This document shows positions 1 to 64,000 of a DNA stretch of 64,000 bases, one piece after another. The stretch lies in assembly GCA_031292625.1 (NCBI GenBank), contig JARLGU010000018.1, positions 1 through 64,000 of the forward strand, read 5' to 3'. The position numbers were made by a program, and so were the translations under genes. The stretch is from Capsulimonadaceae bacterium (GTDB lineage: Bacteria; Armatimonadota; Armatimonadia; Armatimonadales; Capsulimonadaceae). Below the pieces are notes generated by a model. It saw nothing but the letters and a program-made list of their open reading frames with translations. It had not been told where the DNA came from and did not search any database. Numbering within the stretch: the first letter of the stretch is position 1; each line of letters starts with the position of its first letter.

Positions 1-2
1 AC

Positions 3-110
3 TTTCTCGAAGAGGTCTACAACAAGAAGCGCCTCCATTCGGCTCTTGGCTACATGCCGCCAGCCGAGTTTGAGATGTCTGTCAGCAAGTACAAGAGGAC
101 CGCACCTTAA
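3..110 (+). pseudogene. C-terminal end of an IS3-family transposase (cut by window edge)
   Basis: The frame open from the window edge encodes 35 residues and a TAA stop. It contains the block NKKRLHSALGYMPPAEFE, the typical end of the DDE integrase domain (rve) of IS3-family OrfB transposases, where N..R.H..LGY.sP..fE closes the catalytic core. Only the tail is visible, so integrity of the element cannot be judged. It ends just before the junction with a truncated RHS gene, which suggests that the insertion sequence landed in that gene. Family assignment is good; subgroup is not determinable. Confidence 0.85.
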
Positions 111-127
111 CTGTCTGTCTCAGTTCA
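111..127. mobile_element. Probable right end of the IS3-type element
   Basis: Immediately after the transposase stop comes ctgtctgtctcagttca, which read on the other strand begins TGAACTGAGACAGACAG. IS3-family terminal repeats commonly begin TGAAC on the outer side and end CA. The RHS frame on the minus strand stops (TGA at 120-122) inside this sequence, as expected if the IS end supplied the stop codon. The left end is outside the window, so the repeat could not be matched. Confidence 0.5.
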
Positions 128-485
128 GGGGTTCACTCCACACCTCACCTTTAGCTCCAGCTTGAATGACAATCTTGCCTTTGTAGAAAGGCGCTGCGAC
201 GCACTTCGGATACGGATAAAGAGCAACTAGGACTGAAAACGCGACCCCGGAAGGAACATGCTGGGAAATGCACTCAGCTATGTCATCAACCCAATCCAGC
301 CCGCTCGGATCGATCCTCCCCACCGGATTATTCCCCACGTACCGGTACGCGTTCCACTCCCCGCCCGCGCCCCACAGCGGGTCCACGCTCAGCCACCGGC
401 CCCAGTCCGCGCGGTACACCCGCGCGCGAACGTACAGCCGGTTCGCGCCGTCGCGGTAGTAGCCGTACTGACCGCCGAGTTTGCT
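120..485 (-). pseudogene. Orphan RHS tip, truncated by the IS end
   Basis: Read on the minus strand from about 485, the frame gives LGGQYGYYRDG, RLYVRARVYRADWGRW, LSVDP and YRYVGNNPVGRIDPSG. This is the RHS-repeat associated core that marks the junction between the RHS shell and its variable C-terminal domain. Homology starts abruptly near 485 with no shell repeats upstream, so this is an orphan tip rather than a full RHS protein. The variable tail after DPSG is about 57 residues and its last residues and stop lie in the adjacent IS end, so the native toxin domain is cut short. The tail resembles nothing I recognise. Confidence 0.75.
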
Positions 486-575
486 GACGGACGACGAGCA
501 CGTCGTCTTATTCGAAAAGCGTAACGAACCGCATCGTCCGCTAAAAATTGCAAAGAAATCACAGCTACATCGCGA

Positions 576-1034
576 TTATGACGGCCTATGTGTCTCGGGC
601 GTCCCCCTAATCGTAAAGCCGCCGTGCCCAGTCACGCGTATTAGGGCGTCAAGCACACCTAGCGAAGCAATCTTCTCGATATAACCATCTCTAATAGCAG
701 AATGGTCGCGCATGTATTCGAGAGCGTTAGAGAGATTCATCGCGTCGTCGTCCTCAACAATTTGGCCCATGGGATTATAATAATCGGCGCTGTCCCACAA
801 GCGTACCGCTCGCCCAATTGACTTTAACAAATAATAGCCAATGTCGTAAACGACGCGCATGATCCCACTTGCGGGCAGAATATATACGGAGGCGACAGAG
901 CTCTTTGCCCAGCCCGTCGGAGGCTTCGCGCCCAAAGGCCGCCACCCGTACGCGCGCGCTAGAAGTAACGTCGCCGTCCAAGCCTTATCGTCAATATTTA
1001 CGCGTCGGTGATTTCTGCCATCGAGTGTCACCAT
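576..1034 (-). CDS. Hypothetical protein, candidate immunity protein to the upstream RHS tip
   Basis: A 152-residue soluble protein without recognised domains; there is no signal peptide or membrane segment. It lies on the same strand between two RHS tips, 146 bp after the stop of the 1181-1870 tip. In RHS and contact-dependent inhibition loci a tip is normally followed by its cognate immunity gene and then by displaced orphan tips, and the order here (tip, this gene, orphan tip) matches. The immunity role is therefore inferred from position only. The gene is visibly AT-richer than its neighbours. The ATG at 1034 is preceded by a weak AAGG. Confidence 0.5.
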   Translation of the reverse strand: MVTLDGRNHRRVNIDDKAWTATLLLARAYGWRPLGAKPPTGWAKSSVASVYILPASGIMRVVYDIGYYLLKSIGRAVRLWDSADYYNPMGQIVEDDDAMNLSNALEYMRDHSAIRDGYIEKIASLGVLDALIRVTGHGGFTIRGTPETHRPS

Positions 1035-1180
1035 TGGGTCAGCCGACCTTCACGAACTGTCTTACCCACAACATTTGTGTTAGGCGAACACCTAGAAGCC
1101 GAAACTGCGCTGGTATCAATAGTCCATATTCCTTAAGGAAGAAGCCGGCACCACAGCCCAGATCCGGTTTCACTAAAGTG

Positions 1181-1870
1181 TCATCCATACAAAACATGGC
1201 ATTTTACGAAGCAAAGTCCTGCCAAAAAGACGTCTATTGAGTTATGCGGATCAAAGCCTGAATTGGCCGAATCAACCATACAGTCCCGTAGACAATCAGC
1301 GAGCTCGGGTGACGGGCCCTTGGGCATGCACTTCTGCCGGGGCGTTCCTGGTTTTTGACGGCCGGGGTTCCTAATAGGGAAGCATATCGGTGTACGTCGT
1401 ATCTTAAGCCCCCAACCCAAGTTAGTAACCGTGACTTTAGCGTCACAACCTACCCATGTAACCCCGTACGGAGCGTACAATTTAACGCACTCTTCCTGCT
1501 CAACGGAATTACAGGGAACGTTCCCGCTCGGATCCTGCCAAGTCACCGGGTTATTCCCCACGTACCGGTACAGATTCCAGTCCCGTCCCTCGAAGCCGAT
1601 AGGGTCCACGCTCAGCCAACGGCCCCAGTCCGCGCGGTACACCCGCGCGCGCACGTACAGCCGGTTCGCCCCGTCGCGGTAGTAGCCGTACTGACCGCCG
1701 AAGCGCAGGTTGTTCACGACGCGGCCCGCCGTGCCCATCATCGGCTCCCCGCCCATCGCCTGCACCGGGGGCGCGATGCCGTTCGGGCCGGCGAGCAGCT
1801 CGAAGCCGAACGCTGTTGCGAGAATGGCCATATCGACATTGTAATACCTCTCAAAAGTGCGAGATTTCAA
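1181..1870 (-). CDS. RHS repeat-associated core protein with variable cysteine-rich tail
   Basis: A 229-residue protein. Residues 55-110 carry the RHS-associated core (FGGQYGYYRDG, RARVYRADWGRW, LSVDPIGF, NLYRYVGNNPV, QDPSG), almost identical to the orphan tip at 120-485. After the core is a tail of about 120 residues with seven or more cysteines, presumably the variable effector domain. The N-terminal 50 residues are not the usual long YD-repeat shell, so this too is a displaced or decayed tip rather than a complete polymorphic toxin. No signal peptide is seen. Translation may depend on an upstream gene that has been lost. The family call is firm; the tail's activity is unknown. Confidence 0.75.
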   Translation of the reverse strand: MKSRTFERYYNVDMAILATAFGFELLAGPNGIAPPVQAMGGEPMMGTAGRVVNNLRFGGQYGYYRDGANRLYVRARVYRADWGRWLSVDPIGFEGRDWNLYRYVGNNPVTWQDPSGNVPCNSVEQEECVKLYAPYGVTWVGCDAKVTVTNLGWGLKIRRTPICFPIRNPGRQKPGTPRQKCMPKGPSPELADCLRDCMVDSANSGFDPHNSIDVFLAGLCFVKCHVLYG

Positions 1871-2185
1871 CGGTATATGATAAATATACTGAATAAATTT
1901 CTACCCAGGCAGATGGCGTCCATCTTTAAGTGCGAACGATGGCGAGACCGTTCGAGGCAATCTCTGTTCTATGTGCACCGGCGCTGCGTGCTGAAAGCAT
2001 GGCTTACAAATAGCGCCACCCCCATTCCGGATTCCCGCGCCACCCCTGAGTGCCTTTCGTAGAACCCGAGCAAAATGTCACGGTTCCCACTGCCCTTCTC
2101 CTCCCGTTTCGGGAGGAAGTGGCCCGCTTCCGAGCGGGAAGATGGGTTCCGGTTTTGACGCACAACACGAAGGAGCCTAACACAC
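1871..2185. other. Intergenic region before comM with small hairpins
   Basis: This 315-bp stretch separates the minus-strand RHS gene from comM. It has no convincing gene. It contains two short GC-rich inverted repeats, cctcccg/cgggagg around 2102-2120 and cccgct/agcggg around 2124-2138, which could form hairpins in the comM leader. The ribosome binding site AAGGAG at 2170-2175 sits 10 bases before the comM ATG. No clear promoter was found. Confidence 0.4.
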
Positions 2186-3766
2186 ATGCTGGCAACGATC
2201 GAATCGAGCGCTATCATGGGGATCGATGCGTACGATATCAAGGTGGAGGTCGATGTCTCCGCGCACATCGCCTACTTCGCCATCGTCGGCCTGCCCGACA
2301 CCGCAGTCAACGAAGCAAAAGAGCGAGTCCGAGCAGCCATCAAGAACAGCGGACTCGAGTTCCCGCTGCGCAGGATCTGCGTCAACCTCGCGCCGGCAGA
2401 TACCAAAAAGCAGGGACCGTCGTTCGACTTGCCAGTCGCTATCGGGATCCTTGCGGCAACCGGACAAGTCCTCATGGAGGGCCTTGATGACTGGCTGTTT
2501 GTTGGCGAACTCGCGCTCGACGGCGGCGTCCGGCCCGTCGCGGGCATCCTTCCGATCGCGGTGAAGGCGCGCCAGGACGGCGTCCGCAAGCTGGTCGTCC
2601 CGGCCGAAAACGCCGAGGAAGCAGCGATTGTCGGCGATGTCGAAGTTTACCCGGTGACATCGCTGCTCGACGCCGTCGCGCTCCTCAACGACCGGCAAAC
2701 TCAACGCGTCCCGGTCACCGCCGACCCAATCGCCCTCCTTTCCGGCGAATCGGCCGAAGAGATCGACTTCTCGGAGGTGAAAGGCCAGGAGCATGTCAAA
2801 CGCGCGATGGAAGTGGCGGCGGCCGGCGGTCACAACCTGCTGCTCGTCGGCCCTCCCGGTTCCGGGAAAAGCATGCTTGCACGCCGGCTGCCATCGATCC
2901 TGGCTCCGATGACGCTGGACGAGGCGCTTGAGGCGACCAAGATTTACTCGGTAAGCGGCCAACTGTCCGCCGTCGCGACGGGAGGCCACGCCGGCGCATC
3001 GCTGATCGCCCGGCGGCCGTTCCGCTCGCCGCATCACACCATCAGCACGGCGGGGCTCACCGGAGGCGGATCGATCCCCCGGCCGGGAGAAGTGTCTCTC
3101 GCGCACAACGGCGTGCTGTTCTTGGATGAATTGCCCGAGTTCCGGCGCGATGTGCTGGAGGTGATGCGCCAACCACTCGAGGATGGACAGGTGACGATCG
3201 CCCGTGTCTCGGCGTCGCTGACATATCCCGCGAAGTTCACACTCTGCGCCGCGATGAACCCTTGCCTCTGCGGATTCTATGGCGATCCCGTCCGCGAGTG
3301 TACTTGTACGCCGAATCAGATCAAAGCGTACCTTCAACGCATCTCCGGACCGCTGCTCGACCGCATCGACATCCACATCGAGGTGCCGCGCCTCAAGAGC
3401 GATGAACTGGTGAAGCAAGGCGACGGCAAACACGGCGAGAGTTCGGCGGTGATCCGAGAGCGCGTCGTTGCGGCGCGCAAGATCCAGGAGGAGCGTTTCA
3501 AGAAGCTCAAATCGAACGGCGCGCCGCTGCATTGTAACGCGCACATGCAGTCCCGCCACATCCACCAGTTCTGCAAGGTGACCGCCGATGTCTCCGACCT
3601 GCTGCGCAAGGCGATCACGCAGCTCTCGCTTTCCGCCCGCGCCTACGACCGCATCCTCAAGCTCGCGCGCACGATCGCGGACCTCGACGCGAAGGACGAC
3701 ATTCAGCTCGCACACGTCGCGGAAGCGCTGCAGTACCGTGCCCTGGACCGGAAGCTGTGGGGCTAA
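2186..3766 (+). CDS. comM: YifB/ComM family Mg-chelatase-like AAA ATPase
   Basis: A 526-residue protein of normal family length. The N-terminal ChlI-like domain (about 20-140) includes [20 protein letters not shown]. The AAA domain follows, with Walker A GPPGSGKS at 222-229, Walker B LFLDE at 311-315, and the family block [11 protein letters not shown] between them. The C-terminal Mg-chelatase domain (about 405-500) ends RALDRKLWG. ComM is known in naturally transformable bacteria as a hexameric helicase that promotes branch migration during integration of incoming DNA, although yifB-type genes also occur in species not known to be competent. A strong ribosome site precedes the ATG. The 3' end is the parent of the repeat array that follows: the present terminus appears to have been supplied by the newest insertion. 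Confidence 0.93.
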
Positions 3767-3792
3767 GGCGGCGCCGGGACGAGGCGATTGCG
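3582..3792 (+). repeat. comM 3'-end repeat, copy A (functional comM terminus)
   Basis: This 211-bp block covers the last 61 codons of comM, its stop and 26 bases beyond. The same block recurs at 4369-4579 with nine mismatches by my alignment. All nine fall in the last 85 or so bases, while the first 125 or so are identical. The block ends directly before the inverted repeats of the RAYT element. Confidence 0.9.
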
Positions 3793-3802
3793 CCAGAGCG
3801 AC

Positions 3803-3850
3803 GGCCCTTAAGGACCGCTCTGGGCCGGGACACCCCGTGAACGGGGCTCG
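3803..3850. repeat. Left inverted repeat of the RAYT element
   Basis: Two consecutive palindromes (3794-3822 and 3833-3846) form a 48-bp end that matches the right end in inverted orientation. A third hairpin with ccgcgcgc / gcgcgcgg arms follows at 3851-3876, just before the transposase start, and could limit its translation. Confidence 0.8.
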
Positions 3851-3891
3851 CCGCGCGCGACACATAGCGCGCGCGGCCCGAGGAAAGATAC

Positions 3892-4332
3892 ATGAGCAGT
3901 CATGCCTTCTATCAACTCTACTACCATTTCGCTTGGTCTACGAAAGGACGCCAGGCGTCTATCGAAGGTCACCGTCGATTATGGCTCGCCGAGATTGTTG
4001 CTGAAGAAGCTCGCAGGTTCGCGGGTAATCCTTTGGCGTGCACGGTGTTGGCGGACCACATCCACCTACTAATTTCAGCGCCTCCTACGATGTGTGTTTC
4101 CGATTTTATAGGAAAGGTAAAAGGTGCGTCCGCCTTCAAAATCAATAAGGGCGTCGCGGAATCGTCTAAAATCGTCTGGCAAGCAGGCTATGGAGTCGTA
4201 TCGCTACGCAAAGCGGATGTCCCAAAAGTCCGCCAGTATGTCATTAATCAGGAAGCGATACACGCGCGAAGGAACCCAGCGGGCATTTTGGAAATTGACC
4301 GAGCGGAGGAAGAATGCAGCGAGCCCCGTTGA
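3892..4332 (+). CDS. REP-associated tyrosine / IS200-like transposase
   Basis: A 146-residue Y1_Tnp (TnpA, IS200-like) protein of usual length. The opening [11 protein letters not shown] matches the conserved hVvWsTKyR start of the family. The metal-binding HUH-type pair is H56-I-H58 within LADHIHLLI, and the probable catalytic tyrosine is Y116 in VRQYVINQ. Such enzymes nick single-stranded DNA at hairpins and join it through a phosphotyrosine link. The gene lies alone inside inverted REP-type ends. All key residues are present, so the enzyme may still be active. Confidence 0.88.
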
Positions 4333-4367
4333 CGGGGATTGAAGGTTCAGAGCGGTCCTTAAGGGCC
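4320..4367. repeat. Right inverted repeat of the RAYT element
   Basis: The mirror image of the left end: cgagccccgttgacgggg followed, ten bases on, by cagagcggtccttaagggcc. It overlaps the last codons of the transposase gene, and the next base but one begins comM repeat copy B. Confidence 0.8.
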
Positions 4368-4368
4368 G

Positions 4369-4579
4369 CCGCCGATGTCTCCGACCTGCTGCGCAAGGCG
4401 ATCACGCAGCTCTCGCTTTCCGCCCGCGCCTACGACCGCATCCTCAAGCTCGCGCGCACGATCGCGGACCTCGACGCGAAGGACGACATCCAGCTCGCAC
4501 ATGTCGCGGAAGCGCTGCAGTACCGCGCGCTGGACCGGAAGCTATGGGGGTGAGGCGACGCCGGGACGAGCCGATTGCG
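4369..4579 (+). repeat. comM 3'-end repeat, copy B (61 comM codons plus stop)
   Basis: The comM frame is intact in this copy from [14 protein letters not shown] to RALDRKLWG and stop (4553), followed by the same 26-base trailer as copy A. It has no upstream comM sequence and so is a detached 3' end, not a gene. The copy starts right at the end of the RAYT element and ends right before the HicAB promoter, making it the downstream border of the first cargo unit. Confidence 0.9.
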
Positions 4580-4610
4580 GACAATTGCGGTAAAATAGGA
4601 GTGTTACTGC

Positions 4611-4802
4611 GTGAAAGTTAAGGACCTCGCAGCAGTGTTAGAACAAGCAGGATGGAGCTATAGGAGCACGACTGGCGATCATCACACTTATAAGAAGCCT
4701 GGTGAACGGTACGTCATTACGGTTCCCGGAAAGCCGAGCGACGACGTTTCACCCGGCGTCCTCTCTGCAATTCGCCGAAAGACGGGGTTGCCCCTTCGAT
4801 GA
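4611..4802 (+). CDS. hicA: HicA family mRNA interferase toxin
   Basis: A 63-residue protein of typical HicA size, starting at GTG. It has the fold's hallmark order: N-terminal KDLAAVLEQAGW, then the catalytic histidine region GDHHTYKKPGERYVITVPG, then the helix SPGVLSAIRRKTGL. HicA is a small dsRBD-like RNase that cleaves mRNA when its antitoxin is depleted. It overlaps the next gene by four bases (ATGA). A possible -10 (taaaat, about 4591-4596) lies just upstream in the spacer after repeat copy B. This is the second cargo unit of the comM array. Confidence 0.9.
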   Translation: MKVKDLAAVLEQAGWSYRSTTGDHHTYKKPGERYVITVPGKPSDDVSPGVLSAIRRKTGLPLR

Positions 4803-5014
4803 CACTCAACGTAATTTTGGAAAAAACTGCGACGAACTGGTGTGCGTACACGCCAGATGATATAGGTGTCGTGTTCACGACGGCGCCGACTCGCGATGCG
4901 GTCATCGAAAGCTTTCGCGACGCGCTCAAGAGCCACCTAGAAGCGATGAAGGCGGAAGGATTGTCCACACCTGCCGTCGAGAATCTTAATATCCAAGAAT
5001 TGGTTTCCGCCTAA
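4799..5014 (+). CDS. hicB: HicB family antitoxin
   Basis: A 71-residue protein with the HicB-like RNase H-type fold signature: N-terminal beta strand region NVILEKTATNWCAYTPDDIGVV, then TRDAVIESFRDALKSHLEAMK. No C-terminal DNA-binding domain is present, as in short HicB proteins of the YcfA-YcfB type. It is translationally coupled to hicA through the ATGA overlap and neutralises the HicA nuclease. The pair is visibly AT-richer than the flanking comM repeats. Confidence 0.88.
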   Translation: MTLNVILEKTATNWCAYTPDDIGVVFTTAPTRDAVIESFRDALKSHLEAMKAEGLSTPAVENLNIQELVSA

Positions 5015-5043
5015 CATCCGCGACCTGCCTGCGCCTGCTATGG

Positions 5044-5139
5044 CGAGCCAGACGTTCAACTCGCGCATATCGCGGATACGCTACAGTAAAGCGCGCTGGA
5101 CATCAAGGTGTGTGGGGCAGCGCCGGGACGAAGCGATTA
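5044..5139 (+). repeat. comM 3'-end repeat, copy C (degenerate)
   Basis: Bases gttcaactcgcgcatatcgc and what follows align with codons [21 protein letters not shown] of comM and with the trailer gcgccgggacgaagcgatta. The reading frame is broken by an in-frame TAA and small deletions. It lies between HicB and the next cargo gene, so it borders the second cargo unit. Divergence is clearly greater than between copies A and B. Confidence 0.8.
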
Positions 5140-5736
5140 ATGGCGTTGCATACATATACTTTAGCGTATGGAGGATGGTTAAATCTAAATATGCTAGTTG
5201 CTTGGGAAGATTCATGTAGTTCCATCGGTGTCCTAATTTCATGGCGGAACCAAAAGATGGAGCGCGCAGCGGTAACGTCTGTAGGAATAGCCGTTAAAGC
5301 TGTCATCAATCCTGTGGATCGTTTGACGCAAATTTGGGTGCTGCTACCCGTGGCAAAAGGTGACGACTTTTATGTGGAGGTCGAAGTCGTGGACGAGTTC
5401 GAAGTAATTCAACCTCCGATGCCAGAGTGGAAATTACTTACTAAGGCACCGCCGTATGATTGTTACGGTTACCCGATGAGCGAGGCGATTGACGAACACC
5501 TATTTCTGGTATGGGACGACGCTGCAAAAAGACACATGGGCGAATCAATAGAATTATTTAGATATTACGAATACTTAATCGAATATTACAGACGTGGCGC
5601 GAGCGAATACATTGACGCGCTGTGTGAGGAAAATTACCGGAGCTATTTAGCCTATGCCGTAGCTAACGGATGGGACACGCAGATTATCAAGGAAAGGCAA
5701 AGTGCAAATTTTCCGTATACCGGACCTATCGTGTAG
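5140..5736 (+). CDS. Uncharacterised 198-residue protein in the comM array
   Basis: No family recognised. An in-frame GTG at 5110 lies inside comM repeat C, so the ATG at 5140, the first base after the repeat, is the better start. The protein is acidic and rich in tyrosine and tryptophan, without signal peptide or obvious membrane span. The C-terminal half is probably helical (GESIELFRYYEYLIEYYRRG, YIDALCEENYRSYLAYAVAN). The gene is markedly AT-richer than comM, which points to acquisition. It is the third cargo unit between comM 3'-end copies C and D. A role as toxin, immunity protein or defence factor is possible but not supported by any motif. Confidence 0.65.
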   Translation: MALHTYTLAYGGWLNLNMLVAWEDSCSSIGVLISWRNQKMERAAVTSVGIAVKAVINPVDRLTQIWVLLPVAKGDDFYVEVEVVDEFEVIQPPMPEWKLLTKAPPYDCYGYPMSEAIDEHLFLVWDDAAKRHMGESIELFRYYEYLIEYYRRGASEYIDALCEENYRSYLAYAVANGWDTQIIKERQSANFPYTGPIV

Positions 5737-5740
5737 AGTA

Positions 5741-5806
5741 ATTCAGCTCGCACACGTCGCGGAAGCGCTACAGTACCGCGCGCTCGACCGGAAGCGGCGG
5801 GGGTAG
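5741..5806 (+). repeat. comM 3'-end repeat, copy D (probably the original comM end)
   Basis: Bases attcagctcgcacacgtcgc and following encode [21 protein letters not shown] and a stop. The trailer found in copies A-C is absent; instead the copy runs directly into a strong hairpin. Because it alone carries a terminator, D may be the ancestral end of comM, displaced about 2 kb downstream by the insertions. Confidence 0.85.
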
Positions 5807-5830
5807 AAACACGAGGATCCACCCCCGCCG
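5795..5830. terminator. Bidirectional terminator-like hairpin
   Basis: Perfect 10-base arms cggcgggggt (5795-5804) and acccccgccg (5821-5830) enclose a 16-base loop. It lies between the plus-strand comM array and the convergent SDR gene. No long T tract follows on either strand, so termination strength is uncertain. Confidence 0.6.
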
Positions 5831-5838
5831 ACTTACGC

Positions 5839-6729
5839 TTAGGAACTGGCGAACGTCCCCTGTTCGAGGTCGGCAATGAGGCCCGGTCCTGTTGGCTCCC
5901 ACCCTAACCGTTCGCGGGTCTTCGTGTTCGACGCCGGCGAATCAAGCGTCACGAAATGGCTCAGGATGCCGAAATGAGCAGAAGCTTCTTCCGGAGATAT
6001 CGAAACGGCGGGTAAGTTCAGACGGCGTCCAAGAACCTCTGCAATATCCTTGGCCTTCACTCCCTGTTCTCCAACGGCGTGCCACCTCGAGCCAGCATTC
6101 CCCTTTTCAAGAGCCAGCCGGTAAAGGCGCGCCGTGTCGCTCACGTGTGCGGCAGCCCACCGGTTGCTGCCATCGCCTACATAGGCGGACACCTTCTTTT
6201 CCAACGCAATCCGGATCAAAAAGCTCACCAGTCCTTGCTTTTTCGAATCGTGGATCTGCGACAGCCTCACCACAATTCCGCGCACGCCCTTACCGAGTGT
6301 ATCGAACGTCGCGTTTTCAGAAAGGCGCGGAAATCCGTCATCCGGTTTCGGATCGTCTTCATCGTAGGGTTGTCCGGGAATCGGATTTCGGGTCAAAACG
6401 CCAGCGGTTCCAACGAGCGGCCGCCCCGAGCCGGCAAGCGCCTCGCCCATTGCCGCAATCGCCCTGCCGTCTTCCTCGCAATTGGCCTGGAACCTTGAGA
6501 AATCGTGATTGAAAGCCAAGTGGATGACGGCGTCGGCCTGAGCGGCCCCAGCCTTCAGGCTCTCGATATCCTCAAGAGTGCCGTAATGCACGTCTGCTCC
6601 AGCGTTCGCCAGCGCCGCCGCGCCGCTCTCGGACCGCGTCATGCCAAGAACCTTGTGGCCCCCGTTGATGAGCTCGGGAACCAAGGCTGAACCAATAAAA
6701 CCGGTTGCACCCGTCACAAATACACGCAT
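5839..6729 (-). CDS. NAD-dependent epimerase/dehydratase (atypical SDR)
   Basis: A 296-residue extended or atypical short-chain dehydrogenase. The N-terminal Rossmann motif GATGFIGSALVPELI is clear, followed by the acidic or basic cofactor loop TRSES and an AVIHLAF strand. The canonical YxxxK pair is not evident in the middle region, as in NmrA- and YesF-like members that act as reductases or sensors. The substrate cannot be predicted. A good AGAGGAAG ribosome site precedes the ATG. It diverges from a TetR regulator, and the shared intergenic region holds several copies of one palindrome, so it is very likely repressed by that regulator. Confidence 0.85.
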   Translation of the reverse strand: MRVFVTGATGFIGSALVPELINGGHKVLGMTRSESGAAALANAGADVHYGTLEDIESLKAGAAQADAVIHLAFNHDFSRFQANCEEDGRAIAAMGEALAGSGRPLVGTAGVLTRNPIPGQPYDEDDPKPDDGFPRLSENATFDTLGKGVRGIVVRLSQIHDSKKQGLVSFLIRIALEKKVSAYVGDGSNRWAAAHVSDTARLYRLALEKGNAGSRWHAVGEQGVKAKDIAEVLGRRLNLPAVSISPEEASAHFGILSHFVTLDSPASNTKTRERLGWEPTGPGLIADLEQGTFASS

Positions 6730-6748
6730 AACGTTCTTCCTCTCTGTT

Positions 6749-6763
6749 TTACACTCAGTGTAA
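6749..6763. promoter_or_regulatory. Putative TetR operator O1
   Basis: TTACACTCAGTGTAA is a perfect 6-3-6 palindrome 20 bases upstream of the SDR start codon. The same half-sites recur twice more in the intergenic region. Confidence 0.75.
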
Positions 6764-6775
6764 TTATCATCATTA

Positions 6776-6790
6776 TTACACTTGGTGCAA
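6776..6790. promoter_or_regulatory. Putative TetR operator O2
   Basis: TTACACTTGGTGCAA is the same palindrome with one changed base in the right arm, with its first base 27 bases after that of O1. Confidence 0.7.
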
Positions 6791-6913
6791 AAATTTGCAA
6801 TATCGGCTTCGCAATTTCTAGAAAAGAAGGGTTGAATGCGCGCCGCTTGAAGACAGGGACGCAGACGGACGACGTGCCCGCGCGAGCATTTCGTTGCAGT
6901 TTCGCGTTCGACG

Positions 6914-6936
6914 GTGTAAAATTACACCAGGTGCAA
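6914..6936. promoter_or_regulatory. Putative TetR operator O3 (overlapping half-sites)
   Basis: Three half-sites in a row: GGTGTAA, TTACACC and, sharing the latter, TTACACCAGGTGCAA. The site lies 33 bases before the tetR start and could serve autorepression. Confidence 0.7.
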
Positions 6937-6969
6937 AGATTGCGCTCATCTTTGGAAAGGTAATCGATC

Positions 6970-7566
6970 ATGACTAGCGCGTCGACGCGGGCCGAGGGTT
7001 TGCGAGAACGCAAGAAGCGTGAAACGCTTCTTCGCATCGCGGAGACCGGGCTCAAGCTCTTTGTGAAAAACGGCTACGAGGGCACGACACTCGACGAGAT
7101 CGCGGCGGCGGCGGGCATCTCAAGACGGACATTCTTCTACTACTTTAAGTCCAAGGAAGCCATCCTATTGGCGTACTTGGACGGAGGCTTCGCAAAGGCA
7201 ATCAGACCGATACTGCTTGCCCAGCCAACGGATCAAACACCTTTGAGAGCAGCACGCAGCAGCATTATCCAGTTGATGTCAGGGCACGATACACAGGAAG
7301 CCATCATCGTAGCGAACTTGTTGGGATCCACGGAGGCGCTTAGGGCTCGGATGCCCGGAGCATTCGTCGAAATGGAGCAGGCAGTTTACAATTGTCTTCG
7401 CGAACTGTGGCCGAATCCGGCGCAGGAGGCATCCCATCGGATAGTAGCGATGGCGTCAATTGGCGCAATGCGCATCGCGAAGGAGGCCTGGCGTAAGGAC
7501 GGAGGCAAGAGACCGCTCAGCAAGTATCTCACTGAGAGCTTCGACGCAGTCGAAAAGATGATCTAA
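6970..7566 (+). CDS. TetR family transcriptional regulator
   Basis: A 198-residue protein. The N-terminal helix-turn-helix is classical: ETLLRIAETGLKLFVKNGYE, then TTLDEIAAAAGISRRTFFYYF, then KSKEAILLAYLD (residues about 15-70). The C-terminal ligand domain resembles the TetR_C group with the closing pattern seen in regulators of actinobacterial and soil oxidoreductases. It is divergent from the SDR gene and separated by three copies of a TTACACnnnGTGYAA operator. A strong GGAAAGG ribosome site supports this start. The inducer is unknown. Confidence 0.92.
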   Translation: MTSASTRAEGLRERKKRETLLRIAETGLKLFVKNGYEGTTLDEIAAAAGISRRTFFYYFKSKEAILLAYLDGGFAKAIRPILLAQPTDQTPLRAARSSIIQLMSGHDTQEAIIVANLLGSTEALRARMPGAFVEMEQAVYNCLRELWPNPAQEASHRIVAMASIGAMRIAKEAWRKDGGKRPLSKYLTESFDAVEKMI

Positions 7567-7701
7567 GCGAATCGCGCTACGAATATGCCGGAGCGCGATC
7601 GCAATCCTTCACTGACCCTAAAGGACGGCGACGAACGGCCGCATTCGAGAGTCGTTGACTCGTTGCAGGTGCGAGCGCCCTGGAATAATTGGCGACGTCC
7701 C

Positions 7702-7730
7702 TTGTGCGCGGTTATTCTATATGGTATAAT
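7702..7730 (+). promoter_or_regulatory. Promoter of the first pseudopilin gene
   Basis: TTGTGC (7702-7707), a 17-base spacer and a perfect TATAAT (7725-7730). Transcription would start near 7737, which rules out an in-frame start at 7689. Confidence 0.65.
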
Positions 7731-7763
7731 CCGAATAGATCAAACAAAATGGAACTGACTGCA

Positions 7764-8591
7764 ATGAAGATTCTTAAAAAACAAATCAACACGAAGAGCC
7801 TGCCTCACAAAAATGGTTTCACATTGATAGAATTATTAGTCGTTATAGCAATAATTGCGATTCTCGCAGCTATCCTCTTTCCGGTGTTCGCCACGGCGCG
7901 CGAAAAGGCGCGGCAAACAGCGTGCGCGAGTAACGAGAAACAGATTGGCATGGCAATGATGCAGTACGCGCAGGATTATGACGATGCGTTCCCGCAACAA
8001 TACTGGAATGGTACTCTCGGAAAGTGGGTTCCGGCGAGCAATTACTGGCTAGGAACTTTCTATCCTTATATTAAGTCGTCTGGCGCATTCCTTTGCCCGG
8101 ACTTGGTCCAGCCTAGCTATGCGTATACGCTCAGCGTCCCCGGCGTCACTGCCGGCGTCCCGACCAGCTACGAAGCCAACTGGTACTTGCTTAACCGCAG
8201 CTACTCTGGCACGAATAACGTTCCAGTCATTCAGGCGATGATTCCAACCCCAGCCAACATTATCGCGATCGCGGAAGGCCCCGGCATTAACGGCGGAAGC
8301 ACAACATTGAGCCCTTCAAGCTACACGTCAACGTACGTGTCTACGAACGGCAACTACCAGGAAGTGTACGCCAGCGGCGCTCTTTGCACGGCGACGCTTC
8401 TCGGGCAGAGCGAGTGTCAGCGTGAAGGATGGCCGCACAGCGGCGGCGCCAATTTCGTATTTTGCGACGGCCACGTAAAATGGATGCCGGGAACGCTTGC
8501 GGGAACGATGTCCAGCGCGAACGCAAGTCTCTGGGCGCGCTCTTCCGCCGCAATGTCTGCGACGGGCAATCCCGACATGTATAACATGTGA
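7764..8591 (+). CDS. DUF1559 / H-X9-DG pseudopilin-like protein 1
   Basis: A 275-residue protein with a type III (prepilin) signal: basic leader ending KNG, then [20 protein letters not shown] followed by [22 protein letters not shown]. PilD-type peptidase would cut between G and F, and E5 of the mature protein is present. The C-terminal H-X9-DG motif reads [17 protein letters not shown]. Such proteins are expanded in Planctomycetes, Lentisphaerae and Armatimonadota; their function is unknown. The start at 7764 is preferred over 7749 because GGAAC lies at ribosome-site distance. The leader is longer than in its three paralogues here. A GH-A enzyme follows about 200 bp downstream. Confidence 0.9.
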
Positions 8592-8601
8592 ATTGAGGGC
8601 T

Positions 8602-8637
8602 AAAGCATCGCTTTCATGAGTTCGCGATGCGCTTTTC
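8602..8637 (+). terminator. Terminator after pseudopilin 1
   Basis: Arms aaagcatcgc and gcgatgcgcttt flank a 12-base loop and run into TTTTC. It lies 10 bases after the pseudopilin stop, so the following hydrolase gene may need partial read-through or its own promoter. Confidence 0.6.
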
Positions 8638-8800
8638 AATCGAGCGTTGGCGGCAAAGCGTCGTGCGCGTGTCGACGTGGCTTCGCCGATCACCGTCGTG
8701 AACGAGGCGCGGGCGAAAGAAGGCCCCGGCGGCCCGAGCCGTCCTGAATCCTTCTCGCAACGCAGATTGATTACACGCCTGCTAAAAAATAATTGTCCTC

Positions 8801-11419
8801 ATGAATGGAAACCAAATGACACTCAGAATGTTGCGCAGCGGATCGGCCAACACCATCCTTTCTCTGTCGCTGCTCGCCCTGCTTGCTAGCCCGTTACTCG
8901 CGGCGCCTCTTCAGCCTCCCGCGAAAGATGGCCTGTTTTCGTTCGACATCCAAACCGGAGACAGTTCGCGCGGCACGGCGACCGATATGTCGTTCCTGAA
9001 CTCGTCTTCCGCTGGCGCGCACGGCCGCATCGTCGCCAAGAGCGGCGCCTTCGTCGAGACCCAAACGAAGAACCGCGTCCGGCTTCTGGGCGTCAGCATC
9101 GTCGGCAGTTCCCTCTTTCCCAGCCACGCAATCGCCGATCGAACCGCCGCACACCTGGCGAAGATGGGGATCAATCTTGTCCGCTGCCATCTTCAAGACT
9201 TGAACGACTCGCCGCTCTGGGACAAGTCAACGGGAGCGCACCTGAAGATGGATTCCTCGGCGCTCGATCGCCTCGACTATTTTATCTATCAGCTCAAGGA
9301 GCATGGCATCTACGTCGACCTCAACCTGCATTCCGGCCGCCGCTTTACCCCGGCCGACGGATTTCCCAAATCGGTGGACGAACTACCTGGTCGTTTCGGC
9401 CAGCCGGTGGACATCTTCGATGCGCGGATGATCGAGCTGCAGAGGCTGTTCGCACACGACTACCTGACGCACGTCAATCCGTACACCCGCATGAGTTACG
9501 TCCAAGACCCGTGCGTGGCAATGGTCGAGATCAACAACGAAAACTCGCTGCTGACCTGGCATCAAGACCGAGGATGGCTGAATCTGCCCGAGCCGTTCAG
9601 CGGCGAGCTGGCTGGCAAATGGAACGAGTGGCTGAAACACAAATACGGAACCGACGACGCCTTGAGAACCGCATGGCTCCCGCATTTCCCGACATTGCCG
9701 AAAACCTTCCAGCTCACAATGCCCTGGTCGCTGGAAGACCACACGACAATGGCCACGCTCACGGCAACGGCCCCAGCCTCTTCGGATGCTCCATCGCCCG
9801 TGCGCATCGACACGCCCGTCGTCCCCGACGCAGCGTGGAAAGTTCAGGCAAAACTGGGCGATCTCGACCTGACGGAAGGCGAGTCCTACATTCTGTCATT
9901 CCGCGCAAAAGCCGATCGCGCCGAACGACCGCTAGGCGTTTTCGTCACGATCGATCAGCCCGATTGGCACGGTGCAGGTCTCGATCGGCACTTATTGCTT
10001 AACGGCGAGTGGCAATCGTTCCGGCTGGTGTTTGCGGCATCTCACGTTGTGCCAAAACGCGAACGCATCTTGTTTACCACGGGCAGCGCGGCGGGCCCGG
10101 TCTGGGTCAGCGACGTGAAACTCGCATCGGCTGTAATTGATGACGTTATGCCGGGTGAACAGTCGCTCAAGACGCAGACGATCCGGCTCCCTGACGGCGC
10201 CCTGCAAACCGCCATGGTCGACTGGAGGCAGTTCCAAATCGATACTGACAAGGCTTACGCGGACTCGATGCGTGCGTACCTGGTCAACGACCTTGGCGTT
10301 CACTCTTGCATCATCGACACGCAAGTCGAATACGGCGGTCTAGCCGGCTTGCGGCGCGAATCGGCCAGCGACTATGTCGACCATCACAGCTATATCAACC
10401 ATCCGGCCAAGGCCGAAGATCCGGTCAATTGGTCGATCATTAACGAACCGCTTGTGAACGCGATCGAAGGCGGGACGTTCCGGAACGCGCGCGAGCTCGC
10501 CTGCAGCCGTCTCGACGGCAAGCCGTATGCCGTCTCGGAGTTCAACCATCCCGCGCCAAGCGATTATCAGTCGGACACGATCCCGTTCCTCGCTACGTTC
10601 GCGGCGGCGCAAGATTGGGATTCGATCACCTGGTTCGCCTACGATCTTGGGCGCAATACCATGCAAGGTTGGTTCGACATGCGGGGAAATCCCGCGAAGG
10701 AAGCATTCTTCCCCGCAGCCGCCGCCATCTTTCGCATGGGGGAAATGCAGCCGTTTCAGCGCACGGCTCTCCTGACCATCGCCGCCTCGGACCTTCTGTC
10801 ATCCAACAGACCGGCAGACCTTTGGACGGATCTTGGCGACAAGGCGAATCCCGACGTATTTTCGACACGCTATGCCGTAAAGATCGATGCGCGCACGAAG
10901 GCCAGCGGCGTCAACGTCACGGACGCCGCCGGCCCGGGTCACCCCACGATCCAACTGGAGCGAACGGCATCGGGTCCCATTTACGTCGCGTCGGGCAAGG
11001 GCGCGCTCGCCGCAACGGGCTTTGTCGGCGGTCAGTCGATCAACCGCGAGGGAATATCGCTCACGTTCCCGGCGTTCGGCAACAACTTCGCATCGTTCAC
11101 CGTGACAAGCGTCGACGGCAAACCGCTCGACACATCGAAGCGCCTTCTTCTGACGATCGTCGGACATGCCGAGAAGCAGGGGATGGGCTGGAACCCGGAT
11201 CGCAGCAGCATTGGAAACAAGTGGGGCCAGGGTCCCGCGCTTGCGGAGGGAATTCCCGCGACGGTAACGCTGTCGAACGCTAGCGTCATGCATGTTTGGG
11301 CGCTCGACCCCGACGGCGCGCGAACGAAGGAGGTTCCCGCGACCATCGCCGGCGGCAAGGTTGCGTTTACGATCAGCCCTGATTACAAAACCGTTTGGTA
11401 CGAAATCGCCGCCAAGTAG
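8801..11419 (+). CDS. Exported clan GH-A glycoside hydrolase with inserted CBM
   Basis: An 872-residue protein with a signal peptide (ILSLSLLALLASPLLAAP). The (beta/alpha)8 barrel starts at about residue 80; the acid/base is probably E247 in MVEINNENSLL and the nucleophile E580 in YAVSEFNHP. A jelly-roll module of the CBM4_9 type (about 310-445, YILSFRAKAD ... GEWQSFRLVF) is inserted between the two halves of the barrel, and a further beta-rich domain closes the protein. Clan GH-A enzymes (GH5, GH2 and relatives) are retaining endo-glycosidases; the substrate is probably a beta-linked plant or microbial polysaccharide. It follows a pseudopilin gene as in the other modules of this window. The family number is not settled. 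Confidence 0.8.
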   Translation: MNGNQMTLRMLRSGSANTILSLSLLALLASPLLAAPLQPPAKDGLFSFDIQTGDSSRGTATDMSFLNSSSAGAHGRIVAKSGAFVETQTKNRVRLLGVSIVGSSLFPSHAIADRTAAHLAKMGINLVRCHLQDLNDSPLWDKSTGAHLKMDSSALDRLDYFIYQLKEHGIYVDLNLHSGRRFTPADGFPKSVDELPGRFGQPVDIFDARMIELQRLFAHDYLTHVNPYTRMSYVQDPCVAMVEINNENSLLTWHQDRGWLNLPEPFSGELAGKWNEWLKHKYGTDDALRTAWLPHFPTLPKTFQLTMPWSLEDHTTMATLTATAPASSDAPSPVRIDTPVVPDAAWKVQAKLGDLDLTEGESYILSFRAKADRAERPLGVFVTIDQPDWHGAGLDRHLLLNGEWQSFRLVFAASHVVPKRERILFTTGSAAGPVWVSDVKLASAVIDDVMPGEQSLKTQTIRLPDGALQTAMVDWRQFQIDTDKAYADSMRAYLVNDLGVHSCIIDTQVEYGGLAGLRRESASDYVDHHSYINHPAKAEDPVNWSIINEPLVNAIEGGTFRNARELACSRLDGKPYAVSEFNHPAPSDYQSDTIPFLATFAAAQDWDSITWFAYDLGRNTMQGWFDMRGNPAKEAFFPAAAAIFRMGEMQPFQRTALLTIAASDLLSSNRPADLWTDLGDKANPDVFSTRYAVKIDARTKASGVNVTDAAGPGHPTIQLERTASGPIYVASGKGALAATGFVGGQSINREGISLTFPAFGNNFASFTVTSVDGKPLDTSKRLLLTIVGHAEKQGMGWNPDRSSIGNKWGQGPALAEGIPATVTLSNASVMHVWALDPDGARTKEVPATIAGGKVAFTISPDYKTVWYEIAAK

Positions 11420-11433
11420 TGCAAGCGCGCATT

Positions 11434-11475
11434 GAAAAGCCCCCGGACGCCGCATTAGGCTTCCAGGGGCTTTCG
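11434..11475. terminator. Hairpin terminator between convergent genes
   Basis: Arms aaaagcccc and ggggcttt with a 22-base loop, in a convergent position between the GH-A and FAD oxidoreductase genes. The hairpin is also the first part of a longer repeat shared with 14525-14631. Confidence 0.7.
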
Positions 11476-11540
11476 CGTAATTCTCCTTTTGAAGCCAGGA
11501 GCAATTCCGCTTCGGCGTCAAACCGCTCGATGACCATCGA
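11434..11540. repeat. Direct repeat of the GH4 3' end, copy 1
   Basis: About 107 bases match 14525-14631 with roughly four-fifths identity and one single-base gap. On the minus strand it encodes a decayed version of the GH4 terminus (FDAEAELLLASK against FDAEAEFLPGFK). It is a gene remnant, not an active gene, since no other GH4 sequence adjoins it. Confidence 0.8.
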
Positions 11541-11545
11541 TGAGT

Positions 11546-13447
11546 TTATGCACCCCTCACAGCTCTTTTGCTTTCGGGTTCCAAGCCGCTTTCCGGCTCA
11601 GCGAGATCCGCTGGGTTTATGCGAGAGCGAACATCCGCAAAACGGGCTCCGCGCTCGGGATACGGGATTTTGGGTTCAAAGACGTCAAGCGGCTCAAGGG
11701 CAAAAACGCGCGCGTCCTCCGCGCCCCAGGTTTCTTCGGGAACGAAGCGGATAGCGCTCGTTTCGAGAACAAGGGGCGCCGTGACAAGACGTTGATAGTT
11801 GTTGTCCTCGCGAAATACGGTCGTCCAGAGACCGCCCTTGTCGCGAGCTTCTATCCGAAAGCGTTTGACGAGCGTCGACGGCACGCGGCTGACCGATCCG
11901 CGCTGAGGATAAAGACAGGGCATCTGTTTGCCATGGCTCAAATTGCTGTCAAAGACGATGCGCAGGCCGGCAATCGGAACTTGCCGATTCCATTGAAATT
12001 CGATTGCCGATCCGGCAGTGCCGGTCCATGCGTGCGTTTCGTGCTCGGTGTCCCTTTCCATTCCGTCGAACAGCTTATCGATCCCGTCTCCTCCGCCGGT
12101 CAACTGGGCCGTTGCGGCCAATTTGTTCGCGGTTCTCGTTAGTCCGGGCAACCAGCAGTCATCGTCCATCAGGGTATTTTGCAGCTCCTTAAGCAGTGGT
12201 CCAGAGCTCAAGGAGCGCGGCGGGATCTCGTGCCTGGCGCACAGCGCCGCCGCCGTACCGGCAGCCTGCCCCAGAAGCGAGCAGGTCGCCATAACGCGAG
12301 TGCTCGAAAGCGCGGCATGCGTTGCCGATATGTTCCGGCCCGCGAACAGCAAGTTGGGGATATTGCGGGAGTACAGCGAGCGATACGGGATGCCGTACGG
12401 CGACGGCGCTGGATGGAAGATCGTCGGATGGCCGGGATAATAGATTCCGGCGGGGTGATGATCGTCCATCGACCATCCGCCGTACGCAACAATGTCATCG
12501 AAGTTGCCGCCCGCGCGGATGTCGTTCTGGCTGAGCACGTGGTCGCCAATGTAGCGGCGATTTTCGCGTTTTCCGGGCAAGGAACCAATCCAGTCGACCG
12601 CCCAATTGCGGGCAAGCTCCTTATCGGGTCCCTGGTTCTTGATATAGTCCGCGACGCCGTAGACGATCTTGATCAGTTCATCCCGAACCCCTTCGGCATC
12701 ATGAACGGTATCTCTAAGCCCTCCGACTTCGATCCACCAAAAGTTATCGCTGTTGAACTTGCTAAGGCGATTGCCCAGATCTGCCGGCGTATCGAATCGA
12801 TAGGCCCATGCGGGAGGAACGAACAGCTGCGGCTCGTCCGTCTTTCGAAACTGGATTAGCAGCGAGTTGCCCATCGTCTTGGCATCCGCAGCCTCTGGCT
12901 CGATGTCTTCTCCATACTCCTCGCGAGCCTCGCGGCCGGTCCGGAAGTCAGCCGGCGTAAACGCCGCCAGGATGCTGTCGCCGGAGCAATCCACGAAATA
13001 CTTTGCGGATATGACGTGCCGAGTTTGGGATGTTAGCTGCCAGGCTTCGATAGAAGCAATCCGCCCGCCATCCATGGTTGCGTGCGTACACGAGCAATTC
13101 AAAAATGGCGTCAAGTTCGGCTGAAAAAACACCTTGCCATAGAGAACGCTGTCCCATACGGAATAGCTGAGGTTGTGATTGCGATACTGGTTTTCAAGTT
13201 GGATCTCTTCGAGAACGCCGGTCTCTTTGGCGTGCTTGCCATGAGCGCCGCAAATCCACATGCGAATTTCCGATGATGCGTTGCCGCCAAACACGGGACG
13301 GTCATGGACAATGGCTGTCCTGGCGCCGTTGCGGGCCGCCGAGATGGCAGCGCAGATGCCAGCCATTCCGCCGCCGATGACGCAAACATCGAACTCGTGG
13401 GCTATGGTCGGGCAGCCCCTTTTCTGGTCGCTATTATCATTGTTCAT
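11546..13447 (-). CDS. FAD-dependent oxidoreductase with C-terminal beta-rich domain
   Basis: A 633-residue protein (FAD_oxidored family). The dinucleotide motif VCVIGGGMAGICAAISAARN is followed by FGGNASSEIRMWICGAHG, a block characteristic of the family found in planctomycete and armatimonad glycan loci. A second FAD-contact block, LFAGRNISATHAALSSTRVM, lies about two-thirds along. The last 150 residues resemble a discoidin-like beta sandwich (AIEFQWNRQVPIAGLRIVFD). No signal peptide is present. The substrate is unknown; sugar or polyol oxidation is plausible from context. The ATG at 13447 has AAGGAC upstream and is preferred over 13561. It lies, with the AraC gene, between two direct repeats. 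Confidence 0.85.
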   Translation of the reverse strand: MNNDNSDQKRGCPTIAHEFDVCVIGGGMAGICAAISAARNGARTAIVHDRPVFGGNASSEIRMWICGAHGKHAKETGVLEEIQLENQYRNHNLSYSVWDSVLYGKVFFQPNLTPFLNCSCTHATMDGGRIASIEAWQLTSQTRHVISAKYFVDCSGDSILAAFTPADFRTGREAREEYGEDIEPEAADAKTMGNSLLIQFRKTDEPQLFVPPAWAYRFDTPADLGNRLSKFNSDNFWWIEVGGLRDTVHDAEGVRDELIKIVYGVADYIKNQGPDKELARNWAVDWIGSLPGKRENRRYIGDHVLSQNDIRAGGNFDDIVAYGGWSMDDHHPAGIYYPGHPTIFHPAPSPYGIPYRSLYSRNIPNLLFAGRNISATHAALSSTRVMATCSLLGQAAGTAAALCARHEIPPRSLSSGPLLKELQNTLMDDDCWLPGLTRTANKLAATAQLTGGGDGIDKLFDGMERDTEHETHAWTGTAGSAIEFQWNRQVPIAGLRIVFDSNLSHGKQMPCLYPQRGSVSRVPSTLVKRFRIEARDKGGLWTTVFREDNNYQRLVTAPLVLETSAIRFVPEETWGAEDARVFALEPLDVFEPKIPYPERGARFADVRSRINPADLAEPESGLEPESKRAVRGA

Positions 13448-13654
13448 TGAGTTCGTCCTTACTGTGCCTACGAACACGCCGCACATCGAAATAGGCCGCG
13501 AGACACTGGCCGTTACGTTCATCGATGGCGATCGCGCGATGGCAGAGATCGATTTGTCCATTCAGGCATCCCGATAAGGACGCCTGTACAGGATGGTCAA
13601 TGGTAACACGATAAAAGCGAGCTGTCGTTGCCTGCAGCGATTGGGGTTTTGCGA

Positions 13655-14470
13655 TTAGCGCTCAACTTCGCCGCGAAGGCTGAGCAAACGATACCGTCCA
13701 GGGGGGATGCCGTAGCGGTCGCGAAATAGGCGCGTGAAGTGGGAAAGGCTTTGGAAACCGGTCTGTTCGGCAATCGCGGAAATGATCAAGTCGCCGCTTA
13801 GCAGGAGCCGGCGCGCCTCGTCAAGGCGGTAACTGGTCACGAACTCATGCGGCGAAGAGCCTGTCCAGCGACGAACCTCACGGCGAAAATGCGCAGGGCT
13901 GTACCCGGCCTGCTTTGCAAGGTCCGTCACCGAGACGCCAGGATCGGCATTGAGCAGTTCCAGAACTGCCGGCATCCGGCCATGCGCAGGCGCATGGTCG
14001 TCGAAATGGTCGCCCAGGCCCGTCAGGATCTCGCCAAATATTGCGCGAGACAAGCCCCCGCAAACGATCTGACAGGCAGGCGTGTCGATTCCGTACACTT
14101 CGATCAGCGCTTCCATCCAGCCCCGCAGCAGCGCCAACTTCTTATCGTCCGGCCGCCAAATGGCCGGCAAGGATTGTCTCGCGAAAAAATCGGAGCGGCC
14201 GAACACGACAAGGCGGAGACCAAGCGACAGCCATTCAAAATCGCTCCTTGTCTCAAACTGCCGGCCCTGCGACAAATAGCTCAAGCAAATGGAGCCTTCC
14301 TCGACTGAAACGGACCTGCCGCCAACGGTCACAATCGCGGAGCCTTCGAGGACAAGCCAAACACAGTAGACTGGCATGTCGCCGGTCCGCGACACCGCGA
14401 GGGCATCGAGACGGTGACGAGCGGACCACATCGGCGCGATATCGAGGGATGAGACTAATAGCGGATCCAT
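13655..14470 (-). CDS. AraC family transcriptional regulator
   Basis: A 271-residue protein from the ATG at 14470 (an in-frame TTG at 14512 is less likely). The N-terminal half is a cupin-like sensor (VEEGSICLSYLSQGRQFETR). The C-terminal double helix-turn-helix is clear: VTDLAKQAGYSPAHFRREVR and ISAIAEQTGFQSLSHFTRLF, then RDRYGIPPGRYR. It is about 200 bp upstream of the FAD oxidoreductase on the same strand and probably controls it. Sugar sensing is assumed from the family and neighbours only. Confidence 0.9.
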   Translation of the reverse strand: MDPLLVSSLDIAPMWSARHRLDALAVSRTGDMPVYCVWLVLEGSAIVTVGGRSVSVEEGSICLSYLSQGRQFETRSDFEWLSLGLRLVVFGRSDFFARQSLPAIWRPDDKKLALLRGWMEALIEVYGIDTPACQIVCGGLSRAIFGEILTGLGDHFDDHAPAHGRMPAVLELLNADPGVSVTDLAKQAGYSPAHFRREVRRWTGSSPHEFVTSYRLDEARRLLLSGDLIISAIAEQTGFQSLSHFTRLFRDRYGIPPGRYRLLSLRGEVER

Positions 14471-14524
14471 GCTAGGGCAATATTCCGCAGTCGCTTCCGC
14501 CCTTCCTGCCAATGTGCAAACAGC

Positions 14525-14631
14525 GAAAAGCCCCCGGATGCCGCAATGGGCTTCCAGGGGCTTTCGCGCTATTCTCTATTTGAAGCCGGGGAGGAACTCC
14601 GCCTCGGCGTCGAACAGTTCGAGGGTCATCG
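14525..14631. repeat. Direct repeat of the GH4 3' end, copy 2 (the genuine gene end)
   Basis: This copy contains the real last 18 codons and stop of the GH4 gene plus its terminator hairpin (aaaagcccc ... ggggcttt at 14526-14565). Copy 1 lies about 3.1 kb to the left in the same orientation. Confidence 0.8.
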
Positions 14632-16021
14632 CCTTGATTTCCGCAGGGCTTGCGACCGCGGACGTCAGCGGATCGAGTTGCAGCGAGTAGATCGCCGCTT
14701 CCTTGCTCTTCTCGATGCACGCCGTCGCCGCCAGATCGAACATCGCCATGTTCGAGGCGCAGATGGCGGCCATCTGAGCGGGCAGCTTGCCGTAGCGGGT
14801 CGGATTGATGCCGTTTCGGTCGATTAGGGTGGCGACTTCGACGACGCCGTCAGCCGGCAGGTTCGTGATGACCTGTCCCGCGCCGTCGACGTTGTTCATG
14901 ACGTTGCCGTAGATGCGGTAAGGTACGTCCTTCTCGCGGGCCTCGATGATCCACGAGCCGTACTCCCAGGAGCGGTCCCACTTCACATCCTCTTCCCCGT
15001 GAACGAGACGCATGCGCTGCTCGTCGGCGTTCTTGCGCCACGTCGGCCAGTTGTCGGCGTAGAAGCTCGTCTGTCCTTCGTAGCCGGACCGGCAGTACTT
15101 GTCGATCAGATCCTGGCGCTTGCGGTAGTAGGGCAGGTATTCGGACAAGTGGCCGCTCGACTCTGTAATGAACGCGCCGAAGTGAAGCATCATATCCTTG
15201 CGGACAAGATCGCCGGCATCGTCCGGATCGCTAGGCTTGCCCGCGATGTCCTGTGCGGCCTTCTCGAAAAGCAGAGGATAAACATCCTTGCCCTTGTGCT
15301 TAAGCGCGGTAAACCACGCCAGGTGGTTGACGCCAGCGCATTCCCACTCGAGTTCCTCATACGGCACGCCTGCTCGCTTAGCGAGAAGATGGCTCGTTCC
15401 CTGAACCGAGTGGCACAGGCCAACGATGGGAAGCTTGGTGGTGCGTCCCGCCGCGAGACACATGATGCTCATCGGGTTCGTATAGTTGAGCACGATGACG
15501 TTCGGACAGAGGCGCTCCGCGTCCTTGAGGATCTGCAGAAAGACCGGAACCGTACGTAAGGCTTTGAAGAGGCCGCCCGGTCCAATCGTGTCGCCGATGC
15601 ACTGGTGGACACCGTATTTAGCGGGAATGTCGTTGTCCCAGCGAACGCACGAGACGCCGCTGACTTCGATGCTGTTGACGATATAGTCGGCGCCAGCGAG
15701 AACATCAAGGCGGTTAGTGGATGCTTCAACTTTCCACTCGATGCCCGTATCCTCTTTAATCTGCGAAGCCATGCGCGTCACGACCTGCCGCATCGTGTCC
15801 AGCCGGTGCGGATCGATGTCGACAAGGGCGATAGTTCCGCCGGCGTTGCCCGGGATCTGGAAAATGTCACGGGTGATTGTAGGGGTGAAGCCGCTGCCAG
15901 CTCCGATTTGCACGACTTTGATTGGCCTGAGGATTTTCCCGGGAAGCCCCTTAGCCTCGGCCTGCTTCGTATGGGCGATATGCCCGCTCTGCGATTCTGC
16001 GTCGGCGACTTTTGTTGCCAT
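14576..16021 (-). CDS. GH4 family alpha-glycosidase (alpha-galactosidase / alpha-glucosidase type)
   Basis: A 481-residue protein of normal GH4 length. The N-terminal NAD-binding motif is VVQIGAGSGFTPTITRDI, followed by VLNYTNPMSIM, the metal-site block LCHSVQGTSH with C203 and H204, and GVNHLAWFTALKH. GH4 enzymes are cytoplasmic and cleave by transient oxidation at C3, needing NAD+ and a divalent metal held by the Cys and a His. The CHSVQ form is typical of MelA-like alpha-galactosidases. The ATG at 16021 follows AAGGAG at ideal distance. It diverges from a MelR-like regulator, which supports a melibiose- or raffinose-type substrate, though this is not proof. Confidence 0.9.
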   Translation of the reverse strand: MATKVADAESQSGHIAHTKQAEAKGLPGKILRPIKVVQIGAGSGFTPTITRDIFQIPGNAGGTIALVDIDPHRLDTMRQVVTRMASQIKEDTGIEWKVEASTNRLDVLAGADYIVNSIEVSGVSCVRWDNDIPAKYGVHQCIGDTIGPGGLFKALRTVPVFLQILKDAERLCPNVIVLNYTNPMSIMCLAAGRTTKLPIVGLCHSVQGTSHLLAKRAGVPYEELEWECAGVNHLAWFTALKHKGKDVYPLLFEKAAQDIAGKPSDPDDAGDLVRKDMMLHFGAFITESSGHLSEYLPYYRKRQDLIDKYCRSGYEGQTSFYADNWPTWRKNADEQRMRLVHGEEDVKWDRSWEYGSWIIEAREKDVPYRIYGNVMNNVDGAGQVITNLPADGVVEVATLIDRNGINPTRYGKLPAQMAAICASNMAMFDLAATACIEKSKEAAIYSLQLDPLTSAVASPAEIKAMTLELFDAEAEFLPGFK

Positions 16022-16203
16022 CAATTATCTCCTTGAGCCGGCCGGGACACATGGTTTCACGAAGCGCAAGCATCTGCCTCGATCTAATCCTGACTATCCC
16101 GGACCGGACGATCCAACATCGTAATACTCTCCACGGATTTTACCGTGTGAAAGCGAAAGTTGCTTCTTGCATTTGCGCTGTTTTATCCGATATAGTAAGG
16201 ACT

Positions 16204-17100
16204 ATGGAGACTCATGTCATCGCCCCGATGGAATTATCGCTCACGTCCGGCCATCCGGGCCTAATGCCCGTGCTTCACTCGCATAAGGAAGTCGAGATTA
16301 ACCTGGTCGAAGCCGGCACGATGACTTATATGTTTGGAGGCTCGCACGTCGTCGTCCCTGCCGGACAACTGGCCGTTTTCTGGGCGACCATCCCCCACCG
16401 CGTCATCCGGACAACTCCCGATGCGCACTTCTACTGTATTAACCTTGCGCTGTCCTGTTTCCTCCGGTGGCAGCTCCCGCCGGATTTTACGAACCGCCTT
16501 CTGCGCGGTGAAATGATTCTCGAACCCGACAGGGCGCACGAAGAACTCGACCGGCACCTGTTCACGCACTGGCGCGCCGACCTGGCGTCGAACGCCCAGG
16601 ATTCTCTCAATATCGTGGAGCTTGAAATTCACGCACGCCTCATGAGGCTTGCGCAGAGTACGGCGACGGGGCAGCAAGTCAAAGCCGAAAGCTCAGCCCT
16701 ACCTGGCACCCGCCAAAACATGGACAAAGTGGAGCAGATCGCAATGCTGATCGGAGAGCGTTACCGCGAGCCGCTTTCGATCGACGATATCGGCGCCGTA
16801 GTGGGACTGCACCCAAAGTACGCGGCGACGTTGTTCAAGAAGCACTGCGGGATGACGATCGGCGAGTACCTGACCGAACAGAGGATCTCACAGGCGAAAC
16901 GGCTCCTCGCGACCACCGACAACAAGATCGTCGATGTCGCGTTCGAGGCAGGCTTCAACTCGGTGAGCCGCTTCTACGAGGTCTTCGAGCAAACGTGCGG
17001 CCAGACGCCAAAATCCTACCGGGCAAGCCTCTTTGGCGCCCCTGCCCCGCTTCCTGCGCCGCGCATCGCGCCGGACTACTCCGGGTGCAACATTACGTAA
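16204..17100 (+). CDS. AraC family regulator, MelR-like, divergent from the GH4 gene
   Basis: A 298-residue protein. The N-terminal cupin shows the sugar-binding pattern LHSHKEVEINLVEAGTMTY, much like MelR. The C-terminal double HTH is LSIDDIGAVVGLHPKYAATL and IVDVAFEAGFNSVSRFYEVF, ending TCGQTPKSYR. The long upstream frame from 16012 lacks a ribosome site, whereas the ATG at 16204 has AAGGA directly upstream. It is divergent from the GH4 glycosidase with about 180 bp between start codons, the same arrangement as melR and melA in enterobacteria. Activation of the GH4 gene in response to its substrate is the likely role. Confidence 0.9.
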   Translation: METHVIAPMELSLTSGHPGLMPVLHSHKEVEINLVEAGTMTYMFGGSHVVVPAGQLAVFWATIPHRVIRTTPDAHFYCINLALSCFLRWQLPPDFTNRLLRGEMILEPDRAHEELDRHLFTHWRADLASNAQDSLNIVELEIHARLMRLAQSTATGQQVKAESSALPGTRQNMDKVEQIAMLIGERYREPLSIDDIGAVVGLHPKYAATLFKKHCGMTIGEYLTEQRISQAKRLLATTDNKIVDVAFEAGFNSVSRFYEVFEQTCGQTPKSYRASLFGAPAPLPAPRIAPDYSGCNIT

Positions 17101-17167
17101 GCGCAAAAGCTCTCAAAAGGCATTCCGCCCGAAACGCGCTGACTTTGCCTCAAAAGTCCGTGTCCTG

Positions 17168-17214
17168 AAAACCAATCAACCCCTCCGTACAGAGTCGGAG
17201 GGGGCGTTGGTTTT
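17168..17214. terminator. Bidirectional terminator
   Basis: Arms aaaaccaatcaacccctccg (17168-17187) and cggagggggcgttggtttt (17196-17214) pair with two mismatches and carry A-rich and T-rich flanks. It separates the convergent araC-type and DHH genes. Confidence 0.85.
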
Positions 17215-17245
17215 GGAGGCGGAAACTTCGTTTTTTAAAGTCGTA

Positions 17246-18199
17246 TCAAGCTGCTTCGAGAATCGGTCCGTTTTTGCGGGGAGCGACTTCACTCGCCCGT
17301 ATTCGTGCGACCAAACTATTGAGCGTAGCCGACGCGTCCATATGCGCGACCTGGCACGTGCCGGCAGCAAAGTGCCCGCCGCCGCCATATTCCGACATGA
17401 GCGCACCGATGTCCGTGCGTCCTGTTCGATTGATAATGCTGTGTCCGCAGGCAAACACGCAATTTTGATTGCGAAAGCCGTTGACAATCCAAATTGACGT
17501 GTTCTGTTTGGGCCACAGCGCATAGACAATAAATCGGTTGCCGCACGGAATCGGATTGACATCGCGCATGTCGGTAACGATTACGTTGCCGTAGGTCGTC
17601 GTGCGCTCCCGAACCGTTCTCTTGAACTCGATTTCCTGCTCGTTATAGCGGACGATCCGCTGTTGAACATCCGGCAAATCCAGGATCTCATCGATCGTGT
17701 GGTCCCGGCAAGCGTCGATCAACTCAAACATCAGTTGATAGTTGCTGATTCGGTAGTCGTGATAACGCCCTAGGCCCGTACGCGCATCCATGATGAATGA
17801 CAGCAACACCCATCCCGTCGGATGCAAAATATCATCGGAGTCGAATTGAGCGGAATCGGCCTTGTCGACATTGCGCATCATCTCATCGATGTCGCCAAAT
17901 GTAGCCTTGCCGCCAAAGTAATCGTAGACCACCCGCGCGGCGCTGGGAGCGACCCGGCAGACGCCGTTGAAGTCGTGCGTGGGAGTGACGCGCTTCACCT
18001 CGGACGAATGATGATCAAACCAAAGGGCGCAGCCTGGCACGTACGGGACGTTCGTCAGAATGTCTTTGTCGGTCACCTCGAACTTGCCATCCTGCAAATC
18101 CTTCGGATGAACGAACTTGATGTCGGTTATCTCTTCAACCTGCTTCAGAAGCACGGCGCAGACGAGCCCGTCGAAATCGGAGCGGGTAACTAGGCGCAT
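17246..18199 (-). CDS. DHH family phosphoesterase (exopolyphosphatase-like)
   Basis: A 317-residue protein. Metal-binding motifs of the DHH superfamily are present: SDFDG at 7-11, FDHH at 61-64, and a third acidic motif NVDKADSAQF. The C-terminal DHHA1 domain closes with GGGGHFAAGTCQV. The family hydrolyses phosphodiester or phosphoanhydride bonds, for example in nanoRNA, cyclic dinucleotides or short polyphosphate; this branch has not been assigned a substrate with confidence. AGGAGG directly upstream supports the ATG. It is transcribed alone and diverges from msrA. Confidence 0.88.
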   Translation of the reverse strand: MRLVTRSDFDGLVCAVLLKQVEEITDIKFVHPKDLQDGKFEVTDKDILTNVPYVPGCALWFDHHSSEVKRVTPTHDFNGVCRVAPSAARVVYDYFGGKATFGDIDEMMRNVDKADSAQFDSDDILHPTGWVLLSFIMDARTGLGRYHDYRISNYQLMFELIDACRDHTIDEILDLPDVQQRIVRYNEQEIEFKRTVRERTTTYGNVIVTDMRDVNPIPCGNRFIVYALWPKQNTSIWIVNGFRNQNCVFACGHSIINRTGRTDIGALMSEYGGGGHFAAGTCQVAHMDASATLNSLVARIRASEVAPRKNGPILEAA

Positions 18200-18275
18200 C
18201 TCTCTCCTCCTACCAGTAATCTTATCGGTGAGCGGGCAAGCTCATTTTAGGGCTAATCGGCCGTCACTTTAGGAT

Positions 18276-18291
18276 CTGGTAAATTTACCAG
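18276..18291. promoter_or_regulatory. Perfect 16-bp palindrome between DHH and msrA genes
   Basis: CTGGTAAATTTACCAG is a perfect palindrome, 77 bases upstream of the DHH start and 107 upstream of msrA. It looks like an operator for a dimeric regulator; no gene for one lies alongside. Confidence 0.5.
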
Positions 18292-18398
18292 GGAGTCTAA
18301 AGCAAAATCGACGTCCGTTATTGTCCATTCGGCCGTTCTCCGGCACCATTTGTTAGTAAACAGCGTTATCATGGAAATAACACATTGGGGGAAACATA

Positions 18399-18869
18399 AT
18401 GGCAATCGCTACGTTTGGCGCGGGATGCTTTTGGGGAGTGGAGGAAACGTTCCGCTCAACGCCTGGCGTAACGGCAACACAAGTCGGCTATGCAGGCGGG
18501 ACGATGACCAATCCGACGTACAAAGATGTCTGCAGCGATCGAACGGGGCACGCCGAAGTCGTCCAAGTGGAATATGACCCAGCCGTCATCGCCTATGGCG
18601 CCCTGCTGGATGTCTTTTGGGAGAACCACGATCCGACACAGGTGAACCGGCAGGGACCGGATGTGGGCACTCAATACCGCTCCGTTATCTTTTACCACAC
18701 GCCCGAGCAAAAACAAAGGGCGGAGGAATCGCGTGGGCGTCTCGCGGAAAGCGGCAAGCTAAAGCGACCTATTGCAACGCAAATCGAGCCTGCCCGAACG
18801 TTCTGGCCCGCCGAGGAGTACCACCAGCAATATTTAGCTAAGCGCGGCCTGTCGCATTGCCATCTTTAG
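18399..18869 (+). CDS. msrA: Peptide-methionine (S)-S-oxide reductase MsrA
   Basis: A 156-residue cytoplasmic enzyme that reduces methionine-S-sulfoxide in oxidised proteins. The catalytic motif [10 protein letters not shown] places the nucleophile at C10. Conserved blocks [37 protein letters not shown] and YRSVIFY follow, and the terminal SHCHL may provide a resolving cysteine. Length is typical of the short single-domain form, without an MsrB fusion. The start is fixed by GGGGGAA just upstream. Confidence 0.96.
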
Positions 18870-19003
18870 GATGGGCGCGCCCCAATGTCTGTCCTTCGAC
18901 AGCCTGCGATCACCGTGCGGAGGAGCGGCGTGTTCCAGGCATTCGCTGCTTTGTCTCCAAGCTGTGATCCATTCGCTTCATGCATGGAGCGGATGATTTA
19001 GTC

Positions 19004-20458
19004 TCACTCGGAAGCGCTCTCCAGGGCAGTTGGCGCAATGGGAAGACTATGTTTGGCGCTGCCGCCCTCCACCGATAGCGGCAGCCTCATGGCGGCCGCT
19101 ATCAAGAGGCCATGGAAGACGCAGAGGAGAATAAAGGCAGCGGCGAATGCCCCGTGCGCCGCGGCTGGACCATGTGCGGCTGCCATCCTCCACCCCAGAA
19201 AGGTCGCGCAGATTGTTGTCAGGGTTGGTCCGCCGAGTCGCATCAAAATATTCAGGGTGGTAGTCGCCATCGGCAGATCCTCTCGCTTTACGGACGAGTA
19301 TGCTGCCGAGATCGAAGGGGCGCCAACTGCGCTCAGTCCCATGCCGCGCAAAAACAGGGCGCACACGAGCATACCGATCACGAGTCCGTGACTGGCCAGG
19401 TAAATGAAAGGGAACGTGCCAGCAAGAGCCAACAGGGCTCCTCCAGCCGATACCCTGCGGTTGCCGAATCGCTTCGTCAACGCTCCCACGCAGGGATAGC
19501 CGCACATCATCCCCAAACCGAGCGGAGCGAGCAGCAGGCCGGTCTCGCTGGGAGAACGTCCGCTGGCTCGGATAAGAAAAATAGGAATCAGCATCTGGCC
19601 GGCGAACGAGATTCCGTTTAGCATGAATTGCGTGACGGCAGCAGCTGAAAAGACCTTTCCCGTGAATAACTGCAGATCGATGATGGCTGTATCCTTCTTC
19701 ACGGCCGCCCACCTGGAAAAGGCCACGAACAGAAGCACGGAGACAGCAAGAGCTGCAAGGCCCGCTCGGTCGCTTACGTGATCAGATCCATATAGGAAGA
19801 GGACCAGACCGGGCGACAGCAGCGCCAAGCCAACCAGATCAAGGTCGCGCGGCTTCGTCTCTTCACGATCTTGCGGCAGGAAAAGAACGGCCAAAATGAG
19901 CGCGAGGGCACCGACCGGCATGTTGATCAGAAAAAGCCATCGCCAAGATGCAAACTGCAGTATGGCGCCGGCGACCACGGGACCAAGAAGCGGCGCTAGC
20001 AGGATCGGCATTGCGGCGAAGCCGAGGACGCTAGCGATGTGTTTTCCTGCCACGCGAGCCATCATCATCTGCGCCATCGGCGCCATCAATCCCCCGCTCA
20101 TGCCCTGCAGGATGCGAAATCCAATCAAGGAATCGACGGACCAGGAAAATCCGCAAAGAGCGGACGACAGTGTGAACGCGGAAAAGCACCAGAGATAGAG
20201 AGCCCTTGCCCCAATGCGGTCCACCATCCAGCCGCTCAAAGGCAGGATGAGGGCTAGCGCGAGAAGATAGCCGCTCGTGACCCACTGGATCTCCGCAAGG
20301 CTACCGTGGAACGCGGCGGCAAGGCTCGAAAGCGAAACATTGACGACCGTGGCATCCAGCTGGGACATGAAGGAACCGAGCACTGCAACGGTCCCGATCT
20401 TCCAAATCGATGGATCGAGCCGGTCGGATTCGCGATGGGCGTCAACGGGATCTGGCAT
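19004..20458 (-). CDS. MFS multidrug efflux transporter, DHA2 (14-TMS) family
   Basis: A 484-residue membrane protein. The family motifs are present: LDATVVNVSLSSLA in TMS1, the GWMVDRIGAR loop, the motif C-like region AMPILLAPLLGPVVAGAI, and WRWLFLINMPVG. These mark EmrB/QacA-type proton-driven drug exporters. The ATG at 20458 has GAGGG in front and starts one base after the stop of the small membrane protein upstream, so the two are coupled; an alternative ATG at 20497 would overlap that gene. A marR-type gene leads the same strand, giving a regulator, small membrane protein, pump operon. Confidence 0.9.
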   Translation of the reverse strand: MPDPVDAHRESDRLDPSIWKIGTVAVLGSFMSQLDATVVNVSLSSLAAAFHGSLAEIQWVTSGYLLALALILPLSGWMVDRIGARALYLWCFSAFTLSSALCGFSWSVDSLIGFRILQGMSGGLMAPMAQMMMARVAGKHIASVLGFAAMPILLAPLLGPVVAGAILQFASWRWLFLINMPVGALALILAVLFLPQDREETKPRDLDLVGLALLSPGLVLFLYGSDHVSDRAGLAALAVSVLLFVAFSRWAAVKKDTAIIDLQLFTGKVFSAAAVTQFMLNGISFAGQMLIPIFLIRASGRSPSETGLLLAPLGLGMMCGYPCVGALTKRFGNRRVSAGGALLALAGTFPFIYLASHGLVIGMLVCALFLRGMGLSAVGAPSISAAYSSVKREDLPMATTTLNILMRLGGPTLTTICATFLGWRMAAAHGPAAAHGAFAAAFILLCVFHGLLIAAAMRLPLSVEGGSAKHSLPIAPTALESASE

Positions 20459-20459
20459 T

Positions 20460-20786
20460 TCAACCCTCGGGAGAGTTGCCGCCATGGAAGCGTCCAAACT
20501 GACGCGCGCTCATGAGGCCCAGAAGAAGAAATCCAAGCCCGAGAGGCGCCGTATCGGCGATGGAGCGCAGCTCGAAGTTTCCGACGTGGCAGATCAGCAC
20601 ATAAGCGAGGACAAGGTTGAAAAATCCCCACGTCACATTGACGGTCGACGAGGAGAGGCCCTGGCCGGGCGGCTTGGCGAAAGGGCTTTGAAAGGGCTGC
20701 CCCATCGTCCCACTGACAAAGTGCGGAATTGCATTGGAAAGGAACGCGCCGCCAAAGAAATACGAGACAAAGTGCAACCATTCCAT
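20460..20786 (-). CDS. Small membrane protein coupled to the efflux pump
   Basis: A 108-residue protein with three likely membrane segments: residues 4-24, 50-68 and 78-96. A conserved-looking block NAIPHFVSGTMGQPFQSPFA lies between the first two; this pattern is known from uncharacterised small membrane proteins. It sits between a MarR regulator and a DHA2 pump on one strand, with one base between its stop and the pump start. It may assist the pump, but nothing in the sequence shows this. Confidence 0.75.
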   Translation of the reverse strand: MEWLHFVSYFFGGAFLSNAIPHFVSGTMGQPFQSPFAKPPGQGLSSSTVNVTWGFFNLVLAYVLICHVGNFELRSIADTAPLGLGFLLLGLMSARQFGRFHGGNSPEG

Positions 20787-20884
20787 GCTAAATCCTGCCT
20801 TTCGAGCTAAAAGCGAACAATGATCAGAACTGTCTTCGGAGAACTAAGCGGCAAAACGCTAACCTTGAAGAACGTGTATATCGG

Positions 20885-21337
20885 CTAAAAGTCGGCGAGG
20901 CGCTTCAGGAGCTCCACTGCGCCGGCGAGTTGTTCTTGTTCGCGTGGAGTGAGTTGCGCCTGTAAAGCACGCGTGAGCCAATCTTCTCGCGCAACTCGAC
21001 TGCTCCGGAGGGTCTCGCGACAGGCGACGGTCAGGGAAAAGAACGTTTGCCGGCCATCGGTCGGGTCCTGCTCACCGCTGACCAGGCCCATCTTCTCCAA
21101 GCTGGCAACCGTGACTCGCATGGATTGCGGACGCACGCTCTCGGCTCTCGCAAGCGCGGACACCGTTGCCGAGCCGTCTCGTTCCAGCCGATGAAGGACT
21201 GATTTCTGGGCGGAGGTGAAATCGCCAGGATGCGCCTGCTCTCGGACTCGTCGGATTAGCTTGCCAATCGAAACGCGCAGTTCCCCGGCCAATGTTGGCA
21301 ATCGAGAGGCCTCTGACTCGTTCGAACTTGCACCCAT
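20885..21337 (-). CDS. MarR family transcriptional regulator
   Basis: A 150-residue winged-helix protein: helix SAQKSVLHRLERDG, recognition region TVSALARAESVRPQSMRVTV, and wing GLVSGEQDPTDGRQTFFSLT. MarR proteins are dimeric repressors released by phenolic or drug-like ligands. A start at 21352 would lie inside a large palindrome, so the ATG at 21337 is preferred. The palindrome directly upstream and the small membrane protein and efflux pump downstream suggest an autorepressed drug-response operon. Confidence 0.9.
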   Translation of the reverse strand: MGASSNESEASRLPTLAGELRVSIGKLIRRVREQAHPGDFTSAQKSVLHRLERDGSATVSALARAESVRPQSMRVTVASLEKMGLVSGEQDPTDGRQTFFSLTVACRETLRSSRVAREDWLTRALQAQLTPREQEQLAGAVELLKRLADF

Positions 21338-21347
21338 ATAACAGGAT

Positions 21348-21391
21348 GGCATATATACAGCTAAACTGTCAAGTTTAGCTGTATATATGCC
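21348..21391. promoter_or_regulatory. Perfect 44-bp palindrome upstream of marR
   Basis: Arms ggcatatatacagctaaact (21348-21367) and agtttagctgtatatatgcc (21372-21391) are exact reverse complements around gtca. The AT-rich content and placement 11 bases from the marR start fit a double operator for the MarR dimer covering the promoter. The hairpin also sits after the nucleoside hydrolase gene. Confidence 0.8.
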
Positions 21392-21426
21392 ATTGCTTTA
21401 CGCGGCGGGGGGAGTGGCGCACGAGC

Positions 21427-22332
21427 TCAGTGCGTCCCGAGCAACGTCTCCAAATACAGCGCCTTGACATCGTCCGCGCGCATGTCCACGCTGACGTCCG
21501 CGTTAGCCGGTCCAGGCACGCGCACCGTCCATCCGCGCGTGTGCGCGCCTTGCGTCTCCACGGCGATAGTCATTGGCTGGGTCGCATACAGGCTGCGGTC
21601 CATGCTCCAGGCAATCGGCGCTAGATCATACATCACCGGCCCAGGCTTGCCGCCGCGATGCGGCCACCACAAATCCAGCGATTCGATCAACATCCGGTGA
21701 AGCGGCGCCGTGCTCTTTCGGAACGCTTCGAGGTCCTCGGGCAACAGAACGAACCGGCGGGTGACATCCCAGGTGCCCAGGAAGATCGGGACGCCCGCCG
21801 ACAGCACGATTGCGGCCGCCTCCGGATCCCAACTGATGTTGTGCTCCGCTCTCGTAAGGACGACCTCGCCCCCCATCAAAGCGATATACGGAATCTTGGA
21901 AGCCAGGTCGGCCCGGCGAACCAATGCTGCGGCAATATTCGTAAGCGGGCCAATCGCGACAATGCCGACCTCGCCCGGACGCCTGTTTACAGTCTCGATA
22001 ATCGTCGAAACGGCATCCGTTGCAGCGAGTGCCGCTTCCGCCTGCTCGTCGCCCGCAGGCGCATGATTGGAGCGGTACGCTTCCGCAACCATCGCCCTCT
22101 CAGCTTCCGTAACCGGCCTGAGCGGAAGCTCACAGCCCGCCGCGACCGGTATCGCGGATTTACGCGCGCTGTCGAGCAAACGCTGAATGAGCAGCGCCCG
22201 TCGCGCGCTCAATGATGAGACGGTCGTAATGGCTTCGACAGTGAGTTCAGGCCGCAATAAGGCAAACGCGATTGCGAACAGGTCGTCAATGTCGTCGCCG
22301 GCATCCGTGTCTATTAAAATCGATTGTGGCAT
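21427..22332 (-). CDS. Nucleoside hydrolase (inosine/uridine-preferring type)
   Basis: A 301-residue enzyme that splits ribonucleosides into base and ribose. The calcium site signature DTDAGDDIDD (8-17) is at the N terminus, the sugar-binding block GPLTNIAAAL and ALMGGE are in the middle, and HNISWDPEAA supplies the asparagine/aspartate pair. Length is normal, and no signal peptide is seen, so it acts in the cytoplasm. Base specificity cannot be told from sequence alone. It stands alone between gapA and the marR operon. Confidence 0.9.
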   Translation of the reverse strand: MPQSILIDTDAGDDIDDLFAIAFALLRPELTVEAITTVSSLSARRALLIQRLLDSARKSAIPVAAGCELPLRPVTEAERAMVAEAYRSNHAPAGDEQAEAALAATDAVSTIIETVNRRPGEVGIVAIGPLTNIAAALVRRADLASKIPYIALMGGEVVLTRAEHNISWDPEAAAIVLSAGVPIFLGTWDVTRRFVLLPEDLEAFRKSTAPLHRMLIESLDLWWPHRGGKPGPVMYDLAPIAWSMDRSLYATQPMTIAVETQGAHTRGWTVRVPGPANADVSVDMRADDVKALYLETLLGTH

Positions 22333-22349
22333 CGTTATCCAATTCGCGA

Positions 22350-22379
22350 AAAGGCCATGCCCAGTTGGGCATGGCCTTC
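22350..22379. terminator. Terminator downstream of gapA
   Basis: aaggccatgccca / tgggcatggcctt form a perfect 13-bp stem with a 2-base loop, 26 bases after the gapA stop codon and upstream of the nucleoside hydrolase start. Confidence 0.85.
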
Positions 22380-22404
22380 GCGCTTGCGGTGTGACGGCGC
22401 AGTC

Positions 22405-23418
22405 TTATAGACCGGCGTCGCCGATGAACTTGATCAGATCCGCGACGCGGTTGGAATAGCCCCACTCGTTGTCGTACCAGGTCACGACCTTCACGAAGTT
22501 GCCAAGGCCAATCGTATCGACGGCCGAGAAGATGGAGCTGTGCGGGTTGCCCTTCAGGTCCATGGAAACGAGCGGCTCTTCGCTGTACTGCAGAATGCCC
22601 TTAAGCGGGCCTTCGGCGGCAGCCTTGTGCAGCGCGTTGATCTCGGCGATCGGGGCGTCCTTCTTAAGAAGGGCGGTGAAGTCGACAACCGAGACGGTCG
22701 GGGTCGGGACGCGGAACGCCATACCGGTGAACTTGCCCTTGAGCTCGGGGATCACGAGGCCGACGGCCTTCGCGGCGCCCGTGCTGGACGGGATAATGTT
22801 CGCAGCGCCGGCGCGCGCATCGCGCAGATCCTTGGCGGCGGTGTCGACGAGCTTCTGCGAACCGGTGTAAGCATGGATCGTGGTCAGGAGACCCTTCTCG
22901 ATGCCGAACGCGTCGTTAAGAACCTTTGCGACCGGGGCGAGACCGTTGGTCGTGCAGGAGGCGTTGCTGATAACGTTGTGCTTCTTGGGATCGTAAGCGC
23001 TGTTGTTGACGCCGAGAACGATCGTAACATCCTCGTTCTTCGCGGGAGCGCTGATGATGACCTTCTTGACGCTGCCGCGGCGATGCGCGACGGCCTTGGT
23101 GGCGTCCGTGAAGAAGCCGGTCGACTCAACGACGATATCGACGCCTTCCTTGTCCCAAGGAATGTTGGCGGGATCCTTCTCGGCGAAGACGGTGATCTTC
23201 TTACCGTTGACAACGATGTCGTTGTCCTCGGCGACGACCGTCCCAGCGAAGTCGCCGTAGTTCGTGTCGTGCTTCAGGAGGAAGGCATTCGTCTTCGCAT
23301 CCGTCAAATCGTTAAGAGCGACGATCTCGATATCGCTGCTGCCGTAGCGCTCGGTGATAGCGCGAAAGCTTAGTCGACCAATGCGGCCAAAGCCATTAAT
23401 ACCCACGCGTATTGCCAT
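22405..23418 (-). CDS. gapA: Glyceraldehyde-3-phosphate dehydrogenase, type I
   Basis: A 337-residue glycolytic enzyme converting glyceraldehyde-3-phosphate, phosphate and NAD+ to 1,3-bisphosphoglycerate. It shows [16 protein letters not shown] for cofactor binding, the active-site block [17 protein letters not shown] with catalytic C155, HAYTGSQ, and the C-terminal [18 protein letters not shown] precedes the ATG. It has its own terminator and is not clustered with pgk or tpi here. Codon choice is strongly biased to C and G, in keeping with high expression. Confidence 0.97.
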
Positions 23419-23745
23419 TGAAGTAGTCTCCTTCTATATCCGTCTCAATCAACACCGCGCTCTATGCAGCGGTGCGAATAAACGCATTCCACATTGTTAA
23501 CAAAAGAATCGCGATGCAAACCGTCAATGATTCGTGCGCCGCATTCCTTCAGCCGCTCCGCTTGACGACGCCAAGCCGCAAAATCCGGAGTGGCGCTTCT
23601 CGACGAAGGGTGGAACGGCCAGTTTCCAGATGGACGGGTCCATCGTAAAACCTGCCGCGTTTCGCCCTAGATGATACCCTACCGGACGCCGATGCTGTCA
23701 ACGCGCGCGGCGTCCACGGTCAATCAGTCCGTCCTGCGGGGGACG
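23419..23745. other. Intergenic region upstream of gapA
   Basis: A 327-bp stretch between the hemC stop and gapA start. The ribosome site of gapA lies at its right-strand edge (about 23425-23434). No reading frame, hairpin or palindrome of note was found; the gapA promoter must lie here but was not identified with confidence. Confidence 0.4.
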
Positions 23746-24630
23746 TCATTCGAGTCCGCCAAGCGCACGGGCGGCCGAACGGCCGATCGCCTCCGCGTCT
23801 GAGATAGCCGCGCTTTGCTCAATGCGGCGCACGCAGCCGTCATTGTCCGCGACCATCGCGAGGAGTATGAGCGTTTCGCCGTCCACCCGCGCCCACGCGC
23901 CCAGCGGCGTCTGACAGCCGCCGCCTAGGGCCTGCAGGAAGGCGCGCTCGGCCCTTGCGGTGGCGGTCGCGACCGGGTCTGCGATCGCGGAAAGCCACGC
24001 GCGAACGCCGGAGTCGCTTGCACGGCACTCGATCGCAAGCGCGCCCTGCCCAGGGTCCGGGACGAACGTCGCGGCATCTAGGTATTCATCGATCTCCGCC
24101 GAGCGACCGAGGCGGGAGATCCCGGCCGCCGCGAGGATAATCGCATCGTAGCGGCCCTCGCGGAGTTTGCGAATGCGCGTGTCCACGTTGCCGCGGATCT
24201 CATCCGCCGCGAGATGCGGCCAGGCCTCCGCGAGCAGCGCCCTGCGGCGGACGCTGCCGGTCCCCACCCGTGCGCCGGCCGACAAGTCAGCGAGGCGCGC
24301 CCCGACAACCACGTCGCGAGCATCCTCGCGAACGGGAACCGCGCCAATGCACAGGCCCTCGGGCAGATCGGACGCAAGGTCCTTCATGGAATGGACGGCG
24401 GCATCGATGTCGCCGGAGAGCAGCGCTGCTTCGAGTTCGGTCGCAAAGACCCCCTTGCGCCCATACGAACCGAGCGGCGTTTCCGCCGCCTGCGATCGGT
24501 CGCCCTGCGTTAAGATCGTTTCGATCTGTATCGACACGCCGGGATGCGCCAGCGAAAGGCGATCACACACCCAGTTTGTCTGCGCGAGCGCAAGAGCCGA
24601 GCCGCGTGTTCCGACGACGAGTGTTGGCAT
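23746..24630 (-). CDS. hemC: Porphobilinogen deaminase (hydroxymethylbilane synthase)
   Basis: A 294-residue enzyme that joins four porphobilinogens into hydroxymethylbilane in tetrapyrrole synthesis. The start VVGTRGSALALAQTNWV, the block HSMKDLASDLPEGL, and the cofactor site GGGCQTPLGAWA with C239 (attachment of dipyrromethane) are all present. Length is close to the norm. No other heme gene is adjacent; it closes a minus-strand row with an ACT protein, deformylase and a beta-propeller protein. Confidence 0.95.
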   Translation of the reverse strand: MPTLVVGTRGSALALAQTNWVCDRLSLAHPGVSIQIETILTQGDRSQAAETPLGSYGRKGVFATELEAALLSGDIDAAVHSMKDLASDLPEGLCIGAVPVREDARDVVVGARLADLSAGARVGTGSVRRRALLAEAWPHLAADEIRGNVDTRIRKLREGRYDAIILAAAGISRLGRSAEIDEYLDAATFVPDPGQGALAIECRASDSGVRAWLSAIADPVATATARAERAFLQALGGGCQTPLGAWARVDGETLILLAMVADNDGCVRRIEQSAAISDAEAIGRSAARALGGLE

Positions 24631-24691
24631 AATGAAACTCTAACGGAAGCAAGGGATAAGAAATAGGCATGACGCCGACGCGCCGCCCTTG

Positions 24692-25897
24692 CTAATGAGC
24701 AACAGGCACGGCTGTCGCTTTGTCGACGAAAACCATCTCGCGAGGCCAACCCGGACAGAGAATGTTGCTCGGCTTCGCAGGATCAAGCGTCCCGCCGGCG
24801 TTGACGCTATAAAGAGACATAATCGCGTGCTGCCAGTTGAGCGCAAAAGCGTAGCGGCCTGCCGGGTCCAGACGAACGACTGACGGACTGCCGGAGCCGG
24901 GCGCGGAGATTGGATTGCTGGGCGTAAACGAGCCATTCGGCTGAATGCGGAACTGCAGCACCGAGTTGTAGCGATAACGCGCAATGTACGCGTGCTGCCC
25001 GTCCGGCGTGACCGCAAGCGAAGTCGGCTGACGTCCCAGGGAATCCACGGCCGGAGAAAGGCGTCGAAGCCTACCGTCGGGACCGATCTCGAACCGGTCG
25101 ACGCTCTCGGCCATGCTGGTCAGACACCAGACGAAGTGTCCATGCGGATCGATGCGGGTTTCCATCGGTCCGGGTCCCGTTTCGATATACAGCGGATCTT
25201 GCGCCGTAAGCCGTCCATCGGCCTCGACACGATATTGGTAGATCCGGCGCTTTGAGAAATTGGTCGCATAAGCATAGCGGCCGTTCGGCGATATCACCAC
25301 GTCCGCGGCGCCATCCTTACCGGGCGCCAGTCCGGGAGTCATCGGATGAGCCTTACCGTCCGGTCCAAGCGCATATTGGAATATCCCGCGATCCGTCCCC
25401 ACATACAGCGCCTTGCCCGACTGATCGGTCGTCATGGAAACGGGCTTTCCGGGTAGCGGGACGCGCAAGGACAGCGCAGGCTTAATCGTGCCCGCAGGCT
25501 GGATCCGGCAGGGCAGAACAGTGGCGCCGCCTTCGTGACCACGCCAAACTGGCGTACAGCCTAAGTACATCCATTCCCCGGAGCGGCCGACCGCGACCGC
25601 ATCGGTGCGGCACCCAATATTCCCAGACTCCGCAACCTTCATGGATACGAGTATGCCGTCCGAATTCACGCGATACCCGGCGATGCCATAGCCAATCACG
25701 TACAGATAGCGAAAAGCAGCCGCGGCGAAATTGACTTTACCGTCGGGCAAGTTTGGTCCGATCGACGCCGAATACGATCCCGCTTCAAATTTATCCGGCG
25801 AGCTGCTGCTCTGCTCGTAAAGCCGCCACGCATAAGCGCTCGCGGCGATAACGACGGCAAGACCAAGAAGAAGCAACAGGATCCTCGGTCTCTTCAC
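24692..25897 (-). CDS. Membrane-anchored beta-propeller protein (lactonase-like)
   Basis: A 401-residue protein with an N-terminal hydrophobic anchor (ILLLLLGLAVVIAASAYAW). The rest is a run of propeller blades with the repeat PDGxHAYxx..xxxxVxxYRIxxDGxLxP, for example SPNGRYAYATNFSKRRIYQY and TPDGQHAYIARYRYNSVLQF. This matches the 6-phosphogluconolactonase-like/YncE propeller group, but export makes a pentose-phosphate role doubtful. Its start overlaps the deformylase stop by four bases, so the two are co-transcribed. Function is unknown. Confidence 0.8.
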   Translation of the reverse strand: MKRPRILLLLLGLAVVIAASAYAWRLYEQSSSSPDKFEAGSYSASIGPNLPDGKVNFAAAAFRYLYVIGYGIAGYRVNSDGILVSMKVAESGNIGCRTDAVAVGRSGEWMYLGCTPVWRGHEGGATVLPCRIQPAGTIKPALSLRVPLPGKPVSMTTDQSGKALYVGTDRGIFQYALGPDGKAHPMTPGLAPGKDGAADVVISPNGRYAYATNFSKRRIYQYRVEADGRLTAQDPLYIETGPGPMETRIDPHGHFVWCLTSMAESVDRFEIGPDGRLRRLSPAVDSLGRQPTSLAVTPDGQHAYIARYRYNSVLQFRIQPNGSFTPSNPISAPGSGSPSVVRLDPAGRYAFALNWQHAIMSLYSVNAGGTLDPAKPSNILCPGWPREMVFVDKATAVPVAH

Positions 25898-26394
25898 TTG
25901 CGTTTCCTCGGGAAGAGATCCGTTTTAATGTCCGCGACACGATCCAGGAACAAGACGCCGTCCAGATGGTCCAGTTCGTGCTGAAGCACGACGGCCTCAA
26001 AGCCGGACGCATCGACCTCAACCTCGCGCAGATCAAGATCGAGCGCATGGACGGTCACCCGCTCAAACCGCCTAATATTGGCGGTGTAGTCCGGAAGGCT
26101 CAAGCAACCCTCCCGAAATACCATCGAGCCCTCATGAGACACGATACGGGGATTTACGAGGGACAGCAAGCCGTGCCCGCCTTCAAACTTCGGATTGCGC
26201 GACGAGTCGACGACGACGACGCGCACAAGATCGCCAATCTGCGGCGCGGCAATGCCGACGGTCCTGGGGGGACAAATATCCAGCGTCGCCAAAAGGTCGG
26301 CGGCGACGAGTTGAGCAACGCAAGGGTCGACCACTGCCTCACAAACCGTCTTCAAACGCGGATCCGGATAGGAAATGATGTCACGAGCGGGCAT
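25894..26394 (-). CDS. def: Peptide deformylase
   Basis: A 166-residue metalloenzyme that removes the formyl group from nascent proteins. All three motifs are intact: GIAAPQIG, EGCLSLP (metal cysteine) and QHELDHLDG (two metal histidines and catalytic glutamate). An alternative GTG at 26406 is possible, but the ATG at 26394 with a G-rich ribosome site is preferred. It overlaps the propeller gene downstream and follows the ACT-domain gene. Confidence 0.95.
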   Translation of the reverse strand: MPARDIISYPDPRLKTVCEAVVDPCVAQLVAADLLATLDICPPRTVGIAAPQIGDLVRVVVVDSSRNPKFEGGHGLLSLVNPRIVSHEGSMVFREGCLSLPDYTANIRRFERVTVHALDLDLREVEVDASGFEAVVLQHELDHLDGVLFLDRVADIKTDLFPRKRK

Positions 26395-26447
26395 TCGATC
26401 CCCCACTCCCAGCGTCGCCTACAGTCAGTCTTGAACGTGCGGCCATC

Positions 26448-26972
26448 CTAAAGCGTCTCCGTTTCAATCTCGCGCACCGTGATGTCGACGCCAAGCGCTT
26501 TGCCGCGCTCGGCGAGAACCTCCGGCAGCTTCGTCCAATCGCCGCCGGCGGTTTCGAGCAACATCACGTAGATGGGCTTGGACGGTACTCCCGCGAGACG
26601 CGTATCGAGATCGGTAATGTTCGCGCCGTGCTCGGCTAATAGGGACGTGATCCGGTGGACGATCCCCGGCTGATCCGCGCCGTAGACGGAGATGATATGA
26701 TCGGAAATCTCCTCCTGCGGCTCCTCGTCGGGAATCTCATAGACGGCAACCTGCAAATCCAGCTCTTGCGCAACCGGCGATAGACGCGCTTGGGCATCCG
26801 CGATGGTCTTGCCCTCCGGCAGCGTCGCGGCAAGCATGTTCGCAAACGCGCCGCGCAGCCTCGTCATAGTGGCGTCGTCCAGGTTGCCCCCGAGCTCGTA
26901 AATAGCCTTCGTTAGCGCGGCGATGATTCCCGGCCGGTCACTGCCGCCGATCGCCGTAATGATCACATTCAT
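26448..26972 (-). CDS. Tandem ACT-domain protein (GcvR-like)
   Basis: A 174-residue protein built of two ACT domains: residues 3-80 (ITAIGGSDRPGIIAALTKAI) and 92-170 (ISVYGADQPGIVHRITSLLA, then EHGANITDLDTRL). This matches the GcvR-like family of small regulators that sense amino acids, usually glycine, by ACT dimerisation. There is no DNA-binding domain. It heads the row ACT, def, propeller, hemC. Confidence 0.85.
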   Translation of the reverse strand: MNVIITAIGGSDRPGIIAALTKAIYELGGNLDDATMTRLRGAFANMLAATLPEGKTIADAQARLSPVAQELDLQVAVYEIPDEEPQEEISDHIISVYGADQPGIVHRITSLLAEHGANITDLDTRLAGVPSKPIYVMLLETAGGDWTKLPEVLAERGKALGVDITVREIETETL

Positions 26973-27137
26973 AGTCGCGTTTTATACCCCGGTCGCGCGG
27001 TCGCGCAAATGAAAGTATACCCGCATGCAGATGCCGTAGCGCAGCGGCATTAAATCCAGCGCCGCGCAAGACCAACGCAGGCAAAGCGGACCAGGAAGAC
27101 GTCAGAGAAGCCGAAAAAAATGGCCCCAAACAGGCTA

Positions 27138-27187
27138 TTGACAGCCTAACAAGGCTGTGGTATGATGTTGTTATAGCGCTATAACAA
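27138..27187 (+). promoter_or_regulatory. Consensus promoter with overlapping LacI-type operator
   Basis: TTGACA (27138-27143), 17-base spacer, TATGAT (27161-27166). One base later the perfect 20-bp palindrome TTGTTATAGCGCTATAACAA (27168-27187) covers the start site. A central CG in an even palindrome is typical of LacI-family operators, so the regulator encoded just downstream is likely autorepressed here together with its module. Confidence 0.85.
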
Positions 27188-27218
27188 ACAATTGCCGGCG
27201 TGAAGATCTTATAGAAAC

Positions 27219-28223
27219 ATGTCCATCCTGAAACAAATTGCGGAGCGCAGCGGAGTGTCCGTAGCGACTGTCGGGCACATCCTCGGCAGCAAGCCGCACC
27301 GGCATAGCAAGGACACGAGCCGCCGAGTGATCGAGAACGCGGCGTTGCTCGGCTACCGCCCCAATAGTTCGGCGAAAGCCGTTGCGTCCGGTCGCTTCCA
27401 CTGCGTAACACTGCTTCTCAGCACCGATCCGCACCGGAGCAACGTGCCGGATAAGCTGCTGTGCGGGATTTACGATGCTCTTGCCGCCAACGATTACCAC
27501 CTGAATGTCGTCAGGCTGACCGACGAAACGCTCAGTCAACCGTCGCTTCCGAAATTCCTCTGCCAGCGAATGACGGACGGCATTCTCGTAAACTACACGG
27601 ACCGGATACCGCAACCGCTTCTGGACGGCATCCGCGCCGACAGAGCGCCAGCGGTCTGGCTCAACTCCAAACAAGACGCGGACTGCGTTCGTCCGGATGA
27701 TTTTGGCGCGGGCAAGCTCGCAACGGAGCATCTTCTCGAACTGGGACACCGGAATATCCTGTATGCCGTCTATGACACGCAGCATTACAGCGGCGAAGAT
27801 CGCTACAGAGGATATCGAGCCGCCATGGAAGCGGCCGGATTGCCAGCGCGCCTGGAACGCCACGTCGCATCGATCGCCGATTGGGTCTCGATAGCGCGGA
27901 ACTGGTTTCAACTGCCGGATCCGCCCACCGGAGTCGTCGCTTATGGCAAGTATCCGGGACAGGCAATTGCATATGCCGGGCACCTCCGCGGAATGCGGGT
28001 CCCGGACGATTTTTCCCTTGTTGTATTTGAGGGCTCTCCGGCCGTAGACGATACCACGGGAACGGAGTATACGACCTGCCTTGTTCCCGAACGCGAACTC
28101 GGAGCCGCGGCAGTCGATATGCTGTTTAAGAAGATTGAAGAGCCAGCCGTCACAAGGCCCTCGACGCCCATTCCATTCTCGCTATCGGAGCCATTCTCGT
28201 CGGCATATTGTACGCGCAAATGA
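27219..28223 (+). CDS. LacI family transcriptional regulator
   Basis: A 334-residue protein. The N-terminal HTH reads ILKQIAERSGVSVATVGHIL with the hinge helix region LLGYRPNSSAKAVASG. The rest is the periplasmic-binding-protein-like sensor with GAGKLATEHLLELGHRNILY and the C-terminal LVPERELGAAAVDMLFKKIE. The HTH deviates from the usual VSxATVSRVLN in having GHIL, so operator choice may be unusual. It is the first gene of a module with a pseudopilin and a GH-A enzyme, 50 bp and 3 bp apart, behind a palindrome-covered promoter. The ligand is presumably an oligosaccharide. Confidence 0.93.
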   Translation: MSILKQIAERSGVSVATVGHILGSKPHRHSKDTSRRVIENAALLGYRPNSSAKAVASGRFHCVTLLLSTDPHRSNVPDKLLCGIYDALAANDYHLNVVRLTDETLSQPSLPKFLCQRMTDGILVNYTDRIPQPLLDGIRADRAPAVWLNSKQDADCVRPDDFGAGKLATEHLLELGHRNILYAVYDTQHYSGEDRYRGYRAAMEAAGLPARLERHVASIADWVSIARNWFQLPDPPTGVVAYGKYPGQAIAYAGHLRGMRVPDDFSLVVFEGSPAVDDTTGTEYTTCLVPERELGAAAVDMLFKKIEEPAVTRPSTPIPFSLSEPFSSAYCTRK

Positions 28224-28273
28224 TAACTGAGCTCGCCGAACATAGCTAGCACACTCATCTTAGGAGACCTACA

Positions 28274-29092
28274 ATGAAATCGCGTGGTTTTACTCTTATT
28301 GAGCTACTCGTTGTAATAGCTATTATTGCAATTTTAGCAGCAATACTGTTTCCTGTCTTCGCCACCGCACGAGAAAAGGCTCGCCAAACCGCATGCCTCA
28401 GCAACGAGAAACAACTCGGATTGGCGCTCGTGCAGTACTTTCAGGACTACGACGAGTTTGCAATCGAAGGTCGAGACCCTTACGGAACGGGGAATTGCTG
28501 GGCGGGTATCCTCTATCCTTACGTCAAGAGTCAGGGAGTTTTCCTTTGCCCAAGCGATACCGTCAGCGGCGATATCTGCTCATACGCCTACAACTCGAAC
28601 TTCGTCATCCCAAACCCCGCCGTCTGGACCACGGGAAACACTCCGGCTGGCGCGCTCTCGACGGCAAAATTGATCGCCCCCGCCAAGACGGTCATGTTTG
28701 CGGAAGTTACCGGCAGCGGAGGGTTTAACATAACGACTGAAGCGTCTCAGTCGGTCGAGGTCAACGGATTTTCTCCCGCCGGCATCGGCATCGGAACGTC
28801 GAACGACCCCAAGGGCGGAGCGACATCGGGAGCGACGTTGCAGTGGGCGACGGGCTACATGCTGGATCCGAACACAAGTAACCGGGTCGCAACGTATTTC
28901 ACGGGGCCGCTCGGCCACCACAACAACGGCTCCAATTATATTTTTGCCGACGGGCACGTAAAGTGGCAGATGCCTACCAACGTCTCCGCGGGAATGAGCA
29001 ACACGACTCCTGGCAACTGCGGCGGCTACGATTATGCGGCAGCAACCGACTGTACGACAACAACGATCGCTACGACGTTCTCTCCGTATTAA
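28274..29092 (+). CDS. DUF1559 / H-X9-DG pseudopilin-like protein 2
   Basis: A 272-residue protein with a very short leader (MKSRG) before [20 protein letters not shown] and [20 protein letters not shown]. The prepilin cleavage site G/F and the E at mature position 5 are kept. The C-terminal motif is [23 protein letters not shown] ribosome site supports the ATG. It is flanked by the LacI regulator and the LamG/GH-A enzyme on the same strand; only three bases separate it from the enzyme gene, so they are almost certainly one transcript. Confidence 0.93.
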
Positions 29093-29095
29093 AGC

Positions 29096-32000
29096 ATGTT
29101 TACCATCAGGCTAGATTCTTCTATTCTCCGTCTCGCCGCGTGCGTCGCGAGCCTCCTTGCGCTCGCTTCTCAGAGCCGCGCGGACCTGCTCGACGGCGTC
29201 ACCGCATACCTGCCGTTCGACGGATCCGCTGCGCCCCGCTACGCGATTACGGCGAACGGGATCAATGCAGCCGGGGCGACCTATGACGCTGGGATCGCGG
29301 GCCAAGGCGTCGTCACGACGAAGGAGCATTTCGTCGCCATACCGTTGGCTGGCAACTTTGTCCGAAAGTGCGGATCAATATCGTTCTGGATCAAGCCGTC
29401 GTGGGATCCTGCCGATGCGTCCGCCGGAACCTTCCGGTCTTTGCTCGGAACCGATAACTTCGCGCTCAACTACCAGCCGTCCAAACACTGCCTGTTCTTT
29501 ATGACCGGCAAAACGAAGCCGGTTACGGGATACGATTGGGATTACCGCGCCGCCGATAACCATGTGATGGCGCGCTGGAATGCCGGTGAATGGCACCACA
29601 TTGCCCTTACGTGGGACGCGCCGTCGGGCAGCAAGACAATTTATCTCGACGGCAAACAGGTATCAAGCAACACGACCGACCTGATTCGCGACGATGCCGT
29701 AACCGGCAACGAGAAGCTATTCGCCGGCGGTCCGGACGCCGCCGGGGTTTACGACGAGCTAATTATCTGGAACCGCGTCCTGAGCGCCGAAGAGGTTGCG
29801 CAACTAGCTTCGAGGCCAGCGGAAACCGCGCATGAACTCATGGATGGCCTGCCAACCATAAAAACGGTGGAGGAATGGCCGATAGCGATCGGACTGGCAA
29901 AGGCAAAACCCTATCAGGATCTGATCGTCGAGCCCGGCCATCCGTTTGACGCATCCATTCCCGCCGTCAACCGCTCCGCGTCGCCCTGGCAGGGAACGAT
30001 AACCTTTACCCTGCTCGATGTTCACGAATCCGTCCGCGCAACCTATGCAGTCAGCGAGAATATGCCGGCTGGCGGAGCCCAGAATATTCCGGTCAGTTTC
30101 AAAGCGCCCGAACGCGGCATATTCAAGATCCGCGCTAACGTCACGCAGAACGGCAAGACGTGGATACGCGATGTCGCGTCTTTTGCCGCTTGGCCTCAGC
30201 CAGGCGCTCCTCCGCTTGTCTCATCGTTCTTCGGCAACCATGTCAACGCGTGGTCCCATGAAATGCTCGCGGAGGCGTCCAGACTGGGCCTCGGCTGGCA
30301 GCGCGATCACAACATGCTTCAGACCACCTGGTTCTCGCGCGTCGAGCCCGACAAGGGCAACTGGGCGTGGAAGAATGATTTCCAACTCGAAGCGCTCAAG
30401 GCCGACCACATGCCGGTTCTCGGCCAGCTCTTCGGCACGCCCTACTGGGCTCCGGCAACCGGGGCGCTTCCAAAGCCCGTGGGCGATACGTACCCGTACG
30501 GAGCGCCGCCCGAACTCGACGCCTTCCGGGAGTATGTCGCGCGCACCGTCAACAGGTACAAGGACTCGATCCGCGTCTGGGAGATCTGGAACGAACCCGA
30601 GGTCAGCATGTTCTGGAACGGCTCCCCGGAACAGCTTGCGTCAATGATTAAAACTGCTTGCCTAGCCGCAAAAGAAGCCGACCCTACGTGCACGGTACTG
30701 CAATGCGCCTACACATCCGATGCCTGGAAATGGCATGAACTCGCCGCAAGAGCCGGCGCGTTCCAATATGCCGATGGCATCTCCATGCACTACTATTACG
30801 ATGCCGCCGATACGCCAGAGAAGAACTACGATCACCTCAGCATGACCGTTAAGCATTTCCGGGAGCTTGCAAACCGCTACGGCCGGGGGAGCGGCACGCC
30901 GATTTGGAATACGGAATGCGGGATCGGTTCGACCACATGGCTGCTCGGGCTCGATGTTCCCAATGTACCGCCAAGCGGTGCGCGCCCTCCGCAAAACGCA
31001 TGGAAAGCAGCAGTGCGTCAGGTGCAGTTCGACGCGCAGCAGCAGTCGTTGGGCATCGTCCGCTCGTTCGCTTACCTGCAAAATATCGACAGCGGCAGCC
31101 CCTATTTCAACACGAGTACGCTCGAAGTCACCGGCTCGCCCAAACCGGCCCTCATGGCCCGCGTCGCCCTCGCCTCGCAGGTCGATGGCGCGCGATGTGC
31201 CGGGCTCGTTCGACGGCCGGAAGGACGGCTGTGGGCAATGGTCTACGAAAAGCCGCACAACAACGGATGCGTTGTCCTCTGGTGGGTCGCCGATGGCGCG
31301 AAGGTGACTGTTCAGTCGCCGCTTGTGCGGGTAGCGAGCAAGTTTGTCGATTTCATGGGAAACGATCACGCATCGCCGTCCGCGCTCTCCGTTTGCGACG
31401 AGCCGTCCTATCTCCATGTAAACGCTCCCGCACAAAGGGTCATCAGCCTGTTGCTGAGTGCGCGCATTACGGTAGTCGAGAGCCCCACTGGCAACCAAGC
31501 GCCTTCGAGCACTCAATCTACGACAACCTTGCCCGACTACCCCGCGCCGAAAGAAGACCCGGCAGGTTGCTTCACGATCGACCTCAGACCGTACGTCAAT
31601 ATGGGCTTCTACGACGCCGTCGCGGGCGACGGCACGGGCGGATGGGCGGACGAGGGACCGCTGAACTGCCTCTCAACGATGCCCACGGGGCGTCGGATCT
31701 TCTATGGCGTCCCATTCGACATTATCGATCCGGACAACAACGGCGGCAAGTCCATTATTACCCTCCGGGGCAAGTCTGCGACTCCTTCGTTCCCGTCCGA
31801 GATGCCTGGCATTTCGCTCGGCAACAAGACGGTGCGCGCGCTCTACTTTCTCCAAGCGGCCGTCTGGGGCTCGCGCGGCGTCGCCGGATCCTACGTTGTT
31901 CATTATACGGACAAGCAAAGCATCACGATCCCGATTGACCTAGGCGTCAATTCCGGAGACTGGTGGAGCGGCTATCAAGCTGGCGAACAGTCGAAGCCAA

Positions 32001-32167
32001 TTGCCATCCCGGTAACCAACACAGCGGATGGAAAACCGGCGACGCGCTATCCGCGCGTGTGGGAATGGCAAAACCCTCGCCGCGACATCCCCATTGCCGC
32101 CATTGACTTTCTATCCGCGGGCACGAACACGACGCCGATTCTGATTGCAATATCCGGCGCTCGCTAA
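29096..32167 (+). CDS. Exported LamG + clan GH-A glycoside hydrolase
   Basis: A 1023-residue protein with a signal peptide (LRLAACVASLLALASQSRA). Residues about 35-240 form a LamG/concanavalin-type domain (GSISFWIKPSWDP, EWHHIALTWD, ELIIWNRVLSAEEVAQL). A linker domain follows, then a GH39-like (beta/alpha)8 barrel with acid/base E500 in WEIWNEPEV and nucleophile E607 in WNTECG. The last 210 residues form a further beta-rich, possibly carbohydrate-binding domain after a Ser/Thr/Pro linker. It would act outside the cytoplasm on a complex glycan. No ribosome site is seen; coupling to the pseudopilin three bases upstream probably drives translation. Confidence 0.85.
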   Translation: MFTIRLDSSILRLAACVASLLALASQSRADLLDGVTAYLPFDGSAAPRYAITANGINAAGATYDAGIAGQGVVTTKEHFVAIPLAGNFVRKCGSISFWIKPSWDPADASAGTFRSLLGTDNFALNYQPSKHCLFFMTGKTKPVTGYDWDYRAADNHVMARWNAGEWHHIALTWDAPSGSKTIYLDGKQVSSNTTDLIRDDAVTGNEKLFAGGPDAAGVYDELIIWNRVLSAEEVAQLASRPAETAHELMDGLPTIKTVEEWPIAIGLAKAKPYQDLIVEPGHPFDASIPAVNRSASPWQGTITFTLLDVHESVRATYAVSENMPAGGAQNIPVSFKAPERGIFKIRANVTQNGKTWIRDVASFAAWPQPGAPPLVSSFFGNHVNAWSHEMLAEASRLGLGWQRDHNMLQTTWFSRVEPDKGNWAWKNDFQLEALKADHMPVLGQLFGTPYWAPATGALPKPVGDTYPYGAPPELDAFREYVARTVNRYKDSIRVWEIWNEPEVSMFWNGSPEQLASMIKTACLAAKEADPTCTVLQCAYTSDAWKWHELAARAGAFQYADGISMHYYYDAADTPEKNYDHLSMTVKHFRELANRYGRGSGTPIWNTECGIGSTTWLLGLDVPNVPPSGARPPQNAWKAAVRQVQFDAQQQSLGIVRSFAYLQNIDSGSPYFNTSTLEVTGSPKPALMARVALASQVDGARCAGLVRRPEGRLWAMVYEKPHNNGCVVLWWVADGAKVTVQSPLVRVASKFVDFMGNDHASPSALSVCDEPSYLHVNAPAQRVISLLLSARITVVESPTGNQAPSSTQSTTTLPDYPAPKEDPAGCFTIDLRPYVNMGFYDAVAGDGTGGWADEGPLNCLSTMPTGRRIFYGVPFDIIDPDNNGGKSIITLRGKSATPSFPSEMPGISLGNKTVRALYFLQAAVWGSRGVAGSYVVHYTDKQSITIPIDLGVNSGDWWSGYQAGEQSKPIAIPVTNTADGKPATRYPRVWEWQNPRRDIPIAAIDFLSAGTNTTPILIAISGAR

Positions 32168-32196
32168 CCTTCGTGACACGGCAACGAAAATAGCGC

Positions 32197-32261
32197 TTGA
32201 CAGAGTGAACCGCCTGCCGTATAATACAACCGTATAAACGGTTTGATACAGCAGGCGGTTC
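32197..32261 (+). promoter_or_regulatory. Perfect consensus promoter with nested inverted repeats
   Basis: TTGACA (32197-32202), 17-base spacer, TATAAT (32220-32225). The spacer contains gaaccgcctgc (32207-32217), and its exact inverse gcaggcggttc lies at 32251-32261 just before the gene. Between them is the palindrome aaccgtataaacggtt (32228-32243) over the start site. The outer pair 44 bases apart, centre to centre, could support repression by a looped tetramer or a dimer of dimers. Confidence 0.85.
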
Positions 32262-32268
32262 ATCTTTC

Positions 32269-33447
32269 ATGACAGTCGACAGCATCACAAAGCCAGCACG
32301 CTCTTCACGCAAGCACGATCTCTTGCGCGTTGAACAGGAAATGCGCCACAGAATCGCGGCGAGCGCGTGGTTGCCGGGGGACTTGCTGCCCAGCCGGCGA
32401 GACCTCGCGCAAGAGTTCGGCGTCGATCTGAACACGATTCAGCGCGCGATGGCTCCCATGCTTTCGGACGGAACGTTGCGCGCCGAGAACGGCCGCGGGA
32501 CATTTGTTTCGGAAAACCCGTCCTGGCCGGCCAGCGCGCACACAACCGGCGCTCCGGCGAGAACGCGAACGAAGACGGTCGGCGTCACGGCATTCTTGGA
32601 CGAAATCGCGGTTGCAACGGGCAAGGAGCTTCCGGCGACGATGACCGTCGTTAAGGCGATCGAAAGTCAGGCGTCGGCGCTCGGCGCAAACACGGTGTTT
32701 TACAACAGATGGGGCGCGAACCGCGAAGAGATCAGTCCAACTGTCGCCGCTCGGGAGTTGCTTGCACAAGGTTGTGAAAGCGTCTTTGTAATCGACGTCT
32801 ACACGCACCCTTACGTACTCTCGGAAATGCGCTCGGCCCCCGACCTCGCATCCCAGCCAATCGTATACGTTTCAAACGTCGGCGAATACGTTCCATGCGC
32901 GCACGTCTTTTACGACAACCGCGACGCCGGTTATCGCGCGGCGGATCGGCTCTGCGCGGAAGGCTACCGCGAGATCACGTTTCTGGCTCCGTATGCCGGA
33001 GAATGGCCGGCGATCCGCGCCGATGGCGCCCGGATCGCCTGCGAGAGCTGGCGCGAGCCGGTCAAATTCAATGTCACGCCGCTCGAAGAGCGCTTCGAGT
33101 TTTATAGCCCCGGCAAAGAAGGCCGAACGAACGCGTTTGTTGACCGGCTTATCGACGAAAACAAACTTAAAGGCGGCATCATCGCAGCGCATGACGCCCT
33201 GGCGTTGCGCATCATGGAGCGCGCGGAGATGCGTGGGATCGTCGCCGGACGCGACTATGGCCTGGTTGGATTTGACGACGAGCCGCGCGCCATCGCGCGC
33301 GGCCTCACGACCATTCGTCCGCCGCTCGAGGAACTTGGCGCGGAGGCGGTCCGCCTCATGACATCCTGGTCGACCCCGCCGCGCACGGGCATAGTCGTCA
33401 GCCTGCGCGCCAACGTTGTCGAGCGGAGTACACATAAGAAACCGTAA
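32269..33447 (+). CDS. GntR/LacI hybrid transcriptional regulator
   Basis: A 392-residue protein. The N-terminal winged helix is GntR-type: [20 protein letters not shown] and [14 protein letters not shown] (residues 25-80). Residues 105-385 form the LacI-type sugar sensor with [33 protein letters not shown] and [20 protein letters not shown]. This AraR-like architecture senses sugars. It lies behind an ideal promoter with inverted repeats and precedes a pseudopilin and a GH-A enzyme by 50 and about 900 bp, so it should control this second tandem module. Confidence 0.93.
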
Positions 33448-33497
33448 GCCGTTTCGGTTCGGCCACGGCACGAACGGATCATACAAGGAGAACACTG

Positions 33498-34337
33498 ATG
33501 AAGTCATCGTCCAGAGTTGGTTTTACTCTCATTGAGCTTCTCGTCGTTATCGCTATTATTGCGATATTAGCAGCTATTCTATTTCCGGTTTTCGCAACGG
33601 CCCGCGAAAAAGCAAGGCAAACATCCTGCGCAAGCAATATGAAACAGCTTGGGCTCGGCCTGCTTCAATACTCGCAGGACTATGACGAGCTCATGCCCTG
33701 TGGTACGCAGGGAGCCGGAAATGTGATCAATGGAGTTACGCAGGACGGACGAGGTCTCGGATGGGCCGGACAGGTCTATGCCTACGTTAAGAGCGTTGGC
33801 CTGTATGCGTGCCCTGACGACACGCATGTCGTTCCAAACCCAACGTGGGGACAATATCCCCTCTCGTACGCAGAAAATGAGAATATTGTTTTCCAGTACA
33901 GTTATGTCAATGGCTGGCCATTTGAATCGGAAGTGCCGACGACCAAAATGACCGCCCCAAGTATGACGGTTCTCCTATGCGAGGTCGCTGGAGCGTTCTA
34001 CCCAAATTTGACCGACAATATGTCGCCAATGGCCAACGGTTGGGCCCAGCCTAGTTGGAACCAGGGAACGTATTTGACGGGTCTTCTCGGCGGCCGGGCG
34101 TTCAACACGGACGCACTCAACAAGCCCGCGATCCACAACAACGGCGTCGGGAGTAACTTCCTCGCATGCGACGGGCACGTCAAATACTTGCTTGGCAGCA
34201 AGGTGAGCAACGGCTACTCCCCCACTTCAACGAACACAGCGCAGGCGATCAACAACAGCACCGGACAAGCGGCCGGCACAGCCAATATGAGCGATGGCGC
34301 AGGCGGAACGTTCACGATGACGTTCAGCACTCTTTAG
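33498..34337 (+). CDS. DUF1559 / H-X9-DG pseudopilin-like protein 3
   Basis: A 279-residue protein with leader MKSSSRVG and the cleavage site before [20 protein letters not shown]. The conserved [20 protein letters not shown] follows. The C-terminal motif is [25 protein letters not shown] fixes the start. The end ([11 protein letters not shown]) closely resembles that of paralogue 4 ([10 protein letters not shown]), suggesting a subgroup. It is in the operon of the GntR/LacI regulator and a secreted hydrolase. Confidence 0.93.
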
Positions 34338-34354
34338 ACGGGCAGCACTAACGA

Positions 34355-36616
34355 ATGACATTCACAAAAACGAAATGGCCGCTCATCGCGCTCGCCGCTC
34401 TCACGTTGATCGGAAGCAATAGCGCATCCGCCGAACCAATCACGCTCAGCGCACCCGGCATCAGCCTGCAGGCGCTCACCGACGCACGCGTTCAGGTGAG
34501 TGACCAATCCGGCGTTCCCCGTCTCGTCCTCGGAGGCTATCGCCTCGTCTGGAGCCCTCCCGCGACGGACGCCGGGAGCGCATCGCTCGTCTCGCTTACC
34601 GATGGAACGAAGGCAATCCAGATCGATTACACGATCAAGGGCGATCCAAGCGGCAAGATCAAGATTCAGGGGCAGTTCTCCGCCGGCGTTAACCGCGTGC
34701 ACATCCGGTACGACGTTTGGGGCCCCGACGATCTCAATGCAGGCGGCGCAATGATCGGCTGCGTCGCCCAACCCGCGACGACGGCGACTACAACTGTTAA
34801 GCTTGGACGATGGGTCAGGCCGGACGGCGGCGGCGTCCCGTATGAAGTCCCCGACGGCAATCTGTTCGGATACCAACTCCCCGGCGAGAGCGTCTATCTC
34901 GCTCTGCACGGCAACACGGACTGGCGCGACCAATGGAGCGTCCACTTCCCGGCCGCCAAAGCCGAGACGGGCCACTTCGTCGCGGAGGGCGATCTCGTCC
35001 TGACCACGGCTAGACCGGCAGCGGCCGGCGCTATTCTTGCGGGGCGCCCTCTCGCCCTCGACATCTGGACCGATCAGCCCAACAACATGTGGTCGTCCGG
35101 AGCGAAACCGTTCGGTCTTAAATCACAGACGGTGAACACATCCGCGAACCCAAAGACCGTCACGCTCACCTGGACCGCGCACGATTTCGACGGTCAGGTC
35201 GTTGCCAGCGGAACCGACCGCCGCCTACTCGCAAGCGGCGAGGCGTGGGATCGTCCACTCAGCATTCCGGCTCCCAAGCAGGGCATCGTGTTCGTTGACG
35301 TGGATGCTTCGAACGGAACGGACACCGTATTTTGCCGGACGAACCTGGCAGTTCTTCCTCAACATGCCTTTCTGTCGGGCGATGAAAGCATCTTCGGCCT
35401 GTCGGCGTTCTTCCCGCTACCGTCCGAAGCCGCCGCGGAATCGCTGCTTCAGCGAATCGGCGTGCGATGGATTCGGTTTTCGGCATTAACGAACGAAAGA
35501 GCCAACGCGTTAAAGATTCACCAAAACTCACACGCCGGCATGCCGCCGTCCGGAAAGCCCGGCAGCTACGATACCGATCCAGCCAAGAAGACGCAATGGA
35601 TCGACAAAATCTTGAGCGAGGCCGACCAGCACAACGCGCGCTACCTGGAACTGTTCAACGAGTGGAACATGGATGGCGGAATCGGCAAAGGCAAGTGGGC
35701 GGATACGTATGCCAGGGATTGGCTCGTCCCGGTCAACGAGGAACGCACGAAGACCGGCGCGAAGGTCAAGATTATGTCGATGGGCCTCGCCGGCATGGAC
35801 GAGGGTTTTCTCGATAAAGTGCACGACGCGGGCGGTTGGAACCTGTTCGAGGCGCTCGCGATTCACGCGGGACGCGGGCGCTATACCGCGGACTATGGCG
35901 GCGACGAGCAAGGTTCAGCCGTGAAGCCGGACTACTGGAACTTCCTGGGCACGATCGAGGCCGCGAATAACGTCCTCGCGAAGTACGGTCGCAAGGAGTT
36001 ATGGGTCACGGAAGCATACGCCTGCACGTTTCCGAACAGCTCCTGGTTTGACACGTACAGGCACTCCGCCGAAAACGTCGTGCTTTCCTACGCCCTCGCC
36101 GCCGCCAAAGGCGTTCGCGTGATGGACTGGTACCAGCTCAACGACGGCGTCTGGTACGATCACGGCGGCGTCAACCCCAAGGACTCCGAGTACCACTACG
36201 GCCTGCTTAACCGCGACCTGAGCCCAAAGCCATCGCTTCTCGGCTACGCCACGATCGCAGCGGCGCTCGATCAGGCGAAGTTCGTTCGATGGATCAAATT
36301 CGTCAACACACATACGAAGGGCCTGCTCTTCAGCACGCCGCGCGGACCGATGGCGGTGCTCTGGGATAGAACCGACGGTTACATGCTGAACACAAGACGC
36401 GACATCAAAACGGACAAATTCGCCGCTCCAGAGCCCTGGGTCGATGATTGGAAGACAAAGGTCGCGCTGGAACTCCCTGCATCCGGCAAGTCCCTTCGGG
36501 TAATCGACTGCGTCGGCCGCGAGCGCACGATCCCGGCAGCGAACGGAACGGCGAATGTAACGCTCGACGGAGCGCCGCGAATCGTGTACGGTGTCGCGCC
36601 GGGGATCGGAGAGTAA
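34355..36616 (+). CDS. Exported clan GH-A glycoside hydrolase
   Basis: A 753-residue protein with a signal peptide (PLIALAALTLIGSNSASA). The first 330 residues are beta-rich, with no clear family match. The (beta/alpha)8 barrel (about 345-640) has acid/base E436 in LELFNEWNMDG and nucleophile E553 in LWVTEAYAC. A small beta domain ends the protein. The architecture resembles GH39/GH5-like enzymes with an added N-terminal module; the substrate is unknown. It begins 17 bases after the pseudopilin stop and is the last gene of the second tandem module. Confidence 0.82.
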   Translation: MTFTKTKWPLIALAALTLIGSNSASAEPITLSAPGISLQALTDARVQVSDQSGVPRLVLGGYRLVWSPPATDAGSASLVSLTDGTKAIQIDYTIKGDPSGKIKIQGQFSAGVNRVHIRYDVWGPDDLNAGGAMIGCVAQPATTATTTVKLGRWVRPDGGGVPYEVPDGNLFGYQLPGESVYLALHGNTDWRDQWSVHFPAAKAETGHFVAEGDLVLTTARPAAAGAILAGRPLALDIWTDQPNNMWSSGAKPFGLKSQTVNTSANPKTVTLTWTAHDFDGQVVASGTDRRLLASGEAWDRPLSIPAPKQGIVFVDVDASNGTDTVFCRTNLAVLPQHAFLSGDESIFGLSAFFPLPSEAAAESLLQRIGVRWIRFSALTNERANALKIHQNSHAGMPPSGKPGSYDTDPAKKTQWIDKILSEADQHNARYLELFNEWNMDGGIGKGKWADTYARDWLVPVNEERTKTGAKVKIMSMGLAGMDEGFLDKVHDAGGWNLFEALAIHAGRGRYTADYGGDEQGSAVKPDYWNFLGTIEAANNVLAKYGRKELWVTEAYACTFPNSSWFDTYRHSAENVVLSYALAAAKGVRVMDWYQLNDGVWYDHGGVNPKDSEYHYGLLNRDLSPKPSLLGYATIAAALDQAKFVRWIKFVNTHTKGLLFSTPRGPMAVLWDRTDGYMLNTRRDIKTDKFAAPEPWVDDWKTKVALELPASGKSLRVIDCVGRERTIPAANGTANVTLDGAPRIVYGVAPGIGE

Positions 36617-36628
36617 GTAGCGCGGCAG

Positions 36629-37237
36629 CTATGGCGTGCTGTAGAGCGAGGTAAGCAGGGCGACGACTTCCTTATGGAACTTGCGGAAGGAACGAGAGTT
36701 CCGCAGGGCTTCGTCGATGTCGAACTTCGCCGCAAAGGCTGCTTGGTGCAGCGTTGGACGGTATCCGCCTTCACTCGCCGCAGCTCGCCTAATCCAACCT
36801 TTAGCGTCGCGAACGGCATCAACGTCCTGCGGCGGTTCGCATCCAGGCTTCAACTTGCCGCATTGGACGAGAGACCTGCTCGCTGCAATAAACCAAGACT
36901 CGAACTCCCATGAAGCCATGACGAACACGGAAGGCGTTGCTCCGGCAATTCTCGATAGACGCGCCTGGATAGTTGGGCCGAGATCGGCCGGGCAGTCTTT
37001 GTCAGCATCATGCACCATGACAATCGCGCCACGCGGGCCAAGATTAATCTTGGCCCGCGCCACTGCGCGTTCGAGCTCAGGTACTGACCGAAGCTGGGTT
37101 TTAGGCAGCGGCACAGGGGGCGGCGTTATGGGACACCAAGCCGGAGTTACCGAAAGCGCTATTCGCCTGATAACCAGAGGTACCGCCTGTGTCTCCCCTT
37201 TGCCTTCGACAATGCATTGAATTGTCGGTGCAGTCAT
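36629..37237 (-). CDS. DUF4276 protein, TOPRIM-like partner of the AAA ATPase
   Basis: A 202-residue protein. Two features fit a TOPRIM fold: a glutamate in IQCIVEGKGETQAVP (E11) and an acidic pair in AIVMVHDADKDCP (D77 and D79). A family block ASWEFESWFIAA follows. DUF4276 proteins often neighbour AAA ATPases, and TOPRIM nucleases work with RecF/OLD-type ATPases in defence (known for OLD, Gabija and PARIS). Its start overlaps the ATPase stop by four bases (ATGA). The gene is AT-richer than its neighbours. Nuclease activity is inferred from the acidic residues only. Confidence 0.8.
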   Translation of the reverse strand: MTAPTIQCIVEGKGETQAVPLVIRRIALSVTPAWCPITPPPVPLPKTQLRSVPELERAVARAKINLGPRGAIVMVHDADKDCPADLGPTIQARLSRIAGATPSVFVMASWEFESWFIAASRSLVQCGKLKPGCEPPQDVDAVRDAKGWIRRAAASEGGYRPTLHQAAFAAKFDIDEALRNSRSFRKFHKEVVALLTSLYSTP

Positions 37238-38448
37238 GCTGCATCAGCCCCATTGAATAGGTTAAGCTGCCGTTCTAACAATGCGTCGTCCGAATCAAGC
37301 AGGTTCATACGCATCAACTCTCCTGGCGTATAGAGCTCTCTCTTTATCGTTTCTAGCGCTCGTCCACTAAGCGGCTCAATTCGAGTTTCCCCTCGGTAAT
37401 TCGACACGCATATCATTTCGTCCGGCTTGATTGACCTGTTATCCAAGAGTTCCGTACTATGGCTGGTAATAACCACCTGGGTATGCTCGGTAGCCTCGCG
37501 AAGTGCATCCAGAAGCAGGCCAGCGGCACCGGGATGCAAAGCTGCTTCTGGTTCCTCAATACCGACAAGAGAGACATGTTGCCGCCCGGAATCATTCTGC
37601 AGAAGCGCTGTAAGAATCGCAAGTGCCCGTAACGTCCCGTCCGACATGTTGGCTGCATCAAAGTGCCATGGATTTATACTTGAACCAACGATCTGGTCGA
37701 ACAAAATGGTTTCCTTAGGTCCATACTCTTTCTTCGACACGCCCTTAATACCCGGAACGACATGGGCCAAATATTCCTCGATTCGGCTCATTGTTGTTGG
37801 AGACTGGCGGGAAAGTCTCCCAATTACGCTTGCTAGATTACCGCCATCTCTACGAAGCAAATCACCAGCATCAGGCGACTGCAGATTGCGAATTCCTTCC
37901 GGCTCAATACTGTATACGGCCATTCTTCGTAAGCGATCATAAACATCCCTAAATTCTGGCCGCCCCGAAATTGTGACAAGATATAAGCGATCCCTTGATG
38001 CTTGTGCAGGATGCTGCTCGCCTCGAATAGTAGCTGCACCGTTAGCCACGGAAAAACGAGCAGATTCCGCGAACACTTCGCTCGGATAAATCTCGCAGGT
38101 CTCCTCTTTTACGTACCAGATTCCACTCGTATCCGTTGCGATCGAGAAATGGTATTTCGCAGTGCGTCCTTGTGGTAGGCTCATCTGAGTCTGTATACGG
38201 AAGTGCGTAGGGTGACCTTCTGAGCGTCTACGCACCTCTCGTATTCCTCCTCTATCACGCAACGCGTGGTCGAGAGAATTATCAAGCGCGTCGGCTACGA
38301 ATCGCAAGGCGTCCAGAAAATTACTTTTCCCGGCGCCGTTGGCGCCAACTAAGATCGTTAGTGGACCCAAATCAACATTGCAGCTTTTTATGCTCTTGTA
38401 ATTCGAGAGCTCAACCCTGGTGATTCGGCCTTCTGGCGTATGTAACAC
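37234..38448 (-). CDS. AAA ATPase of the RecF/OLD-like (AAA_21) type
   Basis: A 404-residue ABC-type ATPase. Walker A GANGAGKS is at 35-42, the signature region NMSDGTLRALAIL near 268, Walker B VGIEEPEAALHPG near 300, and the switch ITSHSTELLD near 340. This is the pattern of SMC/RecF-like ATPases in which a short coiled segment replaces long arms. It is coupled by a four-base overlap to a TOPRIM-like DUF4276 gene. Such pairs resemble phage-sensing systems in which the ATPase holds a nuclease in check. Base composition differs from the flanking hydrolase and mfd genes, consistent with transfer. Confidence 0.88.
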   Translation of the reverse strand: MLHTPEGRITRVELSNYKSIKSCNVDLGPLTILVGANGAGKSNFLDALRFVADALDNSLDHALRDRGGIREVRRRSEGHPTHFRIQTQMSLPQGRTAKYHFSIATDTSGIWYVKEETCEIYPSEVFAESARFSVANGAATIRGEQHPAQASRDRLYLVTISGRPEFRDVYDRLRRMAVYSIEPEGIRNLQSPDAGDLLRRDGGNLASVIGRLSRQSPTTMSRIEEYLAHVVPGIKGVSKKEYGPKETILFDQIVGSSINPWHFDAANMSDGTLRALAILTALLQNDSGRQHVSLVGIEEPEAALHPGAAGLLLDALREATEHTQVVITSHSTELLDNRSIKPDEMICVSNYRGETRIEPLSGRALETIKRELYTPGELMRMNLLDSDDALLERQLNLFNGADAA

Positions 38449-38520
38449 TGCTCTAGCACCTCAGATGGAAGGTTTACGGTCTCAACGTGACTATATTACC
38501 CTTCGGAAGCTTTCTACCCC

Positions 38521-41500
38521 CTACGTATACCGCCGCGCGCCGCGTACGATCTTTTTCGGCGCAAGGCCGGTGCTGACGCCGACGCGGGCTTCCTGGCTCT
38601 TGTCGGGGAGCGCTTTCGCGAGCAACTCCACCGTCTCCTCCACCGTACGCAGAGTCCGGGCGGGCGTGTCGGCCAGCGGGGTCGTCACGCGGTCGGTCTG
38701 GAACTCGCTGTGCAAGTGGCTGCGCGCGAGAAGGCGTATCCGGTCGGGCGGGAGATTCGTGCCGGCAAAGCGGAATACGATACGCGTCTTCTCCGTGTTG
38801 ATCGAGCCGACGCCGACTTCCTTGCAACGAAGCCGTAGCCGCAGCAGCGCGAGAACGTTCCACACCGCGCGCGGCGGATCGCCGTAGCGGTCTTCGAGCT
38901 CCGACTGGATCTCGTCGACGTGTTCCTTGGTGCGCGAGGCGGTCAGCTTCTTGTAGATCAAAATGCGCTCCGCCTCGCTCGGAATGTACTTGACCGGGAT
39001 GTGCGCATCGAGCGGCAAACTGACTGGCGGCAACTGGAACTCCTGCTCCACCGGCTCACCCTTCAATTCGTTAATCGCCTGCGACAAAAGCTGTGTGTAC
39101 AAATCGAAACCGACAGCCGCCACGGTGCCGGACTGCTCCTTGCCGAGAAGGTTGCCCGCGCCGCGGATTTCAAGATCGCGCAGGGCAATCTTGTAGCCGG
39201 AGCCGAGTTCGGAAAAGTCGCGCAGGGCCGACAAGCGCAGTTCGGCGACTTCGCTGAGCATCTTATCTTTGCGGTACAGGAGATAAGCAAAACCCTGCCG
39301 TTCCGAACGCCCAACGCGACCGCGCAACTGGTACAGTTGAGCCAGGCCTAACTTGTCGGCATTCTCAACGACCATCGTGTTGACGTTGGCGACGTCGAGA
39401 CCGCTTTCGACGATCGTCGTACAAACGAGGATATCGTAATCGCCGTTGTAGAAGCCGACCATCACCTCTTCGAGATCGTCCTCAGCCATCTGGCCATGCC
39501 CTACCCCGACACGCGCCTGCGGACAAAGCTTCTGCAGCTTGGCCGCAATATGGTAGATCGATTCGACCCGATTGGAGACGTAGTAGACCTGCCCGTTCCG
39601 ATCCAATTCGCGCAGGATTACCTCGCGGACAAGTTCGTCGTCATATTCCCGAATATAGGTTTTAATCGGAACGCGGCCTTCCGGAGGATCGTTGATCAGC
39701 GACAGGTCGCGGATTCCGGACAGCGCCATATGCAGAGTCCGCGGAATCGGCGTCGCAGTGAGCGTCATGACATCCACCGACTTGCGAAGCTGCTTGATTC
39801 GTTCCTTGTGCGAGACGCCGAAGCGCTGCTCCTCATCGACAATCAGCAACCCAAGATTGCGAAACTTAACCAACTTGCCAAGCAGTTTGTGGGTCCCGAT
39901 CACAACGTCCACGGAGCCATCCGCTAGCCCCGCGAGCGTACGGTCGGCGTCCGCCTTGCTCACGAAACGCGAGAGCATCTCGACGCGTACGGGATACGGA
40001 TCAAGACGCGCGCGAAACGTGTTAAGGTGCTGCTGCGCAAGGATGGTCGTCGGACAGAGAACGACGACCTGACGGCCGCTTGACGCCACCTTGAACGCGG
40101 CGCGCATCGCGACCTCGGTCTTGCCGTAGCCAACATCGCCGCAAACAAGCCGGTCCATCGGCCGCTCGTCCTCGAGGTCCGCCTTGACATCGTCAATCGC
40201 GCGAAGCTGGTCGCGCGTCTCCTCGTACGGAAACGCCTCCTCCATTTCGAGCTGCCACGGGGTATCCGGCGGATACGGGTCGCGACGGGCCGAATGACGC
40301 GCGGCGTAGAGCTTGATCAGCTCGGCCGCCATCTCCTGAACTTGCTTGCGCGCCGCCTTCGTCGCGCGCGCCCACTCGCCCGTATTGAGGCGATGGAGTT
40401 GCGGCGCGGCGGAATCGGCGCCGATATAGCGTTGAACGCGGTCTACCTGGTCGGTCTGAACATAGACTTTATCGCCGCCATGGTACTCCAGCAGCAGGTA
40501 GTCCCGCTCCGCGCCATCGCCGCCCTTGAGCTTCGTGATGCCAAGGTAGCGCCCGATGCCGTGATGGATGTGCACGACATAGTCGCCCTCACGAAGTTCG
40601 AGATAGGATGCAATACGCAGCCCCTCATTAAACCGTTGCCGCTTGTGCTTGGGCTGTGCGGGGGCGCCGAAAATATCCGGGTCCGCGAGCACCATCATGC
40701 GCGCCTCGGGCAGGCGCACCCCACCCGCAAGCGAGCCTTCCACGATATAGACGCCGGCTTCTTTCGATTTGGGTACGAGACGTTGCAGCGGCGATACCGG
40801 TATCCGATGGGAAGTGAGCATGTCCCGAATGCGCTCGGGCTGCCGAGTTATAAAGATCGTCCGAAGACCATTCCCCTGCCACGAATCCAGCGAATCGTAG
40901 AGCCCGGTGACGCGGCCATGGAAGCTCTCCATGGTAGCGACGTTCACCGCAATATCCTCGCGAATGTTGACCCATCCAAGGGGACGCGGCAGGAGCGAGA
41001 ACAGGACGATCTGGCGCTCGGACGTGAGGTGGCGCACGAGCGTATCGAAGGCGCAATGGATCGGTACGTTCTCATGCAACCACTCGCCGCGCGCCCGGCG
41101 GGATTCCGCAATCTCGTGCATCTGGGCTTCGGTCTGATCCCAGCGCGCCTTAAGCTGGTGCGGCTCATCGATCACCACCAGGGCGTCGCTGGGGATAAAG
41201 TCGAGGGCGCAGAGGTTTTCGGGATAGAGCATCGGGAAGTATACTTCCGTTTGATCGAAGTATATGCACCCGGAAAGATTGGCTATATCGCCTTCGATCC
41301 GCTCTTCCAAACGCATCGCGTGATCTTCGCCGCGGTCATCAAGGTCCTCGGTCCGCAGACGATCCATTGCCTTTGGAAGATCCTTGCGTATCCGGTCAAC
41401 TGCATGCTTGATGCGCGTTTTATCATCGATCGGCATCTCGCGCGCCGGAAGGATGCTGATCCGGTCCAGCTTATCGGTGGAACGCTGGGTCTCAGGATCG

Positions 41501-42192
41501 AAGGCGCGAATACTCTCGACGTCATCGCCGAAGAAATCAATACGGTAAGGCTGAGCGGCATCTGACGAAAACAGGTCGACAATCCCGCCGCGGCGAGTCC
41601 ACTGTCCGGGAAGCTCTACCGCCTCGACGCGTTCGTACCCCAATCGGGAAAGCGCCATCTCAATTTGCGCCGGCTCAATCGTCTGCCCGGTCGCGATCGT
41701 TTCGATGCGCCCAAGCAGGACATCCATGGGAACCGTCCGCTGCAAAAACGCCGCTGCCGAGCCCGCGATAAACCTTGCGCCGCCGCTGGCCATCGCGCGC
41801 AGCGAGGCGACGCGCCTTCCAATAAGCGAATAGTCTGGCGAACCCTCCGTGTAAAGCAACGTCTGCGCGGTTTGCGGCAGCGTCGCCGCCGATGCAGGCT
41901 CTACGCCGAAGGAGATTGCGTCGGTGACGACCCGCTCGGCCTGATCGCCGTGATACGAAATCACCACGATCGGCCGTCCAGTGTCGCGCGCGAGCTTGGC
42001 GAGAATCCACCCCTTCGCGGAGATCGCGACGCCTTCAAGCTGAACGATTGTCGCGTTCGATTTCCCGAGATGCTCTCGCAAGCGCCGATAGGACGGGTGG
42101 TCTTCGATCAGGTTGACTATATTAGACAGTGACATGAATAAACGTTCTGGCCTGCGTCGGCCGCCGAAACCACGAAAGGGCTTCGACGCCAC
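38521..42192 (-). CDS. mfd: Transcription-repair coupling factor
   Basis: A 1223-residue ATP-dependent translocase that removes stalled RNA polymerase and recruits UvrA. The N-terminal UvrB-like module is followed by the CarD-like polymerase-interacting domain (about 530-600, EGDYVVHIHHGIGRYLG), the helicase core with Walker A CGDVGYGKTE near 690 and DEEQRFGV near 786, then LYQLRGRVGRSERQGFAYLL, and the TRCF C-terminal domain. Size is normal. The chosen GTG has GGAGG nine bases upstream; an internal ATG at 42135 (MSLSNIVNLIE) is the alternative and fits the usual N terminus better. Confidence 0.97.
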   Translation of the reverse strand: MASKPFRGFGGRRRPERLFMSLSNIVNLIEDHPSYRRLREHLGKSNATIVQLEGVAISAKGWILAKLARDTGRPIVVISYHGDQAERVVTDAISFGVEPASAATLPQTAQTLLYTEGSPDYSLIGRRVASLRAMASGGARFIAGSAAAFLQRTVPMDVLLGRIETIATGQTIEPAQIEMALSRLGYERVEAVELPGQWTRRGGIVDLFSSDAAQPYRIDFFGDDVESIRAFDPETQRSTDKLDRISILPAREMPIDDKTRIKHAVDRIRKDLPKAMDRLRTEDLDDRGEDHAMRLEERIEGDIANLSGCIYFDQTEVYFPMLYPENLCALDFIPSDALVVIDEPHQLKARWDQTEAQMHEIAESRRARGEWLHENVPIHCAFDTLVRHLTSERQIVLFSLLPRPLGWVNIREDIAVNVATMESFHGRVTGLYDSLDSWQGNGLRTIFITRQPERIRDMLTSHRIPVSPLQRLVPKSKEAGVYIVEGSLAGGVRLPEARMMVLADPDIFGAPAQPKHKRQRFNEGLRIASYLELREGDYVVHIHHGIGRYLGITKLKGGDGAERDYLLLEYHGGDKVYVQTDQVDRVQRYIGADSAAPQLHRLNTGEWARATKAARKQVQEMAAELIKLYAARHSARRDPYPPDTPWQLEMEEAFPYEETRDQLRAIDDVKADLEDERPMDRLVCGDVGYGKTEVAMRAAFKVASSGRQVVVLCPTTILAQQHLNTFRARLDPYPVRVEMLSRFVSKADADRTLAGLADGSVDVVIGTHKLLGKLVKFRNLGLLIVDEEQRFGVSHKERIKQLRKSVDVMTLTATPIPRTLHMALSGIRDLSLINDPPEGRVPIKTYIREYDDELVREVILRELDRNGQVYYVSNRVESIYHIAAKLQKLCPQARVGVGHGQMAEDDLEEVMVGFYNGDYDILVCTTIVESGLDVANVNTMVVENADKLGLAQLYQLRGRVGRSERQGFAYLLYRKDKMLSEVAELRLSALRDFSELGSGYKIALRDLEIRGAGNLLGKEQSGTVAAVGFDLYTQLLSQAINELKGEPVEQEFQLPPVSLPLDAHIPVKYIPSEAERILIYKKLTASRTKEHVDEIQSELEDRYGDPPRAVWNVLALLRLRLRCKEVGVGSINTEKTRIVFRFAGTNLPPDRIRLLARSHLHSEFQTDRVTTPLADTPARTLRTVEETVELLAKALPDKSQEARVGVSTGLAPKKIVRGARRYT

Positions 42193-42301
42193 GCGTCCAA
42201 GCCTCCGGACTGAAGGGATATTGGTTTTGTCCCTCGGAAATATTATACCCGTCAGGGGTTATGAGGGTTGAAGAACGGATCCAGGCGCGACGAGGTCCTG
42301 C

Positions 42302-44161
42302 TTACTCTTCCAATTCGCTTGACAGGGTTACCATGTTCCGCCCGTTGTGTTTGGACTGATACAGCGCCGCATCCGCATGCGCAACCACCCTCTCTGGGTC
42401 CGGCATGCTGGGCGGCAGCTCGGCAACGCCAAAGCTGGCGGTGACCCTTCGCTTATCCCAGGGCCACTCCTCGATCGTCACACGGAATCTTTCCGCGATG
42501 CTTGCGGCCCGGCTCCCAGACGTCTCGGGCAATACCACGACGAACTCTTCGCCTCCATATCTCGCCACAACGTCGTATTCACGGGTGTGCGTGTCCAGAA
42601 CGTTCGCCACGATTTTGATTACGTTGTCGCCCTCAATATGTCCATAAACGTCGTTGAATTGCTTAAAGTTGTCAATATCCACCATGATCACGGAGAACGT
42701 GCTGTTATGCCGTCGCGCGCGCTGATACTCCGCGGCAAGCGCTTCTTCGAAGGCACGCCGGTTGCGCACTCCCGTTAGGGCGTCGGTTATTGCAAGCTTT
42801 GCGAGAAGACCGTTTGCGTGCTCAAGCTCGTGCCGCTGCTCTTCGAGCACGGTATTGTAGGTATGGATTTTCTGCTCATATGCCTTGCGCTCGGTTACGT
42901 CCCTGTACATCCAGTAATGGCCGCCGTACTCGTCGGTCAGAAAGACCGGGACGTAGTCGCGCTCGTAGACGCCGCCCGTGGTGAGGTAGAGTTCCTCGGA
43001 ATTGACATGCTTACGCTCTTCCAGAATGGCTGCAATACGGTCGATATAGCCGTCCGGGTCGCAATAGAGCTCCTTAGCCTCTTCAAAGAGACGCGCCGCA
43101 TTCGCTCCAAGCAACGCTTCAGGAGGATAGGCCAGGTTCATTAAATTACAGAATGCCTGATTTGCAAGCACAACCTGACGCTGGCTGTCTTCAACGACAA
43201 CGCCTATTTTCAGGTCGTGGATCAAAGCCTCAAAACGCGAATTGGATGCGACGAGACGCTCTTCCCACTCTTTGCGCTCCTGAACATCGGTGAGCGATCC
43301 GGCGAATTGGACCGCCTCGCCCTTCGGACCAAAGCTGACGGTCGCACGCGCCATCACCCACTGGTAATTTCCGTCTGGCTTCAGAACGCGAAATTCTTCC
43401 GCAAAGACATCCGTCATGCCCGCCAAATGCATCGTCACGTTATCGTTGAAGCGCTGAACGTCTTCTGGATGCATCTGACTGACGATATCCCTAAAGCTAT
43501 TCGGCGGTTCGTTTCTTGGATATCCTAAAATATCGCACGAACGTTCCGAAAAGAACGTCGTGTTCGTACAAAGGTCCCAATCGACGATGCCGTCCCGGCT
43601 TCCCTGCACGGCAACCTTCCAGCGTTGCTCGGAACGCCGGAGGGCCTCCTCGACTTTCGCGGGCTCAGTGCGATCACGAAAGCAAACAATCACGCCATCG
43701 AGGGATCCCGCGGCGCCGCGTACGATCGGTCCAGCGGATACGACGACGGCTCGACGCTCGCCGCCGGGACGCACGAGATAAAGCACCTTCTCGCGCACCG
43801 GTTCGCCGGTACGCAGAACAATTGCCGCGGGCATTTCGAAATAGGAAACGGGGCTATGATTCGGCTTGAGGAAGAAGCACCAGGAGTCCTTTTGCGAAAG
43901 ACCAATGATCTCGTTAACGTCGACCTTGAACAGGGCCGCCACATTACGGTTTGCCCACGAAATCGTCCCCGTGTGGTCGTAGATTATGAAGGCGTCGGGA
44001 GAGGTTTCCATTGCCGCTCTGAAAAGCGCATCGGAGTTGATAAAGGGCTTGGGCTGCTCGATATCGCCTCTTGCAGCCGATATCGATGAGCGCGCGCGCG
44101 TCCGGGCGGCAGGTTGTTGCTGTGCAACGATTGAATCAGTGTTCGGCTTCGTTCTGGCCAT
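42302..44161 (-). CDS. Multi-PAS diguanylate cyclase (GGDEF)
   Basis: A 619-residue protein. Three PAS domains follow one another: about 45-165 (AFIIYDHTGTISWANRNVAA), 178-300 (GIVDWDLCTNTTFFSERSCD, with a PAC tail) and 308-430. A short coiled segment leads to the GGDEF domain with GGEEF at 536-540 and the product-inhibition site REYD at 527-530, so a cyclase making cyclic di-GMP with feedback control is expected. No membrane segment is present; the signal is sensed in the cytoplasm. No EAL domain or partner lies nearby. Confidence 0.92.
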   Translation of the reverse strand: MARTKPNTDSIVAQQQPAARTRARSSISAARGDIEQPKPFINSDALFRAAMETSPDAFIIYDHTGTISWANRNVAALFKVDVNEIIGLSQKDSWCFFLKPNHSPVSYFEMPAAIVLRTGEPVREKVLYLVRPGGERRAVVVSAGPIVRGAAGSLDGVIVCFRDRTEPAKVEEALRRSEQRWKVAVQGSRDGIVDWDLCTNTTFFSERSCDILGYPRNEPPNSFRDIVSQMHPEDVQRFNDNVTMHLAGMTDVFAEEFRVLKPDGNYQWVMARATVSFGPKGEAVQFAGSLTDVQERKEWEERLVASNSRFEALIHDLKIGVVVEDSQRQVVLANQAFCNLMNLAYPPEALLGANAARLFEEAKELYCDPDGYIDRIAAILEERKHVNSEELYLTTGGVYERDYVPVFLTDEYGGHYWMYRDVTERKAYEQKIHTYNTVLEEQRHELEHANGLLAKLAITDALTGVRNRRAFEEALAAEYQRARRHNSTFSVIMVDIDNFKQFNDVYGHIEGDNVIKIVANVLDTHTREYDVVARYGGEEFVVVLPETSGSRAASIAERFRVTIEEWPWDKRRVTASFGVAELPPSMPDPERVVAHADAALYQSKHNGRNMVTLSSELEE

Positions 44162-44432
44162 ATGAGTACGCTAGCGATTATTGAGCCAATGGGTGACCGG
44201 CAACTTAATCATCGGACGTAATATATTCCGGCTGAAGCGGTATTTTCGTAGAATCTCCCAAAATGCGAACTAATTTGTTAGAATGCGGACGATTGTGCGG
44301 ACAACTTGCGGGCAGATCGAGCAGGAGGCGGGAACAGATGCGAAGTCGGTCGCGGTTGCCGTCTGCGTCCAACCGCGCTTAGCGGCAATGAGATCGGCTC
44401 TTAAATAACTTGTCGTCAAGTTGTATCTACCC

Positions 44433-47231
44433 CTAATGGTCTCCGAGGCAGATCACTACATCCGCCTTGCGCGTTTCCGGCGTTACAACAAGACGCGTCA
44501 CCTTACCGCCGGACAGCGTCGCCTCGACCGTGGTGTTGTCTGGCGCATGTAGCCTGAAGTCAACGTCCCATTCCTTTGGCCACGCCGGGAAGAGGTAAAG
44601 CTTGCGCCCGTCGGCTTGAAGCAGCATGAGCTGCGTCGTTTCCAGCAGGTTGCCGCCGTGGTTCTGGTCGGGCAGCCAGTCGAAGTTCGGTCCCCAGGAC
44701 GCGGGCCATCGATACTTGGGGTTGGAATTGGCGCATTTGGTCAGGAGAATTCTCTTCGCTTCATCCGTCATGCCAAGCGTGGCCGCGTCGTTGCCGTCGT
44801 AGCCCCATCCGACCGGGAGGTGCGCCTTTCGCATGACATAGGTCGTCCGCGCCATGTCGAGGTCAGGCTTCCCGACGCCGTACAGGCGGAATGGCCAGAT
44901 CGCGTACGTTTCCGGGTTTTCGCAATTGGACGTCTTCCGGTCATAGCCGCCAGCAGGCGCGATGACTTTCGTTTCCACGCCGCCAATCGTACGCGTATCG
45001 AAAGGCATGTCGGGAACGGCTGCGGCGATGCGGGCGAAGAGATCCCGCTCCGCAGCGGTCGTAACCGATTTCGGCAACGCGCGCAGCCTCGGCGCGATGT
45101 TGCGCAGTCCCGCGACAGTCGGCGTGTCGTCGACGACGCCATACCAGTATGTTTCGATCGATTGCGTCGGCTGGATCACCAGCTTTCCGGCGGCGTTGCG
45201 CTTAAAGCGGCTGTCAAAATACTGAAGCACCGCCTCCGCCATCGGCGCAAGCTCGGATTTGGCGAAATGCTCATCGCGCGTATAATCCCAATAGTCGAGC
45301 ATCATCGAGACGAGTTCCGGCCCCTGGTTACGGGTCTTGGCGTGATAGGGGCATTCCTCGACACCGCTATTTTGGGCCTCTGGCCGCTTCCACCCGTAAT
45401 CACGGTTTGCATAGGTCCCCCAAACGGCCATCGTTTCCGGGAAGAAGGCGCCGTCAGCGTTTTCGGCGACGCGGGCGCGCGCGCGGCCAGGGGCGATCGC
45501 CTTTTCGTACATACGGAAAAACGGCGTCATCATCTCGAAGTCGCCCTCGGCCAGCATTGGGAAATACATGTGCCGGATGTTCTGCCACCAGTGCGTATCG
45601 CCCCAGTGCCGGTAATCGGCATATCTCACGTTGCCGTCCGGACTGACGGTGAACTGGCCGCCGTTGAACTTAATCGGATAGACGCCGCGGCCGCCGCAAG
45701 CCTGCATGTATCGCTGAAGCGCGTACGCCTGGCCGACAGTCGTTTGCGGCGCGCTGCCGCTGTCGGCGACGATTTTTCCATCGAGCATGACAATCATCCG
45801 CTCCGTTGTCCGATCGTATGATGCGGCGACGAACTGCCACTGCCCGGTTTTGAGAATTCCGCTAGCGCCGCTGATAGTCTTGTCGCCGAGAATGAAGCGA
45901 AGCGTATCGCCTGGGTGCGTGTCGAGGAGAAAGCCGTCGTCCTTACCTGCGGTGAGTTTGTCGAAAATTCGTCCAGGCTTTAGGTCGCTTGGATTCACCC
46001 ATGCCGCGAGCGTGAAGGCATTCGCCAGGTCGAACTTGCTCGAAGGCATTTCTCCGGCAGTCCCGTCTGTTTCGGCGACGAGACCGTCCTTAATCGCGGC
46101 GGGCAAACTGCGATCGGTCGTTGCGAGCTGCGCGAGTTCTTCACGCGAGAGTGCGCGCCTATACACGTCCGTGCGGCCGATCGAACCAGGAAACGCATTG
46201 CGATGATCGGAGTCGTAACCGATCCTGAGGGGGTTCGCGGAGACAGGCACAGCCTTCTCCTCGCGGTCGTCGCCGCTGATATTCACCCAGCTATTGGCCC
46301 AATAGCGCTCCCACCAGTTTCGCGTCCGCGCCAGAGCTTCGTCGGGATGAGCGCTCGCGGCAGCGGCGTTGGCGGCAAGGACGTACCATTCGTCGACCGT
46401 CGCCGTTTGCGCGCATGGGCACGCGATGCGCACTGCGAAATTCTTCGCGGGCGAGGACGTCGCAAGCGTCCGATCGTCAATCGCCGTCAATCCCGAGCCG
46501 AAGACTTCGCCGCCAAACGTCCGGTTGATCAGCGGGTCCTCGCAGACATTTGGAAACGTATCGATCTTCTGGAGCTTTAAGGTCGCCCCCACGCACGAAC
46601 TCGGATTGCGATGATACCACGCCACAACGTTCGCATCCCGCCTCGAGAACTGGTCCGCGGATTCGACCAAGGGATACGGCGCGTCTTTCATGGTCCACGT
46701 GGCGGCAAGATCCGTGTCGTCCAACGTCCGATCCGCCTCTCGCCACGATTCGACGCGCACCTTCGCCGACACAGGGCTATCGGAGTGGGCGACGACGTGG
46801 ATTACGGGTTGATCCGCATCGATAAAGAGACGAAGCTTAATATGAGCGGTACCACTTCCGGCATCGAAGTCGATCACGCCGGATTTCATGTCGAGGCGCT
46901 GCAAAAACGGCTCGCCTTGCTTGAAAGGGTTCGGGGCGAGTGCGACGCTGACCATGCCCACTTTGAGCAGTCGGGAGACCTCACTGTATGAATCGGTGCG
47001 GCTAATATAAAATTTCAGGTTGCCGTCTGGCTCCGCCCAGACATTCACGCCGACCTCGCCGTTCCCAAGAGGCATCGAGCCCATGTCGTTCTCGCTTGGG
47101 GTCTTCCAAACGACCTCATAGGCGTTGCGCGACGACTGTAACGGCGCCGCGACGAAAGACGGCTCAGCCGCGTATGATACCGCCATACTCATAATGGCCC
47201 CAAAAGCGATAAGCGCTACGACAAGCACCAT
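44433..47231 (-). CDS. Exported GH95-like hydrolase with inserted, permuted LamG domain
   Basis: A 932-residue protein with a signal peptide (LVVALIAFGAIMSMAVSYAA). The start KTPSENDMGSMPLGNGEVGVNVW and the (alpha/alpha)6 part with RYMQACGGRGVYPIKFNGG, VEECPYHAKTRNQGPELVSM and ETTQLMLLQ match the DUF5703/GH95-like group related to alpha-L-fucosidases. Between WANSWVNISGD and AYALQRYMQAC a LamG-type beta sandwich of about 170 residues is inserted, with its C-terminal half (LRIGYDSDHRNAFPGSIGRT, YRRALSREELAQLA) ahead of its N-terminal half (AFTLAAWVNPSDL ... WQFVAASYD). It ends the left-arm operon of the glycan locus. Confidence 0.82.
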   Translation of the reverse strand: MVLVVALIAFGAIMSMAVSYAAEPSFVAAPLQSSRNAYEVVWKTPSENDMGSMPLGNGEVGVNVWAEPDGNLKFYISRTDSYSEVSRLLKVGMVSVALAPNPFKQGEPFLQRLDMKSGVIDFDAGSGTAHIKLRLFIDADQPVIHVVAHSDSPVSAKVRVESWREADRTLDDTDLAATWTMKDAPYPLVESADQFSRRDANVVAWYHRNPSSCVGATLKLQKIDTFPNVCEDPLINRTFGGEVFGSGLTAIDDRTLATSSPAKNFAVRIACPCAQTATVDEWYVLAANAAAASAHPDEALARTRNWWERYWANSWVNISGDDREEKAVPVSANPLRIGYDSDHRNAFPGSIGRTDVYRRALSREELAQLATTDRSLPAAIKDGLVAETDGTAGEMPSSKFDLANAFTLAAWVNPSDLKPGRIFDKLTAGKDDGFLLDTHPGDTLRFILGDKTISGASGILKTGQWQFVAASYDRTTERMIVMLDGKIVADSGSAPQTTVGQAYALQRYMQACGGRGVYPIKFNGGQFTVSPDGNVRYADYRHWGDTHWWQNIRHMYFPMLAEGDFEMMTPFFRMYEKAIAPGRARARVAENADGAFFPETMAVWGTYANRDYGWKRPEAQNSGVEECPYHAKTRNQGPELVSMMLDYWDYTRDEHFAKSELAPMAEAVLQYFDSRFKRNAAGKLVIQPTQSIETYWYGVVDDTPTVAGLRNIAPRLRALPKSVTTAAERDLFARIAAAVPDMPFDTRTIGGVETKVIAPAGGYDRKTSNCENPETYAIWPFRLYGVGKPDLDMARTTYVMRKAHLPVGWGYDGNDAATLGMTDEAKRILLTKCANSNPKYRWPASWGPNFDWLPDQNHGGNLLETTQLMLLQADGRKLYLFPAWPKEWDVDFRLHAPDNTTVEATLSGGKVTRLVVTPETRKADVVICLGDH

Positions 47232-47416
47232 GTTAAAGTGTCCTTTGAATCAAAACGACAAGATTATTCGTCAAGAAGCGCGGCGATGACCGTAATGACG
47301 ATCAATAATTCTGTTAATTTTATATTGTTCCGATTATATCTCATGAATATGAGCTATTCGCCCCGCGTCCTCGTCACTTACGGCACACTAATGACCTCGC
47401 GTTATCCTGAAGATCA

Positions 47417-47815
47417 TCATAACGGGATCGGTTGATTTGACTTGCTGCGCGGAGGAATGGGAGTGAACTTCAGAGTATCGCCATCGATAATCGCGGGACC
47501 GGAGTCTACGTAGTAGGCCACCGGCATGCCCGACGATGCGCTCGCGCCGAGTTTGATGGCCTTGCGCATATCCGTAACGCCGGCGATCCGTGGGAACGTG
47601 ATCACGTTTTCAGCGCCGGTCGTGTTCCGGACGATACGCACCATGGCCGGCTGTGACTTCGCCAGGCGCGGGTCATCCTTCGGAATGATCGCCGTGACAA
47701 CCGAATCCACGGTTGCAGAATACTGCCAAAGGCCCGCTTGGGACACGGAGGCGACGGCTATAAGAAGGATCGCGGCGAGGACGATGTGAAGAATCGTGAA
47801 TCGTGCTCGTCGCAT
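47417..47815 (-). CDS. Small exported protein, internal-deletion paralogue of the esterase-like protein
   Basis: A 132-residue protein with a signal peptide (ILHIVLAAILLIAVASVSQA). Its mature start LWQYSATV resembles IWQWSVPV of the 54996-53338 protein, and its remainder (VITFPRIAG ... SSGMPVAYYVDSGPAIIDGD, then IPPRSK) aligns with that protein's C-terminal domain (HITFPAIPN ... DSGMPVSYYVESGPAVIDGN). The whole hydrolase part is missing and the last strand is cut short. It lies between the lyase and GH95-like genes on the same strand, 5 bp after the lyase stop. Function unknown. Confidence 0.7.
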   Translation of the reverse strand: MRRARFTILHIVLAAILLIAVASVSQAGLWQYSATVDSVVTAIIPKDDPRLAKSQPAMVRIVRNTTGAENVITFPRIAGVTDMRKAIKLGASASSGMPVAYYVDSGPAIIDGDTLKFTPIPPRSKSNQPIPL

Positions 47816-47820
47816 AAAGA

Positions 47821-50800
47821 TTACTCCTCCACCCCGCTCGCCGTCTCCGTCCGCACCGCCACGCCATTGACGGATTCCGTGATCGTAACGCGGATCGGTT
47901 GATCGTACGAATCCAGGTTGTCGATGACCACGTCTTGCACGCGGCCATCGGTAAGCTCGACGTGGACGCTGCTCGGACCGGCGGCGACGGCGGATTTGAT
48001 CGTCGAACGATCTTTGTAAGGCTCGATCAGCGTCAGGAAACGAGCGCCCTGCCCTATCGTGCGAACGCTGACCGTCTTGCGAAGCTGCGCCTCGCTGCCC
48101 AGCGGGAAGTCGCCGCCGACGACCGCCTTCAGTCGCACTGCGTCCAGTCCCGTCAGGTCAACCGTAATCGTCGCGGGCTTGCCGCCATCCTTGGGCTCCG
48201 CTGCGATCGTATCCGCATACGCGATGCCTGCAATCCGCACGGGTCCGCCCTCGTAGTCGAGGCCAGGCGTGGAAACCGGGATTGCGTTGGCTTTGACGAG
48301 CGGCAAGGTGGAGAGCGGGATCGTCCGGCCATCGCGCGTCACGATCGCGGCATTGGCCCAGAAGATCGTGCTCAGCCATTTCCACCCGCGCCAAACCTGT
48401 GTCGTAAGCGTCAGGGATTTGACGCCGGCGACATCCACATCCACGACGCCGCAGCCCAGAATCCACGCGCCGAACGTGCCCGTCGCGAGCGTCTTGCCAT
48501 CGCCGGAAGCCGTGTACGTCAGCTTCTTGCCGACGTCCCAGTTCTCCGCATAGCTACCGAACCGCACCTCAGCCTTTGGCGGCCAGAGAACGTGCTCGTC
48601 GATATGCATCGATCCTGCGAGGGAGTGCGAACTTGCGCCGCCCGTCTCGTTTCGATCCTTGTCGCCGCTCCAGTTCGTGCCGGACGCGGTCGTTTCGCCA
48701 ACGCGGTGGAGGGACGTAATCACGCTCGGGGCATTGACCGCGTACGTGTCCACGTTCGTTATGAACTGCCCGCTGCTCAGCGGATCGTCGTCAAACTGCG
48801 CCGCGTGTCCCAAATACTGCGCCTTGTCCGCGTCGACAAGTGCCGCGCCGCGAAGCTGGAGCAGGTTATCGAATGTGTGCGGCTTATCGCCCTTAAGGTC
48901 ATCAGCCAGGAGGACATAATCGTCGGCGATCACCATCACGCGCCGGTCCCGGATCGGTTCGCTGTACACCCCGATATCGCCGAGATTCGGATGGTCCTTC
49001 GGGATGGGAACGTAAGGTTTGTCCCCTCTGAGGATATCGTTGATCTGATCGTAGCCGCCAAGATATGGCGGGTTCGACCACCTCGCATCGTTCTGCGCCG
49101 CGACGACCTGCATCATTTTTCCGCTGTGAAAAGCGAGCAGCTTCGACTGTACCGGCTGCTGCATCTTCCCGTCGACAACCACGAGATTATGTGAAAGCGA
49201 GGGCTGAACCCACCACTTGTACATATACGATCCGTAGCCGTACCAGGATGTCTCGGGGTTGTAGAACGAGATGCCGTATCGTTCAAGAGAGTTGAGCGAC
49301 AGGCGGTCGAAATGACCGTGATACGAACCGTGCGATCCGTATTTGAACGATGCCTGGATCTGCCCGGCTGGCTCGCGGCCTTCCGTCTGCGACCGGAGAA
49401 CGGCAATCCCGGCGTTGTCGGAATGGGCGGAGACCAGATACGGCTTCGGGGTATCTGCAGGGAGATCGGGAACGCCGTAAAGCAGATCGCGCTGACTGCC
49501 CTCTTTAATGATTGCGGCATAGCGCGGATCGCGATAGGCGTAGTACGCCTTTTCGAAGCGACCTCCGGAGACCTCGGATTCGTGACCGTCTCCGATGCCG
49601 AACATCACGCCGCGGAAATCCGGATAGTCAATGATCCCATCAAAGAAATTCTTAACCGTAATTGTATTGTGCAGCAGCGGGCCAAACTTGCCAAAAGCCA
49701 TTCCCTCGAAATTTTCGTACTCGAACGGTCGCAATCCCACATTTGGCGAAAGCGATGCGGGGTAATGGGCAGTCAGGAGATCGCACCCGAACGGACGCGC
49801 CGCCAAGGCCGTGCCGAGGTAAAAATCCGCCACATCCAGGTTGTACGAAAGCGCCATTTCATACCACCAGCCGTCATCCATCATGCCGTAGCGCATGTGA
49901 TCGATAAGGCCGCCCTCGCCGTACATCACGGTGTTGAACGACGTCATGTCCTGCACCGCAAGCGCGCATTCGGCCGCCGGACAAAGGCTAAAAACGGTCC
50001 AGTTGGAGATGCCGCCGCCCGCCATTCCATCGATCTGCAGCGCAATATACAGTCTCAGCGTATGCTCGATCTGCGCCCGGTCGGCATCGCTCAAAACGCC
50101 GGTGTCGCGCAATGCATCGTAGGCCCGAGCCATTCCTTCGAGCATTCCTCCTTCCTGCGGCCAGCCCTGCGATGTCGCATGGAGGGTCGACGGAAAACCG
50201 TTGACGGGATCGGAGAAGCGGCGTAGCAGCAGGGCCAGCTTGTCCGCATATCTCCGGTCGCCGGTCAGTTCGTACGCCACGATCACGGGAAGGATCTTGC
50301 CGGTCACGCTCGTTGAAAACACGGCATGACTGCCCTGGTCCGATTTGATGCCGCCCGGCACGAGGTCAGGAACGGCAAACTTGTCCGCATCGGCAAGAGT
50401 GTCTTCTTCGGCCTTTTTCGCCCAATCGAACTTGGCGGCTTTAGCCTTCACCTCATCCCAACCGCTTTTCTGGAAAACCAGGTAAGGCGACGAAAGCCTG
50501 CGGATCGTGATAAACTGCACGGTCTCCGATGCCGCTCCGTCGCCGCTCGGAGTAGCGACCAGCACCTGCTTCTCCTGCGCCGCCTCCGGCAAACGGGACG
50601 GCACGGTGACGCTTATCGTGGCGGGCGCGCTCTGTCCAGGCGCCAGGGCGAGCGTCTCAGGCTTCACGTTCGCGGGCATCGCCTCCCAGCCTTCCCGGAC
50701 CAGCTTGAGCGAAACAATCTGAGGCTTGTCCGTGCAGTTCGTGATCGATACCGGGTAGCTGACCGTCCCGTCCGCATCGGCGGGAAGCGACGTGACGCCG

Positions 50801-51474
50801 GTGGACACATGGATGACATTGCCGCGAACGAAGCGGATATCGCGCAGCCGGAGCATCGCGCCGTTCTGTCCCTCCGCATGGATCGACACGGTTTTCACGC
50901 CCGCCAGCACGCCTCGTTGCCCCCGATAATAGTCGAACTGCGCAATCGGAACCGTAACGCTTTGCCAGCCTTTGCCGCTTACAACGATGCTCGCCGAAGT
51001 CGAATCGGCCTGATCGTGGCGGCCGGTGTGCGGCGGCTGCGCCAGCGTCAGGCGAAGCGTAACGGGATCGTCGCGATCGAGCTGCACATCGAAACGCAGC
51101 GCGTACCACCGGCGTGCATCGATGACGCTGTCGTTGTTCGATGCCAGGCCCACCAGATAGCTGCCTCGCGGGCCGTCGGGGACGGTATAGGCGATGGGCG
51201 CGGGCAGCTTGAATTCTGCGACGCCCCCCTTGATGCGCGCAAGGCCGCTCCACCCGCTAAATTCGCGGCCACCAAGCGCCAGCGACGGTGAAGCAACCGG
51301 CGCGGCGCTCGAAGAAAGCGCGGCGAACGCCAAGGCTTGAGAGATCGCTTCGGCGGATTGCTTCGCCGAGGCAGAGGCTGGCGTAACGTCCGCAGCAAGC
51401 GGATGCGCCGCGCAGACAGCGAGACCACACAACAGCGCGGCAGGCAAAACGGATAGACGACTCGTCAGCTTCAT
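47821..51474 (-). CDS. Exported heparinase II/III-type polysaccharide lyase
   Basis: A 1217-residue protein with a signal peptide (LPAALLCGLAVCAAHPLAA). An N-terminal carbohydrate-binding-like beta domain (about 70-215) and an Ig-like domain (about 220-325) precede an (alpha/alpha) toroid of the alginate-lyase type (about 380-640), then the heparinase II/III C-terminal beta domain with SHGSYHGHFDRLSLNSL and QPSLSHNLVVVDGKMQ, which supply the usual histidine and tyrosine neighbourhood. Lyases of this group cleave uronic-acid-containing polymers by elimination. The neighbours (GH43, GH95-like, esterase-like) point to an acidic, acetylated or fucosylated polysaccharide. Confidence 0.85.
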   Translation of the reverse strand: MKLTSRLSVLPAALLCGLAVCAAHPLAADVTPASASAKQSAEAISQALAFAALSSSAAPVASPSLALGGREFSGWSGLARIKGGVAEFKLPAPIAYTVPDGPRGSYLVGLASNNDSVIDARRWYALRFDVQLDRDDPVTLRLTLAQPPHTGRHDQADSTSASIVVSGKGWQSVTVPIAQFDYYRGQRGVLAGVKTVSIHAEGQNGAMLRLRDIRFVRGNVIHVSTGVTSLPADADGTVSYPVSITNCTDKPQIVSLKLVREGWEAMPANVKPETLALAPGQSAPATISVTVPSRLPEAAQEKQVLVATPSGDGAASETVQFITIRRLSSPYLVFQKSGWDEVKAKAAKFDWAKKAEEDTLADADKFAVPDLVPGGIKSDQGSHAVFSTSVTGKILPVIVAYELTGDRRYADKLALLLRRFSDPVNGFPSTLHATSQGWPQEGGMLEGMARAYDALRDTGVLSDADRAQIEHTLRLYIALQIDGMAGGGISNWTVFSLCPAAECALAVQDMTSFNTVMYGEGGLIDHMRYGMMDDGWWYEMALSYNLDVADFYLGTALAARPFGCDLLTAHYPASLSPNVGLRPFEYENFEGMAFGKFGPLLHNTITVKNFFDGIIDYPDFRGVMFGIGDGHESEVSGGRFEKAYYAYRDPRYAAIIKEGSQRDLLYGVPDLPADTPKPYLVSAHSDNAGIAVLRSQTEGREPAGQIQASFKYGSHGSYHGHFDRLSLNSLERYGISFYNPETSWYGYGSYMYKWWVQPSLSHNLVVVDGKMQQPVQSKLLAFHSGKMMQVVAAQNDARWSNPPYLGGYDQINDILRGDKPYVPIPKDHPNLGDIGVYSEPIRDRRVMVIADDYVLLADDLKGDKPHTFDNLLQLRGAALVDADKAQYLGHAAQFDDDPLSSGQFITNVDTYAVNAPSVITSLHRVGETTASGTNWSGDKDRNETGGASSHSLAGSMHIDEHVLWPPKAEVRFGSYAENWDVGKKLTYTASGDGKTLATGTFGAWILGCGVVDVDVAGVKSLTLTTQVWRGWKWLSTIFWANAAIVTRDGRTIPLSTLPLVKANAIPVSTPGLDYEGGPVRIAGIAYADTIAAEPKDGGKPATITVDLTGLDAVRLKAVVGGDFPLGSEAQLRKTVSVRTIGQGARFLTLIEPYKDRSTIKSAVAAGPSSVHVELTDGRVQDVVIDNLDSYDQPIRVTITESVNGVAVRTETASGVEE

Positions 51475-51538
51475 GTGAAGTTCCTTGAGAGACGATGGCT
51501 GGCGCCGCCACCGATTTCTTTACGATCCGGGCTGCAGA

Positions 51539-53020
51539 TCAATGTGTTCCATTGGTAGTCGTGACAGCTTCTCCGAAAACAGTGATCTCAGCAGCGCTTG
51601 CGGCTCCGTCGATCCCCTCAAACGCCTCGAGGCGCACATACCGCGCGGTGGGAAACGGTAATACAGCGGTTTTCACACTGGCATCGCCGGTCCAGTAACT
51701 CGACGCGATGGAAGCGCCGAACTGAACACCGTCGCTGCTCACTGAAACCGCGTATTTCGTGATTGTGCCGCTTCCATGGCCGTCCTGCCTGGGCACGTAG
51801 GTCAGTTTCGTGAGCGTTCTTACGCTGCCTAGGTCCAGCGTGATCGATTGCGGCAAGGCGGCGCGCACCGGAGACCATTGCGTATGCCAGAAGGTTGCCG
51901 CCGTCCCGTCTACAGTCTTCGACGCCTCCCAGCCCGGCTGAAAGCTGGATGCGGTCGCCGTCGTGGGCAGTGCGACCGACGCATTCATCGCGGCGAGATC
52001 CTGCCGTCGACGATCTTCGGCAACCTTCACATCCTGCGGACTGACATCGAACGAGACCTCTCCAGAGGCGACGTCAATCTTCCAGGGGCGCGGAGCCGGG
52101 AGCGTCAGTTTTCCCTTGTCCACGATAAGCGGCATCCAGAGGTAGCGCGAATCGGACAGGTTGCGCGGCTTCCACTGATCGGCCATGAAGAGGAGCGCAG
52201 TCGTATTAGCCCCCTTCACCTTGAGCAGCATCGTGGATTGCGACATGTATGTATTCGTCTCCGGCGGCGCGATGTTTTCAAACGTCGACCACGGACCAGA
52301 CAGCGACCGGCTTGTCGCATACACGTTGGGGTTCGGCGCCCACGACGACAGATGCGACCCGCCTGCGTAGTAAAGGTCGTCAATATGGGCAAGAACGCCG
52401 CCCTCCAAATGTTGCGGCAGCAGACTGACATCGGTGGCGATATCCTCATAGTCGTCCGTGAGGCGCGCAATATGAAAGCCGCTAGGCCGGTCTTCGAAAA
52501 TGAGGTAGGCCGCGCCGTCGTCATCGAGGAACTGACCGATGTCACGGCTTTCTCTCCCGAGCGGACGAAACATCTTGATCATCTGGAATGGCCCGGCCGG
52601 ATTGCCGCTGACAAATACGCCGACGCTGGCCACGGAATAGTACGGCTGACCGGGAAGCTGGCCGTCAAGATGCACCCACATAACCCAGGTGTTCCTTTTC
52701 GGATTGAAATACACCTTAGGGCGCTCGACGATGGCGATTGTAGTCTTCATCACCTGCCCGAGATGGGTCCAGTGAACAAGATCCTTCGACGAGTAGCCGC
52801 TGACACACCTCACCTCTGCGGGATTGCCCGGTGAGCGATCCTCGCCGTACCAATAGAACGTATCGCCCACGCGAGTCACGCCGCCGCCATGCGCTTCGAT
52901 CGGATGCCCCTCGTCATCGAGCCAAACCGCGCCGGGGACGACTGGCTCGGGCGCGGCCGTCAAAGGCGCAATCACTGCGAGCAGCAGCAAAAAGGCTATC
53001 ACGCCGTGGAATGTTCTCAT
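51539..53020 (-). CDS. Exported GH43-like hydrolase with C-terminal F5/8 C (CBM32) domain
   Basis: A 493-residue protein from the ATG at 53020, chosen because the signal peptide MRTFHGVIAFLLLLAVIAPL starts there (an in-frame ATG at 53041 is possible). The five-bladed propeller starts IEAHGGGVTRVGDTFYWYGE and includes ERPKVYFNPKRNTWVMWVHL, SRDIGQFLDDDGAAYLIFED and LEGGVLAHIDDLYYAGGSHL. This is the layout of galactan-type GH43 enzymes. Residues about 360-480 form a discoidin/CBM32 domain (TVDGTAATFWHTQWS ... YVRLEAFEGIDG). It is the second enzyme gene of the left arm. Confidence 0.85.
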   Translation of the reverse strand: MRTFHGVIAFLLLLAVIAPLTAAPEPVVPGAVWLDDEGHPIEAHGGGVTRVGDTFYWYGEDRSPGNPAEVRCVSGYSSKDLVHWTHLGQVMKTTIAIVERPKVYFNPKRNTWVMWVHLDGQLPGQPYYSVASVGVFVSGNPAGPFQMIKMFRPLGRESRDIGQFLDDDGAAYLIFEDRPSGFHIARLTDDYEDIATDVSLLPQHLEGGVLAHIDDLYYAGGSHLSSWAPNPNVYATSRSLSGPWSTFENIAPPETNTYMSQSTMLLKVKGANTTALLFMADQWKPRNLSDSRYLWMPLIVDKGKLTLPAPRPWKIDVASGEVSFDVSPQDVKVAEDRRRQDLAAMNASVALPTTATASSFQPGWEASKTVDGTAATFWHTQWSPVRAALPQSITLDLGSVRTLTKLTYVPRQDGHGSGTITKYAVSVSSDGVQFGASIASSYWTGDASVKTAVLPFPTARYVRLEAFEGIDGAASAAEITVFGEAVTTTNGTH

Positions 53021-53337
53021 TGTTAAATGACCAGTTCCCATTCGTTATCCCATAGTCAAAGATCGGGTCGATCGCGCCAATGCAGCCCTTTTAGGACTTC
53101 GCTTCGTAAGAGAAGATGAGGATTAAGATGCCTTCTGTGGCCGGCCCTTCGGCGCTCTCAGGGCGGTGAGCTTGTCGAACCGGCTGGCCATTTTTCTTTA
53201 TCCGCTTAACACACAGCCTGTTGGCAAGCCGCACGCGAAGCGCTTGAGAAATGGCCCAGCGGCCAGAGTGCGTTCCTAAATCCTGACCAATTTAGAGTAA
53301 CCACTCGCTTAACGCTCAGCAAGCGAAAGTCTTACCT
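53021..53337. other. Intergenic region with a large imperfect hairpin
   Basis: This gap of about 300 bp lies between the esterase-like and GH43 genes, both on the minus strand. Its one feature is the imperfect palindrome at 53138-53190: tggccgg and ccggctggcca arms, an inner gc-rich loop, and TTTTTCTTT directly after. The segment includes ggttcgacaagctcaccgcc on the minus strand, a sequence type that recurs in REP-like repeats of many genomes. No gene was found. Confidence 0.45.
53138..53190. repeat. REP-like imperfect palindrome
   Basis: The palindrome described in the intergenic entry. On the plus strand the following run of T gives it terminator form, but no plus-strand gene ends here, which favours a repeat element over a terminator. 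Confidence 0.45.
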
Positions 53338-54996
53338 CTATCTCGTCACCGCAAACGTCTGCGTGACCGGTGCGGCCGATTTGACCTTTGGCTCGATGCT
53401 TCGGCCGTACTGCCACGCGACAACCGTGACCTTGACCGGCAACTTCGCGCGGGGCGGAATGGCGGTCAATACGAGCTTGTTCCCGTCGATCACCGCAGGG
53501 CCCGATTCGACATAGTACGATACCGGCATTCCTGAATCCGATACCGCATCCAGCGTGTATGGCTTGGCGCTCGCCTTCATGTTCGGAATCGCCGGGAACG
53601 TAATATGCTGGTCGCCTCCCTGAGTATTGCGCGCGGGGAACGAAAAGTCCGCCTGCTGGCACGCCGGCTTATACTCGGCATCGCCGGGGTGAACGGCTTC
53701 GAGGGTAGCGCCATACTTGGTCTGATTTGCGCCAAGACCTCTCTCCAGGCTGAGGCGAAACGTATCGTCGCCGTCTCTCTCCACCGGCCCCATGACCTTG
53801 CGGACCACGACGGGACCGCCTCCGGTCGCGTGGCCGACGGGCGTATTCGCCGGAAGCCCCATGTTGCCGTGGTCGTTCGGCGTCGCGTCGAGGAACGTGC
53901 CGCTGACATGGAACGTGATGCCATCACTGCCGGGCTTGAAGCGAACGTACACCGCAAAGTGCGTGTTCGTGACCGGAAGCGTCTTGCCGTCCTGAACATA
54001 GCCGCAAAGCTGTTCCTTCAAACCGCGGTAGTCCGCCTGGTAGGCAGTGACAGCTTTCGCGGTTTCTTCGTCGAAGAACCAGAATGCCTGCGACGGATCG
54101 CCTTTGTACTGCCCGACCGGAGCCGGTGCAAACGCCGGGGGCGCGTCCTTATGCCATCGTTCGACGAGCCAGCCGGTCTTGGTCGGATCGATTGGCATCA
54201 ATTTCACTGGACCGCTTGCCAGTAGCTTGGCGGGCATGCGATACTGCACGGCCTTCTTGATGTAGAGCACGAGCATATCGATCTTTTTATCCGTCGCCGA
54301 AAAGTGTCCCTGCGCCGGTCCCGCGAACATGCTGAGCGGCATCAACGGATGGTTCTTTCGCTCCAAAAGGCCCTCGTTTGCCCAGTTTTCGGCCGATTCA
54401 TATTCGCCCATCGTTTCAAGCGATGGGATAAAATCGATGTTGCGGGCGCCCCAGATGTCCGGCGCAAAAACGGGGTGACGGAAATAGGGCCACTGCCCGC
54501 TCACCGACAAAGCCGCCAGGCAGCGATCGGGGGCCCAGGCCGCGAAGTAATAAGGCCAGCTCGCCGCAGCCGAGTGTCCGATCGGCACAATCGGCGCATC
54601 TTTCAGCTCGGAATAACCGGACTCCGATGCCAGGTCGTTCATCATCGAGTTGAACATATCGCCCGCGCCTTCGTTGAACCGGAAGAACAGGTCGAACCAC
54701 GGCGAAACCCACACCTCCGCGAAATTCAGATCGCTCATCGCCTTGCGGAACGCCGGGTGTTCGAGGATCTGGATCTCTTCAAGATTGTTCTGCGCCACGA
54801 CGACTCCCCGGATGCGGCTGCACGACGGCGGGATCCACAGATACGCCACCGCGGGTCCCGCCCCGTTTCGCCCGCCAGCCACGGGAACCGACCACTGCCA
54901 GATATCGGCGCGAACGGGTAGAAAACTGGCAGCGAGAATCAGGCCAACACAGGCCGCGTAGCGAGCGACCAAAGCCGAACCGCCTCTGGTATGCAT
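53338..54996 (-). CDS. Exported alpha/beta-hydrolase-like (esterase-like) protein
   Basis: A 552-residue protein with a signal peptide (ACVGLILAASFLPVRA). The nucleophile elbow GHSAAASWPYYFA and strands RGVVVAQNNLEE and LAALSVSGQWPYF indicate an alpha/beta hydrolase of the type found in planctomycete and armatimonad glycan loci; its substrate may be an ester side group. The C-terminal 90 residues form a small beta domain (ITFPAIPN ... IPPRAKLPVKVTVVAWQYG). It follows the pseudopilin gene by about 80 bp on the minus strand and is the first enzyme of the left arm. A short paralogue of its ends lies at 47417-47815. Confidence 0.75.
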   Translation of the reverse strand: MHTRGGSALVARYAACVGLILAASFLPVRADIWQWSVPVAGGRNGAGPAVAYLWIPPSCSRIRGVVVAQNNLEEIQILEHPAFRKAMSDLNFAEVWVSPWFDLFFRFNEGAGDMFNSMMNDLASESGYSELKDAPIVPIGHSAAASWPYYFAAWAPDRCLAALSVSGQWPYFRHPVFAPDIWGARNIDFIPSLETMGEYESAENWANEGLLERKNHPLMPLSMFAGPAQGHFSATDKKIDMLVLYIKKAVQYRMPAKLLASGPVKLMPIDPTKTGWLVERWHKDAPPAFAPAPVGQYKGDPSQAFWFFDEETAKAVTAYQADYRGLKEQLCGYVQDGKTLPVTNTHFAVYVRFKPGSDGITFHVSGTFLDATPNDHGNMGLPANTPVGHATGGGPVVVRKVMGPVERDGDDTFRLSLERGLGANQTKYGATLEAVHPGDAEYKPACQQADFSFPARNTQGGDQHITFPAIPNMKASAKPYTLDAVSDSGMPVSYYVESGPAVIDGNKLVLTAIPPRAKLPVKVTVVAWQYGRSIEPKVKSAAPVTQTFAVTR

Positions 54997-55079
54997 TTCT
55001 TAGTTATTCCTAACAATAAAGTGGCAGCATCCGACCGCACAATGATGTGAAATCCGCTGCTGCCTTGACTACCGCAAGC

Positions 55080-55928
55080 TTAGAGGGTGCTAAAGGTAAC
55101 GGCGAAATTGCCGGCTCCTAACCCGCTGGTACCTGCTGCATTGCCGTGCCACCCGCTGAGTTGGCAGGCGTCCTGAGCGCAACTGGCGCCAGACGGATTC
55201 GGACCCGCCGAAACCACTGTTGCGCTTAACAACTTGACATGCCCATCAAACATCAGATAGTTGGACGCACCCGAATGACGGCCTGTAAGGAAAGCTGGGT
55301 CGAGGCCCGGAGTTGTGGTCGTGCCAACCGCAATCGTACGTGCGGTAAACGGCCCGGTGGACTCCCACGGAAGGCAGCCGGTCTGATAACCTGCTTGACC
55401 TGTGTTCCAATTGGACGCCGCCTGGCTGTCCGCCCCGAAGCCCGTGTTCGAGTTCAGTTCGGTAATATTTGATGGGTCGCCCTGGATCTTGCTACCCTCA
55501 AACAGATCGACAGTTAGACCCGGCGCAGTCATTTTGCTAAAAGCGCTGGCAATTTGCCCGCCGCCAAAGCGGATCGAGTTGCTATTCATCAGGTACGAGA
55601 TGGCGACATTGGCACTCGACGTGGGCGTATACTGATCGTCGGGGCAAGTAAATACGCCTTTGGACTTCACATACGGATAAACCTGATGCGCCCACCCCGC
55701 GCCCCAGCCCCCACCTTCTTCGTCGTACGGCAAACACTCGTCGTAGTCCTGCGTGTACTGGATTATCCCCAGCCCAAGTTGCTTTAGATTGCTAGCGCAG
55801 CTAGTCTGCCGCGCCTTTTCTCGCGCGGTAGCAAATACAGGAAACAATATTGCTTCTAAAATTGCAATAATAGCTATAACTACGAGTAATTCAATTAGCG
55901 TAAATCCGCATTTGTCATGACTACGCAT
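55080..55928 (-). CDS. DUF1559 / H-X9-DG pseudopilin-like protein 4
   Basis: A 282-residue protein with leader MRSHDKCG and cleavage before [21 protein letters not shown] glutamate replaces the alanine found in the three paralogues inside the hydrophobic stretch ([10 protein letters not shown]). [20 protein letters not shown] follows and the C-terminal motif is [17 protein letters not shown]. The start at 55928 has GAGGAG at ideal distance; a start at 55952 is unlikely. It is divergent from the GntR/LacI regulator and leads the left-arm enzyme genes. Confidence 0.92.
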
Positions 55929-56035
55929 TTTCTTCTCCTCTGCCCCATCCAACGGCTGTCGTGATCACAGGAGCGCTTTAGATCTATCTGTGACAAGTAC
56001 CTGACCCAGTCAGGCCCCGATAGTCTTACAGTCAC

Positions 56036-56051
56036 TATAACACACTTTGCA
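56036..56051 (-). promoter_or_regulatory. Operator-like site overlapping the -10 of pseudopilin 4
   Basis: TATAACACACTTTGCA. On the minus strand it overlaps a promoter (TTGAAT, 16 bases, TATAGT) for the pseudopilin gene. Its inverse occurs at 56271-56286 with one mismatch, so both divergent promoters carry the same box. A second shared box, AGACTATGCA, lies at 56063-56072 and 56245-56254. Confidence 0.7.
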
Positions 56052-56270
56052 AATAATTCAATAGACTATGCAAAGATTGCGCACACGATTTTTGCCGATG
56101 CCGCAGAAGGGGCCGATAGTGCGGGAAAGGGTCCCATGCCCGACACTTCAGTTTGCTTCATGTTTGAGTTCCAGTCGTAGCAGCCATGCCTGCATGGCAG
56201 GTCGCCAGCCCCTGGGCATGAGGCGTGCAACGTTACGATCTGAAAGACTATGCATAAGGTGCTATTATTC

Positions 56271-56286
56271 TGCGAAGTGTGTTATA
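56271..56286 (+). promoter_or_regulatory. Operator-like site overlapping the -10 of the GntR/LacI regulator
   Basis: tgcgaagtgtgttata, the inverse of the box at 56036-56051, merges with tataat (56283-56288), a perfect -10 for the regulator gene that starts 11 bases later. The short leader leaves little room between the start site and the ATG. Confidence 0.7.
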
Positions 56287-56298
56287 ATAGATTGGATT

Positions 56299-57435
56299 AT
56301 GAACGCCGCAGATGTTAGTGATAATAAGGAGCGATCTGCTTCTCCCGCAGAATGGTCGAGGAAAGGCGAGGACAAAGCGCGCGTTCTTCGCACCCTCGAA
56401 GAGCTCTGCGACAGGCAGAAGCCTGGCTCGCGTATTCCGACGCATACCGAATTGATGCGGCAGTTCAATGCGAGCCAGCGGTCCGTTCTCCTGGCACTCG
56501 CCGAACTCAAGCGCCGAGGCAGAATCGTGCGGCGGCATGGGTCAGGGACGTACGTTGGCACCCCGGATGGGATGTACCCGATTGCGTCGATGGGGCCGGA
56601 TGCCGCGTCGAAAACAATCGTTGTCATCGCAAAGCCGGATCACGGCTTCTTTGACGACTGCATATCTCAACTCTACTCACATGCGGACAGCCGCGACTAC
56701 GAGATAGTCTATCAACTGCTAAGGTCGCAGGAAGAGGCGTTGCCGCGCCTGCAGCCTATTCTCGGTTCCGCCGCCGGTTTCATCTTGTTTGGATACAATC
56801 TGGCTCCGCTTGGGAAGGCGCTCTTGGCGGCGGGGAACCATGTCGTGATTGTAGGCTCACCAAATGTCGACGAGCAACTGGAAGTTCCATGCGTTTGCGG
56901 CGACCATGAGGCCGGAGGGTATCTTGCCGTAAAGCATCTTATCGAAACTGGCCACCGGCGGATCGGCTTCCCTGTCTATCTGGAAAATGAGCTTCTTAAC
57001 CCGCGCTGGCTCGGCTATCGACGGGCATTGGACGAGGCGCTTCGGGCGGGACTGAGGGTTACCAACACGACGATCGATGCGGCGCGCCTCGCGGAATGGG
57101 AGGCGGACCCAAAGATCGCGATAGATGACCTGTCGAAGCCCGGGTCCCCAACGGCCCTCGTCGTTTGGAACGATTTTACGGCGGTAGGTCTGCTGGAAAC
57201 ATTGCGCCGTGCGCAGGTCCGCGTGCCTGAAGATGTGTCGATCATCGGCTACGACAACTCAAGCGTCGCGGCAACGTTGACGCCGCCGCTCACCACGATC
57301 GATTCCGGAGTCTCTCAGCTCTTGAGCGCGGCGATTCGGACCGTCCTTCTGCCAAGTCCGGCCGAGCCTGCAATGGTTCAGATGACGATCCCCAACCTTG
57401 TCGTACGCGAATCTGTCGCGAAACCACGCTCTTGA
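56299..57435 (+). CDS. GntR/LacI hybrid transcriptional regulator
   Basis: A 378-residue protein. The GntR winged helix covers about 25-85 (SRIPTHTELMRQFNASQRSV, RRHGSGTYVG) and the LacI-type sensor 110-370 (CGDHEAGGYLAVKHLIETGH, VPEDVSIIGYDNSSVAATLT). The long upstream frame from 56068 runs through the promoter and lacks a ribosome site. It is divergent from pseudopilin 4 and upstream of the lipoprotein, double hydrolase and symporter genes. Shared boxes on both -10 elements indicate that it represses both arms of the locus until a sugar binds. Confidence 0.92.
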   Translation: MNAADVSDNKERSASPAEWSRKGEDKARVLRTLEELCDRQKPGSRIPTHTELMRQFNASQRSVLLALAELKRRGRIVRRHGSGTYVGTPDGMYPIASMGPDAASKTIVVIAKPDHGFFDDCISQLYSHADSRDYEIVYQLLRSQEEALPRLQPILGSAAGFILFGYNLAPLGKALLAAGNHVVIVGSPNVDEQLEVPCVCGDHEAGGYLAVKHLIETGHRRIGFPVYLENELLNPRWLGYRRALDEALRAGLRVTNTTIDAARLAEWEADPKIAIDDLSKPGSPTALVVWNDFTAVGLLETLRRAQVRVPEDVSIIGYDNSSVAATLTPPLTTIDSGVSQLLSAAIRTVLLPSPAEPAMVQMTIPNLVVRESVAKPRS

Positions 57436-57539
57436 CGGACGACTGGTTATCTGGTGTCGATCCTATAGAACCTATTGCCATTTAGTCGGCAGTTCATTAC
57501 TCAGACGCCTTCGTTTGAAGCCCAAAGGAAATATTGGAT

Positions 57540-59921
57540 ATGCATGTGAATATCGCGACGCGAGCGGCCCTGCTTCTGGCGGCCCTCATCGGAATCTCCA
57601 CCATGACCTCTTCGTGCGCTAAGGCGGCAGCGGACGGCGGCACGCCGAATTTCGATTCCGTTTATTTCGGCAACAATGCTTCCGAGACGGCCCACTCAGT
57701 CGTCGCAATAGCGAGCGACACGATTGCCGGCGGGCTTGGCCAACCGGCCCGCAGGCTTCTGCCGCTTACGCCCGTCTCGTACAAAGGCGGCACGCTCACC
57801 TTCACCCTCAAAGTCGATCCAGCCGGCGCGAACTACGTGACATTCAAGTTCTGGGGGTCGGACAAGGGCGAGGCAGCGGGACGCATTCTTCTCTTCAGCG
57901 GCGACAAGCAGATCGGCTACCGGGATCAAGGCGACTACGATGTTGTCAACCAAATCGAGGATCTGCCGATTTATCCTGGGCGCTTTGTCTACACCACACT
58001 CCCGCTCCCGCCAAGTCTGACAAATGGAAAGACGAGCCTCTCGCTGACTCTTGAACCGATCGGCTGGATCTTCCAATATGGCGGCTCATTTGCCCATCGC
58101 CAGAAGCCGTTCAATGTCGCCTCGCGCGGGATCTACGCGGCCTACATGAGCACGTCGCCATATTTCGAGCTTCCTAAGGCCGAGCAACAGGGCGAGCCGC
58201 CAGTCGTTTCGGCGCGTCCATCGCCAGGTCCGGAGTTCCTTGACAAGGTGCGCGCCCATGTGAACGATTACGTCAAGAAGAGCGCCTTGCACCCCGCGAA
58301 GATCGATCAAAGCCTGCCGCACGGCTACGGCGGTACGGTGATCCTTCTCGCGACCGCCTATCAGACGCCGTGGAGCTCGATCTATCATGATCCCAAGGCG
58401 CTTGAAACGATCGCGATTGACGGCGACGGTTATGCCGATCTACAGAGCGTCGACGCCAAGTTCGTAGGCTCCGACTGGCCCGGCGCAGGGCCCCTGGGCT
58501 GGGCACTTCTGCGGGTCTACCCTGCGCTTCAGGGGGCGGGCCTCCTCGACCAGCAAATGACGCTTCCAGGCGGCAAGGTCGTCCCGCGCAGGCAGGCTTG
58601 GGCCGATACGCTTAAAGCGAGCGTCGATTTCTGGCAGGCTCACCGCCGTTCGTACACCAACCAGTCGATGATCGTCGATACCAATATCTACACCGCCAAT
58701 GAAGGCCTCAGACTGCTGGATCCGTCGCGCGCTTTGCCGAAGGAGACCGTGCTGAACTATCTTTACCAGTCCATCGGTTTGGCGCCTTGGACCGGCAGCG
58801 TGACGAGCGAGCGCTCCGGCGGCGGAGCGGATCTTCCCGCTGGCGCCTATAGCGAGCGGCCGTACGGGAACACGTATTACGACATGACCGCAAAGGGCCT
58901 CGGACGCGAGCTCGGCTATGTTGCGGGCTACGGCGAAACCGTGCTGCACTTTGTCAGCGACATGGTACGGCTAACGGACGACCCGAAGATTCGCGAGCAG
59001 CTTGCCAAAATTGCCGTCGCGCGATCGTATTATCGCTACCCGCTGCCGGACGAAGACGGTTACAAAGCCATGGTGCTCGAAGCGATTACCGACAACCGCA
59101 ACGGACATTATCCCGCCGATGTCGCATACGCGGCGCACCACGGTTCGCGCGAAAGCGAGCCAATGGAGGCCGCCGCGCTGACCAAAGACCCGGCGGTGGC
59201 CGGAATGGCACGGCAGGAGCTTGCCGACAATCAATACTTCACCTATCTCGACAGCCATATGAAGACCGGAGACCCGAACCAGGTTTACGGCTTGCTTACA
59301 GCGGTAGACGACTATCCTATTGTGGCCGCCTTGCCGCAAACCGGCTATAAACTGCCGATGACCGATGGGCAGCCGGATTTCGTTTGGTCCGACGAGGACG
59401 ATGCCGTCGTTGCGCTCAAGCATGGCGATCGAAGGTTGTACTTCAACTTCTACTACCGCGCCGAACGAGCCATCAACGGGGTGGTGAGAATACACGATAT
59501 GACGCCGCAAGTCGAACGTATCGTTACAGCGCACAGCAACTACGAGTACACCCCGAGCGGCCACGAGTACGTGCGGGATGATTGGACCGACATCATACGA
59601 GGCGTTGGTAACCCTCCTCCGGGAGAGAGGCTCCATCAGGCCTGGGCAGGCGAGAAGATGCCCATCCAGAAGCGCCCCGACGATGCCGCAGTGCCTACAT
59701 ACGGCGACTGGGGACCGTTCCTGGGGCGCGCCGATTTCTACTCGCTGGTCTACGGCGACTACGTGATCGGCTTGAATACGAATGCAGCCAAGTCGTACCG
59801 GCTTGCCGTGCCGAAAGGCGCCAAGTCGGCGGTCGATTTAGCGACCGGCAAGAACGTGCCGATCGGCGGATCGATTACAGTTTCCCCTAAGAGCACGGTC
59901 GTGCTGTATGTCGGGAAATAG
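57540..59921 (+). CDS. Large exported protein of unknown function, probable lipoprotein
   Basis: A 793-residue protein. The signal ends STMTSSCAKAA, a plausible lipobox with the cysteine as lipid anchor. A jelly-roll-like region (about 75-180, TLTFTLKVDPAGANYVTFKF) is followed by a long helical region (about 225-560, with LKASVDFWQAHRRSYTNQSM and DTNIYTANEGLRLLDPSRAL) and a beta-rich end. This layout resembles lyases or hydrolases with an (alpha/alpha) toroid, but I recognise no family. It starts about 100 bp after the regulator and leads the right arm. A TTG at 57534 is an alternative start. Confidence 0.7.
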   Translation: MHVNIATRAALLLAALIGISTMTSSCAKAAADGGTPNFDSVYFGNNASETAHSVVAIASDTIAGGLGQPARRLLPLTPVSYKGGTLTFTLKVDPAGANYVTFKFWGSDKGEAAGRILLFSGDKQIGYRDQGDYDVVNQIEDLPIYPGRFVYTTLPLPPSLTNGKTSLSLTLEPIGWIFQYGGSFAHRQKPFNVASRGIYAAYMSTSPYFELPKAEQQGEPPVVSARPSPGPEFLDKVRAHVNDYVKKSALHPAKIDQSLPHGYGGTVILLATAYQTPWSSIYHDPKALETIAIDGDGYADLQSVDAKFVGSDWPGAGPLGWALLRVYPALQGAGLLDQQMTLPGGKVVPRRQAWADTLKASVDFWQAHRRSYTNQSMIVDTNIYTANEGLRLLDPSRALPKETVLNYLYQSIGLAPWTGSVTSERSGGGADLPAGAYSERPYGNTYYDMTAKGLGRELGYVAGYGETVLHFVSDMVRLTDDPKIREQLAKIAVARSYYRYPLPDEDGYKAMVLEAITDNRNGHYPADVAYAAHHGSRESEPMEAAALTKDPAVAGMARQELADNQYFTYLDSHMKTGDPNQVYGLLTAVDDYPIVAALPQTGYKLPMTDGQPDFVWSDEDDAVVALKHGDRRLYFNFYYRAERAINGVVRIHDMTPQVERIVTAHSNYEYTPSGHEYVRDDWTDIIRGVGNPPPGERLHQAWAGEKMPIQKRPDDAAVPTYGDWGPFLGRADFYSLVYGDYVIGLNTNAAKSYRLAVPKGAKSAVDLATGKNVPIGGSITVSPKSTVVLYVGK

Positions 59922-59955
59922 GCGCGACGCTTGCGGCGAGAATTGCACGCGGACA

Positions 59956-61944
59956 ATGTTCAAATCTAAGCCATCGCCTGTCATCTGCACTGCGCTTTGT
60001 CTGACGGCAGCGGTATCGGCGTCGAATGCAGCGTCAATACCAGCGTCAAGCATGCACGATTACGATTTCAGCTGCGTTTCGTCGACGATCCAATCCTGGG
60101 TCGATAAGGGCTATTACCCCGGCGCGTCGATCCTCATCGGTCGCGGCGATAAGGTGCTTTTCGAGCGCACATACGGCACGTACACGCCGGCGACTGTCGT
60201 GTACATCGCGTCGGCGGGCAAATGGCTCGCGGCGGCAACGATCGCGTCGGTGGTCGACGAAGGCAAGCTTTCGTGGGACGATCCGGCGTCCAAATGGATC
60301 CCTGAACTCTCGCCCGGGATGGGGAAGGCGACCCTCAGGCAACTCCTCTCGCACACGTCGGGCTACCCGGACTACCAGCCCGACGGACGCCGTCGCGATG
60401 ACTATCAAACGCTATCCGAATCGGTGGCGAACATCGTCCCGCTCACGATCGACGACGCGCCGGGAACCCGCTTTCACTACGGAGGCCTTGCGATGCAGGT
60501 CGCGGGACGAATGGCCGAGCTTGCAACGGGCAAGGACTGGGAATCGCTGTTCCAGGAGCGCATCGCGCACCCGCTCGGCATGACCGCGACGCGCTTCACG
60601 CCGGTGGATCTTGGCGGCGGGCACAGTCCGATGCTCGGCGGCGGGGCGCGCGCGACGCTGCGCGATTACGCGCGCTTTTTGGAGATGATCCAGGGGGACG
60701 GCGTATATCGCGGCAAGCGAATCCTTTCCCACGCCTCGATTGCCGGGATGCAGGCCGACCAGGTTCGCGGCGCGCGTGTCGATCCAGGCGGCGAGTATGT
60801 CGAGCGCGCCTACGGGCAGACGTACAACGGCATTTATGGCCTCGGAGAGTGGCGCGACGAGATCGACCCGCAAGGAAACGCGACGCTGATCAGCAGCCCA
60901 AGCTGGGCGGGCGCGCTTCCCTGGATCGACAAGACGCGCGGCGTCTATGGCATTTTTCTGACGCACGTCGACGTCTCGCAGAACGGTCCCGCGGCACGCG
61001 ACAAGTTCAGCGGTTTTTGGGCCAGTCCGGCGCTGCCGATCATGGTTCGCCACGCTCTCGATACGGGCGACCCGCCCCATTTTCGCTCGGGCATGCTCGA
61101 TATCGGCACGACATCGCTGTACTACGAGAAGGCCGGTCACGGTCCGGCGGTGATCTTGATGCACGCCCATTCCGCTGACTGCCGTGAATGGGATCCGCAG
61201 TTCGCGCAACTTGCGAAAAGATACACAGTGGTCCGATTCGATTTCCGGGGCTACGGACGCTCGAAAATGCCGATCGAGGGCGAGGAGTTCACGCACGCAG
61301 GCGATGTTCTTCGCCTGATGGACAACCTGGGCATTAAGAAAGCCAACCTGGTCGGCTTATCGCTTGGCGGCCTCGTCGGGACCGATTTCCTGGCGCTGCA
61401 CCCGGAGCGCGTCGCATCCCTCACCGTCGCCAGCGGAGCGATCCACCAGGGGCCGGACATCCCGACCGAAACGCCGGAGCAGCATGCGGAACGCGAGCGC
61501 GAGCGCACGGAAAGCCAGAAGGCCGGGATCGCGGCGACATTGGCGGAGGGCATACCAGCGTTCAAGAAGCACTGGTTCGACTCGCTGATGAAGTCCTGCG
61601 CGCCCCACTCCGAGCCGATTCGTCCCGCGCTCTGGCAAATGATCGAGGATTGGTCCGCGTGGCAACCGGCGCACATCGAAGCGCACGTGCTGCTCGACAC
61701 GCCGGTCGCTCCGAAAATCGCCGCGCAGGACCACAAGATCCCGGTGCTGATTATCAAGGGCCGCTATGACTCGGACGGCAGCCACCGCTCATCCGACGCG
61801 CTTGCCGCTATTTATCCCGGCGCGAAGGTGGTCACGCTCCAGCGCGCTGGACACTTCTCGAACATGGAAAGTCCGGCGGAATTTAACAAAGCGCTCGAAG
61901 GATTCCTGTCCTCTGTCAATGCGAGGAATGCAAGCGACCGATGA
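59956..61944 (+). CDS. Fusion of a beta-lactamase-type serine hydrolase and an alpha/beta hydrolase
   Basis: A 662-residue protein with an N-terminal export signal. Residues about 35-370 form a class C beta-lactamase/esterase domain: SxxK at S86-K89 (SAGKW) and TRFHYGGLAMQVAGRMAEL, with YGG in place of the usual YxN. Residues about 390-655 form an alpha/beta hydrolase: LMHAHSADCREWD, the nucleophile elbow GLSLGG with S469, and a late AGHFSNMESP histidine. Each domain usually occurs alone. Ester-cleaving activity towards acylated sugars is plausible. The ATG at 59956 is chosen because the signal peptide starts there; 59908 would overlap the preceding gene. Confidence 0.8.
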   Translation: MFKSKPSPVICTALCLTAAVSASNAASIPASSMHDYDFSCVSSTIQSWVDKGYYPGASILIGRGDKVLFERTYGTYTPATVVYIASAGKWLAAATIASVVDEGKLSWDDPASKWIPELSPGMGKATLRQLLSHTSGYPDYQPDGRRRDDYQTLSESVANIVPLTIDDAPGTRFHYGGLAMQVAGRMAELATGKDWESLFQERIAHPLGMTATRFTPVDLGGGHSPMLGGGARATLRDYARFLEMIQGDGVYRGKRILSHASIAGMQADQVRGARVDPGGEYVERAYGQTYNGIYGLGEWRDEIDPQGNATLISSPSWAGALPWIDKTRGVYGIFLTHVDVSQNGPAARDKFSGFWASPALPIMVRHALDTGDPPHFRSGMLDIGTTSLYYEKAGHGPAVILMHAHSADCREWDPQFAQLAKRYTVVRFDFRGYGRSKMPIEGEEFTHAGDVLRLMDNLGIKKANLVGLSLGGLVGTDFLALHPERVASLTVASGAIHQGPDIPTETPEQHAERERERTESQKAGIAATLAEGIPAFKKHWFDSLMKSCAPHSEPIRPALWQMIEDWSAWQPAHIEAHVLLDTPVAPKIAAQDHKIPVLIIKGRYDSDGSHRSSDALAAIYPGAKVVTLQRAGHFSNMESPAEFNKALEGFLSSVNARNASDR

Positions 61945-63467
61945 GCACTGCAACTGCCTCGACCGCAACGCCGAAAAAGCCGTTTACCGCCCCGCCGCGC
62001 GAAGTTTGGGCGTGGGGAATTGGCGCGCTGGCATCGCACTATCTGATACAAACGTTCGGCCAAGCGGCGACCATCTTCACGGTCGGATTTGCGATCAGCC
62101 CGCTGATCATCGGCTGGGCCATGATGATTCCACGCCTTTTCGATGCCTTTCTCGACCCGTACCTGGGACACCTCTCCGACAACACGCATACGCCGTGGGG
62201 GCGGCGAAAGCCCTACCTGATCGTGGGCGCGGTCCTCGGGGCGATCATGCTCAACCTGGTATGGTGGGCCAATCCGCACTGGCCCGCAATGCACACGCTT
62301 GTTTACCTCGGCGTCCTCGGCACGCTGTTTTATGTCTGCTATGGGCTCTACACGATGGCCTGGACAGCAGTCGGCTACGAGTTAACCGACGACTACAACG
62401 AGCGTTCGAAGGTTGCGGCGGTCGCGGCCTTCTTCCTGGCCATCGTCGCGCTCAGTTCATCGTGGATCTACCGCATCGCGCTGATGCCGATCTTCGGGCA
62501 CAACAGAATTGTAAACGGTCACTTGCAGGGCGATGAAATCGTCGGCATCCGGTGGATCGCGGCGGTCGTCGGCATCATCATCGTCGCTGCGGCGATGGTT
62601 GCCGCCGCCGGATGCCGCGAGCGTTTCACGCACGCCAACAAGAAGCACGAGCCGCTCCTTCCGGCACTGATGACATCGCTGCGCAACAGGCCGTTTTTCA
62701 TCCTGCTGATGGTCAAGGTCTGCCAGCTTCTGGGCGAGCGGCTGGCGGGAGCGCTGTTCAGCTTCCTCGCAATCTATTACGTTTGCGTGGGCGACAAGAC
62801 GCTGGCAATGAATATTACGGGACTTGGCGGGACGATCGGGCTCGTCTGGAATTTCGCGCTGCTGCCGTTTATCAAGCCGATCTCCGTCAAGTGGGGCAAG
62901 CGGGCGGCATTCATCGGCGGAGCCTGCATCAGCATGTGCGCGGCTCTCTTGCAACCGTTCATCATGAACCCGCATCTTCCGTACCTGATGCTGATCCCGG
63001 CGCTCGTGATCGCCCCCCTGACAATGATCGCGGGCACGGTTGCGAATGCGATCGTGCCGGACATCTGCGACCTTGACGAACTCGAGACCGGTCAGCGCCG
63101 CGAAGGATTGTTCACGTCGGTGATGGGCTTTATGGCCAAACTCGAAATCTCGCTTTGCGCCTTGCTGTCGGGTTACATTGTCACATGGTCGGGCCTCAAC
63201 GTCAAGCTGACCAGCCCGCAGCCGCACGATGTTCTCAACCGCCTCTACTGGCTCGCGGTGATCCCGAATATTATCTTTACGCTCGGGGCGCTGCTGCTGA
63301 CATTCAAGTTTCCGATGACCAGCGAGTTCATGGACGCAGTCCGGAAGCAGCTCGATGAGCGCCACAAGGCAATCCGCGAGACGGCTCCCAACAACGAACT
63401 TGTCGCTGAGGAAGAGCGCCACGCGCTAGTACTTGGAACCGGCAACGCAGCATCCGTCGCGAAATAG
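61941..63467 (+). CDS. GPH family sugar:cation symporter (MFS)
   Basis: A 508-residue protein with about 12 membrane segments. The family motif DPYLGHLSDNTHTPWGRRKP follows the second segment, and PDICDLDELETGQRREGLF, another hallmark of the glycoside-pentoside-hexuronide family, lies in the second half. Relatives (MelB, XynB, GusB) take up glycosides or hexuronides with Na+ or H+. It overlaps the double hydrolase by four bases (ATGA) and ends the right arm, so it probably imports the products of this locus. Uronic acid or its oligomers would fit with the heparinase-type lyase in the left arm. Confidence 0.92.
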   Translation: MSTATASTATPKKPFTAPPREVWAWGIGALASHYLIQTFGQAATIFTVGFAISPLIIGWAMMIPRLFDAFLDPYLGHLSDNTHTPWGRRKPYLIVGAVLGAIMLNLVWWANPHWPAMHTLVYLGVLGTLFYVCYGLYTMAWTAVGYELTDDYNERSKVAAVAAFFLAIVALSSSWIYRIALMPIFGHNRIVNGHLQGDEIVGIRWIAAVVGIIIVAAAMVAAAGCRERFTHANKKHEPLLPALMTSLRNRPFFILLMVKVCQLLGERLAGALFSFLAIYYVCVGDKTLAMNITGLGGTIGLVWNFALLPFIKPISVKWGKRAAFIGGACISMCAALLQPFIMNPHLPYLMLIPALVIAPLTMIAGTVANAIVPDICDLDELETGQRREGLFTSVMGFMAKLEISLCALLSGYIVTWSGLNVKLTSPQPHDVLNRLYWLAVIPNIIFTLGALLLTFKFPMTSEFMDAVRKQLDERHKAIRETAPNNELVAEEERHALVLGTGNAASVAK

Positions 63468-63637
63468 CCCATCCAATCGCATATACATGCCCCCAAACAT
63501 TATTTAGAGGACGCCTTCCATAACGGTTGTTGCGTGGCCAACCGCCATGAAGAATAATTGAGGGATCAACAGTTCGTGACACTGATTGAGGAGTTTTTCT
63601 TATGTTTACAATTGTGGTTTAATCCCAATGACTCAAA

Positions 63638-63681
63638 CAAAAAAGCCTAGACATTGGATTAAAATCCAAAAATCTAGGCTT
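63638..63681 (-). terminator. Terminator downstream of tRNA-Gly
   Basis: Arms aagcctaga (63643-63651) and tctaggctt (63673-63681) enclose a second stem (ttggat/atccaa). On the minus strand the stem runs into TTTTTT. Confidence 0.85.
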
Positions 63682-63688
63682 ATCCTTA

Positions 63689-63763
63689 TGGAGCGGGAGA
63701 CGAGGATCGAACTCGCGACACCCTGCTTGGGAAGCAGGTGCTCTACCACTGAGCTACTCCCGC
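63689..63763 (-). tRNA. tRNA-Gly (anticodon CCC)
   Basis: The 75-nt minus-strand sequence folds fully: acceptor GCGGGAG/CTCCCGC, D stem GCTC/GAGC, anticodon stem CCTGC/GCAGG with loop TTCCCAA, T stem GCGAG/CTCGT with loop TTCGATC. The discriminator is T, followed by an encoded CCA. A terminator lies directly downstream. Confidence 0.97.
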
Positions 63764-63896
63764 AAAAAAATGCCCTCAAATCTAACAGACATTGATACTT
63801 AGTGTAAATATCTGCTCCATCTGCGCTGCACTCTCTAACATTGTACCTCGCCTAGAGTTTGGTAGGGCACCTGCTTGAGCTCAAAATTCTGTGATT

Positions 63897-64000
63897 TTAG
63901 CGATTATCGCTACCTTCAGTCTCCTCAATGTCTACGGCAGTTAGAATCTGCCTAAGGCGCTTCCGCTGCTCCCGCGACAACGATTGTCCGAGGTTATAGG
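63897..64000 (-). CDS. C-terminal end of an unidentified protein (cut by window edge)
   Basis: The minus-strand frame entering from the right edge encodes 33 residues, LGQSLSREQRKRLRQILTAV among them, and stops at 63897-63899. It is charged, helical in look and without a recognisable motif. Frame openness over 100 bases is weak evidence by itself; the polar coding pattern supports a real C terminus. Confidence 0.45.
   Translation of the reverse strand, partial: YNLGQSLSREQRKRLRQILTAVDIEETEGSDNR

Follow-up and report, generated by a model that had tools for sequence, protein, structure and literature searches.

The locus and the question it raises

The window (the whole 64,000-nucleotide stretch of DNA that was analysed) contains a gene for an ATPase that overlaps a gene for a DUF4276 protein, which raises the question of whether the two form a new anti-phage system or a known one, and of how such a pair would act. 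The genes lie between a hydrolase gene and mfd, as an earlier sequence-only reading had placed them, and the four-base overlap that it described was found again (Table 1); this overlap makes translational coupling likely. The mfd gene (1223 aa, minus strand) ends at 38521, 72 bases upstream of the start of the ATPase gene, and the hydrolase gene (34355-36616, plus strand) is convergent with the DUF4276 gene, with 12 bases between the two stops. The same reading held that the pair differs in base composition from both neighbours. This was true of the ATPase gene, whose GC content of 50.3% is the second lowest among the 43 predicted genes of the window and suggests acquisition, whereas the DUF4276 gene (58.1%) is close to the window mean of 58.7% and has only a low third-position GC (0.59, against 0.74-0.75 in its neighbours).

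None of 40 other genes of the window matched a PADLOC defence model at E<=1e-20, and therefore the local context adds nothing to a defence reading. Rfam gave no RNA in the region of the pair, which argues against a retron-like part, and promoter and terminator scans of the region performed no better than shuffled sequences. Synteny with the hydrolase gene was considered as a clue and found to be uninformative, because family relatives lack that gene. Upstream of the hydrolase gene, window positions 33498-34337 encode an ordinary-looking protein with a prepilin-type N-terminal cleavage signal.

Table 1 Features of the gene pair and of the candidate active site of HEC-01B, in window coordinates.
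Feature	Position	Strand	Basis or remark
HEC-01A ATPase gene	37234-38448	-	ORF, GTG start, 404 aa
HEC-01B DUF4276 gene	36629-37237	-	ORF, ATG start, 202 aa
Stop/start overlap of HEC-01A and HEC-01B (ATGA, 4 bases)	37234-37237	-	Sequence
E11-G12 codons of HEC-01B (proposed metal-A Glu, E11)	37202-37207	-	Position from ORF start at 37237
E15 codon of HEC-01B	37193-37195	-	Four residues after E11
D77-A78-D79 codons of HEC-01B (DxD motif)	37001-37009	-	Equivalents of BpOLD D455/D457
E111-F-E113 codons of HEC-01B (proposed metal-B ligands)	36899-36907	-	BpOLD T506/E508 spacing
K146 codon of HEC-01B (proposed catalytic lysine)	36800-36802	-	Candidate equivalent of BpOLD K562

The pair is the catalogued candidate system HEC-01

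Comparison with the PADLOC models (2023 set) identified both proteins. The ATPase matched the HEC-01A model PDLC04178 (E 3.5e-149, residues 3-400 of 404), the DUF4276 protein matched the HEC-01B model PDLC04196 (E 8.9e-57, residues 1-196 of 202), and the two genes are adjacent, as expected of HEC-01. Since both proteins match these models over nearly their full length, the pair is a known candidate and not a new system. The assignment to HEC-01, already catalogued as a candidate anti-phage system, is well supported; the sequence-only reading had correctly proposed a two-gene candidate defence system made of an ATPase and a TOPRIM-like partner, but had missed its cataloguing.

HEC stands for 'Hma-embedded candidate', a name whose source, the preprint of Payne et al. 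2024, is cited in PMC12988326. Several HEC systems are verified according to the literature, among them HEC-04, an ATPase-TOPRIM fusion, and Desulfovibrio piger is listed with HEC-01 in one paper. The literature searched, Payne et al. 2024 aside, yielded no statement on an experimental test of HEC-01 itself, and DUF4276 was not found mentioned there by name. HEC-01 has the same gene order as the pair described here, and members of the family lie inside Hma, matching the name, whereas the window copy lies outside any Hma or defence island.

HEC-01A belongs to the OLD/PtuA group of ABC ATPases

Pfam domains AAA_21 (109.7 bits, cut-off 27) and AAA_15 (76.9 bits, cut-off 32.1) were both found in the ATPase. 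The RecF/OLD-type motifs that had been read from the sequence are present, namely Walker A (G35-S42), the signature MSDGT, Walker B with the catalytic glutamate (E298-E299) and the H-loop SHS, and most of the motif residues are invariant across 45 relatives. A Foldseek search with the AlphaFold2 model (pLDDT 91.9) returned PtuA of retrons and Septu first, together with SMC/Rad50 heads, and the best match of the sequence profile was the T. scotoductus OLD protein 6P74 (E 5.1e-17), followed by PtuA and GajA, with AriA far down (E 9e-5). This places HEC-01A in the OLD/PtuA group of ABC ATPases; it is not an AriA protein.

Like the pair here, PARIS consists of two genes, encoding an ABC ATPase and a TOPRIM nuclease, and the ATPase in the window lies above the AAA_21 and AAA_15 thresholds used in PARIS detection. 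The PARIS partner AriB, however, is a DUF4435 protein, whereas the partner here is DUF4276, as had been noted before: Pfam gave only DUF4276 (PF14103, 34.7 bits, cut-off 30.2), and hhalign found no match between DUF4435 and HEC-01B (probability 0.3). The missing DUF4435 ruled out membership of PARIS. The earlier comparison with PARIS and split OLD systems thus held for the general build, but in the ATPase profile AriA stands behind OLD, PtuA and GajA.

The OLD family (P2 Old, Gabija GajA and retron Eco8) is nearest to HEC-01A by sequence profile, but carries the ATPase and TOPRIM on one chain, whereas here there are two chains and the TOPRIM-like part is a separate protein. Neither a Gabija GajB (UvrD-like) nor a reverse transcriptase was found among the 40 window genes compared with PADLOC models at E<=1e-20. 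RloA/RloB and AbiL resemble the pair in combining an ATPase with a small TOPRIM-like partner; the RloB domain PF13707 gave no match to the window HEC-01B at E<=1, and matched 13 of 77 HEC-01B relatives weakly. HEC-04/IbfA likewise joins an ABC ATPase with a TOPRIM, but fused into one protein, and the one-chain HEC-04 reportedly blocks T4 and T5 (PMC12111858). Counting against a defence role, a related archaeal OLD-class ATPase acts in the cell cycle (PMC12796447).

HEC-01B is related to TOPRIM domains and carries a candidate two-metal site

The AlphaFold2 model of HEC-01B (pLDDT 95.9, pTM 0.91) was compared by Foldseek with 350,542 PDB chains, a check that the sequence-only reading had proposed. 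Ranks one and two went to OLD TOPRIM domains, 6NJV with E 9.3e-4 and probability 0.99 and 6NK8 with E 3.9e-3 and probability 0.98, although the TM score was only 0.39-0.42. The outcome that the sequence-only reading had named as refuting, a predicted fold lacking TOPRIM topology, was thus not observed. Profile comparison agreed, as hhalign aligned HEC-01B with an OLD TOPRIM alignment at a probability of 70.1 (P 4e-5) and placed the VEGxxE and DxD motifs opposite their OLD equivalents, whereas controls (reversed and 30 column-shuffled) reached at most 0.4. For scale, the RloB and DUF4435 profiles reached 72 and 88 when compared with that OLD profile, and the RloB profile against HEC-01B scored 56.5 (P 1.1e-4). 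The DUF4276 profile found no match among PDB sequences, and a BFVD fold search with HEC-01B gave nothing clear. Predicted structure, profiles and residues together support HEC-01B as TOPRIM-related.

In the OLD protein of B. pseudomallei (BpOLD), metal A is bound by E400/D455/D457 and metal B by E404/T506/E508, with K562 assisting (PMC6755086). This active-site pattern is matched in HEC-01B in the same residue order and with the same spacing in E-x3-E, in DxD and in the metal-B pair two apart, the counterparts of E400 and E404 (PMC6755086) being E11 and E15. The E...DxD pattern noticed earlier was borne out by conservation, D77 being found in all 78 relatives, D79 in 74 (Glu in 3, Asn in 1) and E11 in 76, the last a count inflated because E11 lies inside the search patterns. 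The candidate catalytic set is larger than the E11, D77 and D79 first proposed. E15 is kept in 71 of 78 relatives (Asp in 5), K146 is invariant in 78/78, and E111 and E113 are both invariant in 78, which again is inflated by their position inside the search patterns; D77, D79 and K146 are outside them. All seven residues are kept in 73 of the 78 relatives, when E15 as Asp and D79 as Glu are allowed. HEC-01B is a predicted TOPRIM two-metal nuclease effector. Two copies have lost the catalytic E11, with Gly and Ala, respectively (L131:7498-8094 and L127:9995-10636); the first retains its ATPase and the second is also without it.

The two genes are paired across more than ten phyla

To find relatives, an alignment of four DUF4276 sequences was run against a collection with a single genome for each species, and 80 of the 304 relatives found were kept; an alignment of seven sequences (A1) was too diverse for such collection scans. 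Of 78 relatives that could be assessed, drawn from more than ten phyla including Acidobacteria, Planctomycetota, Actinomycetota, Proteobacteria and Chloroflexi, 76 have the ATPase gene directly upstream of the DUF4276 gene. The junction is an overlap of four bases in 40 of these 76 and of one base in 8, and a gap of 0-15 bases in 23. The family matches, together with this adjacency, exclude chance pairing. The pair was found in 10 of 291 genomes of the host's phylum, the host included, while a scan of 18 further genomes from the same family and order found none; this patchy distribution fits horizontal transfer. Among viral contigs there was one true relative (L032), besides many unrelated ATPases; no phage record contained the window protein, and a relative occurs in one unannotated record.

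This distribution bears on the location of the pair next to mfd. A RecF/SMC-like ATPase and a nuclease might serve mfd in DNA repair, as the pair lies on the same strand downstream of mfd with no terminator-like site between, and the ATPase resembles SMC/Rad50. We consider such a role highly improbable, since mfd was present in 21/21 genomes searched and the pair in 0/18 of the other family and order genomes, relatives elsewhere have unrelated neighbours, and the GC-poor ATPase gene looks acquired.

The host genome carries a second, divergent HEC-01 pair (L029:3246-5029, contig C34), which falls into other PADLOC subfamilies (PDLC04177/PDLC04201) and is flanked by tmk on one side and by a gene resembling DNA polymerase III delta-prime on the other. 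It also carries an RloB-family gene with one in-frame TAG (L180, C5:35245-35766), possibly a decayed RloAB system. The two relatives that break the pairing, L120 and L127, appear to be remnants. At L120:8306-10579, HEC-01B is intact, no HEC-01A was detected and the upstream gene matches Cas12f/TnpB-type models, which suggests that the ATPase was displaced by a mobile element.

Proposed mechanism

The pairing, the family membership, the TOPRIM relationship and the conserved catalytic set are supported directly by our comparisons. Building on them and on the related systems, we propose that HEC-01 is a module in which the ATPase senses infection and licenses a metal-dependent TOPRIM nuclease with an abortive outcome, a reading to which we give a probability of about 0.7. 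We infer from analogy with OLD, Gabija and PARIS that HEC-01A, the proposed sensor and gatekeeper, would assemble as an OLD/SMC-type ABC ATPase, bind ATP and keep HEC-01B inactive or waiting in a complex. A phage factor or an infection state would then be sensed, and a change in the shape of HEC-01A would activate HEC-01B. Two metal ions may be held, one on E11/D77/D79 and one on E15/E111/E113, with K146 assisting. The substrate could be RNA (tRNA, as for AriB of PARIS) or DNA (as for OLD/GajA), and its cleavage would stop phage growth, probably together with the cell. In PARIS, AriA sequesters AriB, and sensing of Ocr leads to the release of AriB as a tRNA-cutting dimer (PMC12409363).

HEC-01B might instead be toxic alone and be neutralised by HEC-01A, so that the pair stabilises mobile DNA and defence is a by-product. 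An ATPase paired with an RloB-type TOPRIM has been validated as a toxin-antitoxin system (PMC10440598), some pairs are carried by Streptomyces plasmids or lie close to transposases, and the genes overlap tightly. We nevertheless regard this as unlikely, as L120 has an intact HEC-01B with no detected HEC-01A, and deletion of ariA in PARIS is harmless.

HEC-01 pairs are embedded in restriction operons of several genomes

In L134 (5396-13812), the order is HsdM-HsdS-HEC-01A-HEC-01B-HsdR, with a four-base overlap at each junction from HsdM to HEC-01B, an unambiguous example of a type I restriction operon that harbours a defence pair. In L110 the order is HmaA, HmaB, the pair and HmaC, and in L133, L151, L153 and L165 a methyltransferase resembling type III models lies upstream of the pair. 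By homology to these example loci, restriction or Hma genes were found at 16 of 80 loci, a rough, uncontrolled count that rests on simple longest-ORF gene calls and on a pooled scan of neighbours of up to 900 aa. Single neighbours of other relatives matched the Wadjet JetA, DISARM DrmB and DpdF models, and Gabija lies beside the pair on a Streptomyces plasmid (L030).

This repeated embedding speaks for a guard role in the genomes concerned: HEC-01 would watch the restriction-modification or Hma system and fire when that system is disabled by an anti-restriction protein of a phage, in the way that Ocr sets off PARIS. Embedding among type I and Hma subunit genes recurs in several phyla, PARIS responds to an anti-restriction protein (PMC9122126), and PrrC is likewise found inside restriction-modification loci (PMC12629846). 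As a general account of HEC-01 we hold it to be possible but rather doubtful, since most relatives and the window copy have no adjoining restriction gene in the scans used, and AriA is only a distant match. The standalone window copy shows that embedding in a restriction operon is not obligatory. A broader proposal, which we consider improbable, is that DUF4276 proteins form a TOPRIM nuclease lineage of their own in which the OLD-type two-metal site is complete. In this proposal HEC-01 would be a portable guard module that joins restriction systems unrelated to one another (type I, type III-like methyltransferase loci and Hma) and, independently of PARIS, kills the cell when they are disabled.

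Significance

The finding is ordinary but sound, a further member of a catalogued candidate system. What it adds is evidence in favour of DUF4276 being a TOPRIM whose active site resembles that of OLD, together with the restriction-operon contexts. The repeated insertion into restriction operons makes the guard hypothesis directly testable. A Pfam domain of unknown function thereby receives a residue-level hypothesis, and HEC-01 joins the ATPase and TOPRIM class of defence systems with OLD, Gabija, PARIS, RloAB and HEC-04.
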